From positions 1 through 64,000 of IMG/VR virus record IMGVR_UViG_3300011115_001056: a stretch of DNA of 64,000 nt; one strand, given 5' to 3'. The position numbers and the translations under genes were made by a program. Shown one piece after another: positions 1-64,000 of this stretch. Position 1 is the stretch's first letter. Each line of letters opens with the position of its first letter. This DNA comes from a virus. Under the pieces are notes generated by a model. That model saw only the letters and a program-made list of their open reading frames with translations. It searched no databases and was not told the origin of the DNA.

Positions 1-33
1 ACCGGAAAAGATTTTGGCAAAACTAAAAAATGA
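1..33 (+). CDS. C-terminal end of an upstream gene (partial)
   Basis: Frame 1 is open from the left edge and reads TGKDFGKTKK before a TGA at 31-33. The TGA overlaps the ATG of the next gene in an ATGA arrangement, which is typical of translationally coupled phage genes. Only ten codons are visible, so no function can be given. By position, ahead of a prohead protease, it could belong to a head or packaging gene, but that is only inference. Confidence 0.55.
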   Translation, partial: TGKDFGKTKK

Positions 34-527
34 AAAAAATATCTTATAGAAATATATTGCCTAGAGAGCAACAGACAATAACTTCTGATAAACTACCAAC
101 CATTGGAAACTCTGATTCTGCAACAGAATCTGGAGGTAGAGCAGGATATCTCTTTACCGGACTTCCGGATACTCACCCTCTTCCCGACGAACCTATGACA
201 ACAGAGCATGTTGGATTAATAAATGAGTTTCTTTCTATGGCAGATGAACTAGATGATGATGGATTAGAATCTGAAGCTGACTTTATTGATTTCTTAATCC
301 AAAAATTTGCAGCAGTCTCTCTTCCTGCATCGGAAGAAGAAAAATATATAGAATATATTTATAAAATATATAACTCTGATATTCCAAATTCATTATCTAA
401 AATTAAAACTTTAACTACCGATTATTCCAAAAAAATAACAGAATTGATGCTCACAGGGATTGATAAAGAGTCCTCCAAAAAAGAATCATTTGGTTCCGCA
501 CTTATGAGGGAGAACATTAATGCTTAA
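30..527 (+). CDS. Head-region protein with a helical-hairpin motif, function unknown
   Basis: A 165-residue soluble protein with no recognised catalytic motif. Residues about 63-95 form an amphipathic helix-turn-helix of the pattern LxxxAxxLxxxGxxxxAxxI (core MADELDDDGLESEADFID). Similar patterns recur in other genes of this head cluster (6281-6874, 7737-8174 and the C-terminus of 8176-10359). The start overlaps the previous stop as ATGA, and its own stop overlaps the next gene, so the cluster looks translationally coupled. The recurring hairpin could be an interaction or packaging module for internal head proteins; this is inference. Confidence 0.7.
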   Translation: MKKISYRNILPREQQTITSDKLPTIGNSDSATESGGRAGYLFTGLPDTHPLPDEPMTTEHVGLINEFLSMADELDDDGLESEADFIDFLIQKFAAVSLPASEEEKYIEYIYKIYNSDIPNSLSKIKTLTTDYSKKITELMLTGIDKESSKKESFGSALMRENINA

Positions 528-807
528 AAATGCACAATATAGAGAGTCGGACCCAAAATATGTTGCAGAAGAAGTTTCTAAAATTATCAGGGTAATTATC
601 AGCAAAATGTCCATTGAATCTCAAAATAAAGCAAAAATTAATCTTAAAAATAGATTTCTAAGATTAAATTCACAAGAAATGAGTAATAAAAAAACTCCTG
701 CTGGAGCATCAATTGGAACCAGTATTGCTTTAGTTAAAAATATATTAAATGGAAGAGATGGTTATTTTATAAAATCAGTCATAGACGAATTAGTAAGATT
801 ACTATAA
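520..807 (+). CDS. Small helical protein, function unknown
   Basis: A 95-residue basic, mostly helical protein. The ATG at 520 overlaps the end of the previous gene by 8 nt and is preceded by a GAGGGAG-type ribosome-binding site, which fixes the start. There are no cysteine clusters, membrane segments or catalytic motifs. It sits between two head-region genes, with a 9-nt gap to the next one, and is probably co-transcribed with them. I do not recognise the family. Confidence 0.65.
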   Translation: MLKNAQYRESDPKYVAEEVSKIIRVIISKMSIESQNKAKINLKNRFLRLNSQEMSNKKTPAGASIGTSIALVKNILNGRDGYFIKSVIDELVRLL

Positions 808-816
808 GAGAAGGAT

Positions 817-2931
817 ATGAAGAAATACTCATCATCAACATTAACAACAAGAAGCGAACCATCGGATCATGACTTTGATTCATCAACTGATGAGATAAAT
901 TATCCAGAGAGAGGCTATCAAACTTTCAACACAACCTTTGTAAACATTTTTAATGGAGAATCTATTGCGGAACCATTTGGATACGAATCTGGAATGATAA
1001 GTCCACTAGATAATAATGCAAATGATGGTGAAGAGTTTTCAACTCCTGGGCCAAAAGAAGCCTCTATATCTACCTTTAAAGGTATGGTTTCCACTGGAAG
1101 CTGGTCATCAATAGCTACCTTTAACCTTAACCTTGACATTGATAAAATTCAAAAATATTCTTCATCCAATTCTTTTGGATTAAAAAAAGATCTTAGGTTT
1201 TCAACTATAGATAAAAAGTATGATCTTTTTTATTTTGATTTTTCAGAAATTAAAAAAGCAGATCTTACATATTGCATAAGCAATGCCCTAGCCTCATCAA
1301 GACCAACCTCTGTTGGATTTATATCCGGAATTGGTCCTGAAAATTTTGATCAAATTACCTCTCTTGGATTTGTTAAGTCCAACTCTTTATCAAGTAAAGA
1401 TGTTTTTTTTCTAAAGAAAAATGATTTATCTAAAATATCTCATATTAAAATAACAAATTTTGATAAATCTAAAAAAGCAGAGTTTTTATGTGATGTTGCC
1501 ATAAACCTAGAAGATAAGATAGCTGGACTTCAGCCGTATAAGTCTTTAAAATATGGTTCAGGACTTTTGTTTACTTATGACAAGCCGCAAGATGTGACCT
1601 ATCATATGGGAACAGTATCATTTCCAATTGATATAATCTTTGTTCAATCATCTGGAAAAATTAAAAAGATTGCTGAAAATATTGCTCCAGGAACCTTAGG
1701 AGTATTTGGAGCATCTGATGTAGCGATGGTTCTTGAGATTTCTGGTGGAGCCAGCAAAGAATTAGGACTGGGGATTGGAGATTATGTTGAGCGGAATGTA
1801 GTTACCGCTGAAAGTATAGATAGTTTTAACAAACTATATGGAAATTATTCTTTAAAGAATAATTTTTATGTAAAGAAAGCATCGTTTACAAAAAATATTT
1901 CTTTTGGAGAATTTGAGATAATTAGCATTGATGGGTCTGGCAGTGGTCCATCAAGAATGATTAAGGCGGCTTCACTTGACTCCAAGAGTGTGGCTAAAAG
2001 AGAATTATCTGTATATAATTTTGATGATATTTTATTCTCTAATTTTGGAAAAATTAATAATTTAAATTATTCTAAATTTATAGAAAGAAAAGAAAATAAC
2101 TTATTATTTACTAAATCTTCATCTTTATCTAATTTTATGGCAATTAATTCCTTTACCCCTCCTGAAGTTAGAAAAGCATTTTATATGATAAAAGAAGATC
2201 TTTCTTCAAATAAACGTGTAGTCATTGCAACTAAAATTTCTAAAGATCTAGGTATTTTAAAATCATTAATTATCAAAAGAGCATCGGAAGAGGTAATCTT
2301 TGATAAAAACATTCACTCTATAGGTATTATTTCTATCCCAACTGACCTTATAGAATTACACAAAGAAGATCTTATGGAAAGGTTTTCTTCATCATCTATC
2401 TCATATAAAAATATATCTTTAACCAAAGAAGCAGGCGCTCCAATTTCTGATGATGTAAAGTCTCAGGCATCAGAATGTGTTAAGCTATTGTCTGAAGTTA
2501 AAGATGATTTAGATGAGATATTGTCTTCTTTTAAAAATAACTCTGAACAATATCTAAAAAATAAAGATAAACAAGAACTTATTAAGGGATCAAAAGAATC
2601 TTATAATTTATCTTGCAAAAGAATTTCTAAAAAAATTGTAAAAATGCTCTTAGGCGTAAAAGACATAATAAAGAAAATGAGCGATGTAAAAGATATTTCA
2701 TCTGTTGATGAGAAAATAGAATCATTATCTCTTTCTTGCAAAGAATTTGTTGATGTTGCCGAAGGCATCTTTGAATTAGAAACTAAAATAAAAGAATCAG
2801 ATTTTGTTGATAAATTATCTACAGAGACTAATAAAATTGAAAAATCTGCAGAAGATGTAAGTAATAATATTAAGAATTTTTCTGATTATATTTTAAAAAA
2901 TATTTTAAACAAAAAAGTTTTATCGAGGTAA
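817..2931 (+). CDS. Large head-region protein with an embedded DUF192 domain
   Basis: A 704-residue protein. Residues about 235-325 match the DUF192 family pattern: a GSGLLFTY block, then the hydrophobic strand FPIDIIFVQSSGKI, an APGTLG turn, and a closing LEISGGASKELGLGIGDYV block. In cellular DUF192 proteins this is a small stand-alone beta-fold of about 100-150 residues, often secreted and of uncertain function. Here it lies inside a much longer phage polypeptide. The N-terminus is Ser/Thr-rich and low in complexity. Residues about 540-704 are Lys/Glu-rich and look helical or coiled-coil. The gene follows a small head gene by 9 nt and precedes a Cys-rich mini-protein and the prohead protease, which suggests a head-assembly or internal virion role. 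No portal signature was recognised. Confidence 0.72.
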   Translation: MKKYSSSTLTTRSEPSDHDFDSSTDEINYPERGYQTFNTTFVNIFNGESIAEPFGYESGMISPLDNNANDGEEFSTPGPKEASISTFKGMVSTGSWSSIATFNLNLDIDKIQKYSSSNSFGLKKDLRFSTIDKKYDLFYFDFSEIKKADLTYCISNALASSRPTSVGFISGIGPENFDQITSLGFVKSNSLSSKDVFFLKKNDLSKISHIKITNFDKSKKAEFLCDVAINLEDKIAGLQPYKSLKYGSGLLFTYDKPQDVTYHMGTVSFPIDIIFVQSSGKIKKIAENIAPGTLGVFGASDVAMVLEISGGASKELGLGIGDYVERNVVTAESIDSFNKLYGNYSLKNNFYVKKASFTKNISFGEFEIISIDGSGSGPSRMIKAASLDSKSVAKRELSVYNFDDILFSNFGKINNLNYSKFIERKENNLLFTKSSSLSNFMAINSFTPPEVRKAFYMIKEDLSSNKRVVIATKISKDLGILKSLIIKRASEEVIFDKNIHSIGIISIPTDLIELHKEDLMERFSSSSISYKNISLTKEAGAPISDDVKSQASECVKLLSEVKDDLDEILSSFKNNSEQYLKNKDKQELIKGSKESYNLSCKRISKKIVKMLLGVKDIIKKMSDVKDISSVDEKIESLSLSCKEFVDVAEGIFELETKIKESDFVDKLSTETNKIEKSAEDVSNNIKNFSDYILKNILNKKVLSR

Positions 2932-2934
2932 ATA

Positions 2935-3147
2935 ATGTTTGTAAAGCATGGAGATAACACTAAGTCATTTTCAATAGAGAAGACTGGTAATAATTGTGAA
3001 GTTTGTAATCAACAAAAAATTAATATTAATGGAAAAATAGAATGTGGCTGCTCTGAGAATAAAATTTTTGAAAAGTCTAAAAAAATTCTTACACAGGACA
3101 ATCTTTCGGCTAATTTTCAAGAAAATAAGCGAGTAGAAGATGTTTAA
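2935..3147 (+). CDS. Cysteine-rich mini-protein, possible zinc knuckle
   Basis: A 70-residue protein with CEVC near residue 22 and CGC near residue 39, a spacing that could bind one zinc ion. The remainder is polar and Lys-rich. It starts 3 nt after the upstream stop and its 3' end overlaps the start of the protease gene by 8 nt, which suggests coupling. No enzymatic residues are visible. It may be a small assembly or nucleic-acid-binding factor; this is inference from size and cysteine pattern only. Confidence 0.62.
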   Translation: MFVKHGDNTKSFSIEKTGNNCEVCNQQKININGKIECGCSENKIFEKSKKILTQDNLSANFQENKRVEDV

Positions 3148-6100
3148 AAAAATAGGTTATTCCCCATCCCCCATTACAAAGCTATCGAAAGACGCAGTTC
3201 TTGCCGATCCTGTTATTGTCGAAAGAATGACAAAACTAGCTCACGAGATCAAGAGTCTTGCTGCAAAGTCTGATGACTTTCTTTATTTCTCCATTATCTT
3301 TCTTAAGTCCGCAGAATCCTCCCTTCTTGATGAGGCAGGAAATCTGAAGAAAGTAGGAAATGATAGAGCTTGGGGTTACTTTGATGAGGGCTGGAAGTGG
3401 CACGGAAATGTTAAACCACACAAGAATAACAACGGCGATATTTTTCCTGAGATTGAATTAAAAAAGGCAGCATCCAAATGGATCGGAATGCCTCTCTGCA
3501 AAGATCATGAATCATCCTCCGTTGATGGAATCAGAGGTATCATTCTCGATACCTATTATGATGATAAGATGAAGCAGGTAGTTGGTCTTTGTGCTCTTGA
3601 TAGAGTAAATTATGGAGATCTTGCTAGAAAAGTTGAAACTGGCGTAGTAAGATATGGATCAATGGGTACCGCAGTAGAAACCTCTGTTTGCTCTGATTGT
3701 CAGAATTTTGCAAAAACTGCAAGCGAATACTGTAATCACGTTAAGAGTCGCACCGCTTGGGGAGAAGTAAACGTAGGACTCAAACCAATTGAGTACAGCT
3801 TGGTTGTTCAACCTGCAGAACCCGGTGCAGTTCTTCTTCGTTGCATTGCTTCACTTCAAGACTATAAGAAAGAGTTTTCTAACTATGGCGTTCAGAATTT
3901 TGATGAGATGCTTGGAAAGCTTTCTCTCGATCAAGCACAACACCTCAGTACTATAGTCAAAACTGCTTGCGGAGAGGAGGGATGTTCTCCTTCCGAAAGA
4001 AGAAAAATTATTACATCATTTTTAAAAAACAACAGCTTTTTAGCTCCACCAATTAACGAAGAACAAAGTATGACCTCCTCTTGGAGTGATGCTCTTCGTA
4101 ATCCCGGAGAATTTGTTAGCCATAATCTTGATGGTGTACCAGATTACACCGGAACTGATGGTAGCAAGGGAGTTATTGCGTCTGGCGTAGAAAATTCAGC
4201 CGATAGAGGAAATCCATTTCTAGGAGATACGATTCTAGATAATATTCCCGATATTAACGAAACTGTCAAAAGTGCCTCTCAATTAAATGAGGGCAGGAAA
4301 TCTAAGTCTCTAATTTCAACAATCATGGAGGATATAATGACCGAGTCACAGCTCAAGAAAAGAGCAGAATTAAGAAGAAAACTAGCCTATCATCAGGGTG
4401 GAGCAGACGGTGTAGAGCCAACCGGCACCTACAAGTCCAAACCATTCTCTCACAACGAAGATAAACACATGAAGCAGACCAAGACCATGGGTAGCAAAGA
4501 TAGCCTCTTCCCAGGCGACGAGCAGAAGAAAGAGAAGCTTTCTCGTGCAGATCTTGAAGAGCGTCAGATGCGTCGTGTTGCTTACTTCCAGGGCGGATCT
4601 GAGAAGGCAGCTGAGCCTGTAGGCTACAAATCTAAGCCATTCTCTTACAATGAAGATAAGCACATGAAGCAAACCAAATCTATGGGTAGCAAGGAAACTA
4701 TGTTTCCAGGCGATGAGAAGACCAAGCAGACTCTCAAAAGAGCCGCTTATAACGGTCCATCCCTCAGCACCAAACTAAGCTGGCCAGTTTCTCCTGCCGG
4801 TGGCATCAACAAGTCCGCTGCACTCTTCGAAGTTTACGCTGGTGATAGGAAGGTAATTGCCGCAACAGGCCACGAAATCTTCGGTGATGAAGTTGGTCAG
4901 AATTGGGGTTGGTTTACCAGCAAGGAATACGGTCAGGAAGTTTGCAAACAAATTAGAACTGCAGGTCTTAGCCAAGTTGCCGTACTTCTTAAGGGTGCAC
5001 AGGCCGTAGACCCAGCCGCACCAGTTCCTCCTCCTGCTCCTGCCGATATGCCTCCAGCCCCTCCAATGCCTGATATGGGCGGTATGCCTGATATGGGCGA
5101 TGAGTCTGAAGAGGGCGAAGAAAAGAAGTCTCCAAAAGAAGAAGTTGAGGAATCTCTCACAGTAATGGAGAGTGAGATTGATAAGGTCAGAAAGTCTCTA
5201 CAGAGCCTCACCGGCGGTGAAGATGTTAACGTAAATGTTAATGTTGGAAAAGAAGAAGAAGAGGGCGGCTCACTTAAGCTTTCCCATTCTGTTGCACGTC
5301 AATTAAAGACTGCTCTAGCTGAAATGAATGAGTCTGCTGACGAACTCGCCATGATTGCTGAAACCTATGAAGGTGCTGGTCGCCTTTCTTCTAGCAATAG
5401 AAGAGAGCTTGACAAGATTGCTACAGCTTCTCTTAGAGAGGCATCAAGCCTTATTGGCCAGTCTACAACTCTTACCAAAATGGCAAGAACACTCTCTGTT
5501 GAGCTAACCAAGGTTGCAAAGATTGCATATGCAGAAGATCATTCTTCAATGGCCTATGATTCCGCAGAAGATTATGCTGCAGATATGATGGGCCACATGT
5601 CTGATGATGCTGCAGACATGATGAGCCATATGTCTGATGATTCTGATGACGATCTTGCTGATGATTCAGATCATGAAGATGATTCTGTTAATGACCTTAT
5701 GTCAAAGGCAATGGATTTTAGACGTATTAGAAGAGAACAAATTGTAGTTGAGGCTGCTAAAAAGTCCAAGAAGATGGATGAAAAAATGGAGAAGCTGAGA
5801 GCCTCCAAGAAGGGTGATAAGAAAGACGAAAAGGCTGATAAAAAAGACGAAAAGAAAGGTGATAAGAAAGACGAAAAGCCTGCAAAAAAGAAGGCATTTG
5901 AAGAAGTTGAAATGTCAAAATCTGCCGGTCTTCGTGATATGGTAAACAATGCATTTCAGACCAAGAAGGCCGAAGATGAGAAAGACTCCTACAAGATTAA
6001 GCTTCGTAGAGCTTACGATGTTGCCATAGAGATGCAGAAGAAAGGATTACTTCCTATCAGCAAGACTGCTCTTGATAAGCAAGTAGATGACATCATGGAC

Positions 6101-6271
6101 TTTGATGATAAGGCCTTTGAAGCATTCAAGAGAAGCGTTGCCTCCGCCAGAACAGTAGAGACAATAAAGATTGCAAGAGATCTCGGCGGCGTTAATGTCG
6201 GCGTAGAGTCAACTGCAGATCAGTCTTCATCTAGATCAACTGCAGAACTACTCAGCATGCTCTGGGAATAA
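3140..6271 (+). CDS. Prohead protease fused to a scaffold/core region
   Basis: The N-terminal ~240 residues fit the phage prohead protease fold (HK97 gp4, T4 gp21 and herpes assemblin type). A candidate catalytic His lies at about residue 123 in CKDHES, followed by strands with IRGIILDTYY and LCALDRVNYG, and a candidate nucleophile Ser at about residue 174 in RYGSMGT. A CSDCQNF...YC cysteine cluster follows. The remaining ~800 residues look like scaffold or core: two copies of a ~45-residue repeat (about 416-461 and 481-526), a Pro/Ala/Met linker, helical segments, a DDS-rich acidic tract (about 815-850) and a Lys/Asp/Glu tract of KKDEK units (about 872-918). Such proteases mature the prohead and destroy the scaffold. 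At 1043 residues it is several times longer than a stand-alone protease. The major capsid gene lies downstream. Confidence 0.75.
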   Translation: MFKKIGYSPSPITKLSKDAVLADPVIVERMTKLAHEIKSLAAKSDDFLYFSIIFLKSAESSLLDEAGNLKKVGNDRAWGYFDEGWKWHGNVKPHKNNNGDIFPEIELKKAASKWIGMPLCKDHESSSVDGIRGIILDTYYDDKMKQVVGLCALDRVNYGDLARKVETGVVRYGSMGTAVETSVCSDCQNFAKTASEYCNHVKSRTAWGEVNVGLKPIEYSLVVQPAEPGAVLLRCIASLQDYKKEFSNYGVQNFDEMLGKLSLDQAQHLSTIVKTACGEEGCSPSERRKIITSFLKNNSFLAPPINEEQSMTSSWSDALRNPGEFVSHNLDGVPDYTGTDGSKGVIASGVENSADRGNPFLGDTILDNIPDINETVKSASQLNEGRKSKSLISTIMEDIMTESQLKKRAELRRKLAYHQGGADGVEPTGTYKSKPFSHNEDKHMKQTKTMGSKDSLFPGDEQKKEKLSRADLEERQMRRVAYFQGGSEKAAEPVGYKSKPFSYNEDKHMKQTKSMGSKETMFPGDEKTKQTLKRAAYNGPSLSTKLSWPVSPAGGINKSAALFEVYAGDRKVIAATGHEIFGDEVGQNWGWFTSKEYGQEVCKQIRTAGLSQVAVLLKGAQAVDPAAPVPPPAPADMPPAPPMPDMGGMPDMGDESEEGEEKKSPKEEVEESLTVMESEIDKVRKSLQSLTGGEDVNVNVNVGKEEEEGGSLKLSHSVARQLKTALAEMNESADELAMIAETYEGAGRLSSSNRRELDKIATASLREASSLIGQSTTLTKMARTLSVELTKVAKIAYAEDHSSMAYDSAEDYAADMMGHMSDDAADMMSHMSDDSDDDLADDSDHEDDSVNDLMSKAMDFRRIRREQIVVEAAKKSKKMDEKMEKLRASKKGDKKDEKADKKDEKKGDKKDEKPAKKKAFEEVEMSKSAGLRDMVNNAFQTKKAEDEKDSYKIKLRRAYDVAIEMQKKGLLPISKTALDKQVDDIMDFDDKAFEAFKRSVASARTVETIKIARDLGGVNVGVESTADQSSSRSTAELLSMLWE
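4337..6271 (+). CDS. Possible nested scaffold protein from an in-frame internal start
   Basis: Within the protease-scaffold gene, an in-frame ATG (codon 400) is preceded by GGAGG at 4327-4331 with a 5-nt spacer. This is as good a ribosome-binding site as any in the window. Translation from here would give a 644-residue product that lacks the protease domain and begins just before the duplicated repeat region. The arrangement matches the known lambda C/Nu3 and herpesvirus protease/scaffold genes, where the scaffold is made from a nested start. The Shine-Dalgarno could be chance in codons for MEDIM, so the product is inferred, not shown. Confidence 0.45.
   Translation: MTESQLKKRAELRRKLAYHQGGADGVEPTGTYKSKPFSHNEDKHMKQTKTMGSKDSLFPGDEQKKEKLSRADLEERQMRRVAYFQGGSEKAAEPVGYKSKPFSYNEDKHMKQTKSMGSKETMFPGDEKTKQTLKRAAYNGPSLSTKLSWPVSPAGGINKSAALFEVYAGDRKVIAATGHEIFGDEVGQNWGWFTSKEYGQEVCKQIRTAGLSQVAVLLKGAQAVDPAAPVPPPAPADMPPAPPMPDMGGMPDMGDESEEGEEKKSPKEEVEESLTVMESEIDKVRKSLQSLTGGEDVNVNVNVGKEEEEGGSLKLSHSVARQLKTALAEMNESADELAMIAETYEGAGRLSSSNRRELDKIATASLREASSLIGQSTTLTKMARTLSVELTKVAKIAYAEDHSSMAYDSAEDYAADMMGHMSDDAADMMSHMSDDSDDDLADDSDHEDDSVNDLMSKAMDFRRIRREQIVVEAAKKSKKMDEKMEKLRASKKGDKKDEKADKKDEKKGDKKDEKPAKKKAFEEVEMSKSAGLRDMVNNAFQTKKAEDEKDSYKIKLRRAYDVAIEMQKKGLLPISKTALDKQVDDIMDFDDKAFEAFKRSVASARTVETIKIARDLGGVNVGVESTADQSSSRSTAELLSMLWE
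4385..4720 (+). repeat. Internal duplication of a ~45-residue module in the scaffold region
   Basis: Two copies of a module run from a Y(H/F)QGG motif, through YKSKPFS and NEDKHMKQTK, to a closing FPGDE, at about 4385-4522 and 4580-4716. They are separated by a Lys/Arg-rich helical linker. The copies are strongly alike in protein but differ at many third codon positions, so the duplication is probably not recent. The role is unknown; a repeated capsid-binding or cleavage segment of the scaffold is possible. Confidence 0.75.
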
Positions 6272-6280
6272 GGAAATAAA

Positions 6281-6874
6281 ATGAGAAAAATTGCCGCAGA
6301 TTTAATTGCAAATGAAATGTTCGCTCTACTCAAGAAAAATGCTTCTTTAGAAGAGAAGGTAGTGATGGAAAATCAGGCTGAAGATGACTCTACTGAGGAT
6401 AACTCTACTGAGTATGATTCTGCTGAGGATGATTCTGATGAAGAATTAGAAGACAACCTTGAGGATTTTCTAATGGCAGACGACGAAGTAGAGGATGACG
6501 TCTCCTACGTTGATGATGAAATAGACAATATGAAAGGTATGTCTAACGATCTAATGAGACGCTTTAATGGCTCCGATGCTATGAATTCGGATAAATCCGA
6601 TGATAGCGCTGACCTTATGGCTTCCGCCAGTGATCGTCATCTCATGCAGGGTCTTGGTAAAATTGAAGCATCACTTCGTCGTAAAGGCGAAGGATTTGCT
6701 GCAGACCTAGTCCGTACTACCGCCCTCAGCATCCAAGAAGATATCGTCAAAGAAGCTTCTCAGAAGACTTACGTTTTAAGAAGTCTTATAAAGATGGCAT
6801 CCAATCTCGACCGTAATGGCGACAGAAAGGCAGCCTCCCTGGTAAAGGCAACTATCGCAAAAATCAACAGATAA
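6281..6874 (+). CDS. Acidic internal head protein, possible second core/scaffold protein
   Basis: A 197-residue protein in three parts. Residues 1-30 are helical. Residues about 32-85 form a very acidic tract of S/T-E-D repeats. The basic helical C-terminal half contains two LxxxAxxLxxxGxxxxA helical hairpins (KIEASLRRKGEGFAADLV and KMASNLDRNGDRKAASLV). The acidic tract resembles the one near the C-terminus of the upstream protease-scaffold. The gene starts 9 nt after it with an AAGGAAATAAA leader and is followed by a rho-independent terminator. Acidic plus helical composition next to the protease fits a prohead core protein, but no family was recognised. Confidence 0.66.
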   Translation: MRKIAADLIANEMFALLKKNASLEEKVVMENQAEDDSTEDNSTEYDSAEDDSDEELEDNLEDFLMADDEVEDDVSYVDDEIDNMKGMSNDLMRRFNGSDAMNSDKSDDSADLMASASDRHLMQGLGKIEASLRRKGEGFAADLVRTTALSIQEDIVKEASQKTYVLRSLIKMASNLDRNGDRKAASLVKATIAKINR

Positions 6875-6893
6875 TAATTTTTCTGTAGATTAA

Positions 6894-6936
6894 AAGAAGT
6901 AGGGGTAGTAACATACTCCTACTTCTTATTTTTTTG
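6894..6936 (+). terminator. Rho-independent terminator after the protease/core genes
   Basis: A 14-bp stem (6894-6907 with 6914-6927, one G-U pair) with a 6-nt loop is followed directly by a T-rich run to about 6935. It closes the first transcription unit. Confidence 0.85.
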
Positions 6937-6968
6937 CTAATTAATAAAGATTACTTTGGAGATACCCA

Positions 6969-7667
6969 GTGTTAAAAGTAATACATTCCGGAAATGCCAT
7001 GCCTATGTCACTTCCTGTGGATCCAACCGCAGAGTTTCAGCCCGGAGCATTTGCCCAACTTAGAGTTATCGGCAATGATATAGTCGCAGGAGTTTCTGAC
7101 GGAACTGCCCCCATCGGAATTATTGATGATGCCAGAATTGCGGCATTTACAAGATCTCAAATTGATGAGATTGTTCAGATTCAAGTTCCTGCAGCATCAA
7201 TAGGTGTTGATACTAATGGAAGGCTAGTAAATACTGTAGAGGTTAGTAGCCCACTTGAAAATCCACATTTAATTCAGTCCAGCTTTATTTCTAACATCTC
7301 TGTCTTCTTAAACTACGTCAATGGCATTGTTACAGTTCCTGCTGGAACAGAACTAAATTATGATTTTGATGGCGATGGAACAAATGATGGATTTAAAATT
7401 GTAACTAGCTATATATATCGTATTTCAAATAAGCCCGGAGATGATACAACTCTATCTAGCGGAAGAGTTACCATTCACTATCAGCGCGGTATTTATGCAA
7501 CAGATCAGTTTGATACAACTCAAGCCTATCCTCTAAATGCAACTCTATATGTTGGTCTTGATGGACTTTTGACATCAAAACAACCTACAGAGAATCATCC
7601 TGGGATTGCCCTTGTTACTGGCCCTCCTGCATCTACCCAAAATAACTTAGAATTTTTGCTTCTATAA
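6969..7667 (+). CDS. Virion structural protein, possible head decoration protein
   Basis: A 232-residue protein, predicted mostly beta. The start is GTG at 6969, preceded by GGAG at 6958-6961. The N-terminal block (residues about 20-60, with FQPGAFAQL and APIGIIDD) resembles capsid decoration or stabilising proteins, which often include a short clause about a value and its state. A DFDGDGTNDGFK stretch near residue 140 looks like a Ca-binding-type Asp loop. It lies between a terminator and the capsid gene cluster. The family was not securely identified. An alternative is a minor head or neck protein. Confidence 0.6.
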   Translation: MLKVIHSGNAMPMSLPVDPTAEFQPGAFAQLRVIGNDIVAGVSDGTAPIGIIDDARIAAFTRSQIDEIVQIQVPAASIGVDTNGRLVNTVEVSSPLENPHLIQSSFISNISVFLNYVNGIVTVPAGTELNYDFDGDGTNDGFKIVTSYIYRISNKPGDDTTLSSGRVTIHYQRGIYATDQFDTTQAYPLNATLYVGLDGLLTSKQPTENHPGIALVTGPPASTQNNLEFLLL

Positions 7668-7736
7668 TATTAAAATAAAATAGCTAATTAGCAACCTACT
7701 ATTATTTTGCTAAGTATTTAACACACGGAGAGTTGT

Positions 7737-8174
7737 ATGTTTAAAAAATGGCCAAAAGAAGATAGAGGCTCTTGGGAAAGAAGCGAAGTAATGAAAGAGC
7801 TTGAATCTCAAATTCTTGCAAAATATGCTACAGTAGAGAGATTTGCTCAGGCAAAAGTTAATCTTCCAGATACATCTAAAATAAATGAAGCCACCAAGGC
7901 GGTTAATGATTTTAATGCTGCAGCTGGCAAACTATCAGAAACAATGTCCGGTTCCGCAGATGATGGGGCAGTAGAAAAGAACTGTACTTGTGATAACTCT
8001 TCCGATCAAATGTGTGCCGCTTGTGGTGATAACTATGCTGATGATGAAGTATCCATGGCCAAAGATGAAATTATTAATGAGTTACAAAGAATGGCTGATG
8101 AAGCTATTGGTATGAGAAATATAAAATTGGCATATAAAATTGAAAGAACTATTTCTGAGATGAAGGAAGAATAA
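7737..8174 (+). CDS. Head-region protein with a CxC-CxxC cluster, function unknown
   Basis: A 145-residue protein with a good GGAG ribosome-binding site in the leader. The N-terminal half is helical. The cluster NCTCDNSS...CAACG (residues about 82-98) could bind zinc. The C-terminal ~35 residues form the helical hairpin pattern shared with neighbours (ELQRMADEAIGMRNIKLAYK). The stop is 1 nt before the next ATG, so it is coupled to the 727-residue gene. Function unknown; an internal head or ejection-related protein is possible by position. Confidence 0.62.
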   Translation: MFKKWPKEDRGSWERSEVMKELESQILAKYATVERFAQAKVNLPDTSKINEATKAVNDFNAAAGKLSETMSGSADDGAVEKNCTCDNSSDQMCAACGDNYADDEVSMAKDEIINELQRMADEAIGMRNIKLAYKIERTISEMKEE

Positions 8175-8175
8175 G

Positions 8176-10359
8176 ATGATTAAAAAGACTGCATCATCTG
8201 AGATTTTTGATATTTATGCATCAAGAATGATTTCAAAAAGAGCATTGCTTAATAAGGCTGCTGCATCGCCTGTTGGGGCTTTAAAATATATAGAAGAACT
8301 TGCTATAGGAGCCTCCAAGGTAGGAGCAAAAGAATTTGAGACAGCTACAATTGCGGCCCTTGGAAATCCCACAGCCAAAGCCTCGTTAAAAGTTATATCT
8401 GAAGCAACCGAGGCTGAAGCAAAAGGTCTTACAAAAGCTTTGGTAAATTCTTCAAAAATAACAGAAACATCAACGTTAATTCTTGCAAAAGCAGAGCAGT
8501 GTGGATATTCTGGTCTTAGCAGCTCTGATGACTTTTTGAAGGAGTTTTCAAAAGACTTTAAGGCTATGGGCGAAGATATGACAGTTTTAGGAAATACAGA
8601 AGCAGAATTAGCAGCCTTTTATACTAAACATAAAAAAGCAGTAGACTTTTATCAATTACTAAAAAAAGATCCAGAACTACTTCAGGCTTTTAAACAATCT
8701 TCAAAGCTAGGAGAACAACAATTATTACAGGGGGGCAGAGCAATTTCTCAGGCTGAGGCAGAAGCAGCTCATACTGCCGGTGGAGCAGCAAGAGAAGGCG
8801 CTGGTATCCTTGGAAGATGGGGGTCTAGAGCAACCTCCGCTGGAGTTATAGCCAGTAAGGTCATAGGTTTGGCTGCTTTGATTGGAGCAGGTGCCTTTTT
8901 AGCTAAAGGATATGACTCTCCAGTAGGAAAGGCAATAAGAGCCATTTTTTCTTCCCCTGAGTCCGAAAGACACATTAAGGCTGTAAAGGATGCAGTAGAC
9001 TGTATCAATAATATAGATCTTATTCCAGGAAGCCCTGCGGTGGCTGCTAGAGAAAAAATAATTAACAATATTGATATTTTCTCAAAATATGAAAGTGTAA
9101 ATAACATTACTGATCAAAAGGAACTTGTAGATACCGTAGATGCTGCAGGAATAGCATCTCAGGAACTAATGGGAGATGCCTCTACAGAAGGATCTTTCCA
9201 AAACTTCTTAGCCATAATTGCAGAAAATCCTGGAGATAATCTTTCTGGATATTCAGATCTACAGGCCGGTGGGGCTGGGGCGGTGGCAGGCGGGGCCGCT
9301 GGGTTCTTAATGGGAGGTCCAATAGGAGCCGCAATAGGAGCAGGACTAATAGGAACTGCCGGTTGGTATGCTATGTCAAAATATTATAAAAGCGAAATAA
9401 ATTGCATTGGCAATGCTGGGGATGGAATAAAACAATATAACGATCTATTTAAGTCAGTACTAGAAAAAGAAGGAAAAGAGACTTCTCAAAGATCATCTTC
9501 CTCTCAGGGAGCATCTTCCTCTACCATAGGAGAAACCAGTGCAACTCCCTTATTAGAAAATATGGTTGGGGCAATGAGTCAGGAAAAGATTTATAATGTT
9601 CCTGGTCTTAAAAATATATTCTTAAATGAAAAAAAGATTGTATCAAAAATAGTCGAAGAATATGGAGTTACTGAGGCATCAAGATTAATCTCTGGAGCAA
9701 ATCCAAATATAGGCCTTATATTAAAAACCATTTCAAATCCTAATATAAAAGAAACTATAAATGCAGAGACAATATCCGCAAACAAAGTTCTGCAGGATTT
9801 AGCAAAGGCAATTGTCTTTGGGGCCAGAGCTGCAGGAAAGTCCAGCCCGCTTTCTTCTAAAATAATATCTCAATCAAAAATAAAAGAAGATAAAATGAAA
9901 AAAGAATCAAAATCTATTAATAATCAGGAGTTATTACGAAAAGCTGCTCAAGCAAGAGTTTCTTATTTTGGAGACGCCAATTTGGGTCTCAAAGATCAAT
10001 TAACCAAATCATATTATGCTGGCCTTACAGGTATGTATAATGAAAAACCTCCCAAGAGACCCTCTGACTACAAAGATCTCTACGGCTTTCAAGAAGAAAC
10101 CGGACACGATCTTATGGCAGAGAGTCATCCAAAGTCTGTTACTTTAGCAGATGCAATGGGGAAGGGAGGATTGGTAGAAAATAACTTAGAGCAACAACAG
10201 AAGTCAATCTATGTTGCTACAACCACACCCAGTGGTAATTTTCAATCTAAGTACGCCCAAACTGTCAGCTATCTTCAAAAATTAGCTAAGGCAGCTGACA
10301 GTCAAGGCAAGAAAGAAGTTTCAAAACTTATCAATCAGACAATTCAAAAACTAAAATAA
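8176..10359 (+). CDS. Internal virion protein with two hydrophobic Gly/Ala segments
   Basis: A 727-residue Ala-rich helical protein. There are two membrane-like Gly/Ala segments: residues about 226-248 (VIGLAALIGAGAFLAKG) and about 370-400 (a GGAAGFLMGGPIGAAIGAG stretch). This combination of long amphipathic helices and glycine-zipper segments is typical of phage internal or ejection proteins that can insert in membranes, though no specific family was recognised. The C-terminus carries the helical hairpin KLAKAADSQGKKEVSKLI seen in neighbours. It sits directly upstream of the decoration and major capsid genes. It could equally be a head core protein that is released on maturation. Confidence 0.6.
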   Translation: MIKKTASSEIFDIYASRMISKRALLNKAAASPVGALKYIEELAIGASKVGAKEFETATIAALGNPTAKASLKVISEATEAEAKGLTKALVNSSKITETSTLILAKAEQCGYSGLSSSDDFLKEFSKDFKAMGEDMTVLGNTEAELAAFYTKHKKAVDFYQLLKKDPELLQAFKQSSKLGEQQLLQGGRAISQAEAEAAHTAGGAAREGAGILGRWGSRATSAGVIASKVIGLAALIGAGAFLAKGYDSPVGKAIRAIFSSPESERHIKAVKDAVDCINNIDLIPGSPAVAAREKIINNIDIFSKYESVNNITDQKELVDTVDAAGIASQELMGDASTEGSFQNFLAIIAENPGDNLSGYSDLQAGGAGAVAGGAAGFLMGGPIGAAIGAGLIGTAGWYAMSKYYKSEINCIGNAGDGIKQYNDLFKSVLEKEGKETSQRSSSSQGASSSTIGETSATPLLENMVGAMSQEKIYNVPGLKNIFLNEKKIVSKIVEEYGVTEASRLISGANPNIGLILKTISNPNIKETINAETISANKVLQDLAKAIVFGARAAGKSSPLSSKIISQSKIKEDKMKKESKSINNQELLRKAAQARVSYFGDANLGLKDQLTKSYYAGLTGMYNEKPPKRPSDYKDLYGFQEETGHDLMAESHPKSVTLADAMGKGGLVENNLEQQQKSIYVATTTPSGNFQSKYAQTVSYLQKLAKAADSQGKKEVSKLINQTIQKLK

Positions 10360-10376
10360 TTTAGGAGAATTTTAAT

Positions 10377-11039
10377 ATGGCACTCAAACCCCTCACACCT
10401 GGCTACCTTCCACTCGGCCAGTTTGACCTTCTCGATAGCTTTGCAGCCAACTTTGTTGGTGGCGAAGTCGGCGTCTTCACCACACTAGAGTCTGGCGATT
10501 ACTACGCCGCTGACGCTGGTGGCTCCTCTATCACCCCAGACGTAAAAGTAACTGGTGGATCAGTCGATTCCGGCGGCGGCCTTCTTTACGGATTAGTTGA
10601 CGAAGGATCCTCTGGTTACGGCACCTCTTTTGGCACTGTAATTGGTGGAACTGTCGGTCAGGGTACTGGCTTCGCTTCCGGCGTTGCTTCCTCTGGCGCA
10701 TCTGGTATCGTAGTCGTTGGCCCAAGAACCTCTTTCGGCTCTGGCAAGGCAACCCTTTGGACTCAACCCGGTCTTTATGGCATTACCTCTGATGCTTTCC
10801 TATCTGCAACTGTAACGGACCTTCCAACAACCGTAAATACCAAGCTTTATGGTAAGGTAACTGGCGGAGCAACTGCAGGTAAACTTACCAAGGTTGATAC
10901 CTCAAACGGTCGTCAAGCAGCAGTATTTGTAAACACTGTTTCTGATGGCTCCCTAGTTTCCACCTCTGCCGCAGCCGCTACTGGCTCAGCCTCAACCGCT
11001 GAGTACTACGCAGTTTACCTCTTAGGCGTATCAGCTTAA
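10377..11039 (+). CDS. Capsid decoration or second abundant head protein
   Basis: A 220-residue Gly/Ser/Thr/Val-rich, predicted beta protein with a strong AGGAG ribosome-binding site. It lies 30 nt upstream of the major capsid gene. Its codons are much richer in C-ending forms than the genes before it, as in the capsid gene, which suggests high expression. The opening (LTPGYLPLGQFDLLDS) and the long glycine-rich middle fit a head decoration or stabilising protein, usually encoded next to the capsid gene. No catalytic residues are visible. It could alternatively be an appendage protein. Confidence 0.65.
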   Translation: MALKPLTPGYLPLGQFDLLDSFAANFVGGEVGVFTTLESGDYYAADAGGSSITPDVKVTGGSVDSGGGLLYGLVDEGSSGYGTSFGTVIGGTVGQGTGFASGVASSGASGIVVVGPRTSFGSGKATLWTQPGLYGITSDAFLSATVTDLPTTVNTKLYGKVTGGATAGKLTKVDTSNGRQAAVFVNTVSDGSLVSTSAAAATGSASTAEYYAVYLLGVSA

Positions 11040-11069
11040 TTAACATAAAGATTAGGAGAATTAAATATC

Positions 11070-12110
11070 ATGTCAAACATCTTTAATACACACGGCGAAC
11101 TTAACGCCGGAAACGTCAAAGAGGCCCTTCAGCAGATCGTAAAATACGCTTCTATGATTGAAGAGCTTCAGCCATCCAATGCAGTAATCGCTTCTGGCCC
11201 ATCACTCAATGATGACCAGCGCGACGAAATGATCAAGCAAGCACTTCTTACTCAGGAAGGCAAAGTAGCTCTTGGTCAGGCAATGGCAACCCCAATTCGC
11301 CGCAACTTAGACTACTCAGGCGTTGGCCGTAAGGCTCTCGTTGTCGATCCACTTCCACAGGGCGCACTTCCAGTCTACGACCGCGACATCGACGTTGCAG
11401 CCGTAGTCATCTCTTCCAATGGTTCCGCTCCAGAAAGCCGTGTATTCGGTGACCGCGTAACTGTTCCAGAGTTCGAAATCGTCAGCAACCCAACCGTCCG
11501 TATCGCTGAAGTCAAGCGTCGTCGTTTCAACGTCATTGACCGTGCCCAGCAGAAGGCTCGTCAGGAAATCCAGGCCCAAGAGGACGCCAACGTCTTTGCA
11601 GCCCTCGACTTCGCATCTGACACCACCAAGGGTGGCGAGAATAGCAATCAGAGACTTGACCTAACCGACACCACTGTCACTGGCAAGCTCTCCAAGAATG
11701 GTATGCTCTCCCTCAAGCGTCAAATTGACCGTTGGGACCTTGTTACCTCCAAGTACTTCATGAACATCAATGAGTTCACTGATATCCTCGGTTGGGAATC
11801 TGCAGGTTCCATAGGCGCTTCTCAGGTTGACCCAGTCACCCAGAGAGAGATCCTTCAGACCGGTCTTTACGGTCAGATCTTTGGCGCAGACATCATTGTC
11901 TCCAAGATTGTTCCTGCTGGCAAGGCTTTCGCCACCGCAGAGCCAGAGTTCGTCGGTGTTATGCCTGTTCGTCAGGACATCGAAGTTCTTCCTGCAGACG
12001 AGCCAAAACAACTCAAACTCGGCTGGGTTGTCTCTGAGATCATCGGCATCGGTATCGTCAACCCACGCGGCGTTGCCGCTGGTACAGTCCAGGGCGCAGA
12101 GTCTATTTAA
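11070..12110 (+). CDS. Major capsid protein
   Basis: A 346-residue protein of HK97-fold type. A helical N-terminus is followed by a block conserved in myovirus capsid proteins (ATPIRRNLDYSGVGRKALVV then PLPQGALPVYDRD). Next come the long E-loop/A-domain strands with VTVPEFEIVSNPTVRI and a helix beginning RAQQKARQEIQAQEDANVF. The C-terminal domain ends in a beta segment with LGWVVSEIIGIGIVNP. It has an AGGAG ribosome-binding site, strongly C-ending codons, and a perfect rho-independent terminator immediately after. It is preceded by protease, scaffold and decoration genes, the usual order. There is no obvious long N-terminal delta domain, in keeping with a separate scaffold. Confidence 0.86.
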   Translation: MSNIFNTHGELNAGNVKEALQQIVKYASMIEELQPSNAVIASGPSLNDDQRDEMIKQALLTQEGKVALGQAMATPIRRNLDYSGVGRKALVVDPLPQGALPVYDRDIDVAAVVISSNGSAPESRVFGDRVTVPEFEIVSNPTVRIAEVKRRRFNVIDRAQQKARQEIQAQEDANVFAALDFASDTTKGGENSNQRLDLTDTTVTGKLSKNGMLSLKRQIDRWDLVTSKYFMNINEFTDILGWESAGSIGASQVDPVTQREILQTGLYGQIFGADIIVSKIVPAGKAFATAEPEFVGVMPVRQDIEVLPADEPKQLKLGWVVSEIIGIGIVNPRGVAAGTVQGAESI

Positions 12111-12132
12111 TTAATTAGGTAGATACCTCATT

Positions 12133-12166
12133 GGGCCAGGTAGGGAAACTTACCTGGCCCTTTTTT
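12133..12166 (+). terminator. Strong rho-independent terminator after the capsid gene
   Basis: A perfect 10-bp GC-rich stem (GGGCCAGGTA at 12133-12142 with 12151-12160), an 8-nt loop and a run of six T. This is the strongest terminator in the window, just after its most codon-biased gene. Confidence 0.92.
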
Positions 12167-12197
12167 ATGCTAATAGATTTAAAATAAGTGGTGTAAA

Positions 12198-12419
12198 ATG
12201 AACAAAACAAATATGAAAAATAGAATTAAATTTTGTCCTGCTTATGAAAAAAAAATTCTAGAAGCAAAACCCTCATCAGTCTCTAGAAGAGATCCTAATT
12301 TTATTGATATGTCTGATTTTAAAACAGATAATATTATTTCTGACTTTTTTGAATTTGAAAAAGAGCTATCAGAATTAAAGGCATCTAATAAAACTTCAGA
12401 ATCAGATAATGATAAATAA
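12198..12419 (+). CDS. Small protein, function unknown
   Basis: A 73-residue charged protein with no recognised motif, AT-rich codons and only a weak ribosome-binding site (AAGTGGTG). It lies alone between the capsid terminator and the DUF5659-like gene. The ORF is clean and in the prevailing direction, so it is probably real, but there is no independent support. Confidence 0.5.
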   Translation: MNKTNMKNRIKFCPAYEKKILEAKPSSVSRRDPNFIDMSDFKTDNIISDFFEFEKELSELKASNKTSESDNDK

Positions 12420-12537
12420 ATTATTATTCATTGATAATGACAATGATTAGACTCTAAGATACTGATGATATCGTGTTTTCTACTTATATTTTATTAATGT
12501 TATTATAGCAACAAACCGATAATAAAGAAGTGGAAAT

Positions 12538-12765
12538 ATGGAAGAAAAAACTTTTATAACATCAGATCTGTCACTTGCCGCCTTTTTAACAATGAAGGGG
12601 ATTTCTCTTCTTCGTTGTACAAAAACTGCAACTGGAAAGTTTGAATTTATTTTTGAAGATCCAGAGGATAAAGCTCCTGGATTATCAATGAATTATTTAA
12701 ATAGTGATTTTTGTAAATTTGATAATCACGTTAGAACTCTTAAAAAAATGTTATATAAAAATTAA
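12538..12765 (+). CDS. DUF5659-like small protein
   Basis: A 75-residue protein. The pattern TSDLSLAAFLTMKGISLL, then a KFEFIFEDPE strand and a final NHVRTLKKMLY helix, matches the DUF5659 family as I know it: small phage and bacterial proteins with a TSD.yLAA.L...G motif and unknown function. The ORF has its own leader with GAAGTGGAA before the ATG and a gap of about 100 nt after it. Its position between capsid and appendage genes does not reveal its role. Confidence 0.7.
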   Translation: MEEKTFITSDLSLAAFLTMKGISLLRCTKTATGKFEFIFEDPEDKAPGLSMNYLNSDFCKFDNHVRTLKKMLYKN

Positions 12766-12790
12766 AAATAATTTTAAAAAAGTAATTTTT

Positions 12791-12800
12791 CTATTAATAT
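12791..12800 (+). promoter_or_regulatory. TATTAATA element, candidate late promoter
   Basis: CTATTAATAT lies in the intergenic gap 68 nt before the ATG of the lectin-fold appendage gene. A small 6-bp hairpin (12803-12818) follows at once. It differs by one base from the T4 late promoter TATAAATA. The octamer is palindromic and also occurs in some coding regions, so the call is weak. Confidence 0.3.
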
Positions 12801-12868
12801 TATGCTACACTTGTAGCAGTTTAGTCATAAGTTAAGTTCAAACAATAAGTATTTTGGAGAACAGCTTT

Positions 12869-14239
12869 ATGGCAAGAGTTTTTCAAACCGGCTTTGAATT
12901 TCCAGGATCTGGAACAGTCATTGCCTCTGGAACATATTCTGGAACTCAGAATATAGGATCAGGCTATGTTCCATCGCTTGGACTTCCAGTAATTTCATCA
13001 GCAAACCCAGTTCATAAAATACCAGCAGGCTATTCTGGTGCACTCACATCACATAAGTCTATAAATGGACTTGGTGGCTCATGCTTTCTTGTACCTTACG
13101 GTTCTAGTACAATAACTTCCGTTGGTAACTTTTCAATACCAATATCTGAAGGGTATATCTCATTTGCTTATAAGCCAATAAGTACTTCTGCTGGATATAA
13201 GATAATAATAAAAAATTCTGCTGGAAATGCAATATTTCAAATACTACATAATGCCGGCGGATTTTCAATTTTAAGTTATGCAGGAGCCTCTCTTGCATCA
13301 TACTCTGCAACAACAATAGACACGACTGTTTGGTCATGGGTCTCTATTGACTTCAAGGTACATCCAACTGATGGCTATATAAAAGTCTATATAAATTCAA
13401 TGCTTGGATCGTCAACACCGACAATTCAAATAACGGGTTATGCGTTTGGTGCAACAGTTGGTGCATACAAAGCATCAATAATTGACATTTATGGTCTAGC
13501 AATTGCCTATGCATATTATGTTGACGATCTTGTTGTAAACTCAAAAAGCATATCATTTATATCTTCATCTGGAGCAGTATCCGCTGGAAATACAGTAACC
13601 GGATCTACAAGTGGAGCGACTGCAATAATAGATTATGTAGAATTATCTGATTCTACATATGGAACAGCAGGAAACGGAAGATTGACAATATCAAGAATAA
13701 CAGGTACATTTCTTGACGGCGAACAGATAAGCAATGGTTCTGGTTGGACATCAGCAATTCAGCTTGCTGGTGGTGGAGAGGCTGGACTAGATTTTAATTC
13801 TGCAAGACCATCAGAGACTTTTGTGCTTGGATTATCGCTTTCTGCAGACAGGGTTATAGAAATGACAGGCTCTGATGGAAATCAGACAAATAATTATGCC
13901 CTACTTAACGAGCAAATTGCTGATGATACAACATTTGTTGAGGCACTTGGCGTTTCTACTGCAATGGATCTTTATGAGCTTGAAGATATAATACAAAATG
14001 CAACTGTAATATCTGCAATATCAATAAATACAAGACTTAAAAAAGCAGGAGATATAAATACTGCAATTCTAGCCGTCGATCTAAATGGAACAACACAATA
14101 CTCTCAAGGAACTCTTGATATTTCAACAAACCTATCTTATAAAAAAAAGCACTCAATTGTTGACATAAATCAGGCAACGAATGATCCATTTTCTAAGCAG
14201 GAGGTAAATGATTTAGCAATAGGTATAAGATTTAAGTAG
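12869..14239 (+). CDS. Appendage protein with a lectin-like jelly-roll domain
   Basis: A 457-residue protein. The ATG at 12869 is chosen over an in-frame TTG at 12854 because GGAG at 12856-12859 sits 9 nt upstream of it. Residues about 80-220 look like a concanavalin/LamG jelly roll (ISFAYKP, IIIKNSAGNAIFQIL, WSWVSIDFKVHPTDGYIKVY) ending in DDLVVNS. A short beta module with NTVTGSTSGATAIIDY and GTFLDGEQI follows, as seen in phage structural proteins. The C-terminal ~130 residues form a mixed domain. Such proteins usually bind carbohydrate or serve as adaptors in tail fibres. The gene lies 9 nt upstream of the long fibre, so the two probably act together. Confidence 0.68.
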   Translation: MARVFQTGFEFPGSGTVIASGTYSGTQNIGSGYVPSLGLPVISSANPVHKIPAGYSGALTSHKSINGLGGSCFLVPYGSSTITSVGNFSIPISEGYISFAYKPISTSAGYKIIIKNSAGNAIFQILHNAGGFSILSYAGASLASYSATTIDTTVWSWVSIDFKVHPTDGYIKVYINSMLGSSTPTIQITGYAFGATVGAYKASIIDIYGLAIAYAYYVDDLVVNSKSISFISSSGAVSAGNTVTGSTSGATAIIDYVELSDSTYGTAGNGRLTISRITGTFLDGEQISNGSGWTSAIQLAGGGEAGLDFNSARPSETFVLGLSLSADRVIEMTGSDGNQTNNYALLNEQIADDTTFVEALGVSTAMDLYELEDIIQNATVISAISINTRLKKAGDINTAILAVDLNGTTQYSQGTLDISTNLSYKKKHSIVDINQATNDPFSKQEVNDLAIGIRFK

Positions 14240-14248
14240 GAGGTTAGC

Positions 14249-17200
14249 ATGGCTGGAGATGCTAACAATTCACAAGCATTCATTGAGGTTTCTTATGTGG
14301 ATCCTCTTGGTGATGCTTGGCTGGGAGCTCAAATATTTGCAGAGGTTGGAATTGAAACTCCAATTACAACTGGCACTTATGGCTCTGCAGCATATACAGA
14401 AATTGCAATAGTAGGAGAAAATGCTGCAGTAGCTAGCAAGATAAACTTAGAGATTTCATTTGACGGATCTTTAGGTATAACTCAGTCAAATTTTGCGATT
14501 GAAATCGCAGTTCAAGAATCAGTTATAGACCCAATAGATCCTAATCAAGGAAATAACAATATGGCAAGAGCATTTAATACTAAAATTTCAGGTGATCAAA
14601 TCACAGTCGAAGCCCGTGCTGGCGTCGGCACAGGTGGTATTGACACCAATGATGCCGGAGCCCTTAAGGCTGACTGGTCTGTCGTTGCAGACAAATCCTC
14701 CGTTGAGGCTGCAATCTCCGCTGAGGCTGTTACCCGTGGTTCAGCCGACACATCCCTCACAACTCGCGTAAGCTCCGAAGAAGTAACCCGCACCTCTGGC
14801 GATTCTTCTCTTACAGTGGCAGTTTCTGCAGAAGCCTCTTCTCGCGTAGCTGGTGACAGCTCTCTCACTGTAGCAGTTGCTGACGAAGTATCTAATCGTA
14901 CCGCTGGTGATCTATCCCTCACTACACGCGTCTCTTCTGAAGAGTCTGCTCGTACCGCTGGTGATTCCTCTATCGCTCTAGTTGTCAGCGCAGAAGTTTC
15001 TGCCCGTACATCTGGCGATCTCTCCCTCACCAATCGTGTTTCTTCTGAAGAGTCTGCTCGTACCGCTGGTGATTCTTCACTTACAATCGCTGTTTCTGAC
15101 GAAGCATCTTTCCGCGTATCTGGCGATCTCTCCCTTACTGTAGCAGTTTCTAACGAAGAGTCTGCCCGCACTTCTGGTGACCTCTCCCTCACCACCCGCG
15201 TTTCCTCTGAGGAGTCTGCTCGTACTGCCGGTGACTCTTCACTCACAATAGCTGTTTCTAACGAAGCATCTTCTCGTACATCTGCAGACCTCTCTCTAAC
15301 TGGCCGCGTTTCTTCTGAAGAAGTAGCTCGTGCAGGCGCTGACTCTTCTATCATCGTAGTTGTTGATGCAGAGACCTCCGCTCGTACATCCGGCGATCTC
15401 TCCCTCACTAATCGTGTTTCTTCTGAAGAGTCTGCTCGTACCTCCGGTGATCTTTCCCTCACCGGTCGTCTTTCCACCGAAGAGGCTGCTCGCGATGCTG
15501 GTGATTCTTCACTCACGATAGCTGTCTCTAATGAAGCATCTGCTCGTACTTCTGGTGATCTCTCCCTCACCAACCGCGTTTCTTCTGAAGAGTCTGCTCG
15601 TACCTCTGGCGATCTCTCTCTCACAAACGCACTTTCTTCTGAAGCTTCCGTTCGTGGCTCTGCAGACGTATCTCTTACAACTGCAGTCTCTAACGAGGCC
15701 TCTTCTCGCGTAGCTGGCGATAGCTCTCTAGTTGTAGCTCTCGATCTCGAAGCATCTATCAGAGGCTCTGCTGACACCTCCCTCACCTCCCGCGTCTCTT
15801 CCGAGACTGTTGATCGTGCTGCTGGTGACTCCTCTATCATTGTTCGCGTAAGCGTCATCGAAGCCGGCCTTGTTGCCGGTGTTACATGGATGGGTTCTTA
15901 CAATACTGTTTCTGATCTAACTTCTGCAATGATTGCACTTGCTCCAGTACTCAAGTCTGGTGGACCTGCTGCATTCAACGCAGCTGGCGGAACAGGCTCT
16001 GCAGTAATGGAAGGCTGGGCATACTACGTCAAGGGTGGTAACGACGCATACATCGTTGTTGCAGATCCAGATGGCGATCTCTCCATCTCTGGTTGGACCG
16101 GCTTCTCTCTCGTTAAGTTTGCAGACTTTGCCGAAATGGCAGGAATTGAGTCCAGCATAAACTCCAGAGTTTCTACCGAAACTTCTTCTCGTATTTCTGC
16201 TGATTCATCTCTCACCAGCCGCCTCTCTTCTGAAGAATCCGCTCGTACTGCTGGTGATTCTTCTCTAGTTGTAGCTCTCGATCTCGAAGCATCTATCAGA
16301 GGATCTGCTGATTCCTCCATCGTTGTAAGCCTCTCTTCTGAGTCTTCTAGCCGTGTTGCTGCTGACGGATCTCTCGCTACTGCAGTCTCTAACGAGGCTT
16401 CCAGCCGCGTAGCTGGTGATAGCTCTCTAGTTGTAGCACTCTCTGATGAGGCTTCTCTCCGTACTTCCGCTGATAGTTCCCTCACCAGCAGACTCTCCTC
16501 TGAAGAGTCCGCCCGCACTGCTGGCGATTCCTCTGTAGTAGTTCTTCTCGATGCTGAGGCTTCCCTCCGCACTGCTGCTGACTCCTCTATCATGGTTCTT
16601 GCTTCTGCAGAGACCTCCAATCGTATCGCTGCTGATGGTTCACTCACCACCAGACTTTCCGATGAAGAAGTTTCTCGTGCAGGCGCTGACTCCTCTATCA
16701 TGGTTCTTGCTTCTGCAGAGAAGTCCGAGCGTATTGCTGCTGACGGCTCACTCACCACAAGACTCTCCTCTGAAGAATCTGCTCGCACTGCTGGCGATTC
16801 CTCTGTAGTAGTTCTTCTTGATGCTGAGGCTTCCCTCCGTACTTCTGCTGATTCCTCTATTGCAGCTGTTGCTTCTGCAGAGAAGTCTGAGCGTATTGCC
16901 GCTGATGGTTCTCTCACAACTCGCCTCTCCTCTGAGGAGTCTGTCCGTGGTTCTGCCGATGTATCTATAGTTGCAGATCTCTCCTCTGAAGCAAGCTCCC
17001 GTGTTGCTGCTGATGGTTCCCTCACAACTCGACTCTCCAATGAAGAATCTGCTCGTACTGCTGGTGACTCTTCTCTCCATGTTTCACTCTCTAACGAATC
17101 AGCCTTCCGTGTTTCTGCCGATGGTTCCCTAACCACTCGTCTTTCCTCTGAAGAGTCAACTCGTAATTCAGCCGACGTATCCCTCACAACTCGTGTTTCA

Positions 17201-17671
17201 ACCGAGGAATCAGCAAGATCTTCTGCCGATCTTTCAGTAATGAATGCACAGAAGGATAGACTCTTCGTTGCTCGCGTAGGTACATCTGGCTTTGCTGCCG
17301 CATCATCAGCTGATGGTATTGCACTTGACACTGTATCTGGAACATTAGTGAAAACAACAAACTTCAGGTTTGTAGAAGACGTTATTGAACTCAATCTTGG
17401 AACTGGTATGTACTCTGGTAAGGCAGGATTCCCTGTTTCATTCCAGGTATACATCAACGGTGTTCTACTTCGTCCAGTCATGGATGGCGCAACAAAGATT
17501 AAGACCTTTGAATCACCATCCTCAGTATCATTTACTGGAGCAACTGGCGAAGGTGACTTCGTCTTCTACAGAGCAGTCGGTGTTCCTCCAGCTTTTGCAA
17601 CTGGAAAGATTCACTTCGCATTTGCTCTCAAGGCCGGCGATGAAGTCCAGGTTCGCTACAACAACGGCTAA
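14249..17671 (+). CDS. Long tail/appendage fibre with two arrays of 18-residue repeats
   Basis: An 1140-residue fibre. Residues 1-104 form an AT-rich-coded beta domain. Residues about 105-156 are a linker. Residues 157-534 are 21 exact in-register 18-residue repeats. Residues 535-641 are a globular domain (GVTWMGSYNTVSDLTS...). Residues 642-1001 are 20 more repeats. Residues 1002-1140 are a C-terminal knob containing FQVYINGVLLRP. The repeat consensus is S-x-E-x-S-x-R-x-x-(A/G)-D-x-S-L-x-x-x-(V/L). Eighteen residues equal five turns of an alpha helix, so a straight trimeric coiled coil is plausible; if so each array would be roughly 55 nm long. The start has AGGAGG 6 nt upstream, and a strong terminator follows. 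Codons from 14561 onward are much more C-ending than before it. Confidence 0.8.
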   Translation: MAGDANNSQAFIEVSYVDPLGDAWLGAQIFAEVGIETPITTGTYGSAAYTEIAIVGENAAVASKINLEISFDGSLGITQSNFAIEIAVQESVIDPIDPNQGNNNMARAFNTKISGDQITVEARAGVGTGGIDTNDAGALKADWSVVADKSSVEAAISAEAVTRGSADTSLTTRVSSEEVTRTSGDSSLTVAVSAEASSRVAGDSSLTVAVADEVSNRTAGDLSLTTRVSSEESARTAGDSSIALVVSAEVSARTSGDLSLTNRVSSEESARTAGDSSLTIAVSDEASFRVSGDLSLTVAVSNEESARTSGDLSLTTRVSSEESARTAGDSSLTIAVSNEASSRTSADLSLTGRVSSEEVARAGADSSIIVVVDAETSARTSGDLSLTNRVSSEESARTSGDLSLTGRLSTEEAARDAGDSSLTIAVSNEASARTSGDLSLTNRVSSEESARTSGDLSLTNALSSEASVRGSADVSLTTAVSNEASSRVAGDSSLVVALDLEASIRGSADTSLTSRVSSETVDRAAGDSSIIVRVSVIEAGLVAGVTWMGSYNTVSDLTSAMIALAPVLKSGGPAAFNAAGGTGSAVMEGWAYYVKGGNDAYIVVADPDGDLSISGWTGFSLVKFADFAEMAGIESSINSRVSTETSSRISADSSLTSRLSSEESARTAGDSSLVVALDLEASIRGSADSSIVVSLSSESSSRVAADGSLATAVSNEASSRVAGDSSLVVALSDEASLRTSADSSLTSRLSSEESARTAGDSSVVVLLDAEASLRTAADSSIMVLASAETSNRIAADGSLTTRLSDEEVSRAGADSSIMVLASAEKSERIAADGSLTTRLSSEESARTAGDSSVVVLLDAEASLRTSADSSIAAVASAEKSERIAADGSLTTRLSSEESVRGSADVSIVADLSSEASSRVAADGSLTTRLSNEESARTAGDSSLHVSLSNESAFRVSADGSLTTRLSSEESTRNSADVSLTTRVSTEESARSSADLSVMNAQKDRLFVARVGTSGFAAASSADGIALDTVSGTLVKTTNFRFVEDVIELNLGTGMYSGKAGFPVSFQVYINGVLLRPVMDGATKIKTFESPSSVSFTGATGEGDFVFYRAVGVPPAFATGKIHFAFALKAGDEVQVRYNNG
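14561..17671 (+). CDS. Possible shorter fibre from an in-frame internal start
   Basis: An in-frame ATG at 14561 (codon 105), preceded by AAGGAA, opens MARAFNTKISGDQITVEA. Codon use changes sharply here, from the AT-rich style of the upstream gene to the C-ending style of abundant proteins. The opening MAR-AF resembles the MARVFQ start of the preceding gene. A 1036-residue fibre without the 104-residue N-terminal domain might be made separately, or two once-separate genes may have fused. The ribosome-binding site is weaker than the one at 14249. Confidence 0.35.
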   Translation: MARAFNTKISGDQITVEARAGVGTGGIDTNDAGALKADWSVVADKSSVEAAISAEAVTRGSADTSLTTRVSSEEVTRTSGDSSLTVAVSAEASSRVAGDSSLTVAVADEVSNRTAGDLSLTTRVSSEESARTAGDSSIALVVSAEVSARTSGDLSLTNRVSSEESARTAGDSSLTIAVSDEASFRVSGDLSLTVAVSNEESARTSGDLSLTTRVSSEESARTAGDSSLTIAVSNEASSRTSADLSLTGRVSSEEVARAGADSSIIVVVDAETSARTSGDLSLTNRVSSEESARTSGDLSLTGRLSTEEAARDAGDSSLTIAVSNEASARTSGDLSLTNRVSSEESARTSGDLSLTNALSSEASVRGSADVSLTTAVSNEASSRVAGDSSLVVALDLEASIRGSADTSLTSRVSSETVDRAAGDSSIIVRVSVIEAGLVAGVTWMGSYNTVSDLTSAMIALAPVLKSGGPAAFNAAGGTGSAVMEGWAYYVKGGNDAYIVVADPDGDLSISGWTGFSLVKFADFAEMAGIESSINSRVSTETSSRISADSSLTSRLSSEESARTAGDSSLVVALDLEASIRGSADSSIVVSLSSESSSRVAADGSLATAVSNEASSRVAGDSSLVVALSDEASLRTSADSSLTSRLSSEESARTAGDSSVVVLLDAEASLRTAADSSIMVLASAETSNRIAADGSLTTRLSDEEVSRAGADSSIMVLASAEKSERIAADGSLTTRLSSEESARTAGDSSVVVLLDAEASLRTSADSSIAAVASAEKSERIAADGSLTTRLSSEESVRGSADVSIVADLSSEASSRVAADGSLTTRLSNEESARTAGDSSLHVSLSNESAFRVSADGSLTTRLSSEESTRNSADVSLTTRVSTEESARSSADLSVMNAQKDRLFVARVGTSGFAAASSADGIALDTVSGTLVKTTNFRFVEDVIELNLGTGMYSGKAGFPVSFQVYINGVLLRPVMDGATKIKTFESPSSVSFTGATGEGDFVFYRAVGVPPAFATGKIHFAFALKAGDEVQVRYNNG
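14717..15850 (+). repeat. 54-bp tandem repeat array, 21 copies
   Basis: Twenty-one consecutive 54-nt units, each encoding 18 residues, with no insertion or deletion between them. Example units are SAEASSRVAGDSSLTVAV and SSEESARTAGDSSLTIAV. Units alternate between two sub-types (SSEES... and SNEAS...). Near-identical DNA blocks recur at distance, which points to past recombination or duplication within the array. Confidence 0.93.
16172..17251 (+). repeat. 54-bp tandem repeat array, 20 copies
   Basis: Twenty in-register 18-residue units (for example SAEKSERIAADGSLTTRL, SSEESARTAGDSSVVVLL) after a 107-residue globular insert. Several units reuse those of the first array almost exactly (SNEASSRVAGDSSLVVAL occurs in both), so the two arrays have a common origin. 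Confidence 0.93.
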
Positions 17672-17697
17672 TCTTTAGTCTAGGCTGAATAAGCCGG

Positions 17698-17728
17698 GGG
17701 AGCGAGAGAAGTCTCGCTCCCTTTTTTT
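17698..17728 (+). terminator. Strong rho-independent terminator after the fibre gene
   Basis: A perfect 10-bp stem (GGGAGCGAGA at 17698-17707 with 17712-17721), a GAAG tetraloop and seven T. It ends the fibre transcription unit. Confidence 0.92.
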
Positions 17729-17760
17729 GCTAATATATCTTCTATATTTTAGGAGATATT

Positions 17761-18096
17761 ATGAAGGCAAAGACAAAGTTATCTGACTTAATTTCAAAAA
17801 TGAAAATTGCAAAAGAAGAAACAACAAAGGCTGTAGCTTATTCTGAAGGGTACCTAGATTGCATAAAAGATCTTCTTGGTGATGATTCAGGTGATCTTAG
17901 TAAAATAATGATGGTAAAGTACGATGGAAAAGTAAGAGGCGAGGTTTATTCTGAAATACTACCTGCTTTAGAAGATTTTGAAAAAGATGATAAATTTAAT
18001 TCAAATGTTGCAATAGAAGCTGCAGAGGAAGAATCTTCTGCAATGCACCCATCGGACCGGGCCAGAAGCTTCCTAGAGAGAATAGGGAGGGCATAA
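17761..18096 (+). CDS. Small helical protein, function unknown
   Basis: A 111-residue acidic helical protein with AGGAGAT 6 nt before the ATG. The C-terminus contains a short MHPSDRARSFLERIGRA segment. The stop is 1 nt before the next ATG, so it is coupled to a 104-residue gene. No motif was recognised. Position just after the fibre suggests a small structural protein or a fibre-assembly chaperone, which are often encoded beside long fibres; this is inference. Confidence 0.62.
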   Translation: MKAKTKLSDLISKMKIAKEETTKAVAYSEGYLDCIKDLLGDDSGDLSKIMMVKYDGKVRGEVYSEILPALEDFEKDDKFNSNVAIEAAEEESSAMHPSDRARSFLERIGRA

Positions 18097-18097
18097 T

Positions 18098-18412
18098 ATG
18101 CCGATATTTATAAAGCCACGAGAACAGATCTGCAATGAAAGAGCAGATTCTGATGCAGACTTTTATTATAGTCAATTTGCCGATCTTTTGATGCAGACAA
18201 ATAATGAAGAAAAAGATATGGAGACAAAACAAGAGCTCGTTAGGCTTTATAAATGGATTGCCAGGTATAAAGTCTTTGCATACAATTACCATACAAAAAA
18301 CTATATTCCAGGTGATGATATGTACCTAAAGAAAGAAGATGCTGCCGCATTTGGTGGTGGACCAAAAATTCCAAGAGCACCATTTTTACCAGTTTTTGAG
18401 GAAATTAAATAA
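18098..18412 (+). CDS. Small protein, function unknown
   Basis: A 104-residue protein rich in Tyr, Lys and acidic residues, with a Pro/Gly-rich tail ending PRAPFLPVFEEIK. It follows the upstream gene by 1 nt, and its final A is shared with the next ATG (TAATG). The tight packing and shared direction support a real gene. No recognised domain. Confidence 0.6.
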   Translation: MPIFIKPREQICNERADSDADFYYSQFADLLMQTNNEEKDMETKQELVRLYKWIARYKVFAYNYHTKNYIPGDDMYLKKEDAAAFGGGPKIPRAPFLPVFEEIK

Positions 18413-18765
18413 TGCCAACAATAAATATCTTGACAAAGAAGGCTCCCTCTGGGGTTACAATTACCAATGGTACGGCAACAGACCTTGGAGATGCAATAAT
18501 AAGCTCTTCAATAAATGGTGTCGTATTTATGAGTGAGGATATATCAAAGCAGATTGGCTATTCTGGAAACTTTTTTAATACATCTTATAGTTACTTAACT
18601 CATAGTCTTGAAGTATTTATAAATGGAATGAAACTTTCTCCAGGATTTGATTACGAAGAAAATTTAGATTCAAATGGATTCAATTTAATTGAAATAAACG
18701 CAAATTTTCAAAAATGGATTAATTCCGGAACCTGTATAGTTGTAAAATATATTAAGGTTAGCTGA
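18412..18765 (+). CDS. Small fibre-knob-like virion protein
   Basis: A 117-residue beta-rich protein. The C-terminal half has LEVFINGMKLSPGFDYEE followed by a strand and CIVVKYIKVS. This is the same pattern (yiNGv.l.pg.D... then v.YnnG or vkY) as the C-terminal knob of the long fibre just upstream. It is therefore likely a tail-fibre or baseplate accessory with one copy of that fold. The stop overlaps tail-to-tail by 8 nt with the minus-strand glycosyltransferase-like gene. Confidence 0.58.
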   Translation: MPTINILTKKAPSGVTITNGTATDLGDAIISSSINGVVFMSEDISKQIGYSGNFFNTSYSYLTHSLEVFINGMKLSPGFDYEENLDSNGFNLIEINANFQKWINSGTCIVVKYIKVS

Positions 18766-19831
18766 TATTTTCAACTAAATCTATATATCCTTTTATATTT
18801 TTTTCATTCTCCACTGAAAACTTAAACAAAACCTCTTCTGCTGATTTTTTATAAGAAGTAATATTATCATCGTGAGTTAATATTGCTTCTTTTATTTTTT
18901 CAACACAAGTTGTTGCATCAAATCCCTTATAAAAATATCCGGCATCCATACAGGCTTCGCTATTATGAATTACTGGTACGCCGGTATATAGCCCCTCAAG
19001 AACTAGATAATTTAAATCACAGTAGAACTGGTGAGATAGTATCGTTCCGACAAATCCTTTTGCTAGCATATTCGGCATTGGGTATCTTGCCTCTACCGAT
19101 AATTTTTTGTTATTAAATAAATCAAAATTGTTTGCTATTTCTTTAAATTTTTCATTTTCTTTTAAGGAAAGGCCATTAAAAATCAAAACTTCTTTAATTA
19201 AATCTTTATTTTCTCTTTCTAATTTTTCAAGAGATATTATTGGATAAATTGCTGTTTTTATAATATTTATATTTGATTCAAATATTCCAATTTTATTTAT
19301 ATTTTTGGAGTTTTTATAAAATGGATCAAGCTTGTTTTGCTCGCAATATTTATTAAATATTTTCGGATCCCAAATATATGGACAAATACTGACTTTACCT
19401 TTTGATGTGACTTCAACAAATCCTTTAGAAAATTCAAAATGTGGAGAAATCCAGGTATCTAATCCTCCTCGATTAACTGCAGGATAACTTGTTGGATTTA
19501 AAATCATATCTTCTTGCATTAACATTAAAATATTTCCATAGTTTATTGTTAATACTTTTACACCATTTTTTAAGGCATAATCTAGAAGACTATCTGTTAC
19601 TGAATAGCAGACCTCAATAACAATATCGTATTCTTTTATTGTGTCCATATTAAGAATTTTTATTTCAAATTCTTCTATTTTTTTTCCGGCCTCTTCAAAC
19701 TGAGAAACTGCATCAACTTTGTAACCACATTTTTGTAGTAATCCAATTAAAAAATAAGAATTTTGAGTTAGGCCATTTGACCAAATCCTAGAAGAGTCTT
19801 TGCATGTAATTGCTATTTTAAATTTACTCAT
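18758..19831 (-). CDS. DUF2827-type glycosyltransferase-like protein (copy 2)
   Basis: A 357-residue protein. The opening KIAITCKDSSRIWSNGLTQN followed by YFLIGLLQKCGYKVDAV matches the start of the DUF2827 family, which has the two-Rossmann-domain architecture of GT-B glycosyltransferases. A YDIVIEVC strand and an LVLEGLYTGVPVIHNS block near residue 280 fit the acceptor/donor half of such enzymes (E-x7-type donor-site region). It is on the minus strand, downstream of and overlapping its paralogue by 4 nt. Likely roles are modifying a virion protein or host surface glycan; the donor and acceptor cannot be read from sequence. It converges on the + strand gene ending at 18765. Confidence 0.72.
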   Translation of the reverse strand: MSKFKIAITCKDSSRIWSNGLTQNSYFLIGLLQKCGYKVDAVSQFEEAGKKIEEFEIKILNMDTIKEYDIVIEVCYSVTDSLLDYALKNGVKVLTINYGNILMLMQEDMILNPTSYPAVNRGGLDTWISPHFEFSKGFVEVTSKGKVSICPYIWDPKIFNKYCEQNKLDPFYKNSKNINKIGIFESNINIIKTAIYPIISLEKLERENKDLIKEVLIFNGLSLKENEKFKEIANNFDLFNNKKLSVEARYPMPNMLAKGFVGTILSHQFYCDLNYLVLEGLYTGVPVIHNSEACMDAGYFYKGFDATTCVEKIKEAILTHDDNITSYKKSAEEVLFKFSVENEKNIKGYIDLVENIS

Positions 19832-20913
19832 TTTATAACACTCTCTATAAGTTCTCTTGTTCTTTCTTGATTTTTTTCATTATATATAGAGACATCTTCT
19901 AATTTTGCCTCATATGATTCTACATGCTTTAGCTGGTCAAAATCTTCTATGGCAGCAAGAAGCTGATCTGATCCTATATTGATATTAAACTCTGGATAAT
20001 AATATCCTACATCTTTAAATAAAGGACTATTGTGAACTAAGGCTCTTTTATAAAAGAGTGTTTCTAAATATACATAATTTTGTTCGTTAAAAAGCTGCGT
20101 TGACACAATCGTATTTGCAAGATTTTCTTTAAATATTTTATAAAAAGGATATCTCGCCTCATAAGAAGAAATTTTATTTTTATGTATATTTAAATATTTT
20201 ATATAGTTTAAAAATACGTTATTTTTTTCAAGCATTTTTGATCCAAAACAATAGACTTCTTTTACTAAGTCTTTATTTTTATCATATGCCATATCACAAA
20301 CTGCAAGAGGAACCATACAATTCTTTAGAATATTCATATTTGGCTCTACTATTGCTATCTTTTTAAAGTCATCTTTTTTTACAAGCATATCTTGATTATG
20401 AAAACCACCATCATGTGTTCTTAATATTGAGGAGTCCCAAATATAAGGAATTACTTTTACTTCAGATCTCGTAAGAACTTCTATATAATCTTTAAATTTA
20501 TAGAACTGTTCAGACACCCAAATCTCTCTATTTCTGAATGGCAAATTTGTTCCTGTTGCCATATTTGCAGCATCAGAATTTTTCTTAATAAATTTTTCTA
20601 AATCTAACATAAAGTTATTTCCATACTTTATAGAAATAAGTGGCTTGCCTGTACTATTGTAATAGTTAGTTAGTTTATCACTAAGTGGATGAGCAACTTC
20701 TAAAATAATATCAAGTTTTTTAATAGAGTATATATCTGCCTGTTCAATTGAAACGTCTAAAAGTTTTTTTGCTCCAGGAGATTCTGATATTAAATATGGC
20801 TCATATTTCATATCTTCTAACATTTTATATAGAAAATATATGTTTTGGTCTAACCCATTAGACCAAATACTTGCCTCATCTCTTGTGGTTATTCCAACTT
20901 TTAATTTGTTCAT
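19828..20913 (-). CDS. DUF2827-type glycosyltransferase-like protein (copy 1)
   Basis: A 361-residue paralogue of the next minus-strand gene, with the same landmarks: VGITTRDEASIWSNGLDQN at the N-terminus, KLDIILEVAHPLSDKL, VIPYIWDSSIL and a C-terminal YLETLFYKRALVHNSP block. The pair forms a two-gene operon read opposite to everything else in the window. The start at 20913 is 11 nt from a TATTAATA element that is shared with the divergent + strand gene. AT-rich codons match the neighbours, so recent transfer is not evident. Probable activity is sugar transfer, inferred from the fold family only. Confidence 0.72.
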   Translation of the reverse strand: MNKLKVGITTRDEASIWSNGLDQNIYFLYKMLEDMKYEPYLISESPGAKKLLDVSIEQADIYSIKKLDIILEVAHPLSDKLTNYYNSTGKPLISIKYGNNFMLDLEKFIKKNSDAANMATGTNLPFRNREIWVSEQFYKFKDYIEVLTRSEVKVIPYIWDSSILRTHDGGFHNQDMLVKKDDFKKIAIVEPNMNILKNCMVPLAVCDMAYDKNKDLVKEVYCFGSKMLEKNNVFLNYIKYLNIHKNKISSYEARYPFYKIFKENLANTIVSTQLFNEQNYVYLETLFYKRALVHNSPLFKDVGYYYPEFNINIGSDQLLAAIEDFDQLKHVESYEAKLEDVSIYNEKNQERTRELIESVIK

Positions 20914-20924
20914 GTTGCTCTCAT

Positions 20925-20934
20925 ATATTAATAA
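20925..20934. promoter_or_regulatory. TATTAATA element between divergent genes
   Basis: The palindromic TATTAATA core sits between the minus-strand glycosyltransferase pair (start 20913) and the + strand gene at 20962. Read on the minus strand it is TTATTAATAT, 11 nt from the start codon, a spacing like that at 31432 and 61554. It could serve either direction. Confidence 0.3.
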
Positions 20935-20961
20935 CTATCCCTAATAGTAGGTGAAATAATA

Positions 20962-21282
20962 ATGGCAACAGGAAATTATCTACTAGGTGCTACAGTCAAA
21001 ATTCCAATACAACTCACAATAGACAGTATTCCATATTCTGGATATACTCCTATTGTTGAAAAAATAATAAAACCAAATGGAACACTTGTCGCTGGTCTGC
21101 CCATAAACTCTACGGTAATAGATGAAAGTTCTGCCATGTATTCTTTCTCTTTTGTCCCAGATCTTGTTGGAGATTATATTGTTATAATAAAAAACACAAT
21201 AGACGGACAGGATTATTATGCTCATGATAATTTTACAGTTACAAATGGAATAAAGTCAGCACCAAGGGCGGAGCCTAAATAA
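20962..21282 (+). CDS. Small beta-sandwich virion protein
   Basis: A 106-residue single domain of the Ig-like/baseplate-upper type: a VKIPIQLTIDSIPYSGYTP strand pair, IIKPNGTLVAG, MYSFSFVPDLVGDYIVII and a final HDNFTV strand. This d-g-Y pattern is common in phage baseplate and appendage proteins. The stop overlaps the next ATG by one base, and the next protein begins with the same type of domain, so they may be assembled together. Confidence 0.6.
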   Translation: MATGNYLLGATVKIPIQLTIDSIPYSGYTPIVEKIIKPNGTLVAGLPINSTVIDESSAMYSFSFVPDLVGDYIVIIKNTIDGQDYYAHDNFTVTNGIKSAPRAEPK

Positions 21283-22190
21283 TGGCAAATACAAGAAATA
21301 AAGCAATTAGAGGACAGGATGTAGTTCTCTCAATTCAATACTACGGTATTGACGGTCTTCCTACCAATACTGACGCTACACCAGAAATAACAATAAAAGA
21401 CCTGCAGTCAACAACTGTTATTGGACCAACTTCTTTGGGAGTATCTAGAGTAGATATAGGCTTATATAACTATACCTATTCTGTTCCTAAGCTAGCAGAC
21501 AAGGGAAATTGGTCTGATACCTGGTCTGCTACAGTCTCTGGAATAAATGTACAGAACGTTTTTCAATTCCTTATAGTTGATGAGGCATCTTCTACTGCAG
21601 GAACAATTCGACTTGGTGACGATGTTGCATTTGATTTTAATGAGGCAGAACTATTAGGAATAAATACTCTGCTAAAGTTTCTAAAAGCAAGGCTTAGAAA
21701 TGATGGAAAGAAGCCACTTAGAGACCAATTTGGTGCAATAGTATATGATGCCTATGGAGATATTGTTACCGAAGAATGTAATGTTTTTTCCGATGATCTT
21801 TTGGTCTGCTTTCTTTGCCAGGCTTTATCAGAATTTAATATGGTTCCATTCTTTACTGGATTTTTATTTTCCGATCAGGTCATCTACAAACTATTTGCAG
21901 CGGCAATTGTCGAGGGAGCTTATGTCTTTGCAGTAGCTTCTCAGGCCTTAGTAGAGAAGGGAAGAGATTTCACAATTAGTGATGGTGGGCTGAGTTATCA
22001 GCCACCAATGCTCGGTGATTTTTTACAAAGTCATTATGGAACATGGCTAACCAGCTACAGAGAAAGATTGAAATTTATTAAGAATAGCATCAGACCTGGA
22101 CCAAGAAGCTTTGGAACTTATAGCAATCTGAGCAGTGGTTCTCCCGCTTTTACGCGCCTTCGCCATGTTCGATCTAGACAGGTTTATTAG
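21282..22190 (+). CDS. Virion structural protein with an N-terminal Ig-like domain
   Basis: A 302-residue protein. Residues 1-105 form a beta-sandwich similar to the preceding gene (VVLSIQYYGIDGLPTN, GLYNYTYSVPKLADKGNW, NVFQFLIVDE). Residues about 115-302 form a helical domain with LLGINTLLKFLKARLRND, then KGRDFTISDGGLSYQPP and LTSYRERLKFIKNSIRP. I have seen this C-terminal pattern in large-phage virion proteins of unnamed function. The position before the neck and tail genes fits a neck, connector or baseplate-adaptor role. The C-terminal 30 residues are basic and Ser-rich. Confidence 0.6.
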   Translation: MANTRNKAIRGQDVVLSIQYYGIDGLPTNTDATPEITIKDLQSTTVIGPTSLGVSRVDIGLYNYTYSVPKLADKGNWSDTWSATVSGINVQNVFQFLIVDEASSTAGTIRLGDDVAFDFNEAELLGINTLLKFLKARLRNDGKKPLRDQFGAIVYDAYGDIVTEECNVFSDDLLVCFLCQALSEFNMVPFFTGFLFSDQVIYKLFAAAIVEGAYVFAVASQALVEKGRDFTISDGGLSYQPPMLGDFLQSHYGTWLTSYRERLKFIKNSIRPGPRSFGTYSNLSSGSPAFTRLRHVRSRQVY

Positions 22191-22211
22191 TTCCTGGCGA
22201 ATTATTGAAAT

Positions 22212-22221
22212 CTATTAATAT
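22212..22221 (+). promoter_or_regulatory. TATTAATA element upstream of the homing endonuclease
   Basis: CTATTAATAT lies 28 nt before the ATG of the LAGLIDADG endonuclease gene. The AAGGATGG between it and the ATG is the ribosome-binding site. Candidate late promoter, weak. Confidence 0.3.
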
Positions 22222-22249
22222 AAAATCATAATGTGAAGGATGGTGCATT

Positions 22250-23410
22250 ATGAAAAAAAATAGTTATCTAAAGAATATCTTAACAAAAGAATTACTTGAA
22301 AAAGAATTTGCAGAATTAAAAAGTTCTAAAGCTATAGGAAGAAAACTTGGTATTTCTGGAGAAACAATCTCGCGTTATATGGAAGATTTAGGATTAATTC
22401 CAAATAAAAAATTAAGCTATAATTGTAACCACAATATATTCTCTATTGATACGGAACAATCATTTTATCTTGCCGGCTTTATTGCTGCTGATGGATGTAT
22501 TAAATCCAAAAAAGGAACAACAAGCAGAAGCCTTTATATTGGGCTATCAGGTAAGGATAGGTCGCATCTTGAGAAAATTAGGGCTGCACTCGGAGCAGAG
22601 CATCCAATTTGTGACTATGTGGTAAAAAACTCAAAAAAAAATTCAAACTGGAATGATTCGCCCGCAAGCTCGCTGACGGTCACCTCCGCACAAATCTACC
22701 AGGATCTCCAGCGTTTCAATATTACGGAAAGAAAAACTCACACTCTAACCTTTTCAGACTGGATGAAAGATCATCCACTTCGCCACCACTTTATCAGAGG
22801 CTATATTGATGGAGATGGATCTTTCTACCATGCTTTAGGAAAAGGAAAAAAGGTCAAACAAGTTTTCTTTTCTGTCAGAGGCACCGCCCAATTTCTCACC
22901 TCCCTCCGCTCCATCTTAGAGGCCGATCTTAATCTAGAGGAAAGAACAAAAGATATAAGATTCAACGGTGGCATTGGGGTTCTGGAGTATGGCGGAAATC
23001 GACTCTGCAAGGCTCTGGCCGAATATCTCTATGAGGACGCTACTATCTGCCTTGAGCGAAAGAAAGAGGCTGCATTTGCATTCCAGGGCTGGGATACGAA
23101 GGAGTTTTTTGAGGACAAGGGAATCTCAAAAGAGGTCCTTGAGGAATCATACTTGAGAACTAAAAGCATTTCAAAGACAGCCGCAGAACTAAAGCTAACT
23201 ATGGGAACGACCTATAATTACCTCTTAAAAAATAAGATTCAAATCTTTGAATCTCCGCAAGCTAAGAAAGAAAAGCTTTCATCAGCCTGCACCCCAGAGG
23301 CACTAAAAGATTCTTACAATAATCACAAAACAATTTCAGGTGTAGCAAGGGAATTTGGCATAGGAAAAACAACAGCAACAAGATATTTAAAGTCTGTGGG
23401 GATTATCTAA
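22250..23410 (+). CDS. LAGLIDADG-family homing endonuclease, free-standing
   Basis: A 386-residue protein. Two LAGLIDADG-type helices are visible: FYLAGFIAADGCI (residues about 77-89) and HFIRGYIDGDGSF (about 182-194). Each supplies the acidic metal ligand (AADG and DGDG) of a single-chain enzyme. The N-terminus has a helix-turn-helix (SSKAIGRKLGISGETISRY), and the C-terminus has two more (SKTAAELKLTMGTTYNYLL and SGVAREFGIGKTTATRYL), probably DNA-recognition modules. It lies as a separate gene between virion genes. Codon use in the middle is more GC-rich than at the ends, which may mark horizontal acquisition. No intron or intein is apparent. Confidence 0.85.
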   Translation: MKKNSYLKNILTKELLEKEFAELKSSKAIGRKLGISGETISRYMEDLGLIPNKKLSYNCNHNIFSIDTEQSFYLAGFIAADGCIKSKKGTTSRSLYIGLSGKDRSHLEKIRAALGAEHPICDYVVKNSKKNSNWNDSPASSLTVTSAQIYQDLQRFNITERKTHTLTFSDWMKDHPLRHHFIRGYIDGDGSFYHALGKGKKVKQVFFSVRGTAQFLTSLRSILEADLNLEERTKDIRFNGGIGVLEYGGNRLCKALAEYLYEDATICLERKKEAAFAFQGWDTKEFFEDKGISKEVLEESYLRTKSISKTAAELKLTMGTTYNYLLKNKIQIFESPQAKKEKLSSACTPEALKDSYNNHKTISGVAREFGIGKTTATRYLKSVGII

Positions 23411-23435
23411 TACTAATATAATATCGATATAGACT

Positions 23436-23855
23436 ATGGATCCCTTAAACTTAATAATAAGTGCTTTAATTGAGAAAGGTGGAATCTGGGGAGTAATCGC
23501 CTCGGCTCTATTCTTTTGGAATATTCATAAGGAATCATCCCTATCAAAAAAAGAAAATAAAACACAAGACTCTATAAAGATAATTCAAGAGAGCACCGAG
23601 AAAAAAGAAAGGGAGCTAAAAGAAGCTTTTGAAAAAAAAGAAAAATATTTAAGAGAAAAAATAGAAGAGCTGGAGAAGATCATAAGCAACCAACAGGAAA
23701 CAGTCCATAGACTGTCTCGGGATATTTGTGATTTGGAAAGAGATAGAGTAGAGGATCTTAAGGAGTTGTTATCTGAGTACCATTCTACTGCTTCCGCTAC
23801 ACTTCAAGCTCTAGAAAAATTTGAATTTTTTATAACCAACAGCAAGCGGGTGTAG
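23436..23855 (+). CDS. Membrane-anchored coiled-coil protein, holin- or spanin-like
   Basis: A 139-residue protein. One hydrophobic segment near the N-terminus (residues about 11-28, KGGIWGVIASALFFWNIH) is followed by a long charged coiled coil (about 33-115, rich in E-K heptads). The short N-terminal tail, single membrane segment and cytoplasmic or periplasmic coil resemble BhlA/UviB-type holin-like proteins and inner-membrane spanin subunits. It precedes two small helical genes and a metallopeptidase, so a host-lysis role is possible. No endolysin was found nearby, so the call is tentative. Confidence 0.55.
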   Translation: MDPLNLIISALIEKGGIWGVIASALFFWNIHKESSLSKKENKTQDSIKIIQESTEKKERELKEAFEKKEKYLREKIEELEKIISNQQETVHRLSRDICDLERDRVEDLKELLSEYHSTASATLQALEKFEFFITNSKRV

Positions 23856-23858
23856 ATC

Positions 23859-24065
23859 GTGAGAAATTTAAATATTTTAGAAAATAAAGAAATTTTTGAG
23901 TTAAAAAAGAAATGTAAAGTAGTACAAGAGAAGATATCTAGAGTAGTTGAGAAGATCCCTGTTGGAAATACAAACATTATAGAGCTTAATTTAAAAAAAG
24001 ATAGTTTGCAAGATAACAAAGAGCGTACAAAAGAAAATGATCTCCCCGGAAACATGCACAATTGA
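23859..24065 (+). CDS. Small lysine-rich protein, function unknown
   Basis: A 68-residue protein beginning with GTG 3 nt after the upstream stop, and overlapping the next gene by 29 nt in another frame. It is mostly helical with many Lys and Glu. No good ribosome-binding site precedes it, so it may rely on coupling to the upstream gene, or may not be expressed. Confidence 0.38.
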   Translation: MRNLNILENKEIFELKKKCKVVQEKISRVVEKIPVGNTNIIELNLKKDSLQDNKERTKENDLPGNMHN

Positions 24066-24231
24066 ATATTTAGGGTTTGAGAAGCCCAAGAATCCTGATG
24101 AGCTAAAGATAGAGATTGCAGGCTTAGAGCACCTGATTGCAAAGGCTGGAGAGAAAATTGCCGCACTAAAACAGAGTTTAGTTTTGGCAGAGATTATAAT
24201 TGCTGAAGAGGCGAGAGGGGAGAAAAAATGA
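24037..24231 (+). CDS. Small helical protein, function unknown
   Basis: A 64-residue acidic protein whose C-terminal two-thirds are one amphipathic helix (LKIEIAGLEHLIAKAGEKI). Its end overlaps the ATG of the metallopeptidase by 4 nt (ATGA), which supports a real coupled gene. No function recognised. Confidence 0.5.
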   Translation: MISPETCTIEYLGFEKPKNPDELKIEIAGLEHLIAKAGEKIAALKQSLVLAEIIIAEEARGEKK

Positions 24232-24734
24232 TTGAAATTTTTGCAGCAAAAAAGAAAAAGTTAGAATCTAGAACAAAATTAGTTGCAAGGCTCAAGCAGT
24301 TTTTAAAGGCAGATGAGACTTTTCAAGATCTCTGCAAGGAATATGGTCAGAATACTGGTATTTTAGAGGGGATTCCTGTAGTATTTACTAGTGACTTGGA
24401 TGTTACGGCTAAAACTATAGACGCCAAGGTCTTTTTAAGCTCCTCTCTTCTTGATGAAAAGATGGAAATAATTGCAAGATATCTTCTTCATGAACTTACC
24501 CATTGTTTTCAGCATATGAAAAAAGAGGGCGAGAAAAAAGTTAAAAAAGAAAAAATTTATCTTAATCGTCCAGAAGAACTTGAGGCTTTTCAATATCAGA
24601 TAAAGTTTGATGCCGATAAAAGATCTGATAAAAAAGTTAATGAATATGTTAATGATTTGCTCTCTTATCATAAAATTCCAAAAGAAAAAAGATCAGGAAA
24701 GAAAGAAGAGCTAATGAAAAAGATGAAAGAATAG
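24228..24734 (+). CDS. Zinc metallopeptidase (HExxH)
   Basis: A 168-residue protein. YLLHELTHCFQHM (residues about 84-96) contains HExxH with both zinc histidines and the catalytic glutamate. About 20 residues later NRPEELEAFQYQI supplies a likely third zinc ligand (Glu of EAFQYQ), the gluzincin arrangement seen in small phage and bacterial peptidases. The C-terminus is Lys-rich. It follows a small gene by ATGA overlap and belongs to the cassette with the membrane/coiled-coil protein. The substrate is unknown: virion maturation, host protein cleavage and lysis are all possible. Confidence 0.75.
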   Translation: MIEIFAAKKKKLESRTKLVARLKQFLKADETFQDLCKEYGQNTGILEGIPVVFTSDLDVTAKTIDAKVFLSSSLLDEKMEIIARYLLHELTHCFQHMKKEGEKKVKKEKIYLNRPEELEAFQYQIKFDADKRSDKKVNEYVNDLLSYHKIPKEKRSGKKEELMKKMKE

Positions 24735-24744
24735 CTATTAATAT
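24735..24744 (+). promoter_or_regulatory. TATTAATA element upstream of the adaptor-like gene
   Basis: CTATTAATAT, one base after the metallopeptidase stop and 24 nt before the ATG at 24769. It shares the preceding AG with the site at 61554. Candidate late promoter, weak. Confidence 0.33.
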
Positions 24745-24768
24745 TCTTGCTCTACTTTGGGAGTTGGA

Positions 24769-26760
24769 ATGATTACAATTACTGGAGTCGAGCCAGCCGC
24801 AGGATCGAAAAGAAATAGTAAAACATCCTTGATTGAGTTTACGCTCAAAGACGAGGATGTCTCTGGAATAAATTCATCAACCCTAATTGTGGAGATTTCC
24901 GGGGTTAGAGCCCTTGAAGGTTCTACCTTTGTTCCGGGATTTAATGGACCATATTCTGAGATAAATATTGACGTTGATACTTTAGGCGTTATTATAAATT
25001 CTGAGGCAGAGTTTATAGAAGATTCTATTTCAGAAATAAAAATTCAAGTTCAAGATTATAATGACAAATATTATAACTTTAATTATTCTTTTAAGATAGT
25101 TAGTCATAAGCCTTTTATTTTTCTGTCAACTCCCCAAGATGGTGATAATCTTGTGACTCCTCAAAAGTTATATTTTGATGTGCGAGATGATATTGACAAT
25201 ATTAACGCTGCAAGCCTGAATATATCTTTAAATAAAGCTCCAGTGTATTCCTCAGGATCTTTTGTAGCTCCATTTAATGGAGTTCAGAGTGCAATATTAT
25301 CTAGCACTGGAAGGTTGGAAATAACAATAGATAGAGATGAATTTATCAGAGACGGAAATTATGTTCTTAAGTTGGAAGTGGAAGACCTCGCCGGAAATAA
25401 ATTAAATCAGAATATAAGATTTTCTGTTAAATATACCAGTGTTGTTCTTCCTCCGGTCTTTCCTCAGGGTGGATTTCTTGGATTTTACCAAGGAATGACA
25501 AAAGTAGTTGATGTGGGAAATGGCACAGACATTGATCTAGAATGGTCAACTCCAATTTCCAGATATTATAATAGTGATGTTAACGTCCTAATTTATTATT
25601 CTACAGATCGACTCAGTATCTTTGATTCTTCTCCAGCATATTTTGTAGAGCAGGGGTTAACCTCTGCCACCATAAGTGGATTAAAAGTAGGTACGGGTTA
25701 TTATTTTGCCGCAAGAGTCATGGAGTCATACCGCAGCACAATAAATACCTCTGGAATGAATGAAGATTATCCAGGCTTATTCTCAGTACCCCCTAAGACA
25801 TTCCTAGCCTCAATTCTAGAGGCAGATGGATCTGTTGTGGAGGTAGAGGATACCTCAGGATATCCAGAAGAAGGATTTCTTCTAATAGGAACAGAAGTTG
25901 TAAAGTATAACTCTGTTGATAGAATAAATAATAAATTCCTGATCCCATCAGGAGGAAGAGGCCTAAATGACACCACCGCAGTCTATCACGACGTAGGTGA
26001 GGACTCTGAACTATTTCTTCTATGTCAGGATAATAATAATGTAATTATTTACGGAACAACAACTTATCAAGATCCTGTGTCAACAGGAAGGCAGGATAAC
26101 TCCGTAGGAATAATTGTTCCAGATTTTTCAGATTTTGAAAAGATGGAGCATGATGGTCTTGATCATTGTGGGTACCATAAGGCTCTACCGTGGGAAGCTC
26201 TAAACGGAAAAAATGACTGTGGAACATATCTAGGTGGTGTTTATAATGGATTTAGAGGAGTAGATATCTTCCAAAGGGCTATGGATAGAGAAGAAGAGTT
26301 AATGGAGAACGTAGGTGAAAAATGTGTTCTTTTTAGAAGAAAATGGTCAGGAGAAACTTGCAGCTGTGTCACTCTAAGAAGACAACATCCAAAAATCAGA
26401 AGTTGTAAGTTCTGTTACGGAACAGGGTTTGTTAGCGGATATGACCAAATATTAAATACTAGAAGAGCCGATAAGAGAGTTATGATTAGGTTCTATGAGG
26501 CTACTGAAGATTTAAAGTTGGGAGATCACACTCACCTTATGCAGGATTTTCAACCTACAGCATTGGCCTTATTTAAGCCAACGGTAAAAGATAGAGACCT
26601 TATTGTAAGGTTTGACTTTACTGGAGATATAGAATATATCTATGAAGTTCTAAATGTAAATAGAGAAAGATTTGTCTTTAATAAGTACGGAAGACAAAAA
26701 CTATCTATTATTAGATTAGATAAGACTGATATTCTTTATCAGATTCCTTTTGAATTATAA
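24769..26760 (+). CDS. Multi-domain virion protein with Ig-like domains and a Cys4 C-terminal module
   Basis: A 663-residue protein. ATG 24769 is chosen over TTG 24757 because GGGAG sits at 24759-24763. Residues about 1-110 and 115-225 are Ig-like or cadherin-like beta domains (ISGVRALEGSTFVPGFNG and ISLNKAPVYSSGSFVAPFNG are repeated landmarks). Residues about 240-340 resemble a fibronectin type III domain (ATISGLKVGTGYYFAARV). The C-terminal ~200 residues hold CSCVTLRRQ...CKFCYGTGF, a DnaJ-like Cys4 zinc module, followed by a beta domain. I have seen this C-terminal module in large-phage virion proteins. A neck, tail-adaptor or baseplate-linked role is likely from context only. Confidence 0.62.
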   Translation: MITITGVEPAAGSKRNSKTSLIEFTLKDEDVSGINSSTLIVEISGVRALEGSTFVPGFNGPYSEINIDVDTLGVIINSEAEFIEDSISEIKIQVQDYNDKYYNFNYSFKIVSHKPFIFLSTPQDGDNLVTPQKLYFDVRDDIDNINAASLNISLNKAPVYSSGSFVAPFNGVQSAILSSTGRLEITIDRDEFIRDGNYVLKLEVEDLAGNKLNQNIRFSVKYTSVVLPPVFPQGGFLGFYQGMTKVVDVGNGTDIDLEWSTPISRYYNSDVNVLIYYSTDRLSIFDSSPAYFVEQGLTSATISGLKVGTGYYFAARVMESYRSTINTSGMNEDYPGLFSVPPKTFLASILEADGSVVEVEDTSGYPEEGFLLIGTEVVKYNSVDRINNKFLIPSGGRGLNDTTAVYHDVGEDSELFLLCQDNNNVIIYGTTTYQDPVSTGRQDNSVGIIVPDFSDFEKMEHDGLDHCGYHKALPWEALNGKNDCGTYLGGVYNGFRGVDIFQRAMDREEELMENVGEKCVLFRRKWSGETCSCVTLRRQHPKIRSCKFCYGTGFVSGYDQILNTRRADKRVMIRFYEATEDLKLGDHTHLMQDFQPTALALFKPTVKDRDLIVRFDFTGDIEYIYEVLNVNRERFVFNKYGRQKLSIIRLDKTDILYQIPFEL

Positions 26761-26772
26761 ATTGGAGATTTT

Positions 26773-26928
26773 ATGTCTAAGAAAATTATAAAAATAATGA
26801 AGTTGTTCAAACTTGCAAATGAAGAGATAAAATCTGAAGGAATTATTATCAATAGAGATTCTTTTCTTGCTGCGTTAAAAGGCCTCAGCTCAGAAAGACC
26901 AGTTAAAGTCGAACAAGTGATAGTTTAG
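26773..26928 (+). CDS. Small protein (51 residues), function unknown
   Basis: The ORF reads MSKKIIKIMKLFKLANEEIK at the start and ends KVEQVIV before TAG. GGAG at 26764-26767 is well placed before the ATG. It begins 12 nt after the adaptor-like gene and ends 8 nt before the next small gene. It is basic and helical. Good spacing and ribosome-binding site support expression; the function is unknown. Confidence 0.55.
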   Translation: MSKKIIKIMKLFKLANEEIKSEGIIINRDSFLAALKGLSSERPVKVEQVIV

Positions 26929-26936
26929 GTATAGTT

Positions 26937-27137
26937 ATGTCAAAATATATTTCATTAATAATATTTGCCTTATTTAACTATGCTTTTTTCCAATGTTTTT
27001 TTGAAAAAAAAGATTCTATGGAGAGCAGCAGTACAATCTCTCAAGAAACTTTTAATCAAAATTCAGATGAGAAAAACTTAATAATATTTCAAAATAATAT
27101 TTTTGAAAATAAAGAAAAAATAATATATCTATATTAG
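26937..27137 (+). CDS. Small protein with an N-terminal membrane segment
   Basis: A 66-residue protein with a single hydrophobic stretch (SLIIFALFNYAFFQCFF, residues about 6-22), then a polar Ser/Asn/Glu-rich tail. The segment could be an anchor or an uncleaved signal; the Cys at its end is not in a clear lipobox. It ends 10 nt before the first tailspike-like gene. Possible host-membrane effector or superinfection factor, but only the topology is supported. Confidence 0.45.
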   Translation: MSKYISLIIFALFNYAFFQCFFEKKDSMESSSTISQETFNQNSDEKNLIIFQNNIFENKEKIIYLY

Positions 27138-27147
27138 AATATAAAGC

Positions 27148-30100
27148 ATGTCAAAAACAAAATATCCAAACCAGATTGATACACCATCAGAACTTCCGAT
27201 AGTTAGAGATAATATATTTGAAATAGGCTCTGATGCTATCAACTCCTTACGCTCAGCGATTATCCAGATTGAAAAAACACTGGGAATAAATCCACAGGGA
27301 GCGATAGGGATGACGGTTGGTGACAGAATCTCCCAATCGCTTGATTACTCGGGAAATATAAGAAAAGAGGCCTTGGATATTGCCGGAATTATAAGCGGAC
27401 CAGTTTATGATGACCAAGTTTCCGAAGTGGCCGCAATAAAAGAGACAAAATTAAAATTAGATTTTCCAACAAAAATTCTTCAATCGGAAATATCCTATGT
27501 CTCCTCTTTAATTGATGAAATTCAAAAACAGATTGAGGAAATTTCTTCTAAACTTTCTGCACATTTAAGTACTGATGCTATAAACAGACATTCAGCAAAA
27601 GCAATATCAACCACTACAATTGCAAATACTACTTCTTCATCTGGAGTAAGGGAATTTTCAGCATCAAACGTTCAGAGTGTGCTGGAAGGAATTTTTTCAT
27701 CACATATAAATTATGATGGAATTGATATTTCATCTACAAATAATTCACATTCTGCCTCACAGATTTATTTTGATAATACACTGACTGCAGATATTTTAAG
27801 TAATGATGTTCAGGGGGCAATAGAAGAAGCTTCCGCCTTCTTAACAAAAGGAATTGAAAAACATCAAGATTTATTTCATTCTAATGGATTTTCAAAGACT
27901 GCATATATTTCTGATAAGGAAAATTCTTCTTATGGAGTTTTGTTATCAGAAAATTCCACAGTATCTATTTTACAAAATTTAGGAGAAAAGCCTTATTTTG
28001 AAATAACATTAGACTCCATGATCTCTGTCCCTACGGAGGGAGTCGGTATCGGAGACATTATAGAACTAACTGTTAATGGAGTTTCAAAAGAATATCAAAT
28101 ATATAAAGTTCAAAATGATATTGATTCTGGAGATATCACGGGATTTTGGCTTTTTGGAATATTTTTTACTACAGAATTTTCTATTGATGCCAAGATATTC
28201 TTAAGAAGACACAGATCTTATAATTCAATAGGTCTTCTTGCATCAAATAGAGAAAATTATGGTTTAAGTTCCTCTAGTATCATTCAAATTATAAATCCAG
28301 ATGCTCCTTTCGTATCTTCCTTTGAAGCAAATCCAGCAGAAATTACATCTAGCAATAGATATTTTAATATAAAAATCAATGGAACATCCTATTCTTTTGA
28401 TGCATATAGTCTAGCGGCATCTACTCAATCTATTGATTCCGTAATAAAAGCAATAAATGAAACTGTAGATCAGCTTGGATTGCCAATATTAGCCTACAGG
28501 ATAAATATAGAAAGCGGCGGATCAGAAATAGTAATTGCTCACAACATATCATCACTTGATGATTCCTTATCTAGCCTAGAAATAGTAAGAGTTGACGGAG
28601 CAATTGATTCTCTAGGTCTTTCATCTTTTGAGTCAAAAGTAATTTATGGGCAACCAGGATCATCATATTATATAGATGGAAAGCAGTATACCGGACTTCT
28701 TAAGAAATTAGATCTTACTGGGTTTAATATAGATGCTAGTAGAATAATAAGCTCTGGTGCCTTAGGTATAGACTTTACATCATACAACATAAAGAAGGGA
28801 GACGTAGTCAATATTATTGACTTAGATGTAAAATCATACGAAGTAGTCTCAATATCTACATCTTCCATAACGCTTTCGTCTAGACAGCTCCCATCAGGAT
28901 TTTCTTACTCCTCCGCTGGCACTGCAAGACTCGTCATCTACGAATCAACTATTAGCGCTGATTCTTTAGAGTTCTTAAGTGTAGGCATAGTTGATGGTAG
29001 CGTGGGAGTTGGAGCTTCCTTACTTGAAGTGTCCTTAGATTCAAACAGAGGTTTGAATTTAAACTTAATTTTAGAGCAAGAATCTGAATTACTTGTTGAT
29101 AAATCTATATATTCTGTAATTAATTTTTACAATCCGGAAAATCTAGAATCCGTTCAAATAAACTTTGAGAATACAATTGATAGTTGTGTTGAAGTATGGC
29201 TAGACGATAATCAGAGTAGAAAAAAAATAGTTGGTGATTTTAATTATTTAAATTTAAAATCAAATATAAAAAACTTTAATTGTGATATTTATATTCAAAA
29301 TAAATCCGAACTATATAATTATGCGGTAGGAATTGGAGGATCTTTTTCAAGAAAGATTTATCTGTCAAAATCAATCAATAAGGAAAATAATCTCCTAATT
29401 GCTGCCGTACATTATTCAAATTTTATAGGAAAATTTGATGGTGGAATAAATGGCGCATTATTTGTCTCAAAACTTAATATTGGAAATCTTGGTAAAAAAG
29501 ATTTATCAACAGAATTTAAATCAATTTTATTGGAAACTCCAATAAAAGAGCTAAGAAGCTCAGGGTTTATCTTTGGGTTAGAAACAACAGAAGTAGCGGG
29601 ACTTGATGGATATGCCAGCGGAATATATTTAGTATCCATCTCAGATGGCGTCTGCTATGTTGATGGAAAAAGATTTGAAATATTAGGAGGAACAGCAATC
29701 TATTCCGGAATAGATGCATCCACTTATGACAAACTATATGTTGGAATTAATTCTTATGGCAAAATAGTTTTTGCTCCACCAGATCCAAACTGTTTATATC
29801 CATGGGAGGAAGAGAGCACTCTTCTTGTTGCAACAATAGAAAATGATGGAGCTAATTTAAATATAGTTGATCAAAGATTATTTATAGATAATCTAGATTT
29901 GAAATTACTAAACTCTATTTCAGTTAGTCCACAACCCGGAATGGGACATTTTTCTGATTTCAGCAAAGCTTTAAAATATGCAAAAAGATTTTCTCAAATT
30001 TATTCAAAAGCTGGAATTCCAGAGATTTATTTAAAATCAGGAACTCACAACATAAACCTTGAAGATACAACATCTTTGACTTTATCAGATTGGTTTTTAG

Positions 30101-31431
30101 ATTTAAACATATCTGGCTCAATATCAAGAAAAAATTATTATAATAACTTAATAAAAAATGGAATCTTTATAGATTTTCCAGCCTCAATTAGAGGAGAAGG
30201 TTCTTCATCTGTAGTTGAGATAGTTTATAAATTAACAGCATCAGATCAAACTGTAAATTTATCTTCTGGAATATTTGTTGCAGGCCAGGGATTTAATACA
30301 GGAAATACTTCTGCAACAGTTTCCCATACAAGAGTTTCTTCTGGAAAAGTATCACTAAATAATTTTTATATTCAAGATGGTTGGATATCATTATCCGATA
30401 TTAATTTTTTTGAAAATATAAAGTTTGAAATAAACAATATTATTTTTAATAATTTAACAGTATCTACCGCAAATAAAGAGGTATTTTATTTTGGAACAAA
30501 TTCATACTCTGGAATTGTATTATCAGAAATTGATAATATCACAAATATAAAAGGAAATGTAACAGTTACAAATTGTTCATTTATTACTGGTGGAAACGTA
30601 AAAATTTATCCAGATACTACTCCATCAAGGTATTATTATATTTCTATAATAAATTGTTTTACAAGTTCAAGCAGCGGGATATCTACTCCCTCACTAATTG
30701 ATGCTTCAAGATTTCCAAGTAGTAATAAAGTATATTCATTATCAAATATAACCTCACTAACAACACCTAATGATAGAATATCATCAAACCTAACAATAGG
30801 AAATAATCTTTCAGTTCGCGGTATTGCAGTCTTTACAGGTAGCTTGTTAGCTACATCAATATCTGCAGGTAGCATAGTATCCTCTGGAACTATAACTGCA
30901 CCTTCATTTACTCTATCATCATCTACCAAGGCTCTCAGGGTAATTCCAATTTCTGATTTTTATCCAGTATTACAGCTTACTGCAAGTGGAACATATACAT
31001 ACTATGGAGTTACATTTGGGTCTGGACCAGGAGCAGGGCTTAATCCACCTGGCGTATTACAGTTTGGAACATCTGGAACATATATATGGATCAATATTGA
31101 TCCATATTTAATAAACAATGCTTCAAATATTACATTTGGAATGGTATGTTCCAATTCATCTGGCTCATCAATTATAAAGGCTGGATTATATGGCATTTCT
31201 TCTACTGGATCAGGAACATCAATAACTCTCATTGGAGAATCTACAGAAACTGTATCTGGCACATTACGAGAAGAGGTTGTATTTTCCACTATTTCAACAA
31301 CAATTACAAAAAATAATATGTATTATTTAAAAATAAACAAAGATACTGGCACATCAACAACATATATTTACAGAATTTCAATAGCTGAGTCATATAATAA
31401 TAATATTGAAACTGCCTTAAGTGTATTTTAG
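27148..31431 (+). CDS. Tailspike-like beta-helix protein, copy 1
   Basis: A 1427-residue protein. The N-terminal ~150 residues (KYPNQIDTPSELPIVRDN, IQIEKTLGINPQG, KILQSEISYVSSLIDEIQ) are nearly the same in the next gene and probably form the virion anchor with a short coiled coil. A long beta-rich middle contains FNIKINGTSYSFDAYS and LRSSGFIFGLETTEV. From about residue 930, GHFSDFSKALKYAKRF, then IYLKSGTHNI, marks the start of a pectin-lyase-type right-handed beta helix, the fold of tailspikes. The last ~220 residues (from about 1205) are a separate Ser/Gly/Thr-rich tip absent from copy 2. Likely role is host-surface binding or glycan cleavage; catalytic residues cannot be assigned. Confidence 0.68.
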   Translation: MSKTKYPNQIDTPSELPIVRDNIFEIGSDAINSLRSAIIQIEKTLGINPQGAIGMTVGDRISQSLDYSGNIRKEALDIAGIISGPVYDDQVSEVAAIKETKLKLDFPTKILQSEISYVSSLIDEIQKQIEEISSKLSAHLSTDAINRHSAKAISTTTIANTTSSSGVREFSASNVQSVLEGIFSSHINYDGIDISSTNNSHSASQIYFDNTLTADILSNDVQGAIEEASAFLTKGIEKHQDLFHSNGFSKTAYISDKENSSYGVLLSENSTVSILQNLGEKPYFEITLDSMISVPTEGVGIGDIIELTVNGVSKEYQIYKVQNDIDSGDITGFWLFGIFFTTEFSIDAKIFLRRHRSYNSIGLLASNRENYGLSSSSIIQIINPDAPFVSSFEANPAEITSSNRYFNIKINGTSYSFDAYSLAASTQSIDSVIKAINETVDQLGLPILAYRINIESGGSEIVIAHNISSLDDSLSSLEIVRVDGAIDSLGLSSFESKVIYGQPGSSYYIDGKQYTGLLKKLDLTGFNIDASRIISSGALGIDFTSYNIKKGDVVNIIDLDVKSYEVVSISTSSITLSSRQLPSGFSYSSAGTARLVIYESTISADSLEFLSVGIVDGSVGVGASLLEVSLDSNRGLNLNLILEQESELLVDKSIYSVINFYNPENLESVQINFENTIDSCVEVWLDDNQSRKKIVGDFNYLNLKSNIKNFNCDIYIQNKSELYNYAVGIGGSFSRKIYLSKSINKENNLLIAAVHYSNFIGKFDGGINGALFVSKLNIGNLGKKDLSTEFKSILLETPIKELRSSGFIFGLETTEVAGLDGYASGIYLVSISDGVCYVDGKRFEILGGTAIYSGIDASTYDKLYVGINSYGKIVFAPPDPNCLYPWEEESTLLVATIENDGANLNIVDQRLFIDNLDLKLLNSISVSPQPGMGHFSDFSKALKYAKRFSQIYSKAGIPEIYLKSGTHNINLEDTTSLTLSDWFLDLNISGSISRKNYYNNLIKNGIFIDFPASIRGEGSSSVVEIVYKLTASDQTVNLSSGIFVAGQGFNTGNTSATVSHTRVSSGKVSLNNFYIQDGWISLSDINFFENIKFEINNIIFNNLTVSTANKEVFYFGTNSYSGIVLSEIDNITNIKGNVTVTNCSFITGGNVKIYPDTTPSRYYYISIINCFTSSSSGISTPSLIDASRFPSSNKVYSLSNITSLTTPNDRISSNLTIGNNLSVRGIAVFTGSLLATSISAGSIVSSGTITAPSFTLSSSTKALRVIPISDFYPVLQLTASGTYTYYGVTFGSGPGAGLNPPGVLQFGTSGTYIWINIDPYLINNASNITFGMVCSNSSGSSIIKAGLYGISSTGSGTSITLIGESTETVSGTLREEVVFSTISTTITKNNMYYLKINKDTGTSTTYIYRISIAESYNNNIETALSVF

Positions 31432-31441
31432 TTATTAATAT
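31432..31441 (+). promoter_or_regulatory. TATTAATA element before tailspike-like copy 2
   Basis: TTATTAATAT starts 1 nt after the stop of copy 1 and lies 7 nt from the first and 13 nt from the second possible ATG of copy 2. Candidate late promoter, weak. Confidence 0.3.
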
Positions 31442-31454
31442 TAAAAGAATGTTT

Positions 31455-34400
31455 ATGAAATCAAAATACCCAAATCAAATTGACACTCCATCAGAACTTC
31501 CAATAGTAAGAGACAATATTACAGAAATAACTTCTGATATTGTAAACTCATTAAGATCTGCAATAGTTCAGATTGAAAAAACTCTAGGAATAAATCCACA
31601 AGGAGATGTTGGTCAGACTGTAGCTCAAAGAATATCCGGCGTAATAGATTCTTCTGGAAATTTAAGTGCAGAATCAATAGACCGCGCAGGCTTAGTGTTT
31701 GGACCAATATATAATGATCAAATAGCAAACGCTGCTGTAATTGAAGAATCAAAGTTAAAATTAAATTTTCCAACTCAAATTCTTCAATCAGAAATTTCTT
31801 ATGTAAATTCTCTTGTTGACGAAATACAGCTACAAGTAGAATATCTCTCTGCAATAATTTCTGCTCACGTTAATCTTGAATCAACAAATAGACATAAAGC
31901 AAAGGCAATTGCAGTAGACTCTGTCCTACAGATAACGTCAACTACCGGCATAAAAACACTGGTTGGTAATAATCTTCAAAATACGTTATCCACCATTGTT
32001 CAGAGCCATTTTAATTATGATGGTACAGGGATTAATTCTGATAATAATTCACATTCAGCCAATCAGGTTTATTTTGATAATGAAAATGTGTCCGCAGTCC
32101 TAGACTCCTCTTCCGTGCAGGGTGCTATAGAGGAATTGGCAGGCGGAAGCGATGCGGCAATAAGAAGGAACTTGTCATATTTAACAAAAAACGGAGTTGT
32201 TAGATATGGAAATACAAATGATGCTTTTTCTAGCAAATCTCTTGAGGAAATATTAGTCTCATCTTCTAGAATATCATTCTCAGAAACATCATCAAGCACA
32301 TCATCTATATCATTTGATCTAACTCCATCAATTACTAAACCAATATCAAAATTTGACATCTTAACAATCTCAAGTGCAATATCAGATTTAGACAATAAAA
32401 GTTTTTATATATCAGAAGTAATTGCAAGCGGAGATACCTTAGTAGAAATAAAGGTATATGGAAAGCTTTACAGCAGCTCTGCTGGAATTGCATTGGGAAC
32501 AATAACAAAAAATAATTTTAAAAATCTTAATCCAAATGGACTAAATTCAACATTCAGACTAAGAAACGGATATTCTAATACCCCAGATGTAATTGTTGCA
32601 AATCCAAATTCTGCAACGATAACTTCATTTGGGTTAAGAACAGATCTAATTATCCCAACCTCAGATTCTTTTAAAATTCAAGTTGACGATTATTCTGAAG
32701 TTACCATATCTTGTTATAATAGTGTTTCTGGAATAATTCAGACAATTGATTCAATAATTGATAAAATAAATGAGCAACTGGTCGCCAATCATTTGGCAGC
32801 CTTTGCATATAAGACAAGGCTTAAGAATTGTTATGAAATATCAATAGCTCATGTTATTCCAAATTTTAGCGGAGATATAAAAAATAGAACTTTAAAAATC
32901 TCTCCAGCCGATACGAATGATGGATTTAGCTCTTTAGGTTTTTCATACTTAGAATATGAAACTTCAAAATATGAAACTATTCAAGGCTCTTTTGGAAACT
33001 CTACCTTTATAAATGGAAAGTTATTTAGAGATTTTCAAAAAACAATTATATTATCAAGTTTAGAAGCTTCTTTTGGCTCCGGATCTGCTAGAATAAATTC
33101 TTTAACTGATGACTTTTTAAATTTAGATATTAGGCCTGGAGATTTGGTAGTAGTTACCGGATCATCTGATGTACAAGATGACGGTTTATTTTGCATAAAA
33201 TCGGTCTCTATATCTGAAATGATATTGGATGCTCCAACGGGATTTGAATTTCTAGGAAGCCTATCCTCTTCATCTTCCGTCTTAATAATGAGAAGCTCTG
33301 CCCCAGTTTCTGAGCTAAACTTTGAAGAGGTTGATGGGGCGACCGGCCTTATGATGGTCGATGTCTTTGCAACGGAAGATTCTGATATTTTTTACTCCAA
33401 GAGATTAGAGATTAGTAATGTACTATCATCTACTGGATTTTATGCAGTAATAATTGATGTTTCAAGGGACTTTATAAAGTCAGGAGAGACTTTTTATCTA
33501 AAGATAACTAGTTCTGGTATGGCATACCTAGAGGACTCCACCTCAAATACAGGCGAACAGATTTTTGTAGGAAATTATCTAACCACACAAGCCGATGGAG
33601 TATTTAAGGTAAAGTCTCCAGATGGCGGATCTTTTGTAACAATAAGAGTTTTTGCCACAAGCAATCCAACTACCAGCCTAGAGTGTACTATTCATGGAAA
33701 CTATGAAGTTGCCAAAAATTCTCTTCATTTGTCCAGATGTCTTTTTTCAAACGCAACCGGCAGAATATTTGGATCAACTGTTCCAGCAACAATTCCATCC
33801 ATAATTGACAAGAGAAATTTTGGAACAATAGATATTGAACAAATTTGTCCAGCATTTGTTGAGAGATATATTGAAGGACCAAGAAATGAGCTTCGTTCCT
33901 CTGGTGTTATATTAGGCTGTGAACTATCATTAGTATCTTTATCTACAGATGATATCGGAAATTACGTAGAAATTAATGTATCTTCCGGGGTATGTATTTC
34001 ATCCGGAATAAGAGTAGAATTTTCAGGGATACTTGGATTTAAAGCCAGGGTTGGAACACTATCTTATTTCTGTATAAATGAAGCAGGATGTATTGAGGCT
34101 GGAGATCAAATTGCTCCAGCGTCAGGAATGTTCATTGGAATTTCTCCATTTATAAACAGAAGAGTTACTCATTTAGCATTTTTAGATATTTTTGGTGAAA
34201 TTAAAGATTTAAGATTTTTTATCAATAATCTTGATGGAAAATTAAGCCATAATATTATTGTTGCAAAATCAGAATCATTAGGTCACTTTACCGATATTCA
34301 AAAAGCAATAAATTACTGCTCATTATTTTATCAAGTTAACTATGGTAGAGATACCGATAACTATACATATTCTCCTTCTATTTTAATTAGAGAAGGAGAA

Positions 34401-35126
34401 TATACTATAGATGCTCCAATTATTATAGAAAATGATATAACAATTAGTGGAGTTGGAAAAAGTACGGTATTAAAGAGAGGAGATAGTATAACTAATTGCT
34501 CAAGATTTGCTACTACGCCAGATCCTCTAACCTCAATTTTTATTATTGGAAATGGTCCAGGCATAGTTAAATCTTATAATACAAATGCTTCTTATTCTAC
34601 TTTTGATTTTGGAGTAACAATAAAAGATTTAAGCTATTATTCTCCAACTCTTACCTCCGCCTCTAGAACCTCCTTCTGTATATTTCAGGGTGAAAATGGC
34701 AGTAGTAGTACTTCATCAACCTTTACTTTTCAAAACATATCTGCCACCGGCGCTCCAGAAAGAGAAACTGATGCTACAATAGCGGAGTATTTCTTAGTTG
34801 TAGCAAGAATAAGCGCAACTAGTGGTACAGAAGTAGACAGAATTGACAAAATTTCTAAAATATTTATTACTTCAAACTTTATGAAGAGAATTGGTGCTTA
34901 TCATAGTGGCAATATTCCAGAAAATATAGCTGTAGATTTTACAAATCAGTATATTACTAGTGCGGCATTTGTATCAGATATACAGGACATAATATGCACC
35001 TCTAATATCTGTGTGGGCATCGCCCCAACTACGGGCGAATCTTCTTCAATATTAAGAACATCCTTCCAGTATGCAAACCTTTTGGGTATAATAGAGGCAT
35101 CAAACGTAACTAGATCTAGCTTATAG
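31455..35126 (+). CDS. Tailspike-like beta-helix protein, copy 2
   Basis: A 1223-residue paralogue of the preceding gene. The anchor block (KSKYPNQIDTPSELPIVRDN) is nearly identical. The middle is diverged but co-linear: ELRSSGVILGCELS is shared, and GHFTDIQKAINYCSLFYQ then ILIREGEYTIDAPIIIENDI opens a pectin-lyase-type beta helix. The C-terminal tip of copy 1 is missing; this copy ends soon after the helix. An ATG at 31449 is in frame two codons earlier; 31455 is preferred because the purine-rich AAAAGAA is better spaced. The pair suggests two receptor-binding or depolymerase spikes on one attachment site. Confidence 0.66.
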   Translation: MKSKYPNQIDTPSELPIVRDNITEITSDIVNSLRSAIVQIEKTLGINPQGDVGQTVAQRISGVIDSSGNLSAESIDRAGLVFGPIYNDQIANAAVIEESKLKLNFPTQILQSEISYVNSLVDEIQLQVEYLSAIISAHVNLESTNRHKAKAIAVDSVLQITSTTGIKTLVGNNLQNTLSTIVQSHFNYDGTGINSDNNSHSANQVYFDNENVSAVLDSSSVQGAIEELAGGSDAAIRRNLSYLTKNGVVRYGNTNDAFSSKSLEEILVSSSRISFSETSSSTSSISFDLTPSITKPISKFDILTISSAISDLDNKSFYISEVIASGDTLVEIKVYGKLYSSSAGIALGTITKNNFKNLNPNGLNSTFRLRNGYSNTPDVIVANPNSATITSFGLRTDLIIPTSDSFKIQVDDYSEVTISCYNSVSGIIQTIDSIIDKINEQLVANHLAAFAYKTRLKNCYEISIAHVIPNFSGDIKNRTLKISPADTNDGFSSLGFSYLEYETSKYETIQGSFGNSTFINGKLFRDFQKTIILSSLEASFGSGSARINSLTDDFLNLDIRPGDLVVVTGSSDVQDDGLFCIKSVSISEMILDAPTGFEFLGSLSSSSSVLIMRSSAPVSELNFEEVDGATGLMMVDVFATEDSDIFYSKRLEISNVLSSTGFYAVIIDVSRDFIKSGETFYLKITSSGMAYLEDSTSNTGEQIFVGNYLTTQADGVFKVKSPDGGSFVTIRVFATSNPTTSLECTIHGNYEVAKNSLHLSRCLFSNATGRIFGSTVPATIPSIIDKRNFGTIDIEQICPAFVERYIEGPRNELRSSGVILGCELSLVSLSTDDIGNYVEINVSSGVCISSGIRVEFSGILGFKARVGTLSYFCINEAGCIEAGDQIAPASGMFIGISPFINRRVTHLAFLDIFGEIKDLRFFINNLDGKLSHNIIVAKSESLGHFTDIQKAINYCSLFYQVNYGRDTDNYTYSPSILIREGEYTIDAPIIIENDITISGVGKSTVLKRGDSITNCSRFATTPDPLTSIFIIGNGPGIVKSYNTNASYSTFDFGVTIKDLSYYSPTLTSASRTSFCIFQGENGSSSTSSTFTFQNISATGAPERETDATIAEYFLVVARISATSGTEVDRIDKISKIFITSNFMKRIGAYHSGNIPENIAVDFTNQYITSAAFVSDIQDIICTSNICVGIAPTTGESSSILRTSFQYANLLGIIEASNVTRSSL

Positions 35127-35135
35127 TGGGTGCTC

Positions 35136-35690
35136 ATGGCGGGAGAGGAAAAGACAGCTCTAGAAATAATTCTAGAATTACCATCTATTTTGAAAAAAAT
35201 AGAAAATAAAATTGACGTATTAGATACAAATTTAAAAATATTAAATACAAAGCTAAATAAGATTAAAGCTCAAGAAATAATCTCAGACTCAAAGCAAGAG
35301 ATAAGGCCTCAAGCAGCACAAGCACAAGCAGTAGCCGAAGATCAGACTAAATCTGAAGGTACAATGCGCCCTACCGCAACTCCAGGGCCAACAGAGTCTG
35401 TATCTGGAGGTATGCCAAACCTAAAACCAATCCAAAAACTAATACTTGGCTCAATAAAGGTATTTAGTAAAATAAAAACATCATCAGGAAAGGCTGTTGA
35501 TGGGATGACCATAAATGTATTCGATAAGGGAAATGAGTTAATAAGAAACTTGGTCTCTGATAAAGAAGGTTATTGGGAATGTAAGCTTCCGCCAGGAACC
35601 TACTCCATTGAAATGGTTCATCCAAAACTAAAGACAATAAATAAAGAAATTGAAATTAAAAAAGATATGAAATCTTACGAGGTAACGTAA
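35136..35690 (+). CDS. Coiled-coil protein with a prealbumin-like beta domain
   Basis: A 184-residue protein. Residues about 5-45 form a coiled coil (KIENKIDVLDTNLKILNTKL). A Pro/Gln/Ala linker follows. Residues about 105-184 look like a carboxypeptidase regulatory-like or prealbumin-like beta-sandwich (GKAVDGMTINVFD, DKEGYWECKLPPGTYSIEM). Such domains occur as decorations on phage tail and fibre proteins. An in-frame GTG at 35130 is the alternative start. Its stop shares a base with the next ATG. Confidence 0.6.
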   Translation: MAGEEKTALEIILELPSILKKIENKIDVLDTNLKILNTKLNKIKAQEIISDSKQEIRPQAAQAQAVAEDQTKSEGTMRPTATPGPTESVSGGMPNLKPIQKLILGSIKVFSKIKTSSGKAVDGMTINVFDKGNELIRNLVSDKEGYWECKLPPGTYSIEMVHPKLKTINKEIEIKKDMKSYEVT

Positions 35691-36073
35691 TGCTGATAAT
35701 TAAGGTTGACAAAAAAGATCTTCATGAAAATTTTGTTAAAAAAACATTTAGTTTAAATATTATATCTTATGTCAAAGATTTATTTAAAAATGAAAAATTA
35801 AATATAATTGATGATTCTAAATCTTTAGAGCTTATTACTTCTGATTTTTCTCAGAAAAATGATGGTAGTGCAACTATTGAATTAACTTTTAAAAAAGTTA
35901 TAACTATTAATAATTCAGATACAATAGATAATCATGGCCTAGATAGAATTGTTTCTGAAGTTAAAAACTTCTGTGATCAGGCAGTTAAGATAAATAACTA
36001 TGTATATTTACCCTTAAATATGAGGGAAAAGAAGAATGCCGATACTAGACCAAGCATTACCGGGCGGATCTAA
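35690..36073 (+). CDS. Small neck/tail-region protein, function unknown
   Basis: A 127-residue alpha/beta protein with no recognised motif. The start shares the last base of the upstream stop (TAATG), and its 3' end overlaps the next gene by 38 nt in a different frame. That is the longest overlap among the well-supported genes here and suggests coupling. It is upstream of a tail-terminator candidate and the sheath, the place where head-completion and neck proteins are usually encoded. Role is inference. Confidence 0.6.
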   Translation: MLIIKVDKKDLHENFVKKTFSLNIISYVKDLFKNEKLNIIDDSKSLELITSDFSQKNDGSATIELTFKKVITINNSDTIDNHGLDRIVSEVKNFCDQAVKINNYVYLPLNMREKKNADTRPSITGRI

Positions 36074-36842
36074 CGGGGACCACAGAGTCTTCTCCGATTT
36101 TTTTGCAAACAACTATATTGTTCAGAATGTAGCTATTGTTCAGCCAAAAAATCTATTGATCCAGTCCCTAAGAGATCTTTTTAGAAAAGATTCTATATTT
36201 ACTTATCGTGACGATGAGTATGGGTTTCCGCTTACTCCAGATTTAACAGGAAAACCTCTAGATACAGAGGAATCTACAAAAATTCTTATCTCTGATATTT
36301 ATCGTTACGATGTAAAGTTCTTTCCAGCAATAACTATAAAACATGATGGCGGATCTTATAAGCCAATTTCTTTTAATCAAGAGGGAACTTATAAATATAG
36401 AGTAGACTATATAGAAGATGCTTATGGTGGAAGAAGAAAAATTTCAACCCCAACACATAAGGTGTACGCCGGAAGATGGGAGCTTAACATTACCGTTGGA
36501 GTATATTGCGAAAGCTCATCTGAACTTCAAGAGCTCATAGATATAACCACCATGGGACTACAGTATGTCCTGTGGAATGATTTAAGGGCATCTGGCTTAT
36601 TTATTCAGGGACTATCAATAGGTGGAGAGTCGGCCGAACCATATGCCAATGATTATATTTATTCTCAAAATATAACATTAAGATGTCTATCAGAATGGCG
36701 CGTTGAAATACCACTTGAAAACATTATTGAGAAAATAATGTTTTATTTTGATTCAGTAAAAACAGAGACAGGAAATGGTGACAGTTCTGCTAATTCTGCT
36801 GTACTAAGATACAGTGACATTTTGGAACTTACTAAAATTTGA
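36036..36842 (+). CDS. Probable tail terminator / neck protein
   Basis: A 268-residue alpha/beta protein immediately upstream of the tail sheath. The block GRWELNITVGVYCESSSELQ, then ELIDITTMGLQYVLWNDLR, GLFIQGLSIGGES and a final strand before LSEWRVEIP fits the general pattern of phage tail-terminator or sheath-terminator proteins, which cap the tube and contact the neck. GAGGG at 36022-36026 is the ribosome-binding site and lies inside the upstream gene. The assignment relies on gene order and this fold-like pattern; an alternative is a head-tail connector. Confidence 0.55.
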   Translation: MPILDQALPGGSNGDHRVFSDFFANNYIVQNVAIVQPKNLLIQSLRDLFRKDSIFTYRDDEYGFPLTPDLTGKPLDTEESTKILISDIYRYDVKFFPAITIKHDGGSYKPISFNQEGTYKYRVDYIEDAYGGRRKISTPTHKVYAGRWELNITVGVYCESSSELQELIDITTMGLQYVLWNDLRASGLFIQGLSIGGESAEPYANDYIYSQNITLRCLSEWRVEIPLENIIEKIMFYFDSVKTETGNGDSSANSAVLRYSDILELTKI

Positions 36843-36893
36843 ACTACTAATAACAAATAGTCTAATTGATTTTAGATTCGGAGGTTTTTAATT

Positions 36894-39800
36894 ATGGCTA
36901 ACATTCCAGGGATAAGCGGCTACGTACAGCCAGGTACTTTTGCAAGAGACAGAGTTGTAACTCGTGGCGTTTCAATACCTGGCGGTCTTCGCATTACCTG
37001 TATTATGGGAGAAGGCCTCAAAGAAGAGGTTATTATTGATTCTGCTTTTGGTAATGGTCAGGACGGCTCTGCTGATTGCAGCCCTACCGGAAATGGCGAT
37101 AGCAAGTATTTTCAGCTTGCAGAAGCACCTGTGGTTGTGGGAAGAACAAGAGTCTACCTTAACGGCACAGAGCTTTATGGCACAGAAGGTCTTGTAGACG
37201 GAAGTTCTTTTTCTAGCAAATTCGACTTTAAACTGGATCCAGATTCTGGGTGCATTGAGCTTCAGGGAGCCTCAATTGGCGACCAAAATGGAAAGAATTA
37301 TTCTGCATCACCCTCTAATGTTGGAAACGGATCAATTGTAGATCTTCCTCCTTGTGGTGATTACCAGCTAATCTCTCTAGTAGACGCAAATGCCCTTGCA
37401 GAAAGATGGACAATAAGATGCGTTTCTGTCATTAGAGATTCTCTTGGAAATCCAATTCCAGGCCTTTCTACCTTTACAGTTTCCGGCTCCGTTTCTGGGC
37501 AAATAAAAGATTCTTCAGGATCACCAATCCTATTCCACGGAACAAATCCAGCACTCTTTAACAGGAGTGGTGGTGCAATCCCAGGAACAGCAGATATGTG
37601 TACTGACTCCTATGTTGTTGCGGATGATACCGTATACGGATTAGGATCTGCAGATGTCTCTGTTGATGATGCATCTCCAGGAACCACGGATCGCTTTCAG
37701 GTAAATACAGACTTAGTAAGTCCCGGCCAAGTACTTGTCGGAGATCATCTCTGCATTACAGCAGATGGATACAATCCTGCTGATGGAATTATGATTAAGT
37801 CACTTTCCTATAGCTCTGGAAAGACCACCATTGTTCTAGAGACAGATACTCTTGACTCTGATTTATCTAATGTTTCTTGGTCAATTAGAGCCTCAGACAT
37901 CTTTATTGATGACGTAACTGTTGCACACAATTCCTCCGGAACTCCAGCAACTGCTGGTTATTTTTCAAGTAGAGAGATTGGAAAAGTAGTTCTTCTTTGC
38001 AACGGTCCAGCTCCAGGTTATTATTTAATTAAGTCTGTAACCTCTTCTCGCAGAGTAAGAGTTCATCTTCTTGGCGATTCTGCCACTGGGTACCCAGAAA
38101 TGGCATCAGGGCTAGTTCCAGGGATTGCAGATGGTGGAGATAATATCACCTTTAGCATTCTTGAAACCAACGGTATATTAGTTTTTGGTATTAGAGAAGG
38201 ACTTGCTACAAATGTTACTGGAACAGATATTCCATTTGCAGTCGGAGATAGATTCTTCATTGATGTAAAATCTAGAATTCTAAAGAGTGGTGATAGACTT
38301 GAGTCAAAGTACATCCCAGAGCTAACTTTAAATGATCCAGAGTTTTTTGTTAGTGCAAATGATCTTTTCTCTAAGCATGGAACTCCTAGCCTAACAAACA
38401 CCTTATCTCTTGGTGCCCAAATGGCATTTGAGAATGGTGCTCCTGGACTACTTGCAATTCAATGTAAACCCGCAATCTCAAGACGTTCAAGTGCTACACT
38501 ATTCTCTGAGCAGATCAGTGGAAAGGGCGGCTTCCCAGCTTGCGGAGGTACCTATACCAACTGTCAAGTAGATGATTTATCCTTCATTATTCCAGTGCCA
38601 GCTTCTGGACTTGGAAGCGGTGCTCCAGATTCTGCCACCGGGGTAAACTTCTTTGTTACCAGACGTGGAGTTGAAACTCAGATTTTCCCCAATAAGGTAG
38701 ATTTCTACAATTCTCAATTTGAATCTGAAACTGCACAGAATGGATTTATTTCTAGCCCACAATACTCTTATTCTTATACCGTAGTTAATACTGATGTAAA
38801 AATCACCGGACAGGGAATCAGCGCAACTCTGGTAGGTTCAACAGGCTACTTTACATCCCTTGACGTAGATTTTGATAGCACAGATATTGGTAGAGTTATA
38901 GTTGTACAATCTCTAATTGAGGATGATGGCACCACCGTTGATACTACCAAGAGTGAGATTGGAACATATCTCTTTGGATCTGGAACAACTGTTGAGTTAG
39001 AAATTACTGCAATAATCAATGATAATACTGTTGAAGTACAATCTATAGAACCACTGGATTCCTTTCAGTCAACCGCTAGCGCAACTGATATCGTCTTCTT
39101 TGTTAAGGACGAATCTGACACTACTAATGTGGCTGCAAAGATTCTTCTTCATAGAGATTTAGTAGCAAGCAAAACCTTAATGCCAGGCGATGGCCTCAGA
39201 ATTTCATACATTGATGAAAAAGATGCAACCTTCTTTGATACCAACTGGTTTGAAGCCTTTGAAAGACTTGAGGCTGCAGAATGCCAGATCATTGTTCCTC
39301 TTCCAACTCAGAATATTTCTGGAATCTTCCGTGCATCAGTTTCTCACTGCGAGACTATGAGCACCATTGCCAACCAGAAGGAAAGAATGACCTTAGTTGG
39401 TGCCCAGAGAGGCCTCACCACAGCCGCGCTTCTTGGACAGAGGGAAGTAGCCATTGAGGATGTCGGTGTCCTAGAGGGCATCCAGGGCGATGATGCAACA
39501 GAAATTCTTGATGGTAATACTGAGGATCTTGTTAACTACAAACTCTCTGATAATTTCAATAGCAATCGCGCAGTTTACTTCTATCCAGATCAGATCATCA
39601 GAAATGTTTCTGGCGTAAATAACTACGTTAATGGTTTCTATATGGCCGCTGCAGCAGGAGGTTATCTTTCTGCCACACAGAATGTAGCTGTTCCCCTTAC
39701 CTTTAAAGAGCTTACTGGATTCTCCATCGGAAGAGATCGCATCTTCCGCAAACAGGTTCTTGACCAACTTGGTGGAGAGGGAGCAACTGTAGTTCAGCCA

Positions 39801-40151
39801 ATAGCTGGAGGAGGAAGGGTTCTGGCTGGTCGTACTACTAGCCACTCCGGCTTTGTAGAGGACGAAGAGATTTCAATTGTCTTTATTCGCGACAGAGTAA
39901 AGAAAGTACTCAGAGATCTTATGATGCCATTCGTTGGAACAGTTGAGGATGCAAATACTCAGGGGGTTATGACTTCTAAGGTAAAAACCATTATGAGCGG
40001 ACTAGTTTCTCAAGGTTTAATTACAGGCTTTAAGAGCATTAGAGTAGAGAAAGATAAGGTTGATCCTAGACAGTGGAACATCTATCTTCAGTTTACTCCA
40101 GCTTATCCAATCAACTATATTTTTATCGATTTAGAAATTGGAATAGCTTAG
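36894..40151 (+). CDS. Tail sheath protein
   Basis: A 1085-residue protein with a GGAGG leader. The opening IPGISGYVQPGTFARDRVVTRG is typical of contractile sheath proteins. The C-terminal third carries the conserved sheath core: NNYVNGFYMAAAAGGYLS, FSIGRDRIFRKQVLDQL, a glycine-rich turn, then EISIVFIRDRVKKVLRDLM and a final beta strand with WNIYLQFTPAYPINYI. This core forms the handshake strands and tube-facing domain. At 1085 residues it is much longer than T4 gp18 (659), with a large beta-rich insertion in the middle that probably decorates the sheath surface. The tail tube gene follows after an inserted HNH gene. Confidence 0.85.
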   Translation: MANIPGISGYVQPGTFARDRVVTRGVSIPGGLRITCIMGEGLKEEVIIDSAFGNGQDGSADCSPTGNGDSKYFQLAEAPVVVGRTRVYLNGTELYGTEGLVDGSSFSSKFDFKLDPDSGCIELQGASIGDQNGKNYSASPSNVGNGSIVDLPPCGDYQLISLVDANALAERWTIRCVSVIRDSLGNPIPGLSTFTVSGSVSGQIKDSSGSPILFHGTNPALFNRSGGAIPGTADMCTDSYVVADDTVYGLGSADVSVDDASPGTTDRFQVNTDLVSPGQVLVGDHLCITADGYNPADGIMIKSLSYSSGKTTIVLETDTLDSDLSNVSWSIRASDIFIDDVTVAHNSSGTPATAGYFSSREIGKVVLLCNGPAPGYYLIKSVTSSRRVRVHLLGDSATGYPEMASGLVPGIADGGDNITFSILETNGILVFGIREGLATNVTGTDIPFAVGDRFFIDVKSRILKSGDRLESKYIPELTLNDPEFFVSANDLFSKHGTPSLTNTLSLGAQMAFENGAPGLLAIQCKPAISRRSSATLFSEQISGKGGFPACGGTYTNCQVDDLSFIIPVPASGLGSGAPDSATGVNFFVTRRGVETQIFPNKVDFYNSQFESETAQNGFISSPQYSYSYTVVNTDVKITGQGISATLVGSTGYFTSLDVDFDSTDIGRVIVVQSLIEDDGTTVDTTKSEIGTYLFGSGTTVELEITAIINDNTVEVQSIEPLDSFQSTASATDIVFFVKDESDTTNVAAKILLHRDLVASKTLMPGDGLRISYIDEKDATFFDTNWFEAFERLEAAECQIIVPLPTQNISGIFRASVSHCETMSTIANQKERMTLVGAQRGLTTAALLGQREVAIEDVGVLEGIQGDDATEILDGNTEDLVNYKLSDNFNSNRAVYFYPDQIIRNVSGVNNYVNGFYMAAAAGGYLSATQNVAVPLTFKELTGFSIGRDRIFRKQVLDQLGGEGATVVQPIAGGGRVLAGRTTSHSGFVEDEEISIVFIRDRVKKVLRDLMMPFVGTVEDANTQGVMTSKVKTIMSGLVSQGLITGFKSIRVEKDKVDPRQWNIYLQFTPAYPINYIFIDLEIGIA

Positions 40152-40167
40152 TAATCTTTATTACATC

Positions 40168-40217
40168 TTTCCCCATTAATTACTAATTAAAAAAGTATAA
40201 AGTAATTAATGGGGAAA
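40168..40217 (+). promoter_or_regulatory. 17-bp hairpin covering the ribosome-binding site of the HNH gene
   Basis: A perfect 17-bp inverted repeat (40168-40184 and 40201-40217) with a 16-nt loop. Its 3' arm contains AATGGGGAAA, that is, the GGGGA ribosome-binding site 5 nt before ATG 40221 and the alternative ATG at 40209. There is no T run, so it is not a terminator. In read-through RNA from the sheath it would hide the start. T4 homing endonuclease genes such as I-TevI are controlled in this way. Confidence 0.7.
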
Positions 40218-40220
40218 TTT

Positions 40221-41153
40221 ATGTTTTATGCAAATTGTAAAAATTGTGAAGAAAAGATGGAATACGGCAGCCGTCAGGCTGCCAATATAGCAAAGCGTAA
40301 TGGAACACTCTGTGGGCAGTGCAGGGAAGGAATAAAATCTCAAGCAGATGAGGTTGGATCAAAAAGAAACTGCCCAGAATGCAACACGGAGCTTCAATAT
40401 AAAACAGCCGCAATCTGTAGGGCTGCCCAGAAAAAAGGTCTATCTTGTGTTAAATGTAGCAAGAAATCAGAAAATTATTCTGGGTTAAAAAGAATATGTC
40501 CATCTTGCAGCATAGAATTGATTTACAAAACTACCGATTCTGTAACAAGAGCCAATAAGCAAAACGACACCTGTAAGTCTTGTTCATTAAAAGGAAAGCG
40601 ACCATCCGAGCAATGCATGGATGCAGCAAGAGCGGCAGTAACAGGAAGAAAACTTTCCGAAGATCATATTCAAATAATAAAAAATGCAAATACTGGATTA
40701 AAAAGAAGTGAAGAAACAAAGAAAAAAATGTCAGAAGCTATGAGTGGAAGAGTTTTTTCAGAAGAAACAACTCAAAAAATGAGTAATTCTGTAAAAAATA
40801 AACCACCAATTTCCGAAGAAACTAGAGAAAAATTTGCAAGATTAAAGAGGGGAACAATTCACTCTGAAGAGTCTAGAAGAAAAATTAAAATTGCACATAA
40901 TAAGAGATTTTTTAGAGAGCCAGACTGGACCGCCCCATTTACCATGGGAGAACTGAGAACTTGGGCTTCTCGCGCAAAAAAGAAAACCCCATATTGTGAA
41001 GACTGCGGTGCAAAGGAAGAGCTTCACGCGCACCACGTAAAGCCAAAGTCAATTTATCCAAATCTTGCTTTGGATGAAAATAATGTAAAAATTTTGTGCA
41101 AAAAATGTCACATGAAATTCCATAAAATAAATGGACTTAATGATAGTCAATAA
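40221..41153 (+). CDS. HNH homing endonuclease with zinc-finger and NUMOD3 repeats
   Basis: A 310-residue protein. The N-terminal half holds repeated CxxC zinc modules (NCKNCEEK/LCGQCRE, NCPECNTE/SCVKCSKK, ICPSCSIE/TCKSCSLK), each followed by an AAxxA or TRA helix. Residues about 130-225 carry NUMOD3-like DNA-binding repeats (LSEDHIQII, SEETKKKMSEAMSGR, SEETREKFARLKRG). The C-terminus is an HNH nuclease: CEDCGAKEELHAHHVKPKS, then LDENNVKILCKKCHMKFH, with the catalytic HH pair and two zinc CxxC. ATG 40221 is preferred over 40209 because of the GGGGA site. It is a free-standing gene placed between sheath and tube, as homing genes often are in phage late regions. Confidence 0.88.
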   Translation: MFYANCKNCEEKMEYGSRQAANIAKRNGTLCGQCREGIKSQADEVGSKRNCPECNTELQYKTAAICRAAQKKGLSCVKCSKKSENYSGLKRICPSCSIELIYKTTDSVTRANKQNDTCKSCSLKGKRPSEQCMDAARAAVTGRKLSEDHIQIIKNANTGLKRSEETKKKMSEAMSGRVFSEETTQKMSNSVKNKPPISEETREKFARLKRGTIHSEESRRKIKIAHNKRFFREPDWTAPFTMGELRTWASRAKKKTPYCEDCGAKEELHAHHVKPKSIYPNLALDENNVKILCKKCHMKFHKINGLNDSQ

Positions 41154-41253
41154 TAAAAGATAACATTTTACTATCACAAATATTTATAATAAAATAAATC
41201 TATTAATTTATATTAAAAGTAAGTAGAAGACACTCTATTCGGAGATAAACTAA

Positions 41254-41868
41254 ATGGCCTCATATCCTAGAACTGGATCTAATCTAGACTCAACCACCAA
41301 AAGCTCACTTTCAACCCAGATAATAATCATGGTTGAGAACGAACCCGTAGGTGCCATTCAATCATTTGGTGAAACTCAGTCAAGACCAATTAAACAGGTA
41401 TCAGAAGTTGGAACGGATGGTATCATCGAGCTGGTTCCTCAGGGTCCAACAAAAGTTTCCTTGTCAATAGACAGAATGTACTTTGATGGATTATCCTTAC
41501 CAGAATCATTTTCTCGTGGATTTAGAAATCTTCAATCACAAAGAATTCCTTTTGACATTGTTGTAATTGATCAGTTTACTGGGTCTGGAAATGATGCAAT
41601 TATAACCACCTATCATAACTGCTGGTTTAACAATCTTTCAATCACTTATTCTGCCTCTGATTACACCATTGCTCAAAGAGCTGGCGTAGACTGCGAATAT
41701 GTCTCTACCATTAGAGGCGGAGAAGCAATAGCACTCAGCCAGGGAGTTGGTGGTGGCAGACAGATTCCAGGAGTACAGCTTGACGAAGCAGAGACTGCAG
41801 CAGATTCTGGAGCAAACGGTAGAAGAGGATCTCTAGATTATCCCGGATTAATTTCAGCCGCTTACTAG
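41254..41868 (+). CDS. Tail tube protein
   Basis: A 204-residue protein with a GGAG ribosome-binding site. The pattern NEPVGAIQSFGETQSRPIKQ, then VSEVGTDGIIELVPQGPTKV and SLSIDRMYFDGLSLPESF, followed by a VVIDQF strand and CWFNNLSITYSASDYTIAQ, is that of T4 gp19-type tube proteins. The Asn/Gly/Arg-rich C-terminus may be flexible. It follows the sheath (interrupted only by the HNH gene) and precedes the chaperones, the usual myovirus order. A terminator follows directly. Confidence 0.8.
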   Translation: MASYPRTGSNLDSTTKSSLSTQIIIMVENEPVGAIQSFGETQSRPIKQVSEVGTDGIIELVPQGPTKVSLSIDRMYFDGLSLPESFSRGFRNLQSQRIPFDIVVIDQFTGSGNDAIITTYHNCWFNNLSITYSASDYTIAQRAGVDCEYVSTIRGGEAIALSQGVGGGRQIPGVQLDEAETAADSGANGRRGSLDYPGLISAAY

Positions 41869-41882
41869 TCTTAAATAAATCA

Positions 41883-41920
41883 AAAATAAGCCGTACTAAT
41901 TTGTGCGGCTTATTTTTTTT
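41883..41920 (+). terminator. Rho-independent terminator after the tail tube gene
   Basis: A 14-bp stem (41883-41896 with 41903-41916, one G-U pair), 6-nt loop and a T run ending at 41920. It allows the abundant tube and sheath to be transcribed apart from the chaperone and tape measure genes. Confidence 0.88.
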
Positions 41921-41946
41921 AAGTATAATAATGCTGGAGTATAACA

Positions 41947-42471
41947 ATGAAACCAGGCTCAAAAGTAGTTGCATCACATGATATTGGTGCAGTAAGAGGA
42001 AAAGTAACGTCCAATCCAAACTTAGACCCAGATCTTATTAATAAAAGATTTGAAAAAGCCGAAGAAGAATCTGAGACAAAAAAGCAAATTTCTTATTCCG
42101 TTCCAAAAGAGCTAAAAGGATTAGAAAATTTAATATTTCTTGGTGCAAATACTAGAGATATTAAGCTTGGAGAGTTCTCATTTACTCTTAGCACACTTTC
42201 TGCAAAACAGCAAGAAATTATTTTTAAAAGTGCGTTAGATATTTCAGAGCAAGAAAGAATTCTTTTCTTTAAAAAAGGAGTTTTGGCTTCTTCTATTAAA
42301 AGAATTAATGGAAGACCGCTATCCTCCTATCTTGAAGAGGATACTTTTCAAGCTAGAATAGAATTAGTTGAAACACTCCAGCAGTCAGTTTTTGATTTAT
42401 TATTTGAAGAGCTAGATGAAATTACTTCTGAAGCCGAAAAGATCTTGACGGCTGAAAATTTAAAAAAATAG
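41947..42471 (+). CDS. Tail assembly chaperone, short form (G-like)
   Basis: A 174-residue helical protein between the tail tube and the tape measure gene, the invariant place for tail assembly chaperones. The core GEFSFTLSTLSAKQQEIIF, then DISEQERILFFKKGVLASSI, resembles chaperones of this type. It ends in LKK-stop on the slippery run TTTAAAAAAA, where ribosomes can shift -1 into the next frame. Ordinary termination gives this short G-like product. The chaperone coats the tape measure during tube assembly. Confidence 0.78.
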   Translation: MKPGSKVVASHDIGAVRGKVTSNPNLDPDLINKRFEKAEEESETKKQISYSVPKELKGLENLIFLGANTRDIKLGEFSFTLSTLSAKQQEIIFKSALDISEQERILFFKKGVLASSIKRINGRPLSSYLEEDTFQARIELVETLQQSVFDLLFEELDEITSEAEKILTAENLKK

Positions 42472-42881
42472 TAAAAAGCTCCGACCACTACATCAGGTGG
42501 GAGCTTTGCAAGATTTGGAAATGCAGAGTAGATGATCCTATCTTTGAAGGAATAAACCAATCACAATTACTGTGGTATTCTTTGATGATATCCGATGATA
42601 AAGAAAGAGAGTTTGATAAAACCCTATCTTACTTAGAGTATCATGCCTCATTTACAAATCATGAGGGAGTAAAAAAAGCAAAAGAATTTAGAAAAGAACA
42701 AAAAGAAGACACCGTTAAAGAAGCAGAAGAATTTATTAACTCCGTTAAGAATAATGAATTTAAAAATAATCCATTAATTGAGGCAATTAAGAAATTAAGA
42801 GAGTCTAGCATATTAAGTTCAGAAAAAGAAAATGCATTTAACTCTATTAATTTAAATAAACTTATTAAGGAAGATATTTAA
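42456..42881 (+). CDS. Tail assembly chaperone extension reached by -1 frameshift (T-like)
   Basis: The -1 frame opens after a stop at 42453-42455 and continues to 42881. Its first part (SDHYIRWELCKIWKCRVDDP, then INQSQLLWYSLMISDD) has the WE...W.cR.dD pattern of T-like chaperone domains and lies upstream of any plausible start codon. It should therefore be made only as a fusion to the 174-residue protein, giving about 311 residues. A short ORF with TTG at 42582 is part of this reading frame and not a separate gene. The stop lies 1 nt before the tape measure ATG. Confidence 0.8.
   Translation, partial: KFKKIVKSSDHYIRWELCKIWKCRVDDPIFEGINQSQLLWYSLMISDDKEREFDKTLSYLEYHASFTNHEGVKKAKEFRKEQKEDTVKEAEEFINSVKNNEFKNNPLIEAIKKLRESSILSSEKENAFNSINLNKLIKEDI
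42459..42507 (+). promoter_or_regulatory. -1 programmed frameshift signal
   Basis: Canonical slippery heptamer T TTA AAA at 42459-42465 (a second, A AAA AAA, at 42462-42468) directly before the zero-frame TAG. After a 9-nt (or 6-nt) spacer comes a hairpin with an 8-bp stem, AAAGCTCC at 42475-42482 with 42500-42507. The -1 frame is closed at 42453, so the shift must occur within a 13-nt window that holds the heptamers. Confidence 0.82.
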
Positions 42882-42882
42882 T

Positions 42883-44787
42883 ATGGCTAATGATATGACT
42901 ACCATCTTACAGATGTACAAAGATGGAAAGCTAACTTTAACTCAGACCACAAGTGCCTTAGATGAAATTTCTGGTGCTGCAAAAAGTGCAAGTAGTTCTA
43001 TCTTAAACTTAGGCTCTGCATTTGAGACTTTTTCAAATCTTTCAATAAAAAATACAAAAACTTTAGAAGGAAGCCTGAATTCTTTTAAACAACTTAAAGC
43101 AGCAGCATCAGATCTTACAAATGCTTTGTCTGGTGTTTCGAAATTAGGATCTGTAATTGGATTAGATGTTGTATTCGATGCTGCATTAAAGCCAATCGCC
43201 TCTATCTCAGGTCTTATGGGCACCTTGGTCGATGCGGCAAAAAATGTAGTAGGTGCTCTTGACGGGATGGATGCTGGAACTAGAGAACTAAATGACTCTC
43301 AGTTTAAGCTTGCTGCAAATATTGGATTAGGTTTTGATCAGGCAAAAAAGTTTTCAGAAATTTATAAAGACATAGTCAAATCAAATTCTGATTTGGCAGG
43401 AACAGGATTCTATATAAAGGCAGATCAGTTTCAGGCAGCAACTGCGGCTCTCCAACAACAAGGTTTTGCAATGACAGAGTTGGCGGAAAGGTCCTCGGTT
43501 GCCGGAAAGAGTCTTAACAATGTCCAGGCAATGACCATGCAAGCCAGAGCGATGGGCATGGAGGTTGGAGATTATTCCAAAAAAATGGGAGATATGGTAA
43601 GAAAGTCCGGCTTAAGTATGGAAGACTCCATGAAGCTTATGGCATCAACTCAGGATATTGCAGGAGATACTGGATTAAGAATAGATGAAGTTACTCAATC
43701 ATTAGATAGTGCAACTAATGGATTTCAAAGAATGGGAACAACTATAAACTTTGGAATGCCACTCTTAAGGGGATTTGCCGCCTCAATTACTGATGTTGGA
43801 CTTGGAATATCTCAGGCCGCAGATTTAGCAGGAGATTTTTCAAAAAGCCTAATGGGGATAGTTAATAATCCGGCATTGGCGTACATAACCTCTATGAAGG
43901 GTGGATTTTCTGGAGCAATGGGTGGAGGTGGAGGCGTTCTGAATCCAAGTATTCAAATGCAATCAATGATGATGGATCAGTCCCCAGGCTCACAGGCAGA
44001 ACTTGCAAAGAATCTATCTGTTGGAATGAGAGAGACTTTAAAGTCTTTCTCCGGAGGAGATATAATTAGCGTCAAGCAGGCCGCACAGTCTCCGGAATTG
44101 CAGAGCAGATTTTACACTCAGCAACAAATGCTAGGATCGCAGTTTGGAATTTCTGATACTGGAACTCAAAATAGAGTTTTAGAATATTTGCAAAAGTTAG
44201 AAGAAGCCACTTATGCAGGCGACGATGAGGCTGCAGCAATTCTTGAGAAGCAGATCTCAGAAGCCGCCAAGGGCAACGATCAAACTATGAGTATTCAGGA
44301 AAAGATGTCTCTAGCAATGGACAGAACTGTTATTTTAGCTCAAGATCAGCTTGCAAATCAAAAGGGAATTTTGGCAGCCACCATGATGGGAGTAAAGAAT
44401 AAGACCGGAAAAGAAGGTGAAGATGCTTTTGTTGCAAACTTTGGGAAGGCAATGTCCGAAGTAGGAAATTTATTTGGAGGCAATAAGGATATTACTGGAA
44501 TGGATTCTGACCAATTAGAAGCCTATAGGAAAGAAAGAGATACTGCAATAGAAACAACTGCAAAAAGATATGGTATCGCAAAACAACAGGTTGCGGGCGT
44601 GGCACCGGATACTGGCACTTCTAGTGGCGGTGGTGCTCAATTTGGAACTGCAGGCGGAGCCACCTCTGCCGGACAAAATAGTAATACGCTTATTACATTA
44701 GTAAATAGGACTGGAAAAGCAATGGAGGCTACCGCAGGAAAAACTGCGGCAGGACCCGCCCTCATAGTAGTCGAAACCCCACCATAA
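42883..44787 (+). CDS. Tape measure protein (probable)
   Basis: A 634-residue Ala/Gly/Met-rich helical protein directly after the frameshifted chaperones. Long amphipathic helices fill residues 1-330 (LKAAASDLTNALSGVSKLGS, VDAAKNVVGALDG). A Gly/Met-rich region follows (about 340-370), then more helices and a Gly/Ser/Thr-rich tail. Position and composition fit a tape measure protein, which sets tail length and is ejected with DNA. At about 0.15 nm per residue it would specify a tail of roughly 95 nm. It is short for a phage with such large baseplate genes; another possibility is that it is only part of the tape measure system. Confidence 0.66.
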   Translation: MANDMTTILQMYKDGKLTLTQTTSALDEISGAAKSASSSILNLGSAFETFSNLSIKNTKTLEGSLNSFKQLKAAASDLTNALSGVSKLGSVIGLDVVFDAALKPIASISGLMGTLVDAAKNVVGALDGMDAGTRELNDSQFKLAANIGLGFDQAKKFSEIYKDIVKSNSDLAGTGFYIKADQFQAATAALQQQGFAMTELAERSSVAGKSLNNVQAMTMQARAMGMEVGDYSKKMGDMVRKSGLSMEDSMKLMASTQDIAGDTGLRIDEVTQSLDSATNGFQRMGTTINFGMPLLRGFAASITDVGLGISQAADLAGDFSKSLMGIVNNPALAYITSMKGGFSGAMGGGGGVLNPSIQMQSMMMDQSPGSQAELAKNLSVGMRETLKSFSGGDIISVKQAAQSPELQSRFYTQQQMLGSQFGISDTGTQNRVLEYLQKLEEATYAGDDEAAAILEKQISEAAKGNDQTMSIQEKMSLAMDRTVILAQDQLANQKGILAATMMGVKNKTGKEGEDAFVANFGKAMSEVGNLFGGNKDITGMDSDQLEAYRKERDTAIETTAKRYGIAKQQVAGVAPDTGTSSGGGAQFGTAGGATSAGQNSNTLITLVNRTGKAMEATAGKTAAGPALIVVETPP

Positions 44788-44813
44788 AATCTATCAATAT
44801 ATAATAAGAAAGT

Positions 44814-45707
44814 ATGTTTGTTAGAGAAACCTTAAAATTCCTTATTCCCACTAATCTTCTTTCTTTAAATACCTCCGGTATGTCCGATAGAGAAGTAGTT
44901 CCACTTTATATTAACCCAAGCTCTATTCAAACCAATTATACAAAAAATATTGCCGAAACCCAAACAATTGGCGGCTTTATAATTCAATATTGGGGAGATA
45001 GAATTACCACTATGTCTATCGGAGGAACTACCGGTAGTGGTGGTATTGACGCTATAAATATTTTGCATCAAGTTTATAAGGCAGAACAAATTCAATTTAA
45101 AAAAGTTCTTTTAAAAAGACAAGTTGAATTAGCAGTCAAAATAAAAGAAGCTGAGGCTGCATCTCAAAAGACAGGATCAATTGATACACTAGAGGCATTA
45201 GATCAGGTTCTTTTTAATGGTGCCTTTTCTAATTTTGCAAATGGCGTTAGTGAAACTATGGATTTTTTTAAATCAGCAGTTGCAGGAAATGATGTTTCAA
45301 GTGCCAGCCCAGTTAGACTTCTTCCTACCATGTCTGCATTTGCAGTCTCTCTTGATATGCATTTTCAAGGAAAGGTATTTAGAGGTTATATTGAAGCTAT
45401 GTCAGTAACTGAAAACGGAACATCTCCGGGACATTTTGATTACACCATACAATTTAAATCTTTAAAAGAATATGGAGAAAGAACTAACTTTATGCCATGG
45501 CATATTAATCCAAGAGATGCATCTGGAAAGCCAATACAAAAGCCAAAAGTTGGACCAAATGGGGCCAATTATAATCTTACATTTCCAATCATAGATGCAA
45601 AATCAATAACCTCAACTGCAAGAAGTGTCTCTAGAGTTACTGATGATCAGGTAGGAACATCCAATGAAACTGGAAATTTAACCCCAAGATACTCTAAAAT
45701 AAAATAA
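44814..45707 (+). CDS. Baseplate hub/tube-initiator-like protein
   Basis: A 297-residue protein. The N-terminal block PLYINPSSIQTNYTKNIAET, then QTIGGFIIQYWGDRITTMSI and GGTTGSGGIDAIN, is a pattern I know from proteins placed between tape measure and hub in contractile tails. They are thought to form or cap the first tube rings. The C-terminal half has MHFQGKVFRGYIEAMSVTE and HFDYTIQFKSLKEYG, beta strands similar to tube-fold domains. A CTATCAATAT element lies 13 nt before the ATG. The role as tube initiator or hub adaptor is inference from pattern and place. Confidence 0.58.
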   Translation: MFVRETLKFLIPTNLLSLNTSGMSDREVVPLYINPSSIQTNYTKNIAETQTIGGFIIQYWGDRITTMSIGGTTGSGGIDAINILHQVYKAEQIQFKKVLLKRQVELAVKIKEAEAASQKTGSIDTLEALDQVLFNGAFSNFANGVSETMDFFKSAVAGNDVSSASPVRLLPTMSAFAVSLDMHFQGKVFRGYIEAMSVTENGTSPGHFDYTIQFKSLKEYGERTNFMPWHINPRDASGKPIQKPKVGPNGANYNLTFPIIDAKSITSTARSVSRVTDDQVGTSNETGNLTPRYSKIK

Positions 45708-45735
45708 ATGCAGTATAATAGTTTGGGATTTAAAT

Positions 45736-48700
45736 ATGGCAAAACAATCACTACTTCAGGCGTCTGTATCTAGAATTAATTCTGCATTTGATAAGATAGC
45801 TTATGGAAAATCAGATCTTCATCTGGTAGAATCAGGCGTTGCAGTCTTTATTGATCAGAATAGATCAACAGAGATTAAACCAAAGTCTAGAGCCATAGTT
45901 GCTATGAATCCAACTGCCAGTATTCTAATTAAGAAGAAAGCATTTTCAACATTCAAGGCAACAAATGACTTAAGATGGATGGATAAGACTGAAAAAATGT
46001 TGCTCAGAACCACCAAGGCATTATTTGCCCTAAAGGTGGCTCAGCTTAGAGCTTATGAGTCTTTAACAAAATTAGATAATTTTTATGAAGAAACTGGAGA
46101 TATAAATTTCAGTCTTCTTGCCGACCTAATCTCTTCTTCTAGATATCTTCAGCTCCCAGGACAAAATAATAAAAGCTCTGATGCACTAGCACTTCTTGCT
46201 AGTTTTGGGGCAGCAGCTGGAATGGGAGCATCAGTTGATGATGTAATTAAGATTGTTAGAAGAAATGCTTTTTCAACAGCAAATACAAAAACTACCTGGA
46301 TAGTAGACCCCGATGATGTTACCAACTATGGAACAGGACCGGGGACAGGAGTAATAGAGATTTGCACCTTTACAAGCATAAGCACTTCTGTTGGAGTTAC
46401 TTCAGAAACAAAGTCTGCTACAATAGGAATACTTGATCCTCACAGGATTATGAATATCATTGAAGATGATATTGAAATGGCAATTGAAGAAGCTCTTTAT
46501 GGAACCTTAGGGCTAATGAATGATCTTGCTTATGCCGGAATGGGAGGAGAATATATAGATCCATCTCTTATAGTCTCTTCTGCGCTGGAGGTTTTTGGAC
46601 TTGGAAAGCTAGACGGAACTATGGATATAGATTATATTAGAGATAGGCTCAGAGTTTTTTATCTTGGAAAATGGATAATAAATGTAAATGATGGAGTTCA
46701 CATTTATATTGCTGGAAATAAATCAGTTACAAACAATAGTGATATAGAAAGCTCATCTTTTGATACAAGTTTAGATGATTCATATTTTCAAATTGATGAA
46801 AATATTTTAGAGGCAGAAAGAAAATTATATACAAATCAAAATATTTCCTCATCAACATATAAGAATATCAGAAAATATTCAAACAATTCTTTTATTATGC
46901 AGCATGTCTTTGGAGGCTACGTTAAAGGAGTATCCGAATCATACTCGGTAGATAAGACAACAATATCAGTCTCATGCCAGGATAATATGGGATGGTTGAC
47001 TGGCGTAAGATTCATGGAAGAGCCATCATTACTTGATCCGAGGGCTCCTTTAGAAGACCCCGTTACCCCTTTTGATATAAAAACAAATTCTGCAAGTAAC
47101 TCCTTAAGAGGGCCTTCATTAGAATTACTTCCAGAAAATAAAATACTTTTAAAGTCAGGACTTTTGTCACACAGTGCAGGCCTGTTAGCCGGATATAATG
47201 CAAATGAGTCAAACATATTTCAGGGGCAATATTCTGGACCAGGATCAATGTATGGGGCACAAATAGTTCAGCACCCTTCTGGATTAGTTTATAGATGGAG
47301 AACCGGTGTTCTAGGGCTCTCTTCCCCCTTCTCTCCTACTGGAGCCAGTAGTAATGGTGCTGCCTCTGCAATCTCCCCTGTCACTAGACAAAATTATGGA
47401 TTTTCGGTTACTAATAGCGTTGTTTCAAACTTGGATGTTGCCAATGTTATTAGTGTCATGATTACTGGACAGCCTTATAATATAGAGACATTTACCCAAC
47501 TTGCTTATGATGCAATGAACGTAGTCAGGGTTGGAAATTCACTTAATCCAAGCGATGCCCTATCATTTACCCTAGACTCGATTAGAAAACAAAATCCATT
47601 CTATGGAAATTTTAAGCCTTTTAGAATGATTACTATGTCTGAGCAGACAATAAATAAACTTAGCAATGATACTTTTGCAGTGGAAGATACTAAAAATAAA
47701 CTATCTATCTTAAGAAAAAAGAAAAATGATATAAACAGAAAAATTAGAATATTAAAATCATCTAAAGGAAATGAGTCAATTCAACTTCTATTAGAACAAG
47801 AAAGATCTTCTATAGATGCCTCAATAAACAGCCAAATAGAGTCTGTATATAGAAATAATGGCTCTTCTGTAGGAGGAGGAGTTAATGCATCAGATCTTTT
47901 TGATATTAACTTTAATATTTTTGGTCAAAATAAAGCTCTAAACATGGGAGGTAATTTAGAAACAGATCATGATTTGAATAGAGCCATGATGAGAGTTGCT
48001 ACGATGAGAAGAATAGAAGATGTGAAATTAAATCGCGATCAAAATCTTCTTATAGTCTCAGACCAATATGATTTAAATCCAGATATCAAAGCATATATGC
48101 TTAAATTAAGAACTTCTGGATTTAAATTATTTCAAGGTAATTATATGAACGTCTATGATAGATGTGCCGAAGCCGCAACAGTAACCATGATGGAATTCTT
48201 CTGTAATTCACAGGGTCATCTTGAAATTAGGCCTCCACAATATAATAAGACCCCCCTTTCTGTTTTAAATGCACTTTCAAGATATCAAAGTGCAACTAAA
48301 AGAAAAATTGTTCCAGACTTTTTATTCTCAATGTTTGGAGATAGAGTTTCTTCACTCAAACTAGAAATACATGCAACAAATATAAGAATAGCCATCATAG
48401 CTTTGCTCATGAATAAATATCCGGATTCTTCCCTAATACCTGGTGTAGCAGTTTCTGGAAAATCATCTTTTATGTTTTTTGGAGTTTCTTATTTTTCAAA
48501 TTCAGAAACAAAAACATATGAATCAAATATTGACAAATATACAGTTAATTTTTCTGATACTCATTCTAATTATCTAAAACTTGATATTGGGTCTACAGAA
48601 GATGGAGATATTTTATTTGGAAATATTGATACTCCGATTGGAAATTTTGATGAAATAGTAAGAGAATATGGGGCTGGGAGCAGTACAGGATCAATTTATG

Positions 48701-50691
48701 ACAAAACTTTAGATTCTTTGATTAATCCAAATAAAAAGATTGCAAAGAATTCCTCAGAAACAACACAAAAACAAGATGGAACAACAAAAACAATTTCTGA
48801 CTTTGGAACTCCCGATCAAATTGTTAAAGGTCTAAATGCCATAGTTGATTCTTTTAGAAAAGCATCTGGGCATAACCCGGCCTCTGGTCTGGTAGCTAGT
48901 GGTACAAATGGTGAATTTATAGAAAAAGATCTTTTAATTGGAATGAGTGAGTCATCTGTGAATTCTGGAGGCCTTGAGGCAAGACTCGATAAGCTTTTTG
49001 ATGAATTAGATCAGGCAGTATCAAAAAGAAATTCTCTTGTAAACTTATTGAAAAAAAATCAAGAAAAGAAAGAAGAATTAGACAGAATCGAGCAAGATCT
49101 TACGAATGGATTTTCTGAAGATAATACAGATTTTTGGGAAGATCCGGATGTTCAATCTAGAGTTGATAATGTTTTCTCAAATAAAACTACTAGCAGCGAG
49201 GGAGTTAGGGACTACGCAGGTGTAGTCAAAGGCATTTATGAGGCAGGAAGATATACAAAAAGAGCAATAGATGCAACCAAAGATTTCTTAGCAGGAAAGG
49301 CAACTCAAGGAACTCTCTTTGACCATCTAATAGATGATGACATGAGAAATCTTTTAGGTCCAGGCTCTGGTAGAAGGTTTGTTATTTATGATGAGCAGAT
49401 AAAGGGATATGAGGTTAGAGAATCTGAACCACAAATGACTAGAGTTGATGTTTTTGGAACTACTCCATTAGTTAATGATCAAATGAAAGCGGTCACAGGT
49501 GGAGAAAACTTTATTCAATGGGGTGGAGCAGTAGACTATGATCTCTGGAGACAATATGGATACAAATGGAAAGGTATTCAGGATGCTCCATTTATATCTG
49601 ATGCAGAAACTCAGGCTAAGCCTCTGGCACTACAGCACTTGGCCCTTCAAAGAGCAGTAATATTCTCAGGAAGTATTCAGCTTGCTGGCAATGAATATTA
49701 TCAACCTGGCGATACAGTTTACATTCCATCAAAAGGTCTGTTATTTTATGTAGCAACAGTTTCTCATTCTTTTGGTTATGGCTCATCGTTTGATACCAAC
49801 CTTACTTTAATGTATGGTCATCCACCAGGAGTATATCTTCCAACTCCAATGGATATCATTGGACAATCTTATTCCAAAGATACTATGAAGCAGGGTGGAT
49901 ATATCGTAAGGAGAAAAAATAATGGAGATGATAGCTATAGACCACTACAGCCAGATTGTGCCATTAGATTCCCCAAGAGTCCAAAAATAACAGAATCTAA
50001 TTTGGAATATTTACTTAGTCATAAAAATAATATGGTTAAATTTTATAATATGGTTACCGATCTATCAAATGGACTACTTACATCAGGCAGAGTTCTTTTT
50101 ATTAGAGGATTTACAAAAGATGACTCAGAAGAGGCAGATGTTTTAGAAAAGCTTAATTTGGTTTCTGGGTTATTTCAGAACCCAGTTATGTTATCTCAAA
50201 AGTTAGATACTGCGGTAGGCGATGATCTTCTTGCAGATTTTTTGCAACCAACTCAAAGCTTGTTAAATATTAACGCAGGCTCCGGAATGAACAAAGAGCT
50301 TAAGACAATGTTTCTTCCTAATGGAGCCCCAGTGACTAAGGTTCAAAAGGAACAGATTTTATTGCAGGTAGCTAAATTAAATAGAAATAATTCTGAATTT
50401 ACCGCTGACAAGACAGCATATAAATGTTTCTCTGCAGTAAACTTAAAAGATATTGGAAAATTAAAGAAAGAAAAAGAAAATTATATTTCAGATTTTGATG
50501 CCCTATCAACAACCCTTTACCCAGATTTTCCAAAGGGAGGTCCATCTCAATCTACCTGGTTAGAGATGGATGATTTGCTACAAAATATTTTCTCATCAAA
50601 CCCACTAATTAAAGACTATGAAAAGGTAATTGAAATTGGTATATTAGAATTAGATACTGCTAAAGTAAAATTACTAAAGAGTTTAAGATAA
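45736..50691 (+). CDS. Baseplate hub protein, very large
   Basis: A 1651-residue protein. Hub-type segments are spread along it: HIYIAGNKSV with FGGYVKGVSESYSVDKTTIS and VSCQDNMGWL (residues about 325-420), YDRCAEAATVTMMEFFCNSQ with GHLEIRPPQYN (about 810-840), and near residue 1315 EYYQPGDTVYIPSKGLLFYV followed by ATVSHSFGYGSSFDTNLTL. These resemble T4 gp27/gpD-type hubs. Insertions include coiled coils at about 650-700 and 1080-1120. The last ~200 residues are helical. T4 gp27 is about 390 residues, so this is a greatly expanded hub. It ends 2 nt before the OB-fold spike gene, its expected partner. Confidence 0.72.
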   Translation: MAKQSLLQASVSRINSAFDKIAYGKSDLHLVESGVAVFIDQNRSTEIKPKSRAIVAMNPTASILIKKKAFSTFKATNDLRWMDKTEKMLLRTTKALFALKVAQLRAYESLTKLDNFYEETGDINFSLLADLISSSRYLQLPGQNNKSSDALALLASFGAAAGMGASVDDVIKIVRRNAFSTANTKTTWIVDPDDVTNYGTGPGTGVIEICTFTSISTSVGVTSETKSATIGILDPHRIMNIIEDDIEMAIEEALYGTLGLMNDLAYAGMGGEYIDPSLIVSSALEVFGLGKLDGTMDIDYIRDRLRVFYLGKWIINVNDGVHIYIAGNKSVTNNSDIESSSFDTSLDDSYFQIDENILEAERKLYTNQNISSSTYKNIRKYSNNSFIMQHVFGGYVKGVSESYSVDKTTISVSCQDNMGWLTGVRFMEEPSLLDPRAPLEDPVTPFDIKTNSASNSLRGPSLELLPENKILLKSGLLSHSAGLLAGYNANESNIFQGQYSGPGSMYGAQIVQHPSGLVYRWRTGVLGLSSPFSPTGASSNGAASAISPVTRQNYGFSVTNSVVSNLDVANVISVMITGQPYNIETFTQLAYDAMNVVRVGNSLNPSDALSFTLDSIRKQNPFYGNFKPFRMITMSEQTINKLSNDTFAVEDTKNKLSILRKKKNDINRKIRILKSSKGNESIQLLLEQERSSIDASINSQIESVYRNNGSSVGGGVNASDLFDINFNIFGQNKALNMGGNLETDHDLNRAMMRVATMRRIEDVKLNRDQNLLIVSDQYDLNPDIKAYMLKLRTSGFKLFQGNYMNVYDRCAEAATVTMMEFFCNSQGHLEIRPPQYNKTPLSVLNALSRYQSATKRKIVPDFLFSMFGDRVSSLKLEIHATNIRIAIIALLMNKYPDSSLIPGVAVSGKSSFMFFGVSYFSNSETKTYESNIDKYTVNFSDTHSNYLKLDIGSTEDGDILFGNIDTPIGNFDEIVREYGAGSSTGSIYDKTLDSLINPNKKIAKNSSETTQKQDGTTKTISDFGTPDQIVKGLNAIVDSFRKASGHNPASGLVASGTNGEFIEKDLLIGMSESSVNSGGLEARLDKLFDELDQAVSKRNSLVNLLKKNQEKKEELDRIEQDLTNGFSEDNTDFWEDPDVQSRVDNVFSNKTTSSEGVRDYAGVVKGIYEAGRYTKRAIDATKDFLAGKATQGTLFDHLIDDDMRNLLGPGSGRRFVIYDEQIKGYEVRESEPQMTRVDVFGTTPLVNDQMKAVTGGENFIQWGGAVDYDLWRQYGYKWKGIQDAPFISDAETQAKPLALQHLALQRAVIFSGSIQLAGNEYYQPGDTVYIPSKGLLFYVATVSHSFGYGSSFDTNLTLMYGHPPGVYLPTPMDIIGQSYSKDTMKQGGYIVRRKNNGDDSYRPLQPDCAIRFPKSPKITESNLEYLLSHKNNMVKFYNMVTDLSNGLLTSGRVLFIRGFTKDDSEEADVLEKLNLVSGLFQNPVMLSQKLDTAVGDDLLADFLQPTQSLLNINAGSGMNKELKTMFLPNGAPVTKVQKEQILLQVAKLNRNNSEFTADKTAYKCFSAVNLKDIGKLKKEKENYISDFDALSTTLYPDFPKGGPSQSTWLEMDDLLQNIFSSNPLIKDYEKVIEIGILELDTAKVKLLKSLR

Positions 50692-50693
50692 TT

Positions 50694-53027
50694 ATGAGTG
50701 TTCCATTTTATTTCAGAGAAGCAAGAATATTCAGCGTTGATACTGTCAACTTCACCTGTTCGCTTATTTATGGAGATTTAAATTCTGGTGAGATTTCTCA
50801 TGGAGTTCCCATGCCAAATCTTATTGGGTCTGGAAATTCAGGAGTTATCTCTAACCTTCTTCCTGGAACCAGTGTTATTGCAGCTTACCTTCACGATACA
50901 TCTAGAGAGACCGTAGTCATTGTTGCTGTTTTGCCATCAACTCTTCAAAAAAATTCTGATTATAACAGTACCTCTAATTTTTTAATTGATAAAAACAAAG
51001 GAACTGTAGCTTATCCAAAAACTCTTGGCATTGGTGATACTTATATTTCAGCACATACAGGCCCTCATATCTGGCTCAAAAGTGATAATTCACTTCATCT
51101 TTCATCTAAGGATGGAAATGGTATATTCTTAATTCCAAATCAATCTGGAGTTAGTAACTTATTTCAGCTTTCACATAATCATTCTACTGAGGGATCTGGA
51201 GGAAGATTAAGCTGGGGGAGAATAAAGAGAAGTTTCAATAATCTAGGATGGAGTACTTCCAGGCCCTTTAATACTGATCTTACTAGAGACTCTAAGCTAA
51301 GAGAGGTAGGATTTTGGCAGGGAGAGGGTATTTCAAATATCAGTACGACTGTAGGGCTAAGAAACCCTGCGCTATCAGAATATAAATTAATTATAAATGA
51401 ATTTGCCACAGAATTTGGATTTTCTGGATTTGATAAAGAATTAGAAAAAACAGATAATATCTATGCGGCAATAAAAAAATATCCAAATAGATTAAGAGAT
51501 AGAGAGTCAGGAAATGCTTTAAAATTATCAGAAGGAGAGTTAATAGAGATTATTGCCGGAAATCTTGCAGACATCGACGGCTTAGTGTTGGATCTTAATT
51601 ATAATCCGGTTTTTTATGATTTAAAAATTCCATCCGTAAATAGAGATGAGAAGATTGAAGAAGCCATCAGAAAGAGTAGGCGAGGAATTGGATATCACTT
51701 TAAGCTATCAACAAATACAAAATCTACCGACGTATCTACTAGCTCTAAAGATTTTATATTTGATGTAGACAAAGAGGGAATTTTAAAAGTAAATATTCCA
51801 AAATCAACCGGAACTGGAAACATTCCCTATGTAACTGATGTTAATTTTCAAAAAAATAATGATGGAAGGGTATTGGGCATAGCCGCTGCAAATGCCGCTG
51901 TTAAAGAAAAAATACCAGTAAATATAAGAGATCGGAATGGAAAGCCAGTAGATCAGAAGCCACCAGGAACCATCCACAGGAAGACTGGAGTACGATTTGC
52001 AAACACAACTAATGATGCTTATTTCCCAACATCTGATGATAGCGTTAAAGATACGGTTAGAATAAATACCACCAAACATCACAACATCTACGCTGCGGCA
52101 GAACGTCTTATTGCCAATCATGTCACTAAAATTCAAATTCCGGCCGCATTTTCTAGAGAAAAGTACCTAACAGGTAATGGAATTAGTATAGGGCCTATTC
52201 CTGATATTCCATCTAGTATAGATTCATATTCCCTAAATTCTACATTTGAGATGAGATTCCAGCCTAGCGAAATCCCTGCTGATGCAAATGACCCAAACAA
52301 CAAATCTAACGTTACAAATAACTTTTACTCTACTGTGCAAGTTTCTCCAAAATCTCCAGCAATTTCAACCGGAGGAGATACTGTAGTTGCAGGAAATATT
52401 TACAGCTCGGATGATGCACTTCAGCCATTAATTAGCAATTATTTTAAGACAGAGTCTGGACCAAACGGAATAAACGTAACTCCAGATAAAACATTTGATA
52501 ATGTAGTAACTCATGGAGGCGTAAGTGCCAATATGAATTTAGAGGGAAGCTTAGAGCTATCCGTTGGAAAGGATAATGTAGATAGCAAAAGCATAGTTCT
52601 AGATACTGCAGGATCACTTGTAATGTGGCTTGGAAAAGATAAAAATAATAGAAGTATGATTTTTCAATCAGATGGCGATGTTTTAGTAAACGTTGGTGGC
52701 TCATATAATCAGTCCAGTAATCCATCTGTTGACCCGACCTTTAATTCGGGAAGATTTGATCTCAGAGTTAACGTTGTTGATAAGGGATTTTGGGATTCTG
52801 ATGGGAATGCAAAAAAGGAAGCTCCATTTAGCTCAGATTATCTAATCTCAATTAGTGAAAATGGCTTAGTTATATCGGGTATGAAGGCAGGAGCACCAAT
52901 GGTAATCAGAAATGATGGCCCGGTAATGATGGAGAGTGCTAGCAGCAAACTGATCTTAAAAGGATTACAAGTTGAAATTGTTGAATTTGGAAAACTACCA
53001 TCTGATGGTGGCAGAAGTAAACAATAA
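50694..53027 (+). CDS. Baseplate central spike protein with OB-fold (gp5/gpV-like)
   Basis: A 777-residue protein. Residues 1-85 form an OB-fold typical of baseplate spikes: FREARIFSVDTVNFTCSLIY, PMPNLIGSGNSGVISNLLPG, then TSVIAAYLHDTSRETVVIVA. A middle part is mixed. The C-terminal ~200 residues are short repetitive strands (MNLEGSLELSVGKDNVDSK, SIVLDTAGSLVMWLGKDKNN, ISENGLVISGMKAGAPMVIR), the kind of beta-prism seen in spikes of the gp5 C-terminal and VgrG type. No lysozyme domain was recognised. It directly follows the hub gene, as expected for the needle at the end of the tube. Confidence 0.72.
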   Translation: MSVPFYFREARIFSVDTVNFTCSLIYGDLNSGEISHGVPMPNLIGSGNSGVISNLLPGTSVIAAYLHDTSRETVVIVAVLPSTLQKNSDYNSTSNFLIDKNKGTVAYPKTLGIGDTYISAHTGPHIWLKSDNSLHLSSKDGNGIFLIPNQSGVSNLFQLSHNHSTEGSGGRLSWGRIKRSFNNLGWSTSRPFNTDLTRDSKLREVGFWQGEGISNISTTVGLRNPALSEYKLIINEFATEFGFSGFDKELEKTDNIYAAIKKYPNRLRDRESGNALKLSEGELIEIIAGNLADIDGLVLDLNYNPVFYDLKIPSVNRDEKIEEAIRKSRRGIGYHFKLSTNTKSTDVSTSSKDFIFDVDKEGILKVNIPKSTGTGNIPYVTDVNFQKNNDGRVLGIAAANAAVKEKIPVNIRDRNGKPVDQKPPGTIHRKTGVRFANTTNDAYFPTSDDSVKDTVRINTTKHHNIYAAAERLIANHVTKIQIPAAFSREKYLTGNGISIGPIPDIPSSIDSYSLNSTFEMRFQPSEIPADANDPNNKSNVTNNFYSTVQVSPKSPAISTGGDTVVAGNIYSSDDALQPLISNYFKTESGPNGINVTPDKTFDNVVTHGGVSANMNLEGSLELSVGKDNVDSKSIVLDTAGSLVMWLGKDKNNRSMIFQSDGDVLVNVGGSYNQSSNPSVDPTFNSGRFDLRVNVVDKGFWDSDGNAKKEAPFSSDYLISISENGLVISGMKAGAPMVIRNDGPVMMESASSKLILKGLQVEIVEFGKLPSDGGRSKQ

Positions 53028-53063
53028 TTTCTATTTGTTGAAGATAAGTAGGTAGGTAATAAA

Positions 53064-56000
53064 ATGTCAGACATAGTTCCTAAAATATCACAAAATCTTT
53101 TTAATTCATTGGTTCAAATAAAAGAACCTAGTGCAAGATATTTGATAGATCCTTGTGTAGATGTAATAAAAACAGACAGTGCAGAGCTAGCTGTTTTATT
53201 TCCTACTACTTCTGATTCCACAAAGAAAACAGTTCCTGCTATGGGCGGTTCAATTGTAAAGATATCACTAGGCTCTACCACAAAAACAGATGAAGAAAAG
53301 AGAAAATATGCAGCATATTTAGAGAGAATAAACGACAAAGAATTATCGCTATTTAATAGCGAAACTATTGAAAAGATGGAGAAAGAAAGTACATCTTCTC
53401 TTAGGGTAAATATTAGCCGCCTTTTTATTGAGGCAATATCTTCCGATCTCAATATAGACGGAATCCCAAACCTGTATCTATCATCAACAATAGAAGAAGT
53501 GGCTCTTCTTGATAAGAAGACAGATTATTATGGAGTAATCAGAAAGAATGCAAAATTTGCTTTCATTCCAATCGAAGCAATAACCGAAGTACTAAAGGAT
53601 ATATCTAGAACAACTTTAAATGGAGATCCAAAGAGATCTACTATGGGTGCTTGGTCAGGTCTAAGTGGAAGAAAATATTCTTCCAAGGACCCCTCAGAAA
53701 CGGATAAAAACTTAGGGCTTTATGAAATAGCTGTCTCAACTTCGCCAAGTGATGAGGATATTTCTTGTTTAATAATGGATATGCTTCCATTTTTAAACCT
53801 ATCCGAAACAGAAATGTTGGAAGACCCGGTTACTCCAGTATTGGGCGGTTACTTCACAATAATTAATGATAATATTTATCTTAAAATGCCAGATTTTAGT
53901 GGAGTAGACTCTGCAGGATACAGCAGCGATTATATTACTAATTCTGAACTAAATTTCTTATTTCAATTAGTGCAAAAAGAAAAAGGCATTTATTCTGTTA
54001 AAAATATTGAGTTAAAAGCATATATTCCAATCTCTGCAGATATAATTGATTATCCAGAAGATTATTTCTTAAACAGTGGTGAAGAATTTTCAATTACCTT
54101 TAGTGCAAATGAAAAACCAACTAATGTTTTTCTTAGTCCAGCAATTGAGGATAATGTAAAATTAAAAAATAGTTTCTTTAAAGGAATTTCAGCATCCAAA
54201 TCTGGAAGCTTTATAGAATTTAATCCATATCCAAATCCATTTGTATCAATTTTTGATAATGATTTAATTATCAAAGAGAATAGTCCTGTTCCAAGCCTCA
54301 GCCATGCATCGCGCATTGATCAGCCATATTATAATGTTTCTTTTTCTAATTTACAAAAAATAAGAAAAGAGATTGACTCTAAGTATAATAAAAGTCTTGA
54401 TAAAGTAGGAGCAATTGGAAAATATATTCAGAATATATCTCCAGATCCAAAAAGAAAGATTATAGTAACTGATGATCCAAAGAGTTTTTTTTCAATAGGA
54501 TTTCCATTTGATCAGGACTTATTAAAATCAAAGGAATCCGGTGGTGCGGCTGGACAGACCCTATCTGCTTATGAATTTTCTGGAAATTTGTCAAGACAAA
54601 ATCTAATACTTCACAATGGATTTCCTGCAAATTCTGGAGATGAGGAATCAACAGGTAAAAGCGGAAATAATTCAAAATATTTTAAAAAGAATTTTATTGC
54701 CAATTCAATAGGACTATGTGAAAATTATAGACCGAGAGTATTTACTACTCCGAAAAATTTTATTCCGTCTACCTGGATAAAGTCAACAAATATTGTGGCA
54801 GAAGGTGATTCTTTTATAGCAAAATTCTCAGTAGCTGATATTAAAAAGTTTTATTCAGATACTGCCACAAATATGAAATTTGTAGTATATGCTGATGATG
54901 GGCATAACCAAATTTCAAAATTTGAAAATGGATATCTTTCAATAGTGGTGGAGGCTCCAGAGATAGAAGTAATAAGTCCAGATGGAACTAGGGCTGATGC
55001 TACAATTATAAAATGTGATAATTCTTCATTTTCGGGAAGTAGTCTTATCTCTATATACACTTCATCTGCACAATATATTGACTCTATAAAGATAAACGGA
55101 GTTGAAATCAAAAAGGGTTTTGATGTATTTTCTGGTTGGGAGGCGGTTGGTTCCAACATTATATTTTTGTTTATTCCATGTATATCTGGAATAAATGAAG
55201 GTATTGCTGAAATAATAATATCTCAAGGTTCTGTTTCTTCTGCTCCATATAAAATATATATAGCGAACGGATTTGACACCACCATTGATACCTCAGAGAT
55301 AAGTGATCTTCCAGATACAATTGCGGGAATATCTGATTTTTCAGCAGATGAGGTTAATTCAGAGAATCTGTTTATTACCGGACCAAATTATGAAATACCC
55401 ATATGCTATAATGATCCTAGAGCAAAAATTCAAATAAAAAGCAAAAAGAAAATTTTTAAAGATGGAAGAATTATATATCTTTATCTTGCTTTTGAATCAG
55501 AAGATATTGCAAAAAAATTCTCTCAAAATAATGTTTCGCTTAGCAATGAACTTTGGGTTGCTAAAGACTTTTCCTATGAGCTATCAAACTCTTTACTTTC
55601 AGATTTTTATAGAAAAAGTAAAAAGAAGGCAGAGTTATTTTTTCCAGGAAATGAACATTCCACTAAGCCTTTGAGCTTACTATATTCTGGAATATCAAAA
55701 GCTTATCTGGTATTGTCAACCAAGAGTCCTTCTGAATTTTCAATTACCGATAACTTAGGAATTCTTCAACTAGGAGACTCAACCCATAATGCATTTTTTG
55801 AACCACCACTAGTAGTTGGGATGGCGGCAAGTTTTTATGACGGCAGATCTGCAAATCATCTTGATAACTTTAATTCAAACGAATATAAAAGTATTGCAAA
55901 TAAAATATTAAAAAAAGAAACTAATATATCTGATTTAAAAATTTCAGAAATTAACATTTTTGATAAATTTAAAAAACTTATAGTTCTTTTTAAATATAGA

Positions 56001-59000
56001 GAGCTTAAAAAATTTAAAAAGAAATACTTTAACTTATATATAAAGAGCGTAAAGGTATCAAAATCATTTTCTTTAGAAGGAATAAAAAAAGTATCTGATT
56101 TAGACTTGTCGCCAGTTGAAATTTTAGATTCAAAAGGACTATATTACTTTGTAATTAGCAATGTAAATATTTCAACCAGTGAGCCTGCGGATGTTAGGAT
56201 TGATATTTCTGATCGTGATTTTTCAGTAAAAAATTCTACTCAAAATAAATATATAGATTATTCCTTAAGAATTTCATCTTCTCTAATCTCTAAAAGTTCT
56301 TCTCCGGATAGTCAGTCTGTATATATCAACGATAGTTCTCAGCAGATAGCTGCTCAGAAGGATGGTGTAGGAAGCCTTTTTGGTCCATATGGATCTGATA
56401 AAGCTCTAACTGGATTTTTTATAAATGATTTTACTGGCAATATACTTAACTTTGTAACCTACTCAAAAGTAAGGGTAAGCTCTAGTATTTCAGGAAAAAT
56501 ATCAGCAATAAAAGAACCCTCTAGTTCAGATAAGGTTGTAGATTTATTAAAATATTCTGATTCTAATTTAATCTCAGAATTACCAAATTCTTATTTGACA
56601 ATAACCTCTGGATCAGAAGTTTACTCAAATCAATATATCGAAGGAAGTGAAGATTATTTAATATTCTTAAGGCTTCAGGTTAGTGATATATGTAAGATTG
56701 GAGTTTTAACTCCAAAGATTATAGCTATATCAACAAACGTTCTGATTCCTGGAGATAGAATTATCCTAACTGCAGAAAATATATTGGAAACTTTTGTAGT
56801 TGAAATATCGGGAACACAGGCAAAAACGGTTGGAATAAATAAAATTAGTCCTACCATCTCAGAAATATCCATAATTGTTCCAGAGGGAGTTCCTAATTTA
56901 GTCTCTATTGTTGAGTGTGGTTGGTTAATATATAACGGAAATAATGTATTAAACCGTGGCATTAATGAGCTTGGTAAGCAGATGACCGACACCCTCGAAA
57001 GGGCTGCGGCAGGAGCTTTGGCAGAAATAACCAATCAATTTAATGGATGGAAAGATAAGCTATTAGCGCGCCCGCTCAAGTTTATTGGAACACTTATGGA
57101 TAGGGCAAATATCGCAAAAGAATTTATTACAAGTTTTTGTAATTTTTCATTTAAGATAGTTTGTGACTTAAACATAAATCTTCAGGGATTTTCTCAATTA
57201 TTAATTCCAATTAAAGTCTTATTATGCCTTATTGATGTAATTTGTAATTTATTTAATCCATTTCAATTACCATTTGCAATCATAAGATTGTTCGAATGTC
57301 TTTATGACTTAATTTTATTACTTCCACAAATTTCTATTCCTGTAATGTTCTTTAATTTATTGATTCATTTATTAGATCTTTTAGAGTGTTTGATAGTAAA
57401 AATTTTAAACTTATTTATTGTAATAAATCTTTTTATTGATGCAATAGTTGCGATTCTTGCAAACCCTGAAAACATAAGTTTTAGAGATCTGATGGTTCTA
57501 GAAGAATTGTTACTTAAGTACGTAGTTTCGGTAGAAGCAGATCTTGAACTTTTAGCTCCAGTAATTCAAGTAATAGCAATCTTCCTTCAATTGTTACAGC
57601 TAACTTTTAGATTTCCATGCTCAATTAATCCCAATTCAATAAGTGCACCCTGTGGTATTGATGGATTTGAGGTTGGAGCTATGGTCAGCGGAATGATAGC
57701 AGAAAAGACTGGAACCGAACCTCATGCTAACTATATTTTCAAAAAGGAATATCTTATTCCTATTTCTCAGCCATTTACAAAGATTGATTCTAAGATTGCA
57801 ATTCCACCATCTTATGACAATGCAACGGAACCAGTCCGCGGATCAATTGCTTTTGATGGAACAGATGCTGTAGAAGGAAATCTTTATGACCTATCTTATT
57901 TTAATTCAGACTCACTAAGGAAAAAAAACTCTAGCTTTAATCCAGAAACAGATGATATAAAAGATATTACGACTGATACCTATATTTCTTTGTCTGCCTC
58001 TTATACAAAAAGAAGAAAGACATTTGAATCGGTACAAAGTGTAATCTTTAAATTCAATACAAGGACTTGGAAGTCGGCAATTCTTCCCAATATTTTTGAT
58101 CAGCAAGTAATAGACGAAACGAAAGGATTTGATACTCCAGTTGTTCTTCTTTCAAAAAACTCTGAAAGTTTATATGTTGCAAATAGTTCTTCATATGGAA
58201 GTTTCTATAGTCTTTTGGATGGAAAAGAAATGATGACCACTCCTATAGATGGAGTGGCCTCAATAGTTCCGTTGACGCTAGATATCGTTCAAGATGGAGT
58301 TACGGTACAAAGGATATTCAATACAATTCCATCCATGTTACTTTTAGATGAAGAGTTTAATGTTTATGTAGTAAATGAGGGTGGAATAATCTTTGGAGAA
58401 TATAAAGATCTTGACGGAAATATTGTTACTGGAATTACTGAAATTAGAGCAACCGTAATTAACAAGCAGTCCTCAACTCCAGATGCCTTTGATAAGGAGG
58501 ATGAAGTTATTGGAACTGACCCCGAAGCTGATGAGGATGGCGTTGTACCAGCCGATGCAGTACCAGTTACAAAATCAATCTTTTCCCTCCCACAGCTTTA
58601 TTTTGTTGATACTAGAGTTGCCGCAGAGTCAATTCAGGCAAAATGCGAAACATCTTCTATCAATCAGATTCCTCTCGATCTTTCTGGTGACGGAGGAATA
58701 GGTGAGGTCGAAAAAATGTCAGGATGCTTAAATGATTTCTTATCCTCAATAACAAGTCAAACCAATCAAATTAAATCTGACCTATCGTTAGGAAAGGTTC
58801 CATCTAAAGTATCAGAAGAAAAAGTTTCTGCTGCATACGGAGTTCTAGTTAGCTGTACTAATGATAGTATTAACAATATATGTTCGATTGTAGTTAATCC
58901 ATTAAATACATCTTTCTTTCTGCTTGCAGATGACGATGAGACCCCTATCCTTCCCGATACTTCTCTTTCTGTGGAAATCCTATCTGGGTTCCAGGCCTCA

Positions 59001-59567
59001 GGTCCAGTATTTACAGGAGCCAGAGAATACGCCGCAGGAATAGGTGATGCAGCAACAGTTACTATTGGAAATCTAGCAATCGTTGAGATTATTCCTAGAG
59101 ACAGTTATGACAATCTTATTTATTATGATCTTTCCTCAAAGATAAGAATTGAAATTATTTCTGACTCTACAGAGAGTGCAGAAATTAAATTATCACCTAC
59201 CGATGCTAATGATCAAAATTATTTAGTTTATAATGAAGTAACAAAATCTTATACTGCCAGCATAATTGCAAAAAATCCTGGAGAAGTAAAGATTAAGGCC
59301 TCAATCTGTAATAACCCAATCCAGGCACTAACCTATAGCGATCTTTTGGTTGATGATGGATCTGGAGAGGTTGGCTGCGTTCCTGACTCCAACAATACAG
59401 CTCCTGATTCTGGAAACAACCCCCTTGGTGCCCTTGCCAGAATAAATAGGGTTCTAACGATTACATTTGTTTCTCCAGAATTGGTACAAACAATAATAAC
59501 TGACTTTGGAATGGGCGACACCATAATTACTCAGCCGCAACTATTTGGAACTAATCTGGAGAATTAA
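53064..59567 (+). CDS. Giant baseplate-region protein with a hydrophobic helical block
   Basis: A 2167-residue protein, the largest in the window, with AGGTAGG before its ATG. The first ~1290 residues are Ser-rich beta domains, including Ig/IPT-like units (about 620-730; about 1215-1290 with TPKIIAISTNVLIPGDRIIL). Residues about 1370-1515 are an unusually hydrophobic helical block (LLCLIDVICNLFNPFQLPFA, IRLFECLYDLILLLPQ, LNLFIVINLFIDAIVAILA) with several cysteines. Then come a beta-propeller-like or mixed domain and a C-terminal beta domain. The place between spike and wedge genes implies a baseplate component. The hydrophobic block could be a buried oligomer core or a membrane-active segment exposed on contraction. 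No family recognised. Confidence 0.62.
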   Translation: MSDIVPKISQNLFNSLVQIKEPSARYLIDPCVDVIKTDSAELAVLFPTTSDSTKKTVPAMGGSIVKISLGSTTKTDEEKRKYAAYLERINDKELSLFNSETIEKMEKESTSSLRVNISRLFIEAISSDLNIDGIPNLYLSSTIEEVALLDKKTDYYGVIRKNAKFAFIPIEAITEVLKDISRTTLNGDPKRSTMGAWSGLSGRKYSSKDPSETDKNLGLYEIAVSTSPSDEDISCLIMDMLPFLNLSETEMLEDPVTPVLGGYFTIINDNIYLKMPDFSGVDSAGYSSDYITNSELNFLFQLVQKEKGIYSVKNIELKAYIPISADIIDYPEDYFLNSGEEFSITFSANEKPTNVFLSPAIEDNVKLKNSFFKGISASKSGSFIEFNPYPNPFVSIFDNDLIIKENSPVPSLSHASRIDQPYYNVSFSNLQKIRKEIDSKYNKSLDKVGAIGKYIQNISPDPKRKIIVTDDPKSFFSIGFPFDQDLLKSKESGGAAGQTLSAYEFSGNLSRQNLILHNGFPANSGDEESTGKSGNNSKYFKKNFIANSIGLCENYRPRVFTTPKNFIPSTWIKSTNIVAEGDSFIAKFSVADIKKFYSDTATNMKFVVYADDGHNQISKFENGYLSIVVEAPEIEVISPDGTRADATIIKCDNSSFSGSSLISIYTSSAQYIDSIKINGVEIKKGFDVFSGWEAVGSNIIFLFIPCISGINEGIAEIIISQGSVSSAPYKIYIANGFDTTIDTSEISDLPDTIAGISDFSADEVNSENLFITGPNYEIPICYNDPRAKIQIKSKKKIFKDGRIIYLYLAFESEDIAKKFSQNNVSLSNELWVAKDFSYELSNSLLSDFYRKSKKKAELFFPGNEHSTKPLSLLYSGISKAYLVLSTKSPSEFSITDNLGILQLGDSTHNAFFEPPLVVGMAASFYDGRSANHLDNFNSNEYKSIANKILKKETNISDLKISEINIFDKFKKLIVLFKYRELKKFKKKYFNLYIKSVKVSKSFSLEGIKKVSDLDLSPVEILDSKGLYYFVISNVNISTSEPADVRIDISDRDFSVKNSTQNKYIDYSLRISSSLISKSSSPDSQSVYINDSSQQIAAQKDGVGSLFGPYGSDKALTGFFINDFTGNILNFVTYSKVRVSSSISGKISAIKEPSSSDKVVDLLKYSDSNLISELPNSYLTITSGSEVYSNQYIEGSEDYLIFLRLQVSDICKIGVLTPKIIAISTNVLIPGDRIILTAENILETFVVEISGTQAKTVGINKISPTISEISIIVPEGVPNLVSIVECGWLIYNGNNVLNRGINELGKQMTDTLERAAAGALAEITNQFNGWKDKLLARPLKFIGTLMDRANIAKEFITSFCNFSFKIVCDLNINLQGFSQLLIPIKVLLCLIDVICNLFNPFQLPFAIIRLFECLYDLILLLPQISIPVMFFNLLIHLLDLLECLIVKILNLFIVINLFIDAIVAILANPENISFRDLMVLEELLLKYVVSVEADLELLAPVIQVIAIFLQLLQLTFRFPCSINPNSISAPCGIDGFEVGAMVSGMIAEKTGTEPHANYIFKKEYLIPISQPFTKIDSKIAIPPSYDNATEPVRGSIAFDGTDAVEGNLYDLSYFNSDSLRKKNSSFNPETDDIKDITTDTYISLSASYTKRRKTFESVQSVIFKFNTRTWKSAILPNIFDQQVIDETKGFDTPVVLLSKNSESLYVANSSSYGSFYSLLDGKEMMTTPIDGVASIVPLTLDIVQDGVTVQRIFNTIPSMLLLDEEFNVYVVNEGGIIFGEYKDLDGNIVTGITEIRATVINKQSSTPDAFDKEDEVIGTDPEADEDGVVPADAVPVTKSIFSLPQLYFVDTRVAAESIQAKCETSSINQIPLDLSGDGGIGEVEKMSGCLNDFLSSITSQTNQIKSDLSLGKVPSKVSEEKVSAAYGVLVSCTNDSINNICSIVVNPLNTSFFLLADDDETPILPDTSLSVEILSGFQASGPVFTGAREYAAGIGDAATVTIGNLAIVEIIPRDSYDNLIYYDLSSKIRIEIISDSTESAEIKLSPTDANDQNYLVYNEVTKSYTASIIAKNPGEVKIKASICNNPIQALTYSDLLVDDGSGEVGCVPDSNNTAPDSGNNPLGALARINRVLTITFVSPELVQTIITDFGMGDTIITQPQLFGTNLEN

Positions 59568-61540
59568 TGGCAACAACTGATCGAGATACAGGAAATCTAT
59601 TTGAAGGATTAATTAGTGGAGAAGACGAGGCAAAAAGTCTAGTAACTGCCTTTTCAAATAAAAATATACAGATTGTTAGCCCTACTGTTGCCGGACTTTT
59701 ATCTGGCTTTGATCTACCAACACTTAACAGCTTTAGGCTTAGTGGTTGTGATATTGATTTTGAAAGTAACATAATTACAAATACTGAGGGAATAAAGATT
59801 GATTTAAGCTCTGTATTAAATAACAACATTGATAATAAAGAATCAGAGTCAGCAAAAGAACCGGAATTTATTTTATCTTTAGTTTCTTTTTCTGAAAAAG
59901 TAAAAGAAATGAGATCATCTTTTTTACCATCTGAACTTTATAATGGGGCAACCAAAACATCTGAAAGTTTTAATAATATATCTGAATTGGAATCTTATGA
60001 AAATGCATTTATGAGAATGTTAGGTATGCCAGACGATAGAGATGTCGGAAGTAGTACTTCCTCTAGTGGAAGCGAAACTTTTGATTCTTCTATTAAAATA
60101 ATTTATGCAAGTCCAAAAGATACTAACGGTCAGCTTCTTAAAAAAATTGCTACAATTGGAGAGATAACCGGAGAAGTACCTCCTACTAGTGATCGATTTG
60201 CAGATATAATTGCAGAGAGACAGAGAATACCTAGTTCTAGTAGTGGCTGGGGAAGATATTTTGATTTTGGTAATGTATTAGTAACGGCCATTCAAAGTGA
60301 GGAATATGCTAAATCAACTAAAAAAAAGATTGAGGAGGCAGGGTCCGAAGGAACAGTCATTGCTCCTAAGGATATTGCATTAAATTATTACGAACCAAAC
60401 CATCTGCTTAGATTTTATTATTTAAAGTCTGTTCCAATTCAAAGCTCTAAAATTTATGCATGTGTTTCAGAAACTCAAAAAATAGTTTCAAAACCTTTTG
60501 ATGCTAGTTCTTTCTCAAAGATTAATGGAGCAAAACCAAAAACTAGTTTGCTTGAAACTATAATAAGACTTAGATTAGATAGGATTACTGGTTCTCCAGG
60601 AATATATTCAACCACCTCAAATGAAAAAGACACGAATGGAAGCAGTCCAGTTACAATTGTCTCTGCGGAAAATTTAGGTAATGATAACCTAACTCAAGTT
60701 GAATGCTTTCTTCTTCAAAAATTAAGAAAAATATTAATTGAGCTATCAAAAAAATATATTATAGATATAAAATTATCGGCTGAACGTCAGACCAGAGAAA
60801 TTGAAGAAAAAAAACCTCAAGATACCCCCCAAGGTGGTTCAGATAATAAAGATGTTGGAACTTTAAAATCAGAGTTATCTAATCTTGAAATATTAAAGGC
60901 AAGAGAGGATGCAATTTTATTCTTATTGAAAGACACATCCTCATCATATGACAATAGCAATTATGGTAGCCTCTATTCTTCTATGGATCTTCAGCAGGGA
61001 ACGATTAGGACATCTTCTGGATTTGATGACGCATTGTCTGGCCCACTGTATTCTATTCTTTCTCAAAGATCAGAATATCTTAGTAAGAAAATAAAAGAAT
61101 TAAGTGAATCAATTGATAAAGCAAGTGTCAGCTCATCCAATACTACTGATGCTGCTGGTATAGCTTCAAATGCAGAAAAGGGAGACAGAACTTCTTATTC
61201 TTATCTGGGAGTTTGTTCTGAAGATTTTATTATTTATACAATGGCACTACTCTCATTAAACCAGGACTATTTAATTGGACTTTTACCACAAAAAAATAGA
61301 GTTTATTTAGCAAGAGTAATCTCTAATTCATCATTAAGCTCCAAAAAAGATCCCTATGGAATAATAGGGAGGGTTAATAAATCTGTTGAGAGTGGAGGAT
61401 TTCCATCTGTTGCAGACTCAGTAAATGCCCTATCGCTTTTGGTTTGTAAATTTTACTCTCTCTATATTTCGCTTATTAAAGATGAGCAGAAAACAGTTGT
61501 TGAGAAAATAGCTGAAAGACGTGCGGCGTCAACAACCTAA
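59567..61540 (+). CDS. Baseplate-region structural protein, function unknown
   Basis: A 657-residue protein whose ATG shares a base with the upstream stop. A motif ENAFMRMLGMPDDRD occurs near residue 145; I have seen AFxRMLGMP in large-phage virion proteins. Helical and coiled segments occupy about 375-450 (with an E-K-Q-rich linker) and about 500-530. The C-terminal ~130 residues are helical and hydrophobic (YTMALLSLNQDYLIGLLPQ). The neighbours are a giant baseplate protein and a gp25-like wedge, so a wedge or inner-baseplate role is likely, but no T4 equivalent can be named. Confidence 0.58.
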   Translation: MATTDRDTGNLFEGLISGEDEAKSLVTAFSNKNIQIVSPTVAGLLSGFDLPTLNSFRLSGCDIDFESNIITNTEGIKIDLSSVLNNNIDNKESESAKEPEFILSLVSFSEKVKEMRSSFLPSELYNGATKTSESFNNISELESYENAFMRMLGMPDDRDVGSSTSSSGSETFDSSIKIIYASPKDTNGQLLKKIATIGEITGEVPPTSDRFADIIAERQRIPSSSSGWGRYFDFGNVLVTAIQSEEYAKSTKKKIEEAGSEGTVIAPKDIALNYYEPNHLLRFYYLKSVPIQSSKIYACVSETQKIVSKPFDASSFSKINGAKPKTSLLETIIRLRLDRITGSPGIYSTTSNEKDTNGSSPVTIVSAENLGNDNLTQVECFLLQKLRKILIELSKKYIIDIKLSAERQTREIEEKKPQDTPQGGSDNKDVGTLKSELSNLEILKAREDAILFLLKDTSSSYDNSNYGSLYSSMDLQQGTIRTSSGFDDALSGPLYSILSQRSEYLSKKIKELSESIDKASVSSSNTTDAAGIASNAEKGDRTSYSYLGVCSEDFIIYTMALLSLNQDYLIGLLPQKNRVYLARVISNSSLSSKKDPYGIIGRVNKSVESGGFPSVADSVNALSLLVCKFYSLYISLIKDEQKTVVEKIAERRAASTT

Positions 61541-61553
61541 TAAAATAATTTAG

Positions 61554-61563
61554 CTATTAATAT
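61554..61563 (+). promoter_or_regulatory. TATTAATA element before the gp25-like wedge gene
   Basis: CTATTAATAT lies 14 nt before the ATG, in the short gap after the upstream stop. Same AGCTATTAATAT sequence as at 24733-24744. There is no clear Shine-Dalgarno between it and the ATG. Candidate late promoter, weak; another copy lies inside the following gene at 61942. Confidence 0.33.
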
Positions 61564-61577
61564 CTTTTAAAATAACG

Positions 61578-62009
61578 ATGTCATTTGATCTTAAAATAAA
61601 AAATGGTGATATAGTTCTTGATTCATCAGGACTGCTCTCCTCTGTTTCTGGAAATCAGAAAATTAGGCAGGATATTGTTAAAATATTACTTACGAAGTTT
61701 GGTGATAATAAATTTCATGTGAGATACGGCTCTGATATTGGAGCCTTAAAGATTGGCGAGGTTGCTGATCAAAAAATCATTGAAATGGATATAAAAAGAT
61801 CCGCCGAAGAAGCAATAAGATATCTTATTTCTTTGCAAAGATCTCAGGCAAGATTTCAATTTCTTTCTCTTTCTGAAGTAATTCTTGATATTTCTAATGT
61901 TGCAACCGAAAGAGATTCTGAAGATCCTAGACTATATAATATATTAATATCTGTTTTGACTCAAAAATTAGATATAATAGAGGAAGTTATTACTATTAGA
62001 ATAGTTTAA
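61578..62009 (+). CDS. Baseplate wedge protein, gp25-like
   Basis: A 143-residue protein. The opening FDLKIKNGDIVLDSSGLLSS, then VSGNQKIRQDIVKILLTKFG and HVRYGSDIGAL, fits the gp25/IraD-like wedge family: a short beta meander followed by a helix ending in the G-x-x...YG-s-d loop that contacts the sheath. The family length is usually 110-150 residues. It is followed by a J-like gene, as in T4 (gp25 with gp6) and P2 (W with J). It probably starts sheath polymerisation and anchors the wedge. Confidence 0.82.
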   Translation: MSFDLKIKNGDIVLDSSGLLSSVSGNQKIRQDIVKILLTKFGDNKFHVRYGSDIGALKIGEVADQKIIEMDIKRSAEEAIRYLISLQRSQARFQFLSLSEVILDISNVATERDSEDPRLYNILISVLTQKLDIIEEVITIRIV

Positions 62010-62025
62010 TATGTGAGAGTTATAT

Positions 62026-64000
62026 ATGTCAACCTACAAATCTTTTAATGAAATAGTCTCCATAATGATGGAACAGCTAAAGCTTGTTCAACCAAACCTG
62101 GATACAAAGACAGGTACAGTTTCAAGAGATCTTTTTATAGATATTCCTGCAGATCAATTAGAAAAATTATATAAATTAATTTCTATAATATCTGACAAGC
62201 AATCTCCAGATACGGCGATTGCTTCTGATTTGGATCGTTATGCGGCAAACTACGGATTAACCAGAAGATATGGTTCTCCAGCGTTAGGCGTTGCAATTTT
62301 TACAATTAACTCAATTTTTTCAGATATTCAAATTCCAAATGGATCTATTGTGACCTCAAAATCAGGAGTCAACTTTAGGACTGTTGGAAATTATTTATTT
62401 TCATCTTCTGAAAAAGGAAGGCATGCTGCAACGGCATCGAGAATTAGAAAATCACTTCAAATAGCGGGTATAAGTGATAAGTATGCTATAGAAGTTCCAA
62501 TTCAAGCATCCAGGCCTGGATCCCCTGGAAATGTTAGCTCATATCAAATTACAAATCACAATTTAGACTTTGAAATAAAAGTAATAAATCTATCATCCTC
62601 TAGTGGTGGCTCTGATGGAGAATCAGACTCTCAATTCAGAACCAGAGTTTCTTCTTTATTTTCTGGAGCAAATACTGGAACTGCACTAGGTTATAAAAAT
62701 GCAGTTCTTAGTCTCAATGGAATATCAGATGCATTAGTTGTAGAGCCTGGAAACTCACTAATGCTTAGAGATGGAACAGAAATTATTGAAATTAATGATG
62801 GAACAAAAAGAATAATTTCTTCTGGTACCGGAGGAAAGGTAGATATATATGTTCTTGGCAGACAGCTGGTAGAGGTAGCAGAATCTTTTATCTTTACCGA
62901 CTCTTCTGGAGTTGGGGCCACAAATGATGAAAGAAATGACTATATTTTAGGCCAAGGAAGTTTGGACCAGACCTTAACATCAGAAGAAAGAAGACTCTCT
63001 GCAATATCGTCTGGAAATTTACCACTTCAGCCAGTATCCAATCTTGTCACTATCTCTGGAAGCTCATCGGGAGTCTTATCTCCAAAATTAACCTCTTCTA
63101 CTGGCATAGTATCTGGAAATTATGAACTAATAAAAGATACAAATCCAGATACTGGAGGTAGCCCATTCTGTTTTGACAAGATTCATTTTATCTCTGGAAG
63201 CAAGACAGTTAGTGCAGAGTCTATTGTAAAAAGATCTTTTAATGCCATCTCAAGACTAAATTATACTGATGTAAAAGACATTGATTCAATTTATTCAGAT
63301 ATTATAATTTCTTCTGAAAATTCAAATGTTTCCGTTGCCGACAAATCAATAATTTATACTCTACATAAGCCTATTTTGTCAGTATCTTCCATTCAAAATA
63401 AAACAACTGGAGAATATTATACCGTTGAGTTATTAGAAACCAATACAGACACAGGACTAAATGATTCCGGTACTTTTAAAATAAGTGGAAAAAATCTTCC
63501 AAATCAATCTGACATACTTTCCGTATCATATACTTGGCGAAAGTATTTTGATAAATATATTGATTATAATGGATACAGCTTAAGATCTAAAGACTCTGAA
63601 ACATCAATAGATTCTATTGATTGGGGATATTCTAATTTTATTAGAGAAGAATCTTCTACAATAGAAAGATCTGATGATGAAAATTCATATATAGTTAACA
63701 TCTCAAATGATATAAGCAGAATCTCATCATTATTTTTGCAGGTTGTTGAAACATCAACAATTCAATCCATAGTATTTGGGGCTGCACCTAAAAGCGCAAT
63801 TGTTATTACTTTAGCAGCAGAAATAACTAACATAAACAGAATCACAAATACACTAGGAATGGAAATATTTAATACATCAAAGTCTGATGGTTATTTTTCT
63901 GGCACAACAATAGTTCTTCCTTCTGACTCTCCAGCTATAGTTGGAGATTCTGTAATTGTTTATTTTAATAAAGTTGAGCTCTATAATATTGAAAATACCG
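62026..64000 (+). CDS. Baseplate J-like / gp6-like wedge protein (partial, runs off the right edge)
   Basis: 658 codons are visible from the ATG, which has GAGAG at 62014-62018. Key segments are SRDLFIDIPADQLEKLYKLI and SDLDRYAANYGLTRRYGSPA near the N-terminus. Then come VAIFTINSIFSDIQIPNGSI and VTSKSGVNFRTVG, and a RPGSPGNVSSYQI turn. GGSDGESDSQFRTRVSSLFS with TALGYKNAVLSLNGISDALV follows. This is the Baseplate_J order: helical N-terminus, beta domain with the G-s.v...G..F.t pattern, then the E-s-D-.-fR.Rv helix. The J-like protein joins gp25 in forming wedges. The C-terminus is missing. Confidence 0.82.
   Translation, partial: MSTYKSFNEIVSIMMEQLKLVQPNLDTKTGTVSRDLFIDIPADQLEKLYKLISIISDKQSPDTAIASDLDRYAANYGLTRRYGSPALGVAIFTINSIFSDIQIPNGSIVTSKSGVNFRTVGNYLFSSSEKGRHAATASRIRKSLQIAGISDKYAIEVPIQASRPGSPGNVSSYQITNHNLDFEIKVINLSSSSGGSDGESDSQFRTRVSSLFSGANTGTALGYKNAVLSLNGISDALVVEPGNSLMLRDGTEIIEINDGTKRIISSGTGGKVDIYVLGRQLVEVAESFIFTDSSGVGATNDERNDYILGQGSLDQTLTSEERRLSAISSGNLPLQPVSNLVTISGSSSGVLSPKLTSSTGIVSGNYELIKDTNPDTGGSPFCFDKIHFISGSKTVSAESIVKRSFNAISRLNYTDVKDIDSIYSDIIISSENSNVSVADKSIIYTLHKPILSVSSIQNKTTGEYYTVELLETNTDTGLNDSGTFKISGKNLPNQSDILSVSYTWRKYFDKYIDYNGYSLRSKDSETSIDSIDWGYSNFIREESSTIERSDDENSYIVNISNDISRISSLFLQVVETSTIQSIVFGAAPKSAIVITLAAEITNINRITNTLGMEIFNTSKSDGYFSGTTIVLPSDSPAIVGDSVIVYFNKVELYNIENT

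Follow-up and report, generated by a model that had tools for sequence, protein, structure and literature searches.

A leader hairpin predicted to lock the start site of an HNH homing endonuclease gene that separates the sheath and tube-like tail genes in a large phage

A common leader hairpin arrangement has been described for several homing endonuclease genes, namely I-TevI, I-TevII, I-TevIII, T4 segB and Aeh1 mobE (reviewed in PMC2988022). I-TevIII and the mobE product are HNH enzymes, and mobE, the leader hairpin of which was reported by Gibb and Edgell (2007, 2009, as reviewed in PMC2988022), is a free-standing gene. Homing genes can also carry promoters of neighboring genes, which favors their retention (PMC2988022). 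Here we describe a locus with a similar organization in a 64,000-nucleotide stretch of viral DNA (hereinafter the window; positions 1 to 64,000 of the IMG/VR record IMGVR_UViG_3300011115_001056). An earlier note on this DNA had likened the logic of the locus to that of T4 I-TevI, and the published descriptions (PMC2988022) make this comparison an apt one; the accompanying suggestion that the lock apparently evolved anew for an HNH enzyme has to be dropped because I-TevIII and mobE, both HNH, already carry such hairpins.

The endonuclease gene (40221 to 41153, plus strand, 310 amino acids) is located between the tail sheath gene (36894 to 40151, plus strand, 1085 amino acids), the prospective source of read-through RNA, and a gene for a tail-tube-like virion protein (41254 to 41868, plus strand) that lies 3' of the insertion. 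The sheath protein belongs to the PHROG tail sheath family, with the Pfam sheath C-terminal domain detected slightly below the cut-off, and the tube-like protein is a PHROG virion structural protein. The endonuclease contains a Pfam HNH domain (5e-8) and three NUMOD3 stretches (1e-7) and matches the HNH and homing endonuclease families of PHROG. This supports the HNH/NUMOD3 identity proposed in the earlier note, and the position of this free-standing gene directly after the sheath gene likewise agrees with it. The only phage match to this protein in GenBank shows 33% identity over 40% of the query and is antisense to the annotated genes. A homing function in this phage, i.e., cleavage or nicking of empty alleles with biased inheritance, is putative. 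The window encompasses a second probable homing gene (22250-23410), which encodes a LAGLIDADG-like domain together with a helix-turn-helix; an exact CTATTAATA is found 29 nt upstream of this gene, and its start is associated with no stem of at least 11 bp.

The hairpin consists of a 5' arm (40168 to 40184, TTTCCCCATTAATTACT) and a 3' arm (40201 to 40217, AGTAATTAATGGGGAAA) on the plus strand that are complementary at 17 of the 17 positions and enclose a 16-nt loop (40185 to 40200), the predicted region of the 5' end of the endonuclease transcript. The perfect 17-bp inverted repeat noticed in the first reading of the sequence is thus present where it was placed, and RNA folding, suggested then as a check, yields a stable structure (-34.1 kcal/mol for 40150-40280, z = -5.2, with none of the shuffled sequences equally stable). 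No other perfect stem with a loop of up to 30 nt in the complete phage record of 132,563 bp is as long, the analytic chance expectation for stems of at least 17 bp being 0.0007; 25 simulated genomes of matched dinucleotide composition contain a mean of 0.04 stems of at least 13 bp and none of at least 15 bp. An Rfam search of 39900-41400 detects no known RNA family near its gathering score. The GGGGA Shine-Dalgarno sequence (40211 to 40215, plus strand) lies within the 3' arm, 5 nt upstream of the ATG at 40221. The 3' arm also includes the alternative in-frame ATG (40209 to 40211, plus strand) that had been pointed out along with the GGGGA, but this codon is ACG in the relative L003 and is not conserved as a start. 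Because the in-stem ATG is lost in L003, the ATG at 40221 is the likely start codon of the endonuclease.

Accessibility of the Shine-Dalgarno sequence was estimated by partition-function folding with moving RNA 5' ends. When the 5' arm is present, the probability that the Shine-Dalgarno sequence is unpaired is about 0.03, whereas it rises to at least 0.9 for RNAs that begin at 40176 or further downstream, so that the switch falls between 5' ends at 40170 and 40176; the relatives L003 and L004 behave alike. Comparable occlusion is found in only 4 of the 61 other genes that have a Shine-Dalgarno sequence. The sheath stop codon is 16 nt upstream of the stem, and a ribosome terminating at this distance should not melt it; terminating ribosomes should therefore leave the hairpin closed.

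These features can be accommodated in a scheme in which a mobile HNH homing endonuclease gene, together with its own regulatory leader, entered the narrow space separating the sheath and tube-like genes. The leader in read-through RNA of the sheath gene would fold as computed, the 17-bp hairpin would bury the Shine-Dalgarno sequence and the endonuclease would not be translated. A separate short transcript begun in the 5' arm or the loop, from a candidate promoter, would be free of the lock and hence translated; more generally, expression would require an RNA beginning in the 5' arm, the loop or the 3' arm, and the endonuclease dosage would be uncoupled from strong transcription of the structural genes. 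We assign a probability of roughly 60% to this entire reading, i.e., an inserted HNH gene, a hairpin lock on read-through RNA and release by an internal start. The lock mechanism overall is likely, and the internal promoter step is a candidate. The earlier note had proposed that read-through RNA is locked and internally started RNA is free, which agrees with the computed sequestration and release, but the promoter match inside the hairpin is only at the chance level (P about 0.15). Judging from the function of its product, the sheath gene is expected to be expressed late and strongly. Because this gene has the same kind of promoter-like motif as the other genes, the hairpin likely would shield the endonuclease from a strong transcript instead of postponing its expression from early to late.

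The HNH, sheath and tube proteins served as queries against viral contigs to identify relatives of the locus. In L003 and L004 (HNH proteins 90% and 71% identical to that of the window, respectively), the endonuclease gene and the hairpin occupy the same site; an alignment-based scan for more distant relatives of the endonuclease with leaders of their own returned only the same two loci. In L007, most of the endonuclease gene is gone, apparently through a deletion between short TTTTATG(C/T)AAA repeats, and the stem is retained at 33 of the 34 arm positions (P 5e-6) next to a diverged loop; the remnant (L007:2111-2350) comprises the stem, the 3' end of the gene and the tube-promoter motif. In L009, the same gap (L009:3865-5121) contains a gene for a FeoA-domain protein and an N6/N4 DNA methylase as cargo. 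In most relatives, the tube-like gene directly follows the sheath gene, with an empty gap of 12-25 bp (L010, L027, L028 and many others). Thus, the presence of the endonuclease at a single intergenic site is sporadic among close relatives. Because intact, remnant, other-cargo and empty alleles are all seen, the sheath-tube gap is best interpreted as an insertion hotspot, with the endonuclease as an optional passenger. Identity at four-fold sites between the window and L003 is 86% for the HNH gene vs 41% for the sheath gene and 36% for the tube gene; the HNH gene is far less diverged than its neighbors and therefore appears to have moved between these lineages. Judged from the same pair (dN about 0.05, dS about 0.53), the HNH gene is under purifying selection.

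Several other viral contigs contain sequences matching the 5' arm. In L008/L054, the contig end coincides with the end of the arm (5681-5697 of 5697), which would be expected had assembly stopped at the hairpin or at mixed alleles. The unrelated viral contig L058 (594-760) shares the 17-mer, and an imperfect inverted partner follows after about 80 nt, upstream of a small HNH-like open reading frame; this may be a coincidence. The exact matches to the 5' arm in L053, L055, L056 and L061 are devoid of a partner arm and look like chance occurrences.

The 69-nt leader is identical at 65 of the 69 positions between the window and L004, compared with 41 of the 76 four-fold sites in the HNH gene (P 1e-8) and 57 of the 112 in the sheath gene (P 1e-10). 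The leader of L003 is no better conserved relative to the window than the silent sites of the endonuclease gene itself (P 0.19), so the argument for selection on the leader rests on L004. The 5' arm is identical across the relatives except for one C to T substitution in L003, and the loop differs at 0 of 16 and 2 of 16 positions in the intact relatives and is heavily changed in L007. The L003 stem includes two mismatches and two G-U pairs, and folding of this leader is weaker (z -1.5); in the full L003 leader, the Shine-Dalgarno sequence is still paired (probability unpaired 0.01). No compensatory base changes were found in the stem among the four sequences, so covariation gives no proof of pairing.

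An unsupervised motif search first recovered only the Shine-Dalgarno sequence; once this was trimmed, CTATTAAT-like words stood out, and the promoter-like motif of this phage group is CTANTAATA. Plus-strand counts of CTATTAATA in the window's phage are 5 in 3.6 kb of intergenic DNA vs 2 in 122 kb of coding DNA. The candidate promoter of the sheath gene, CTACTAATA (36844 to 36852, plus strand), is intergenic, 41 nt upstream of the sheath start, and is conserved in the relatives, which retain CTACTAATA or CTAATAATA upstream of their sheath genes. For the T4 late promoter TATAAATA, none of the 12 exact plus-strand matches falls in an intergenic region, and this candidate was rejected. In three places in the window (6875-6968, 12111-12197 and 17672-17760), an intrinsic terminator is immediately followed by a TGCTAAT-type motif, a recurring terminator-promoter junction. 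Within the hairpin, the 5' arm contains the candidate promoter CCATTAATT (40173 to 40181, plus strand), a degenerate match to CTATTAATA with a PWM score of 4.4; the counterpart in L003 is CTATTAATT (score 8.7, P about 0.014), which is only suggestive. The best match to the promoter motif in the hairpin of the window is TTACTAATT at 40180, the chance-level match mentioned above. A promoter inside the hairpin is plausible on these grounds. Between the endonuclease and tube genes, CTATTAATT (41200 to 41208, plus strand) is identical in the window, L003, L004 and L007 and is replaced by CTATTACTT in L009; this candidate promoter may serve the downstream tube gene and restore its transcription. Its preservation in L007 fits the idea that homing genes are retained through the promoters that they carry (PMC2988022).

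The main rival to the start-site lock, with which it could coexist, is that the hairpin serves mainly as an intrinsic terminator or an mRNA 3'-end stabilizer of the sheath transcript, occlusion of the Shine-Dalgarno sequence being a positional by-product. After the stem comes TTTATGTTTT (6 T in 8), a U-rich stretch with some terminator character; L009 has, directly after the sheath gene and ahead of its other cargo, a different hairpin with a long U-tract, i.e., a textbook terminator; and L007 keeps the arms despite loss of the endonuclease and divergence of the loop, which hints at an endonuclease-independent role or a very recent loss. However, the approximate terminator scores of the four versions of the hairpin (-10, -31, +4 and -24) are below or near the threshold, whereas the clear terminators (that of L009 and three in the genome) score 18 to 50; scores of -7 and 1 were obtained for weaker candidate terminators in the genome. 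Furthermore, the hairpin has no uninterrupted U-tract, and the intact copies preserve the Shine-Dalgarno sequence and its spacing to the ATG. We consider a chiefly terminator-like role less likely than the lock. About as probable as this rival is a combined scenario in which the stem would be a two-way insulator that ends or protects the sheath message upstream and locks the endonuclease start downstream, with the promoter-like motif of the tube gene letting the homing gene live cheaply in a late structural operon and with selection on the stem persisting even after loss of the endonuclease. Another hairpin without a U-tract, AAAGCTCC...GGAGCTTT, is located at 42475-42507 of the window, after a gene ending at 42471.

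Two further explanations appear much less probable. The hairpin could be a processing site at which a double-strand RNase cuts the helix and frees the Shine-Dalgarno sequence; activation of the gene would then depend on processing and not on a new promoter. The helix is long and perfect, but a length of 17 bp is short for RNase III to cleave efficiently, and we regard this mechanism as improbable despite the RNase E processing reported for the T4 segB/segG and Aeh1 mobE messages (PMC2988022). Alternatively, the palindrome could function at the DNA level, as an operator bound by the endonuclease acting as an autorepressor. The leader is indeed palindromic, and I-TevI of T4 binds an operator resembling its homing site (PMC2988022), but comparison of the leader with the flanks of the empty site in four relatives reveals no consistent similarity; an operator resembling the homing site was rejected on these grounds, and autorepression is the least credible of the explanations considered.

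The start-site lock, which we favor over these alternatives, resembles the known cases to different degrees. T4 segB and seg43 of Aeromonas phage 25 are likewise free-standing homing genes with stable leader hairpins, but they belong to the GIY-YIG family, and the seg43 hairpin precedes the Shine-Dalgarno sequence without covering it. The similarity to I-TevI, I-TevII and I-TevIII of T4 lies in a Shine-Dalgarno sequence that is locked on read-through RNA and free on RNA begun within the hairpin; those genes, however, are intron-encoded, and their lock shifts expression from the early or middle stage to the late stage, whereas here it would insulate the endonuclease from a structural gene. The closest match is Aeh1 mobE, a free-standing HNH homing endonuclease gene at an intergenic site, with a late promoter placed such that its transcripts escape the hairpin. 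Unlike the present gene, mobE resides among the ribonucleotide reductase genes of a T4-type phage rather than between sheath and tube-like genes; in addition, no T4-type late promoters are found in the sense-strand intergenic regions of this phage, and the internal promoter is only a candidate. The locus differs from the known ones in lineage, in the host operon (presumably late structural genes vs early or middle metabolism genes) and hence, probably, in purpose. The intact, remnant, other-cargo and empty alleles provide a natural comparison set at one site. If confirmed, these observations would extend the T4-type start-site lock to an apparently unrelated lineage of large phages that differs in its promoters and its HNH protein, and would suggest independent arrival at one way of domesticating a mobile gene within an essential operon.
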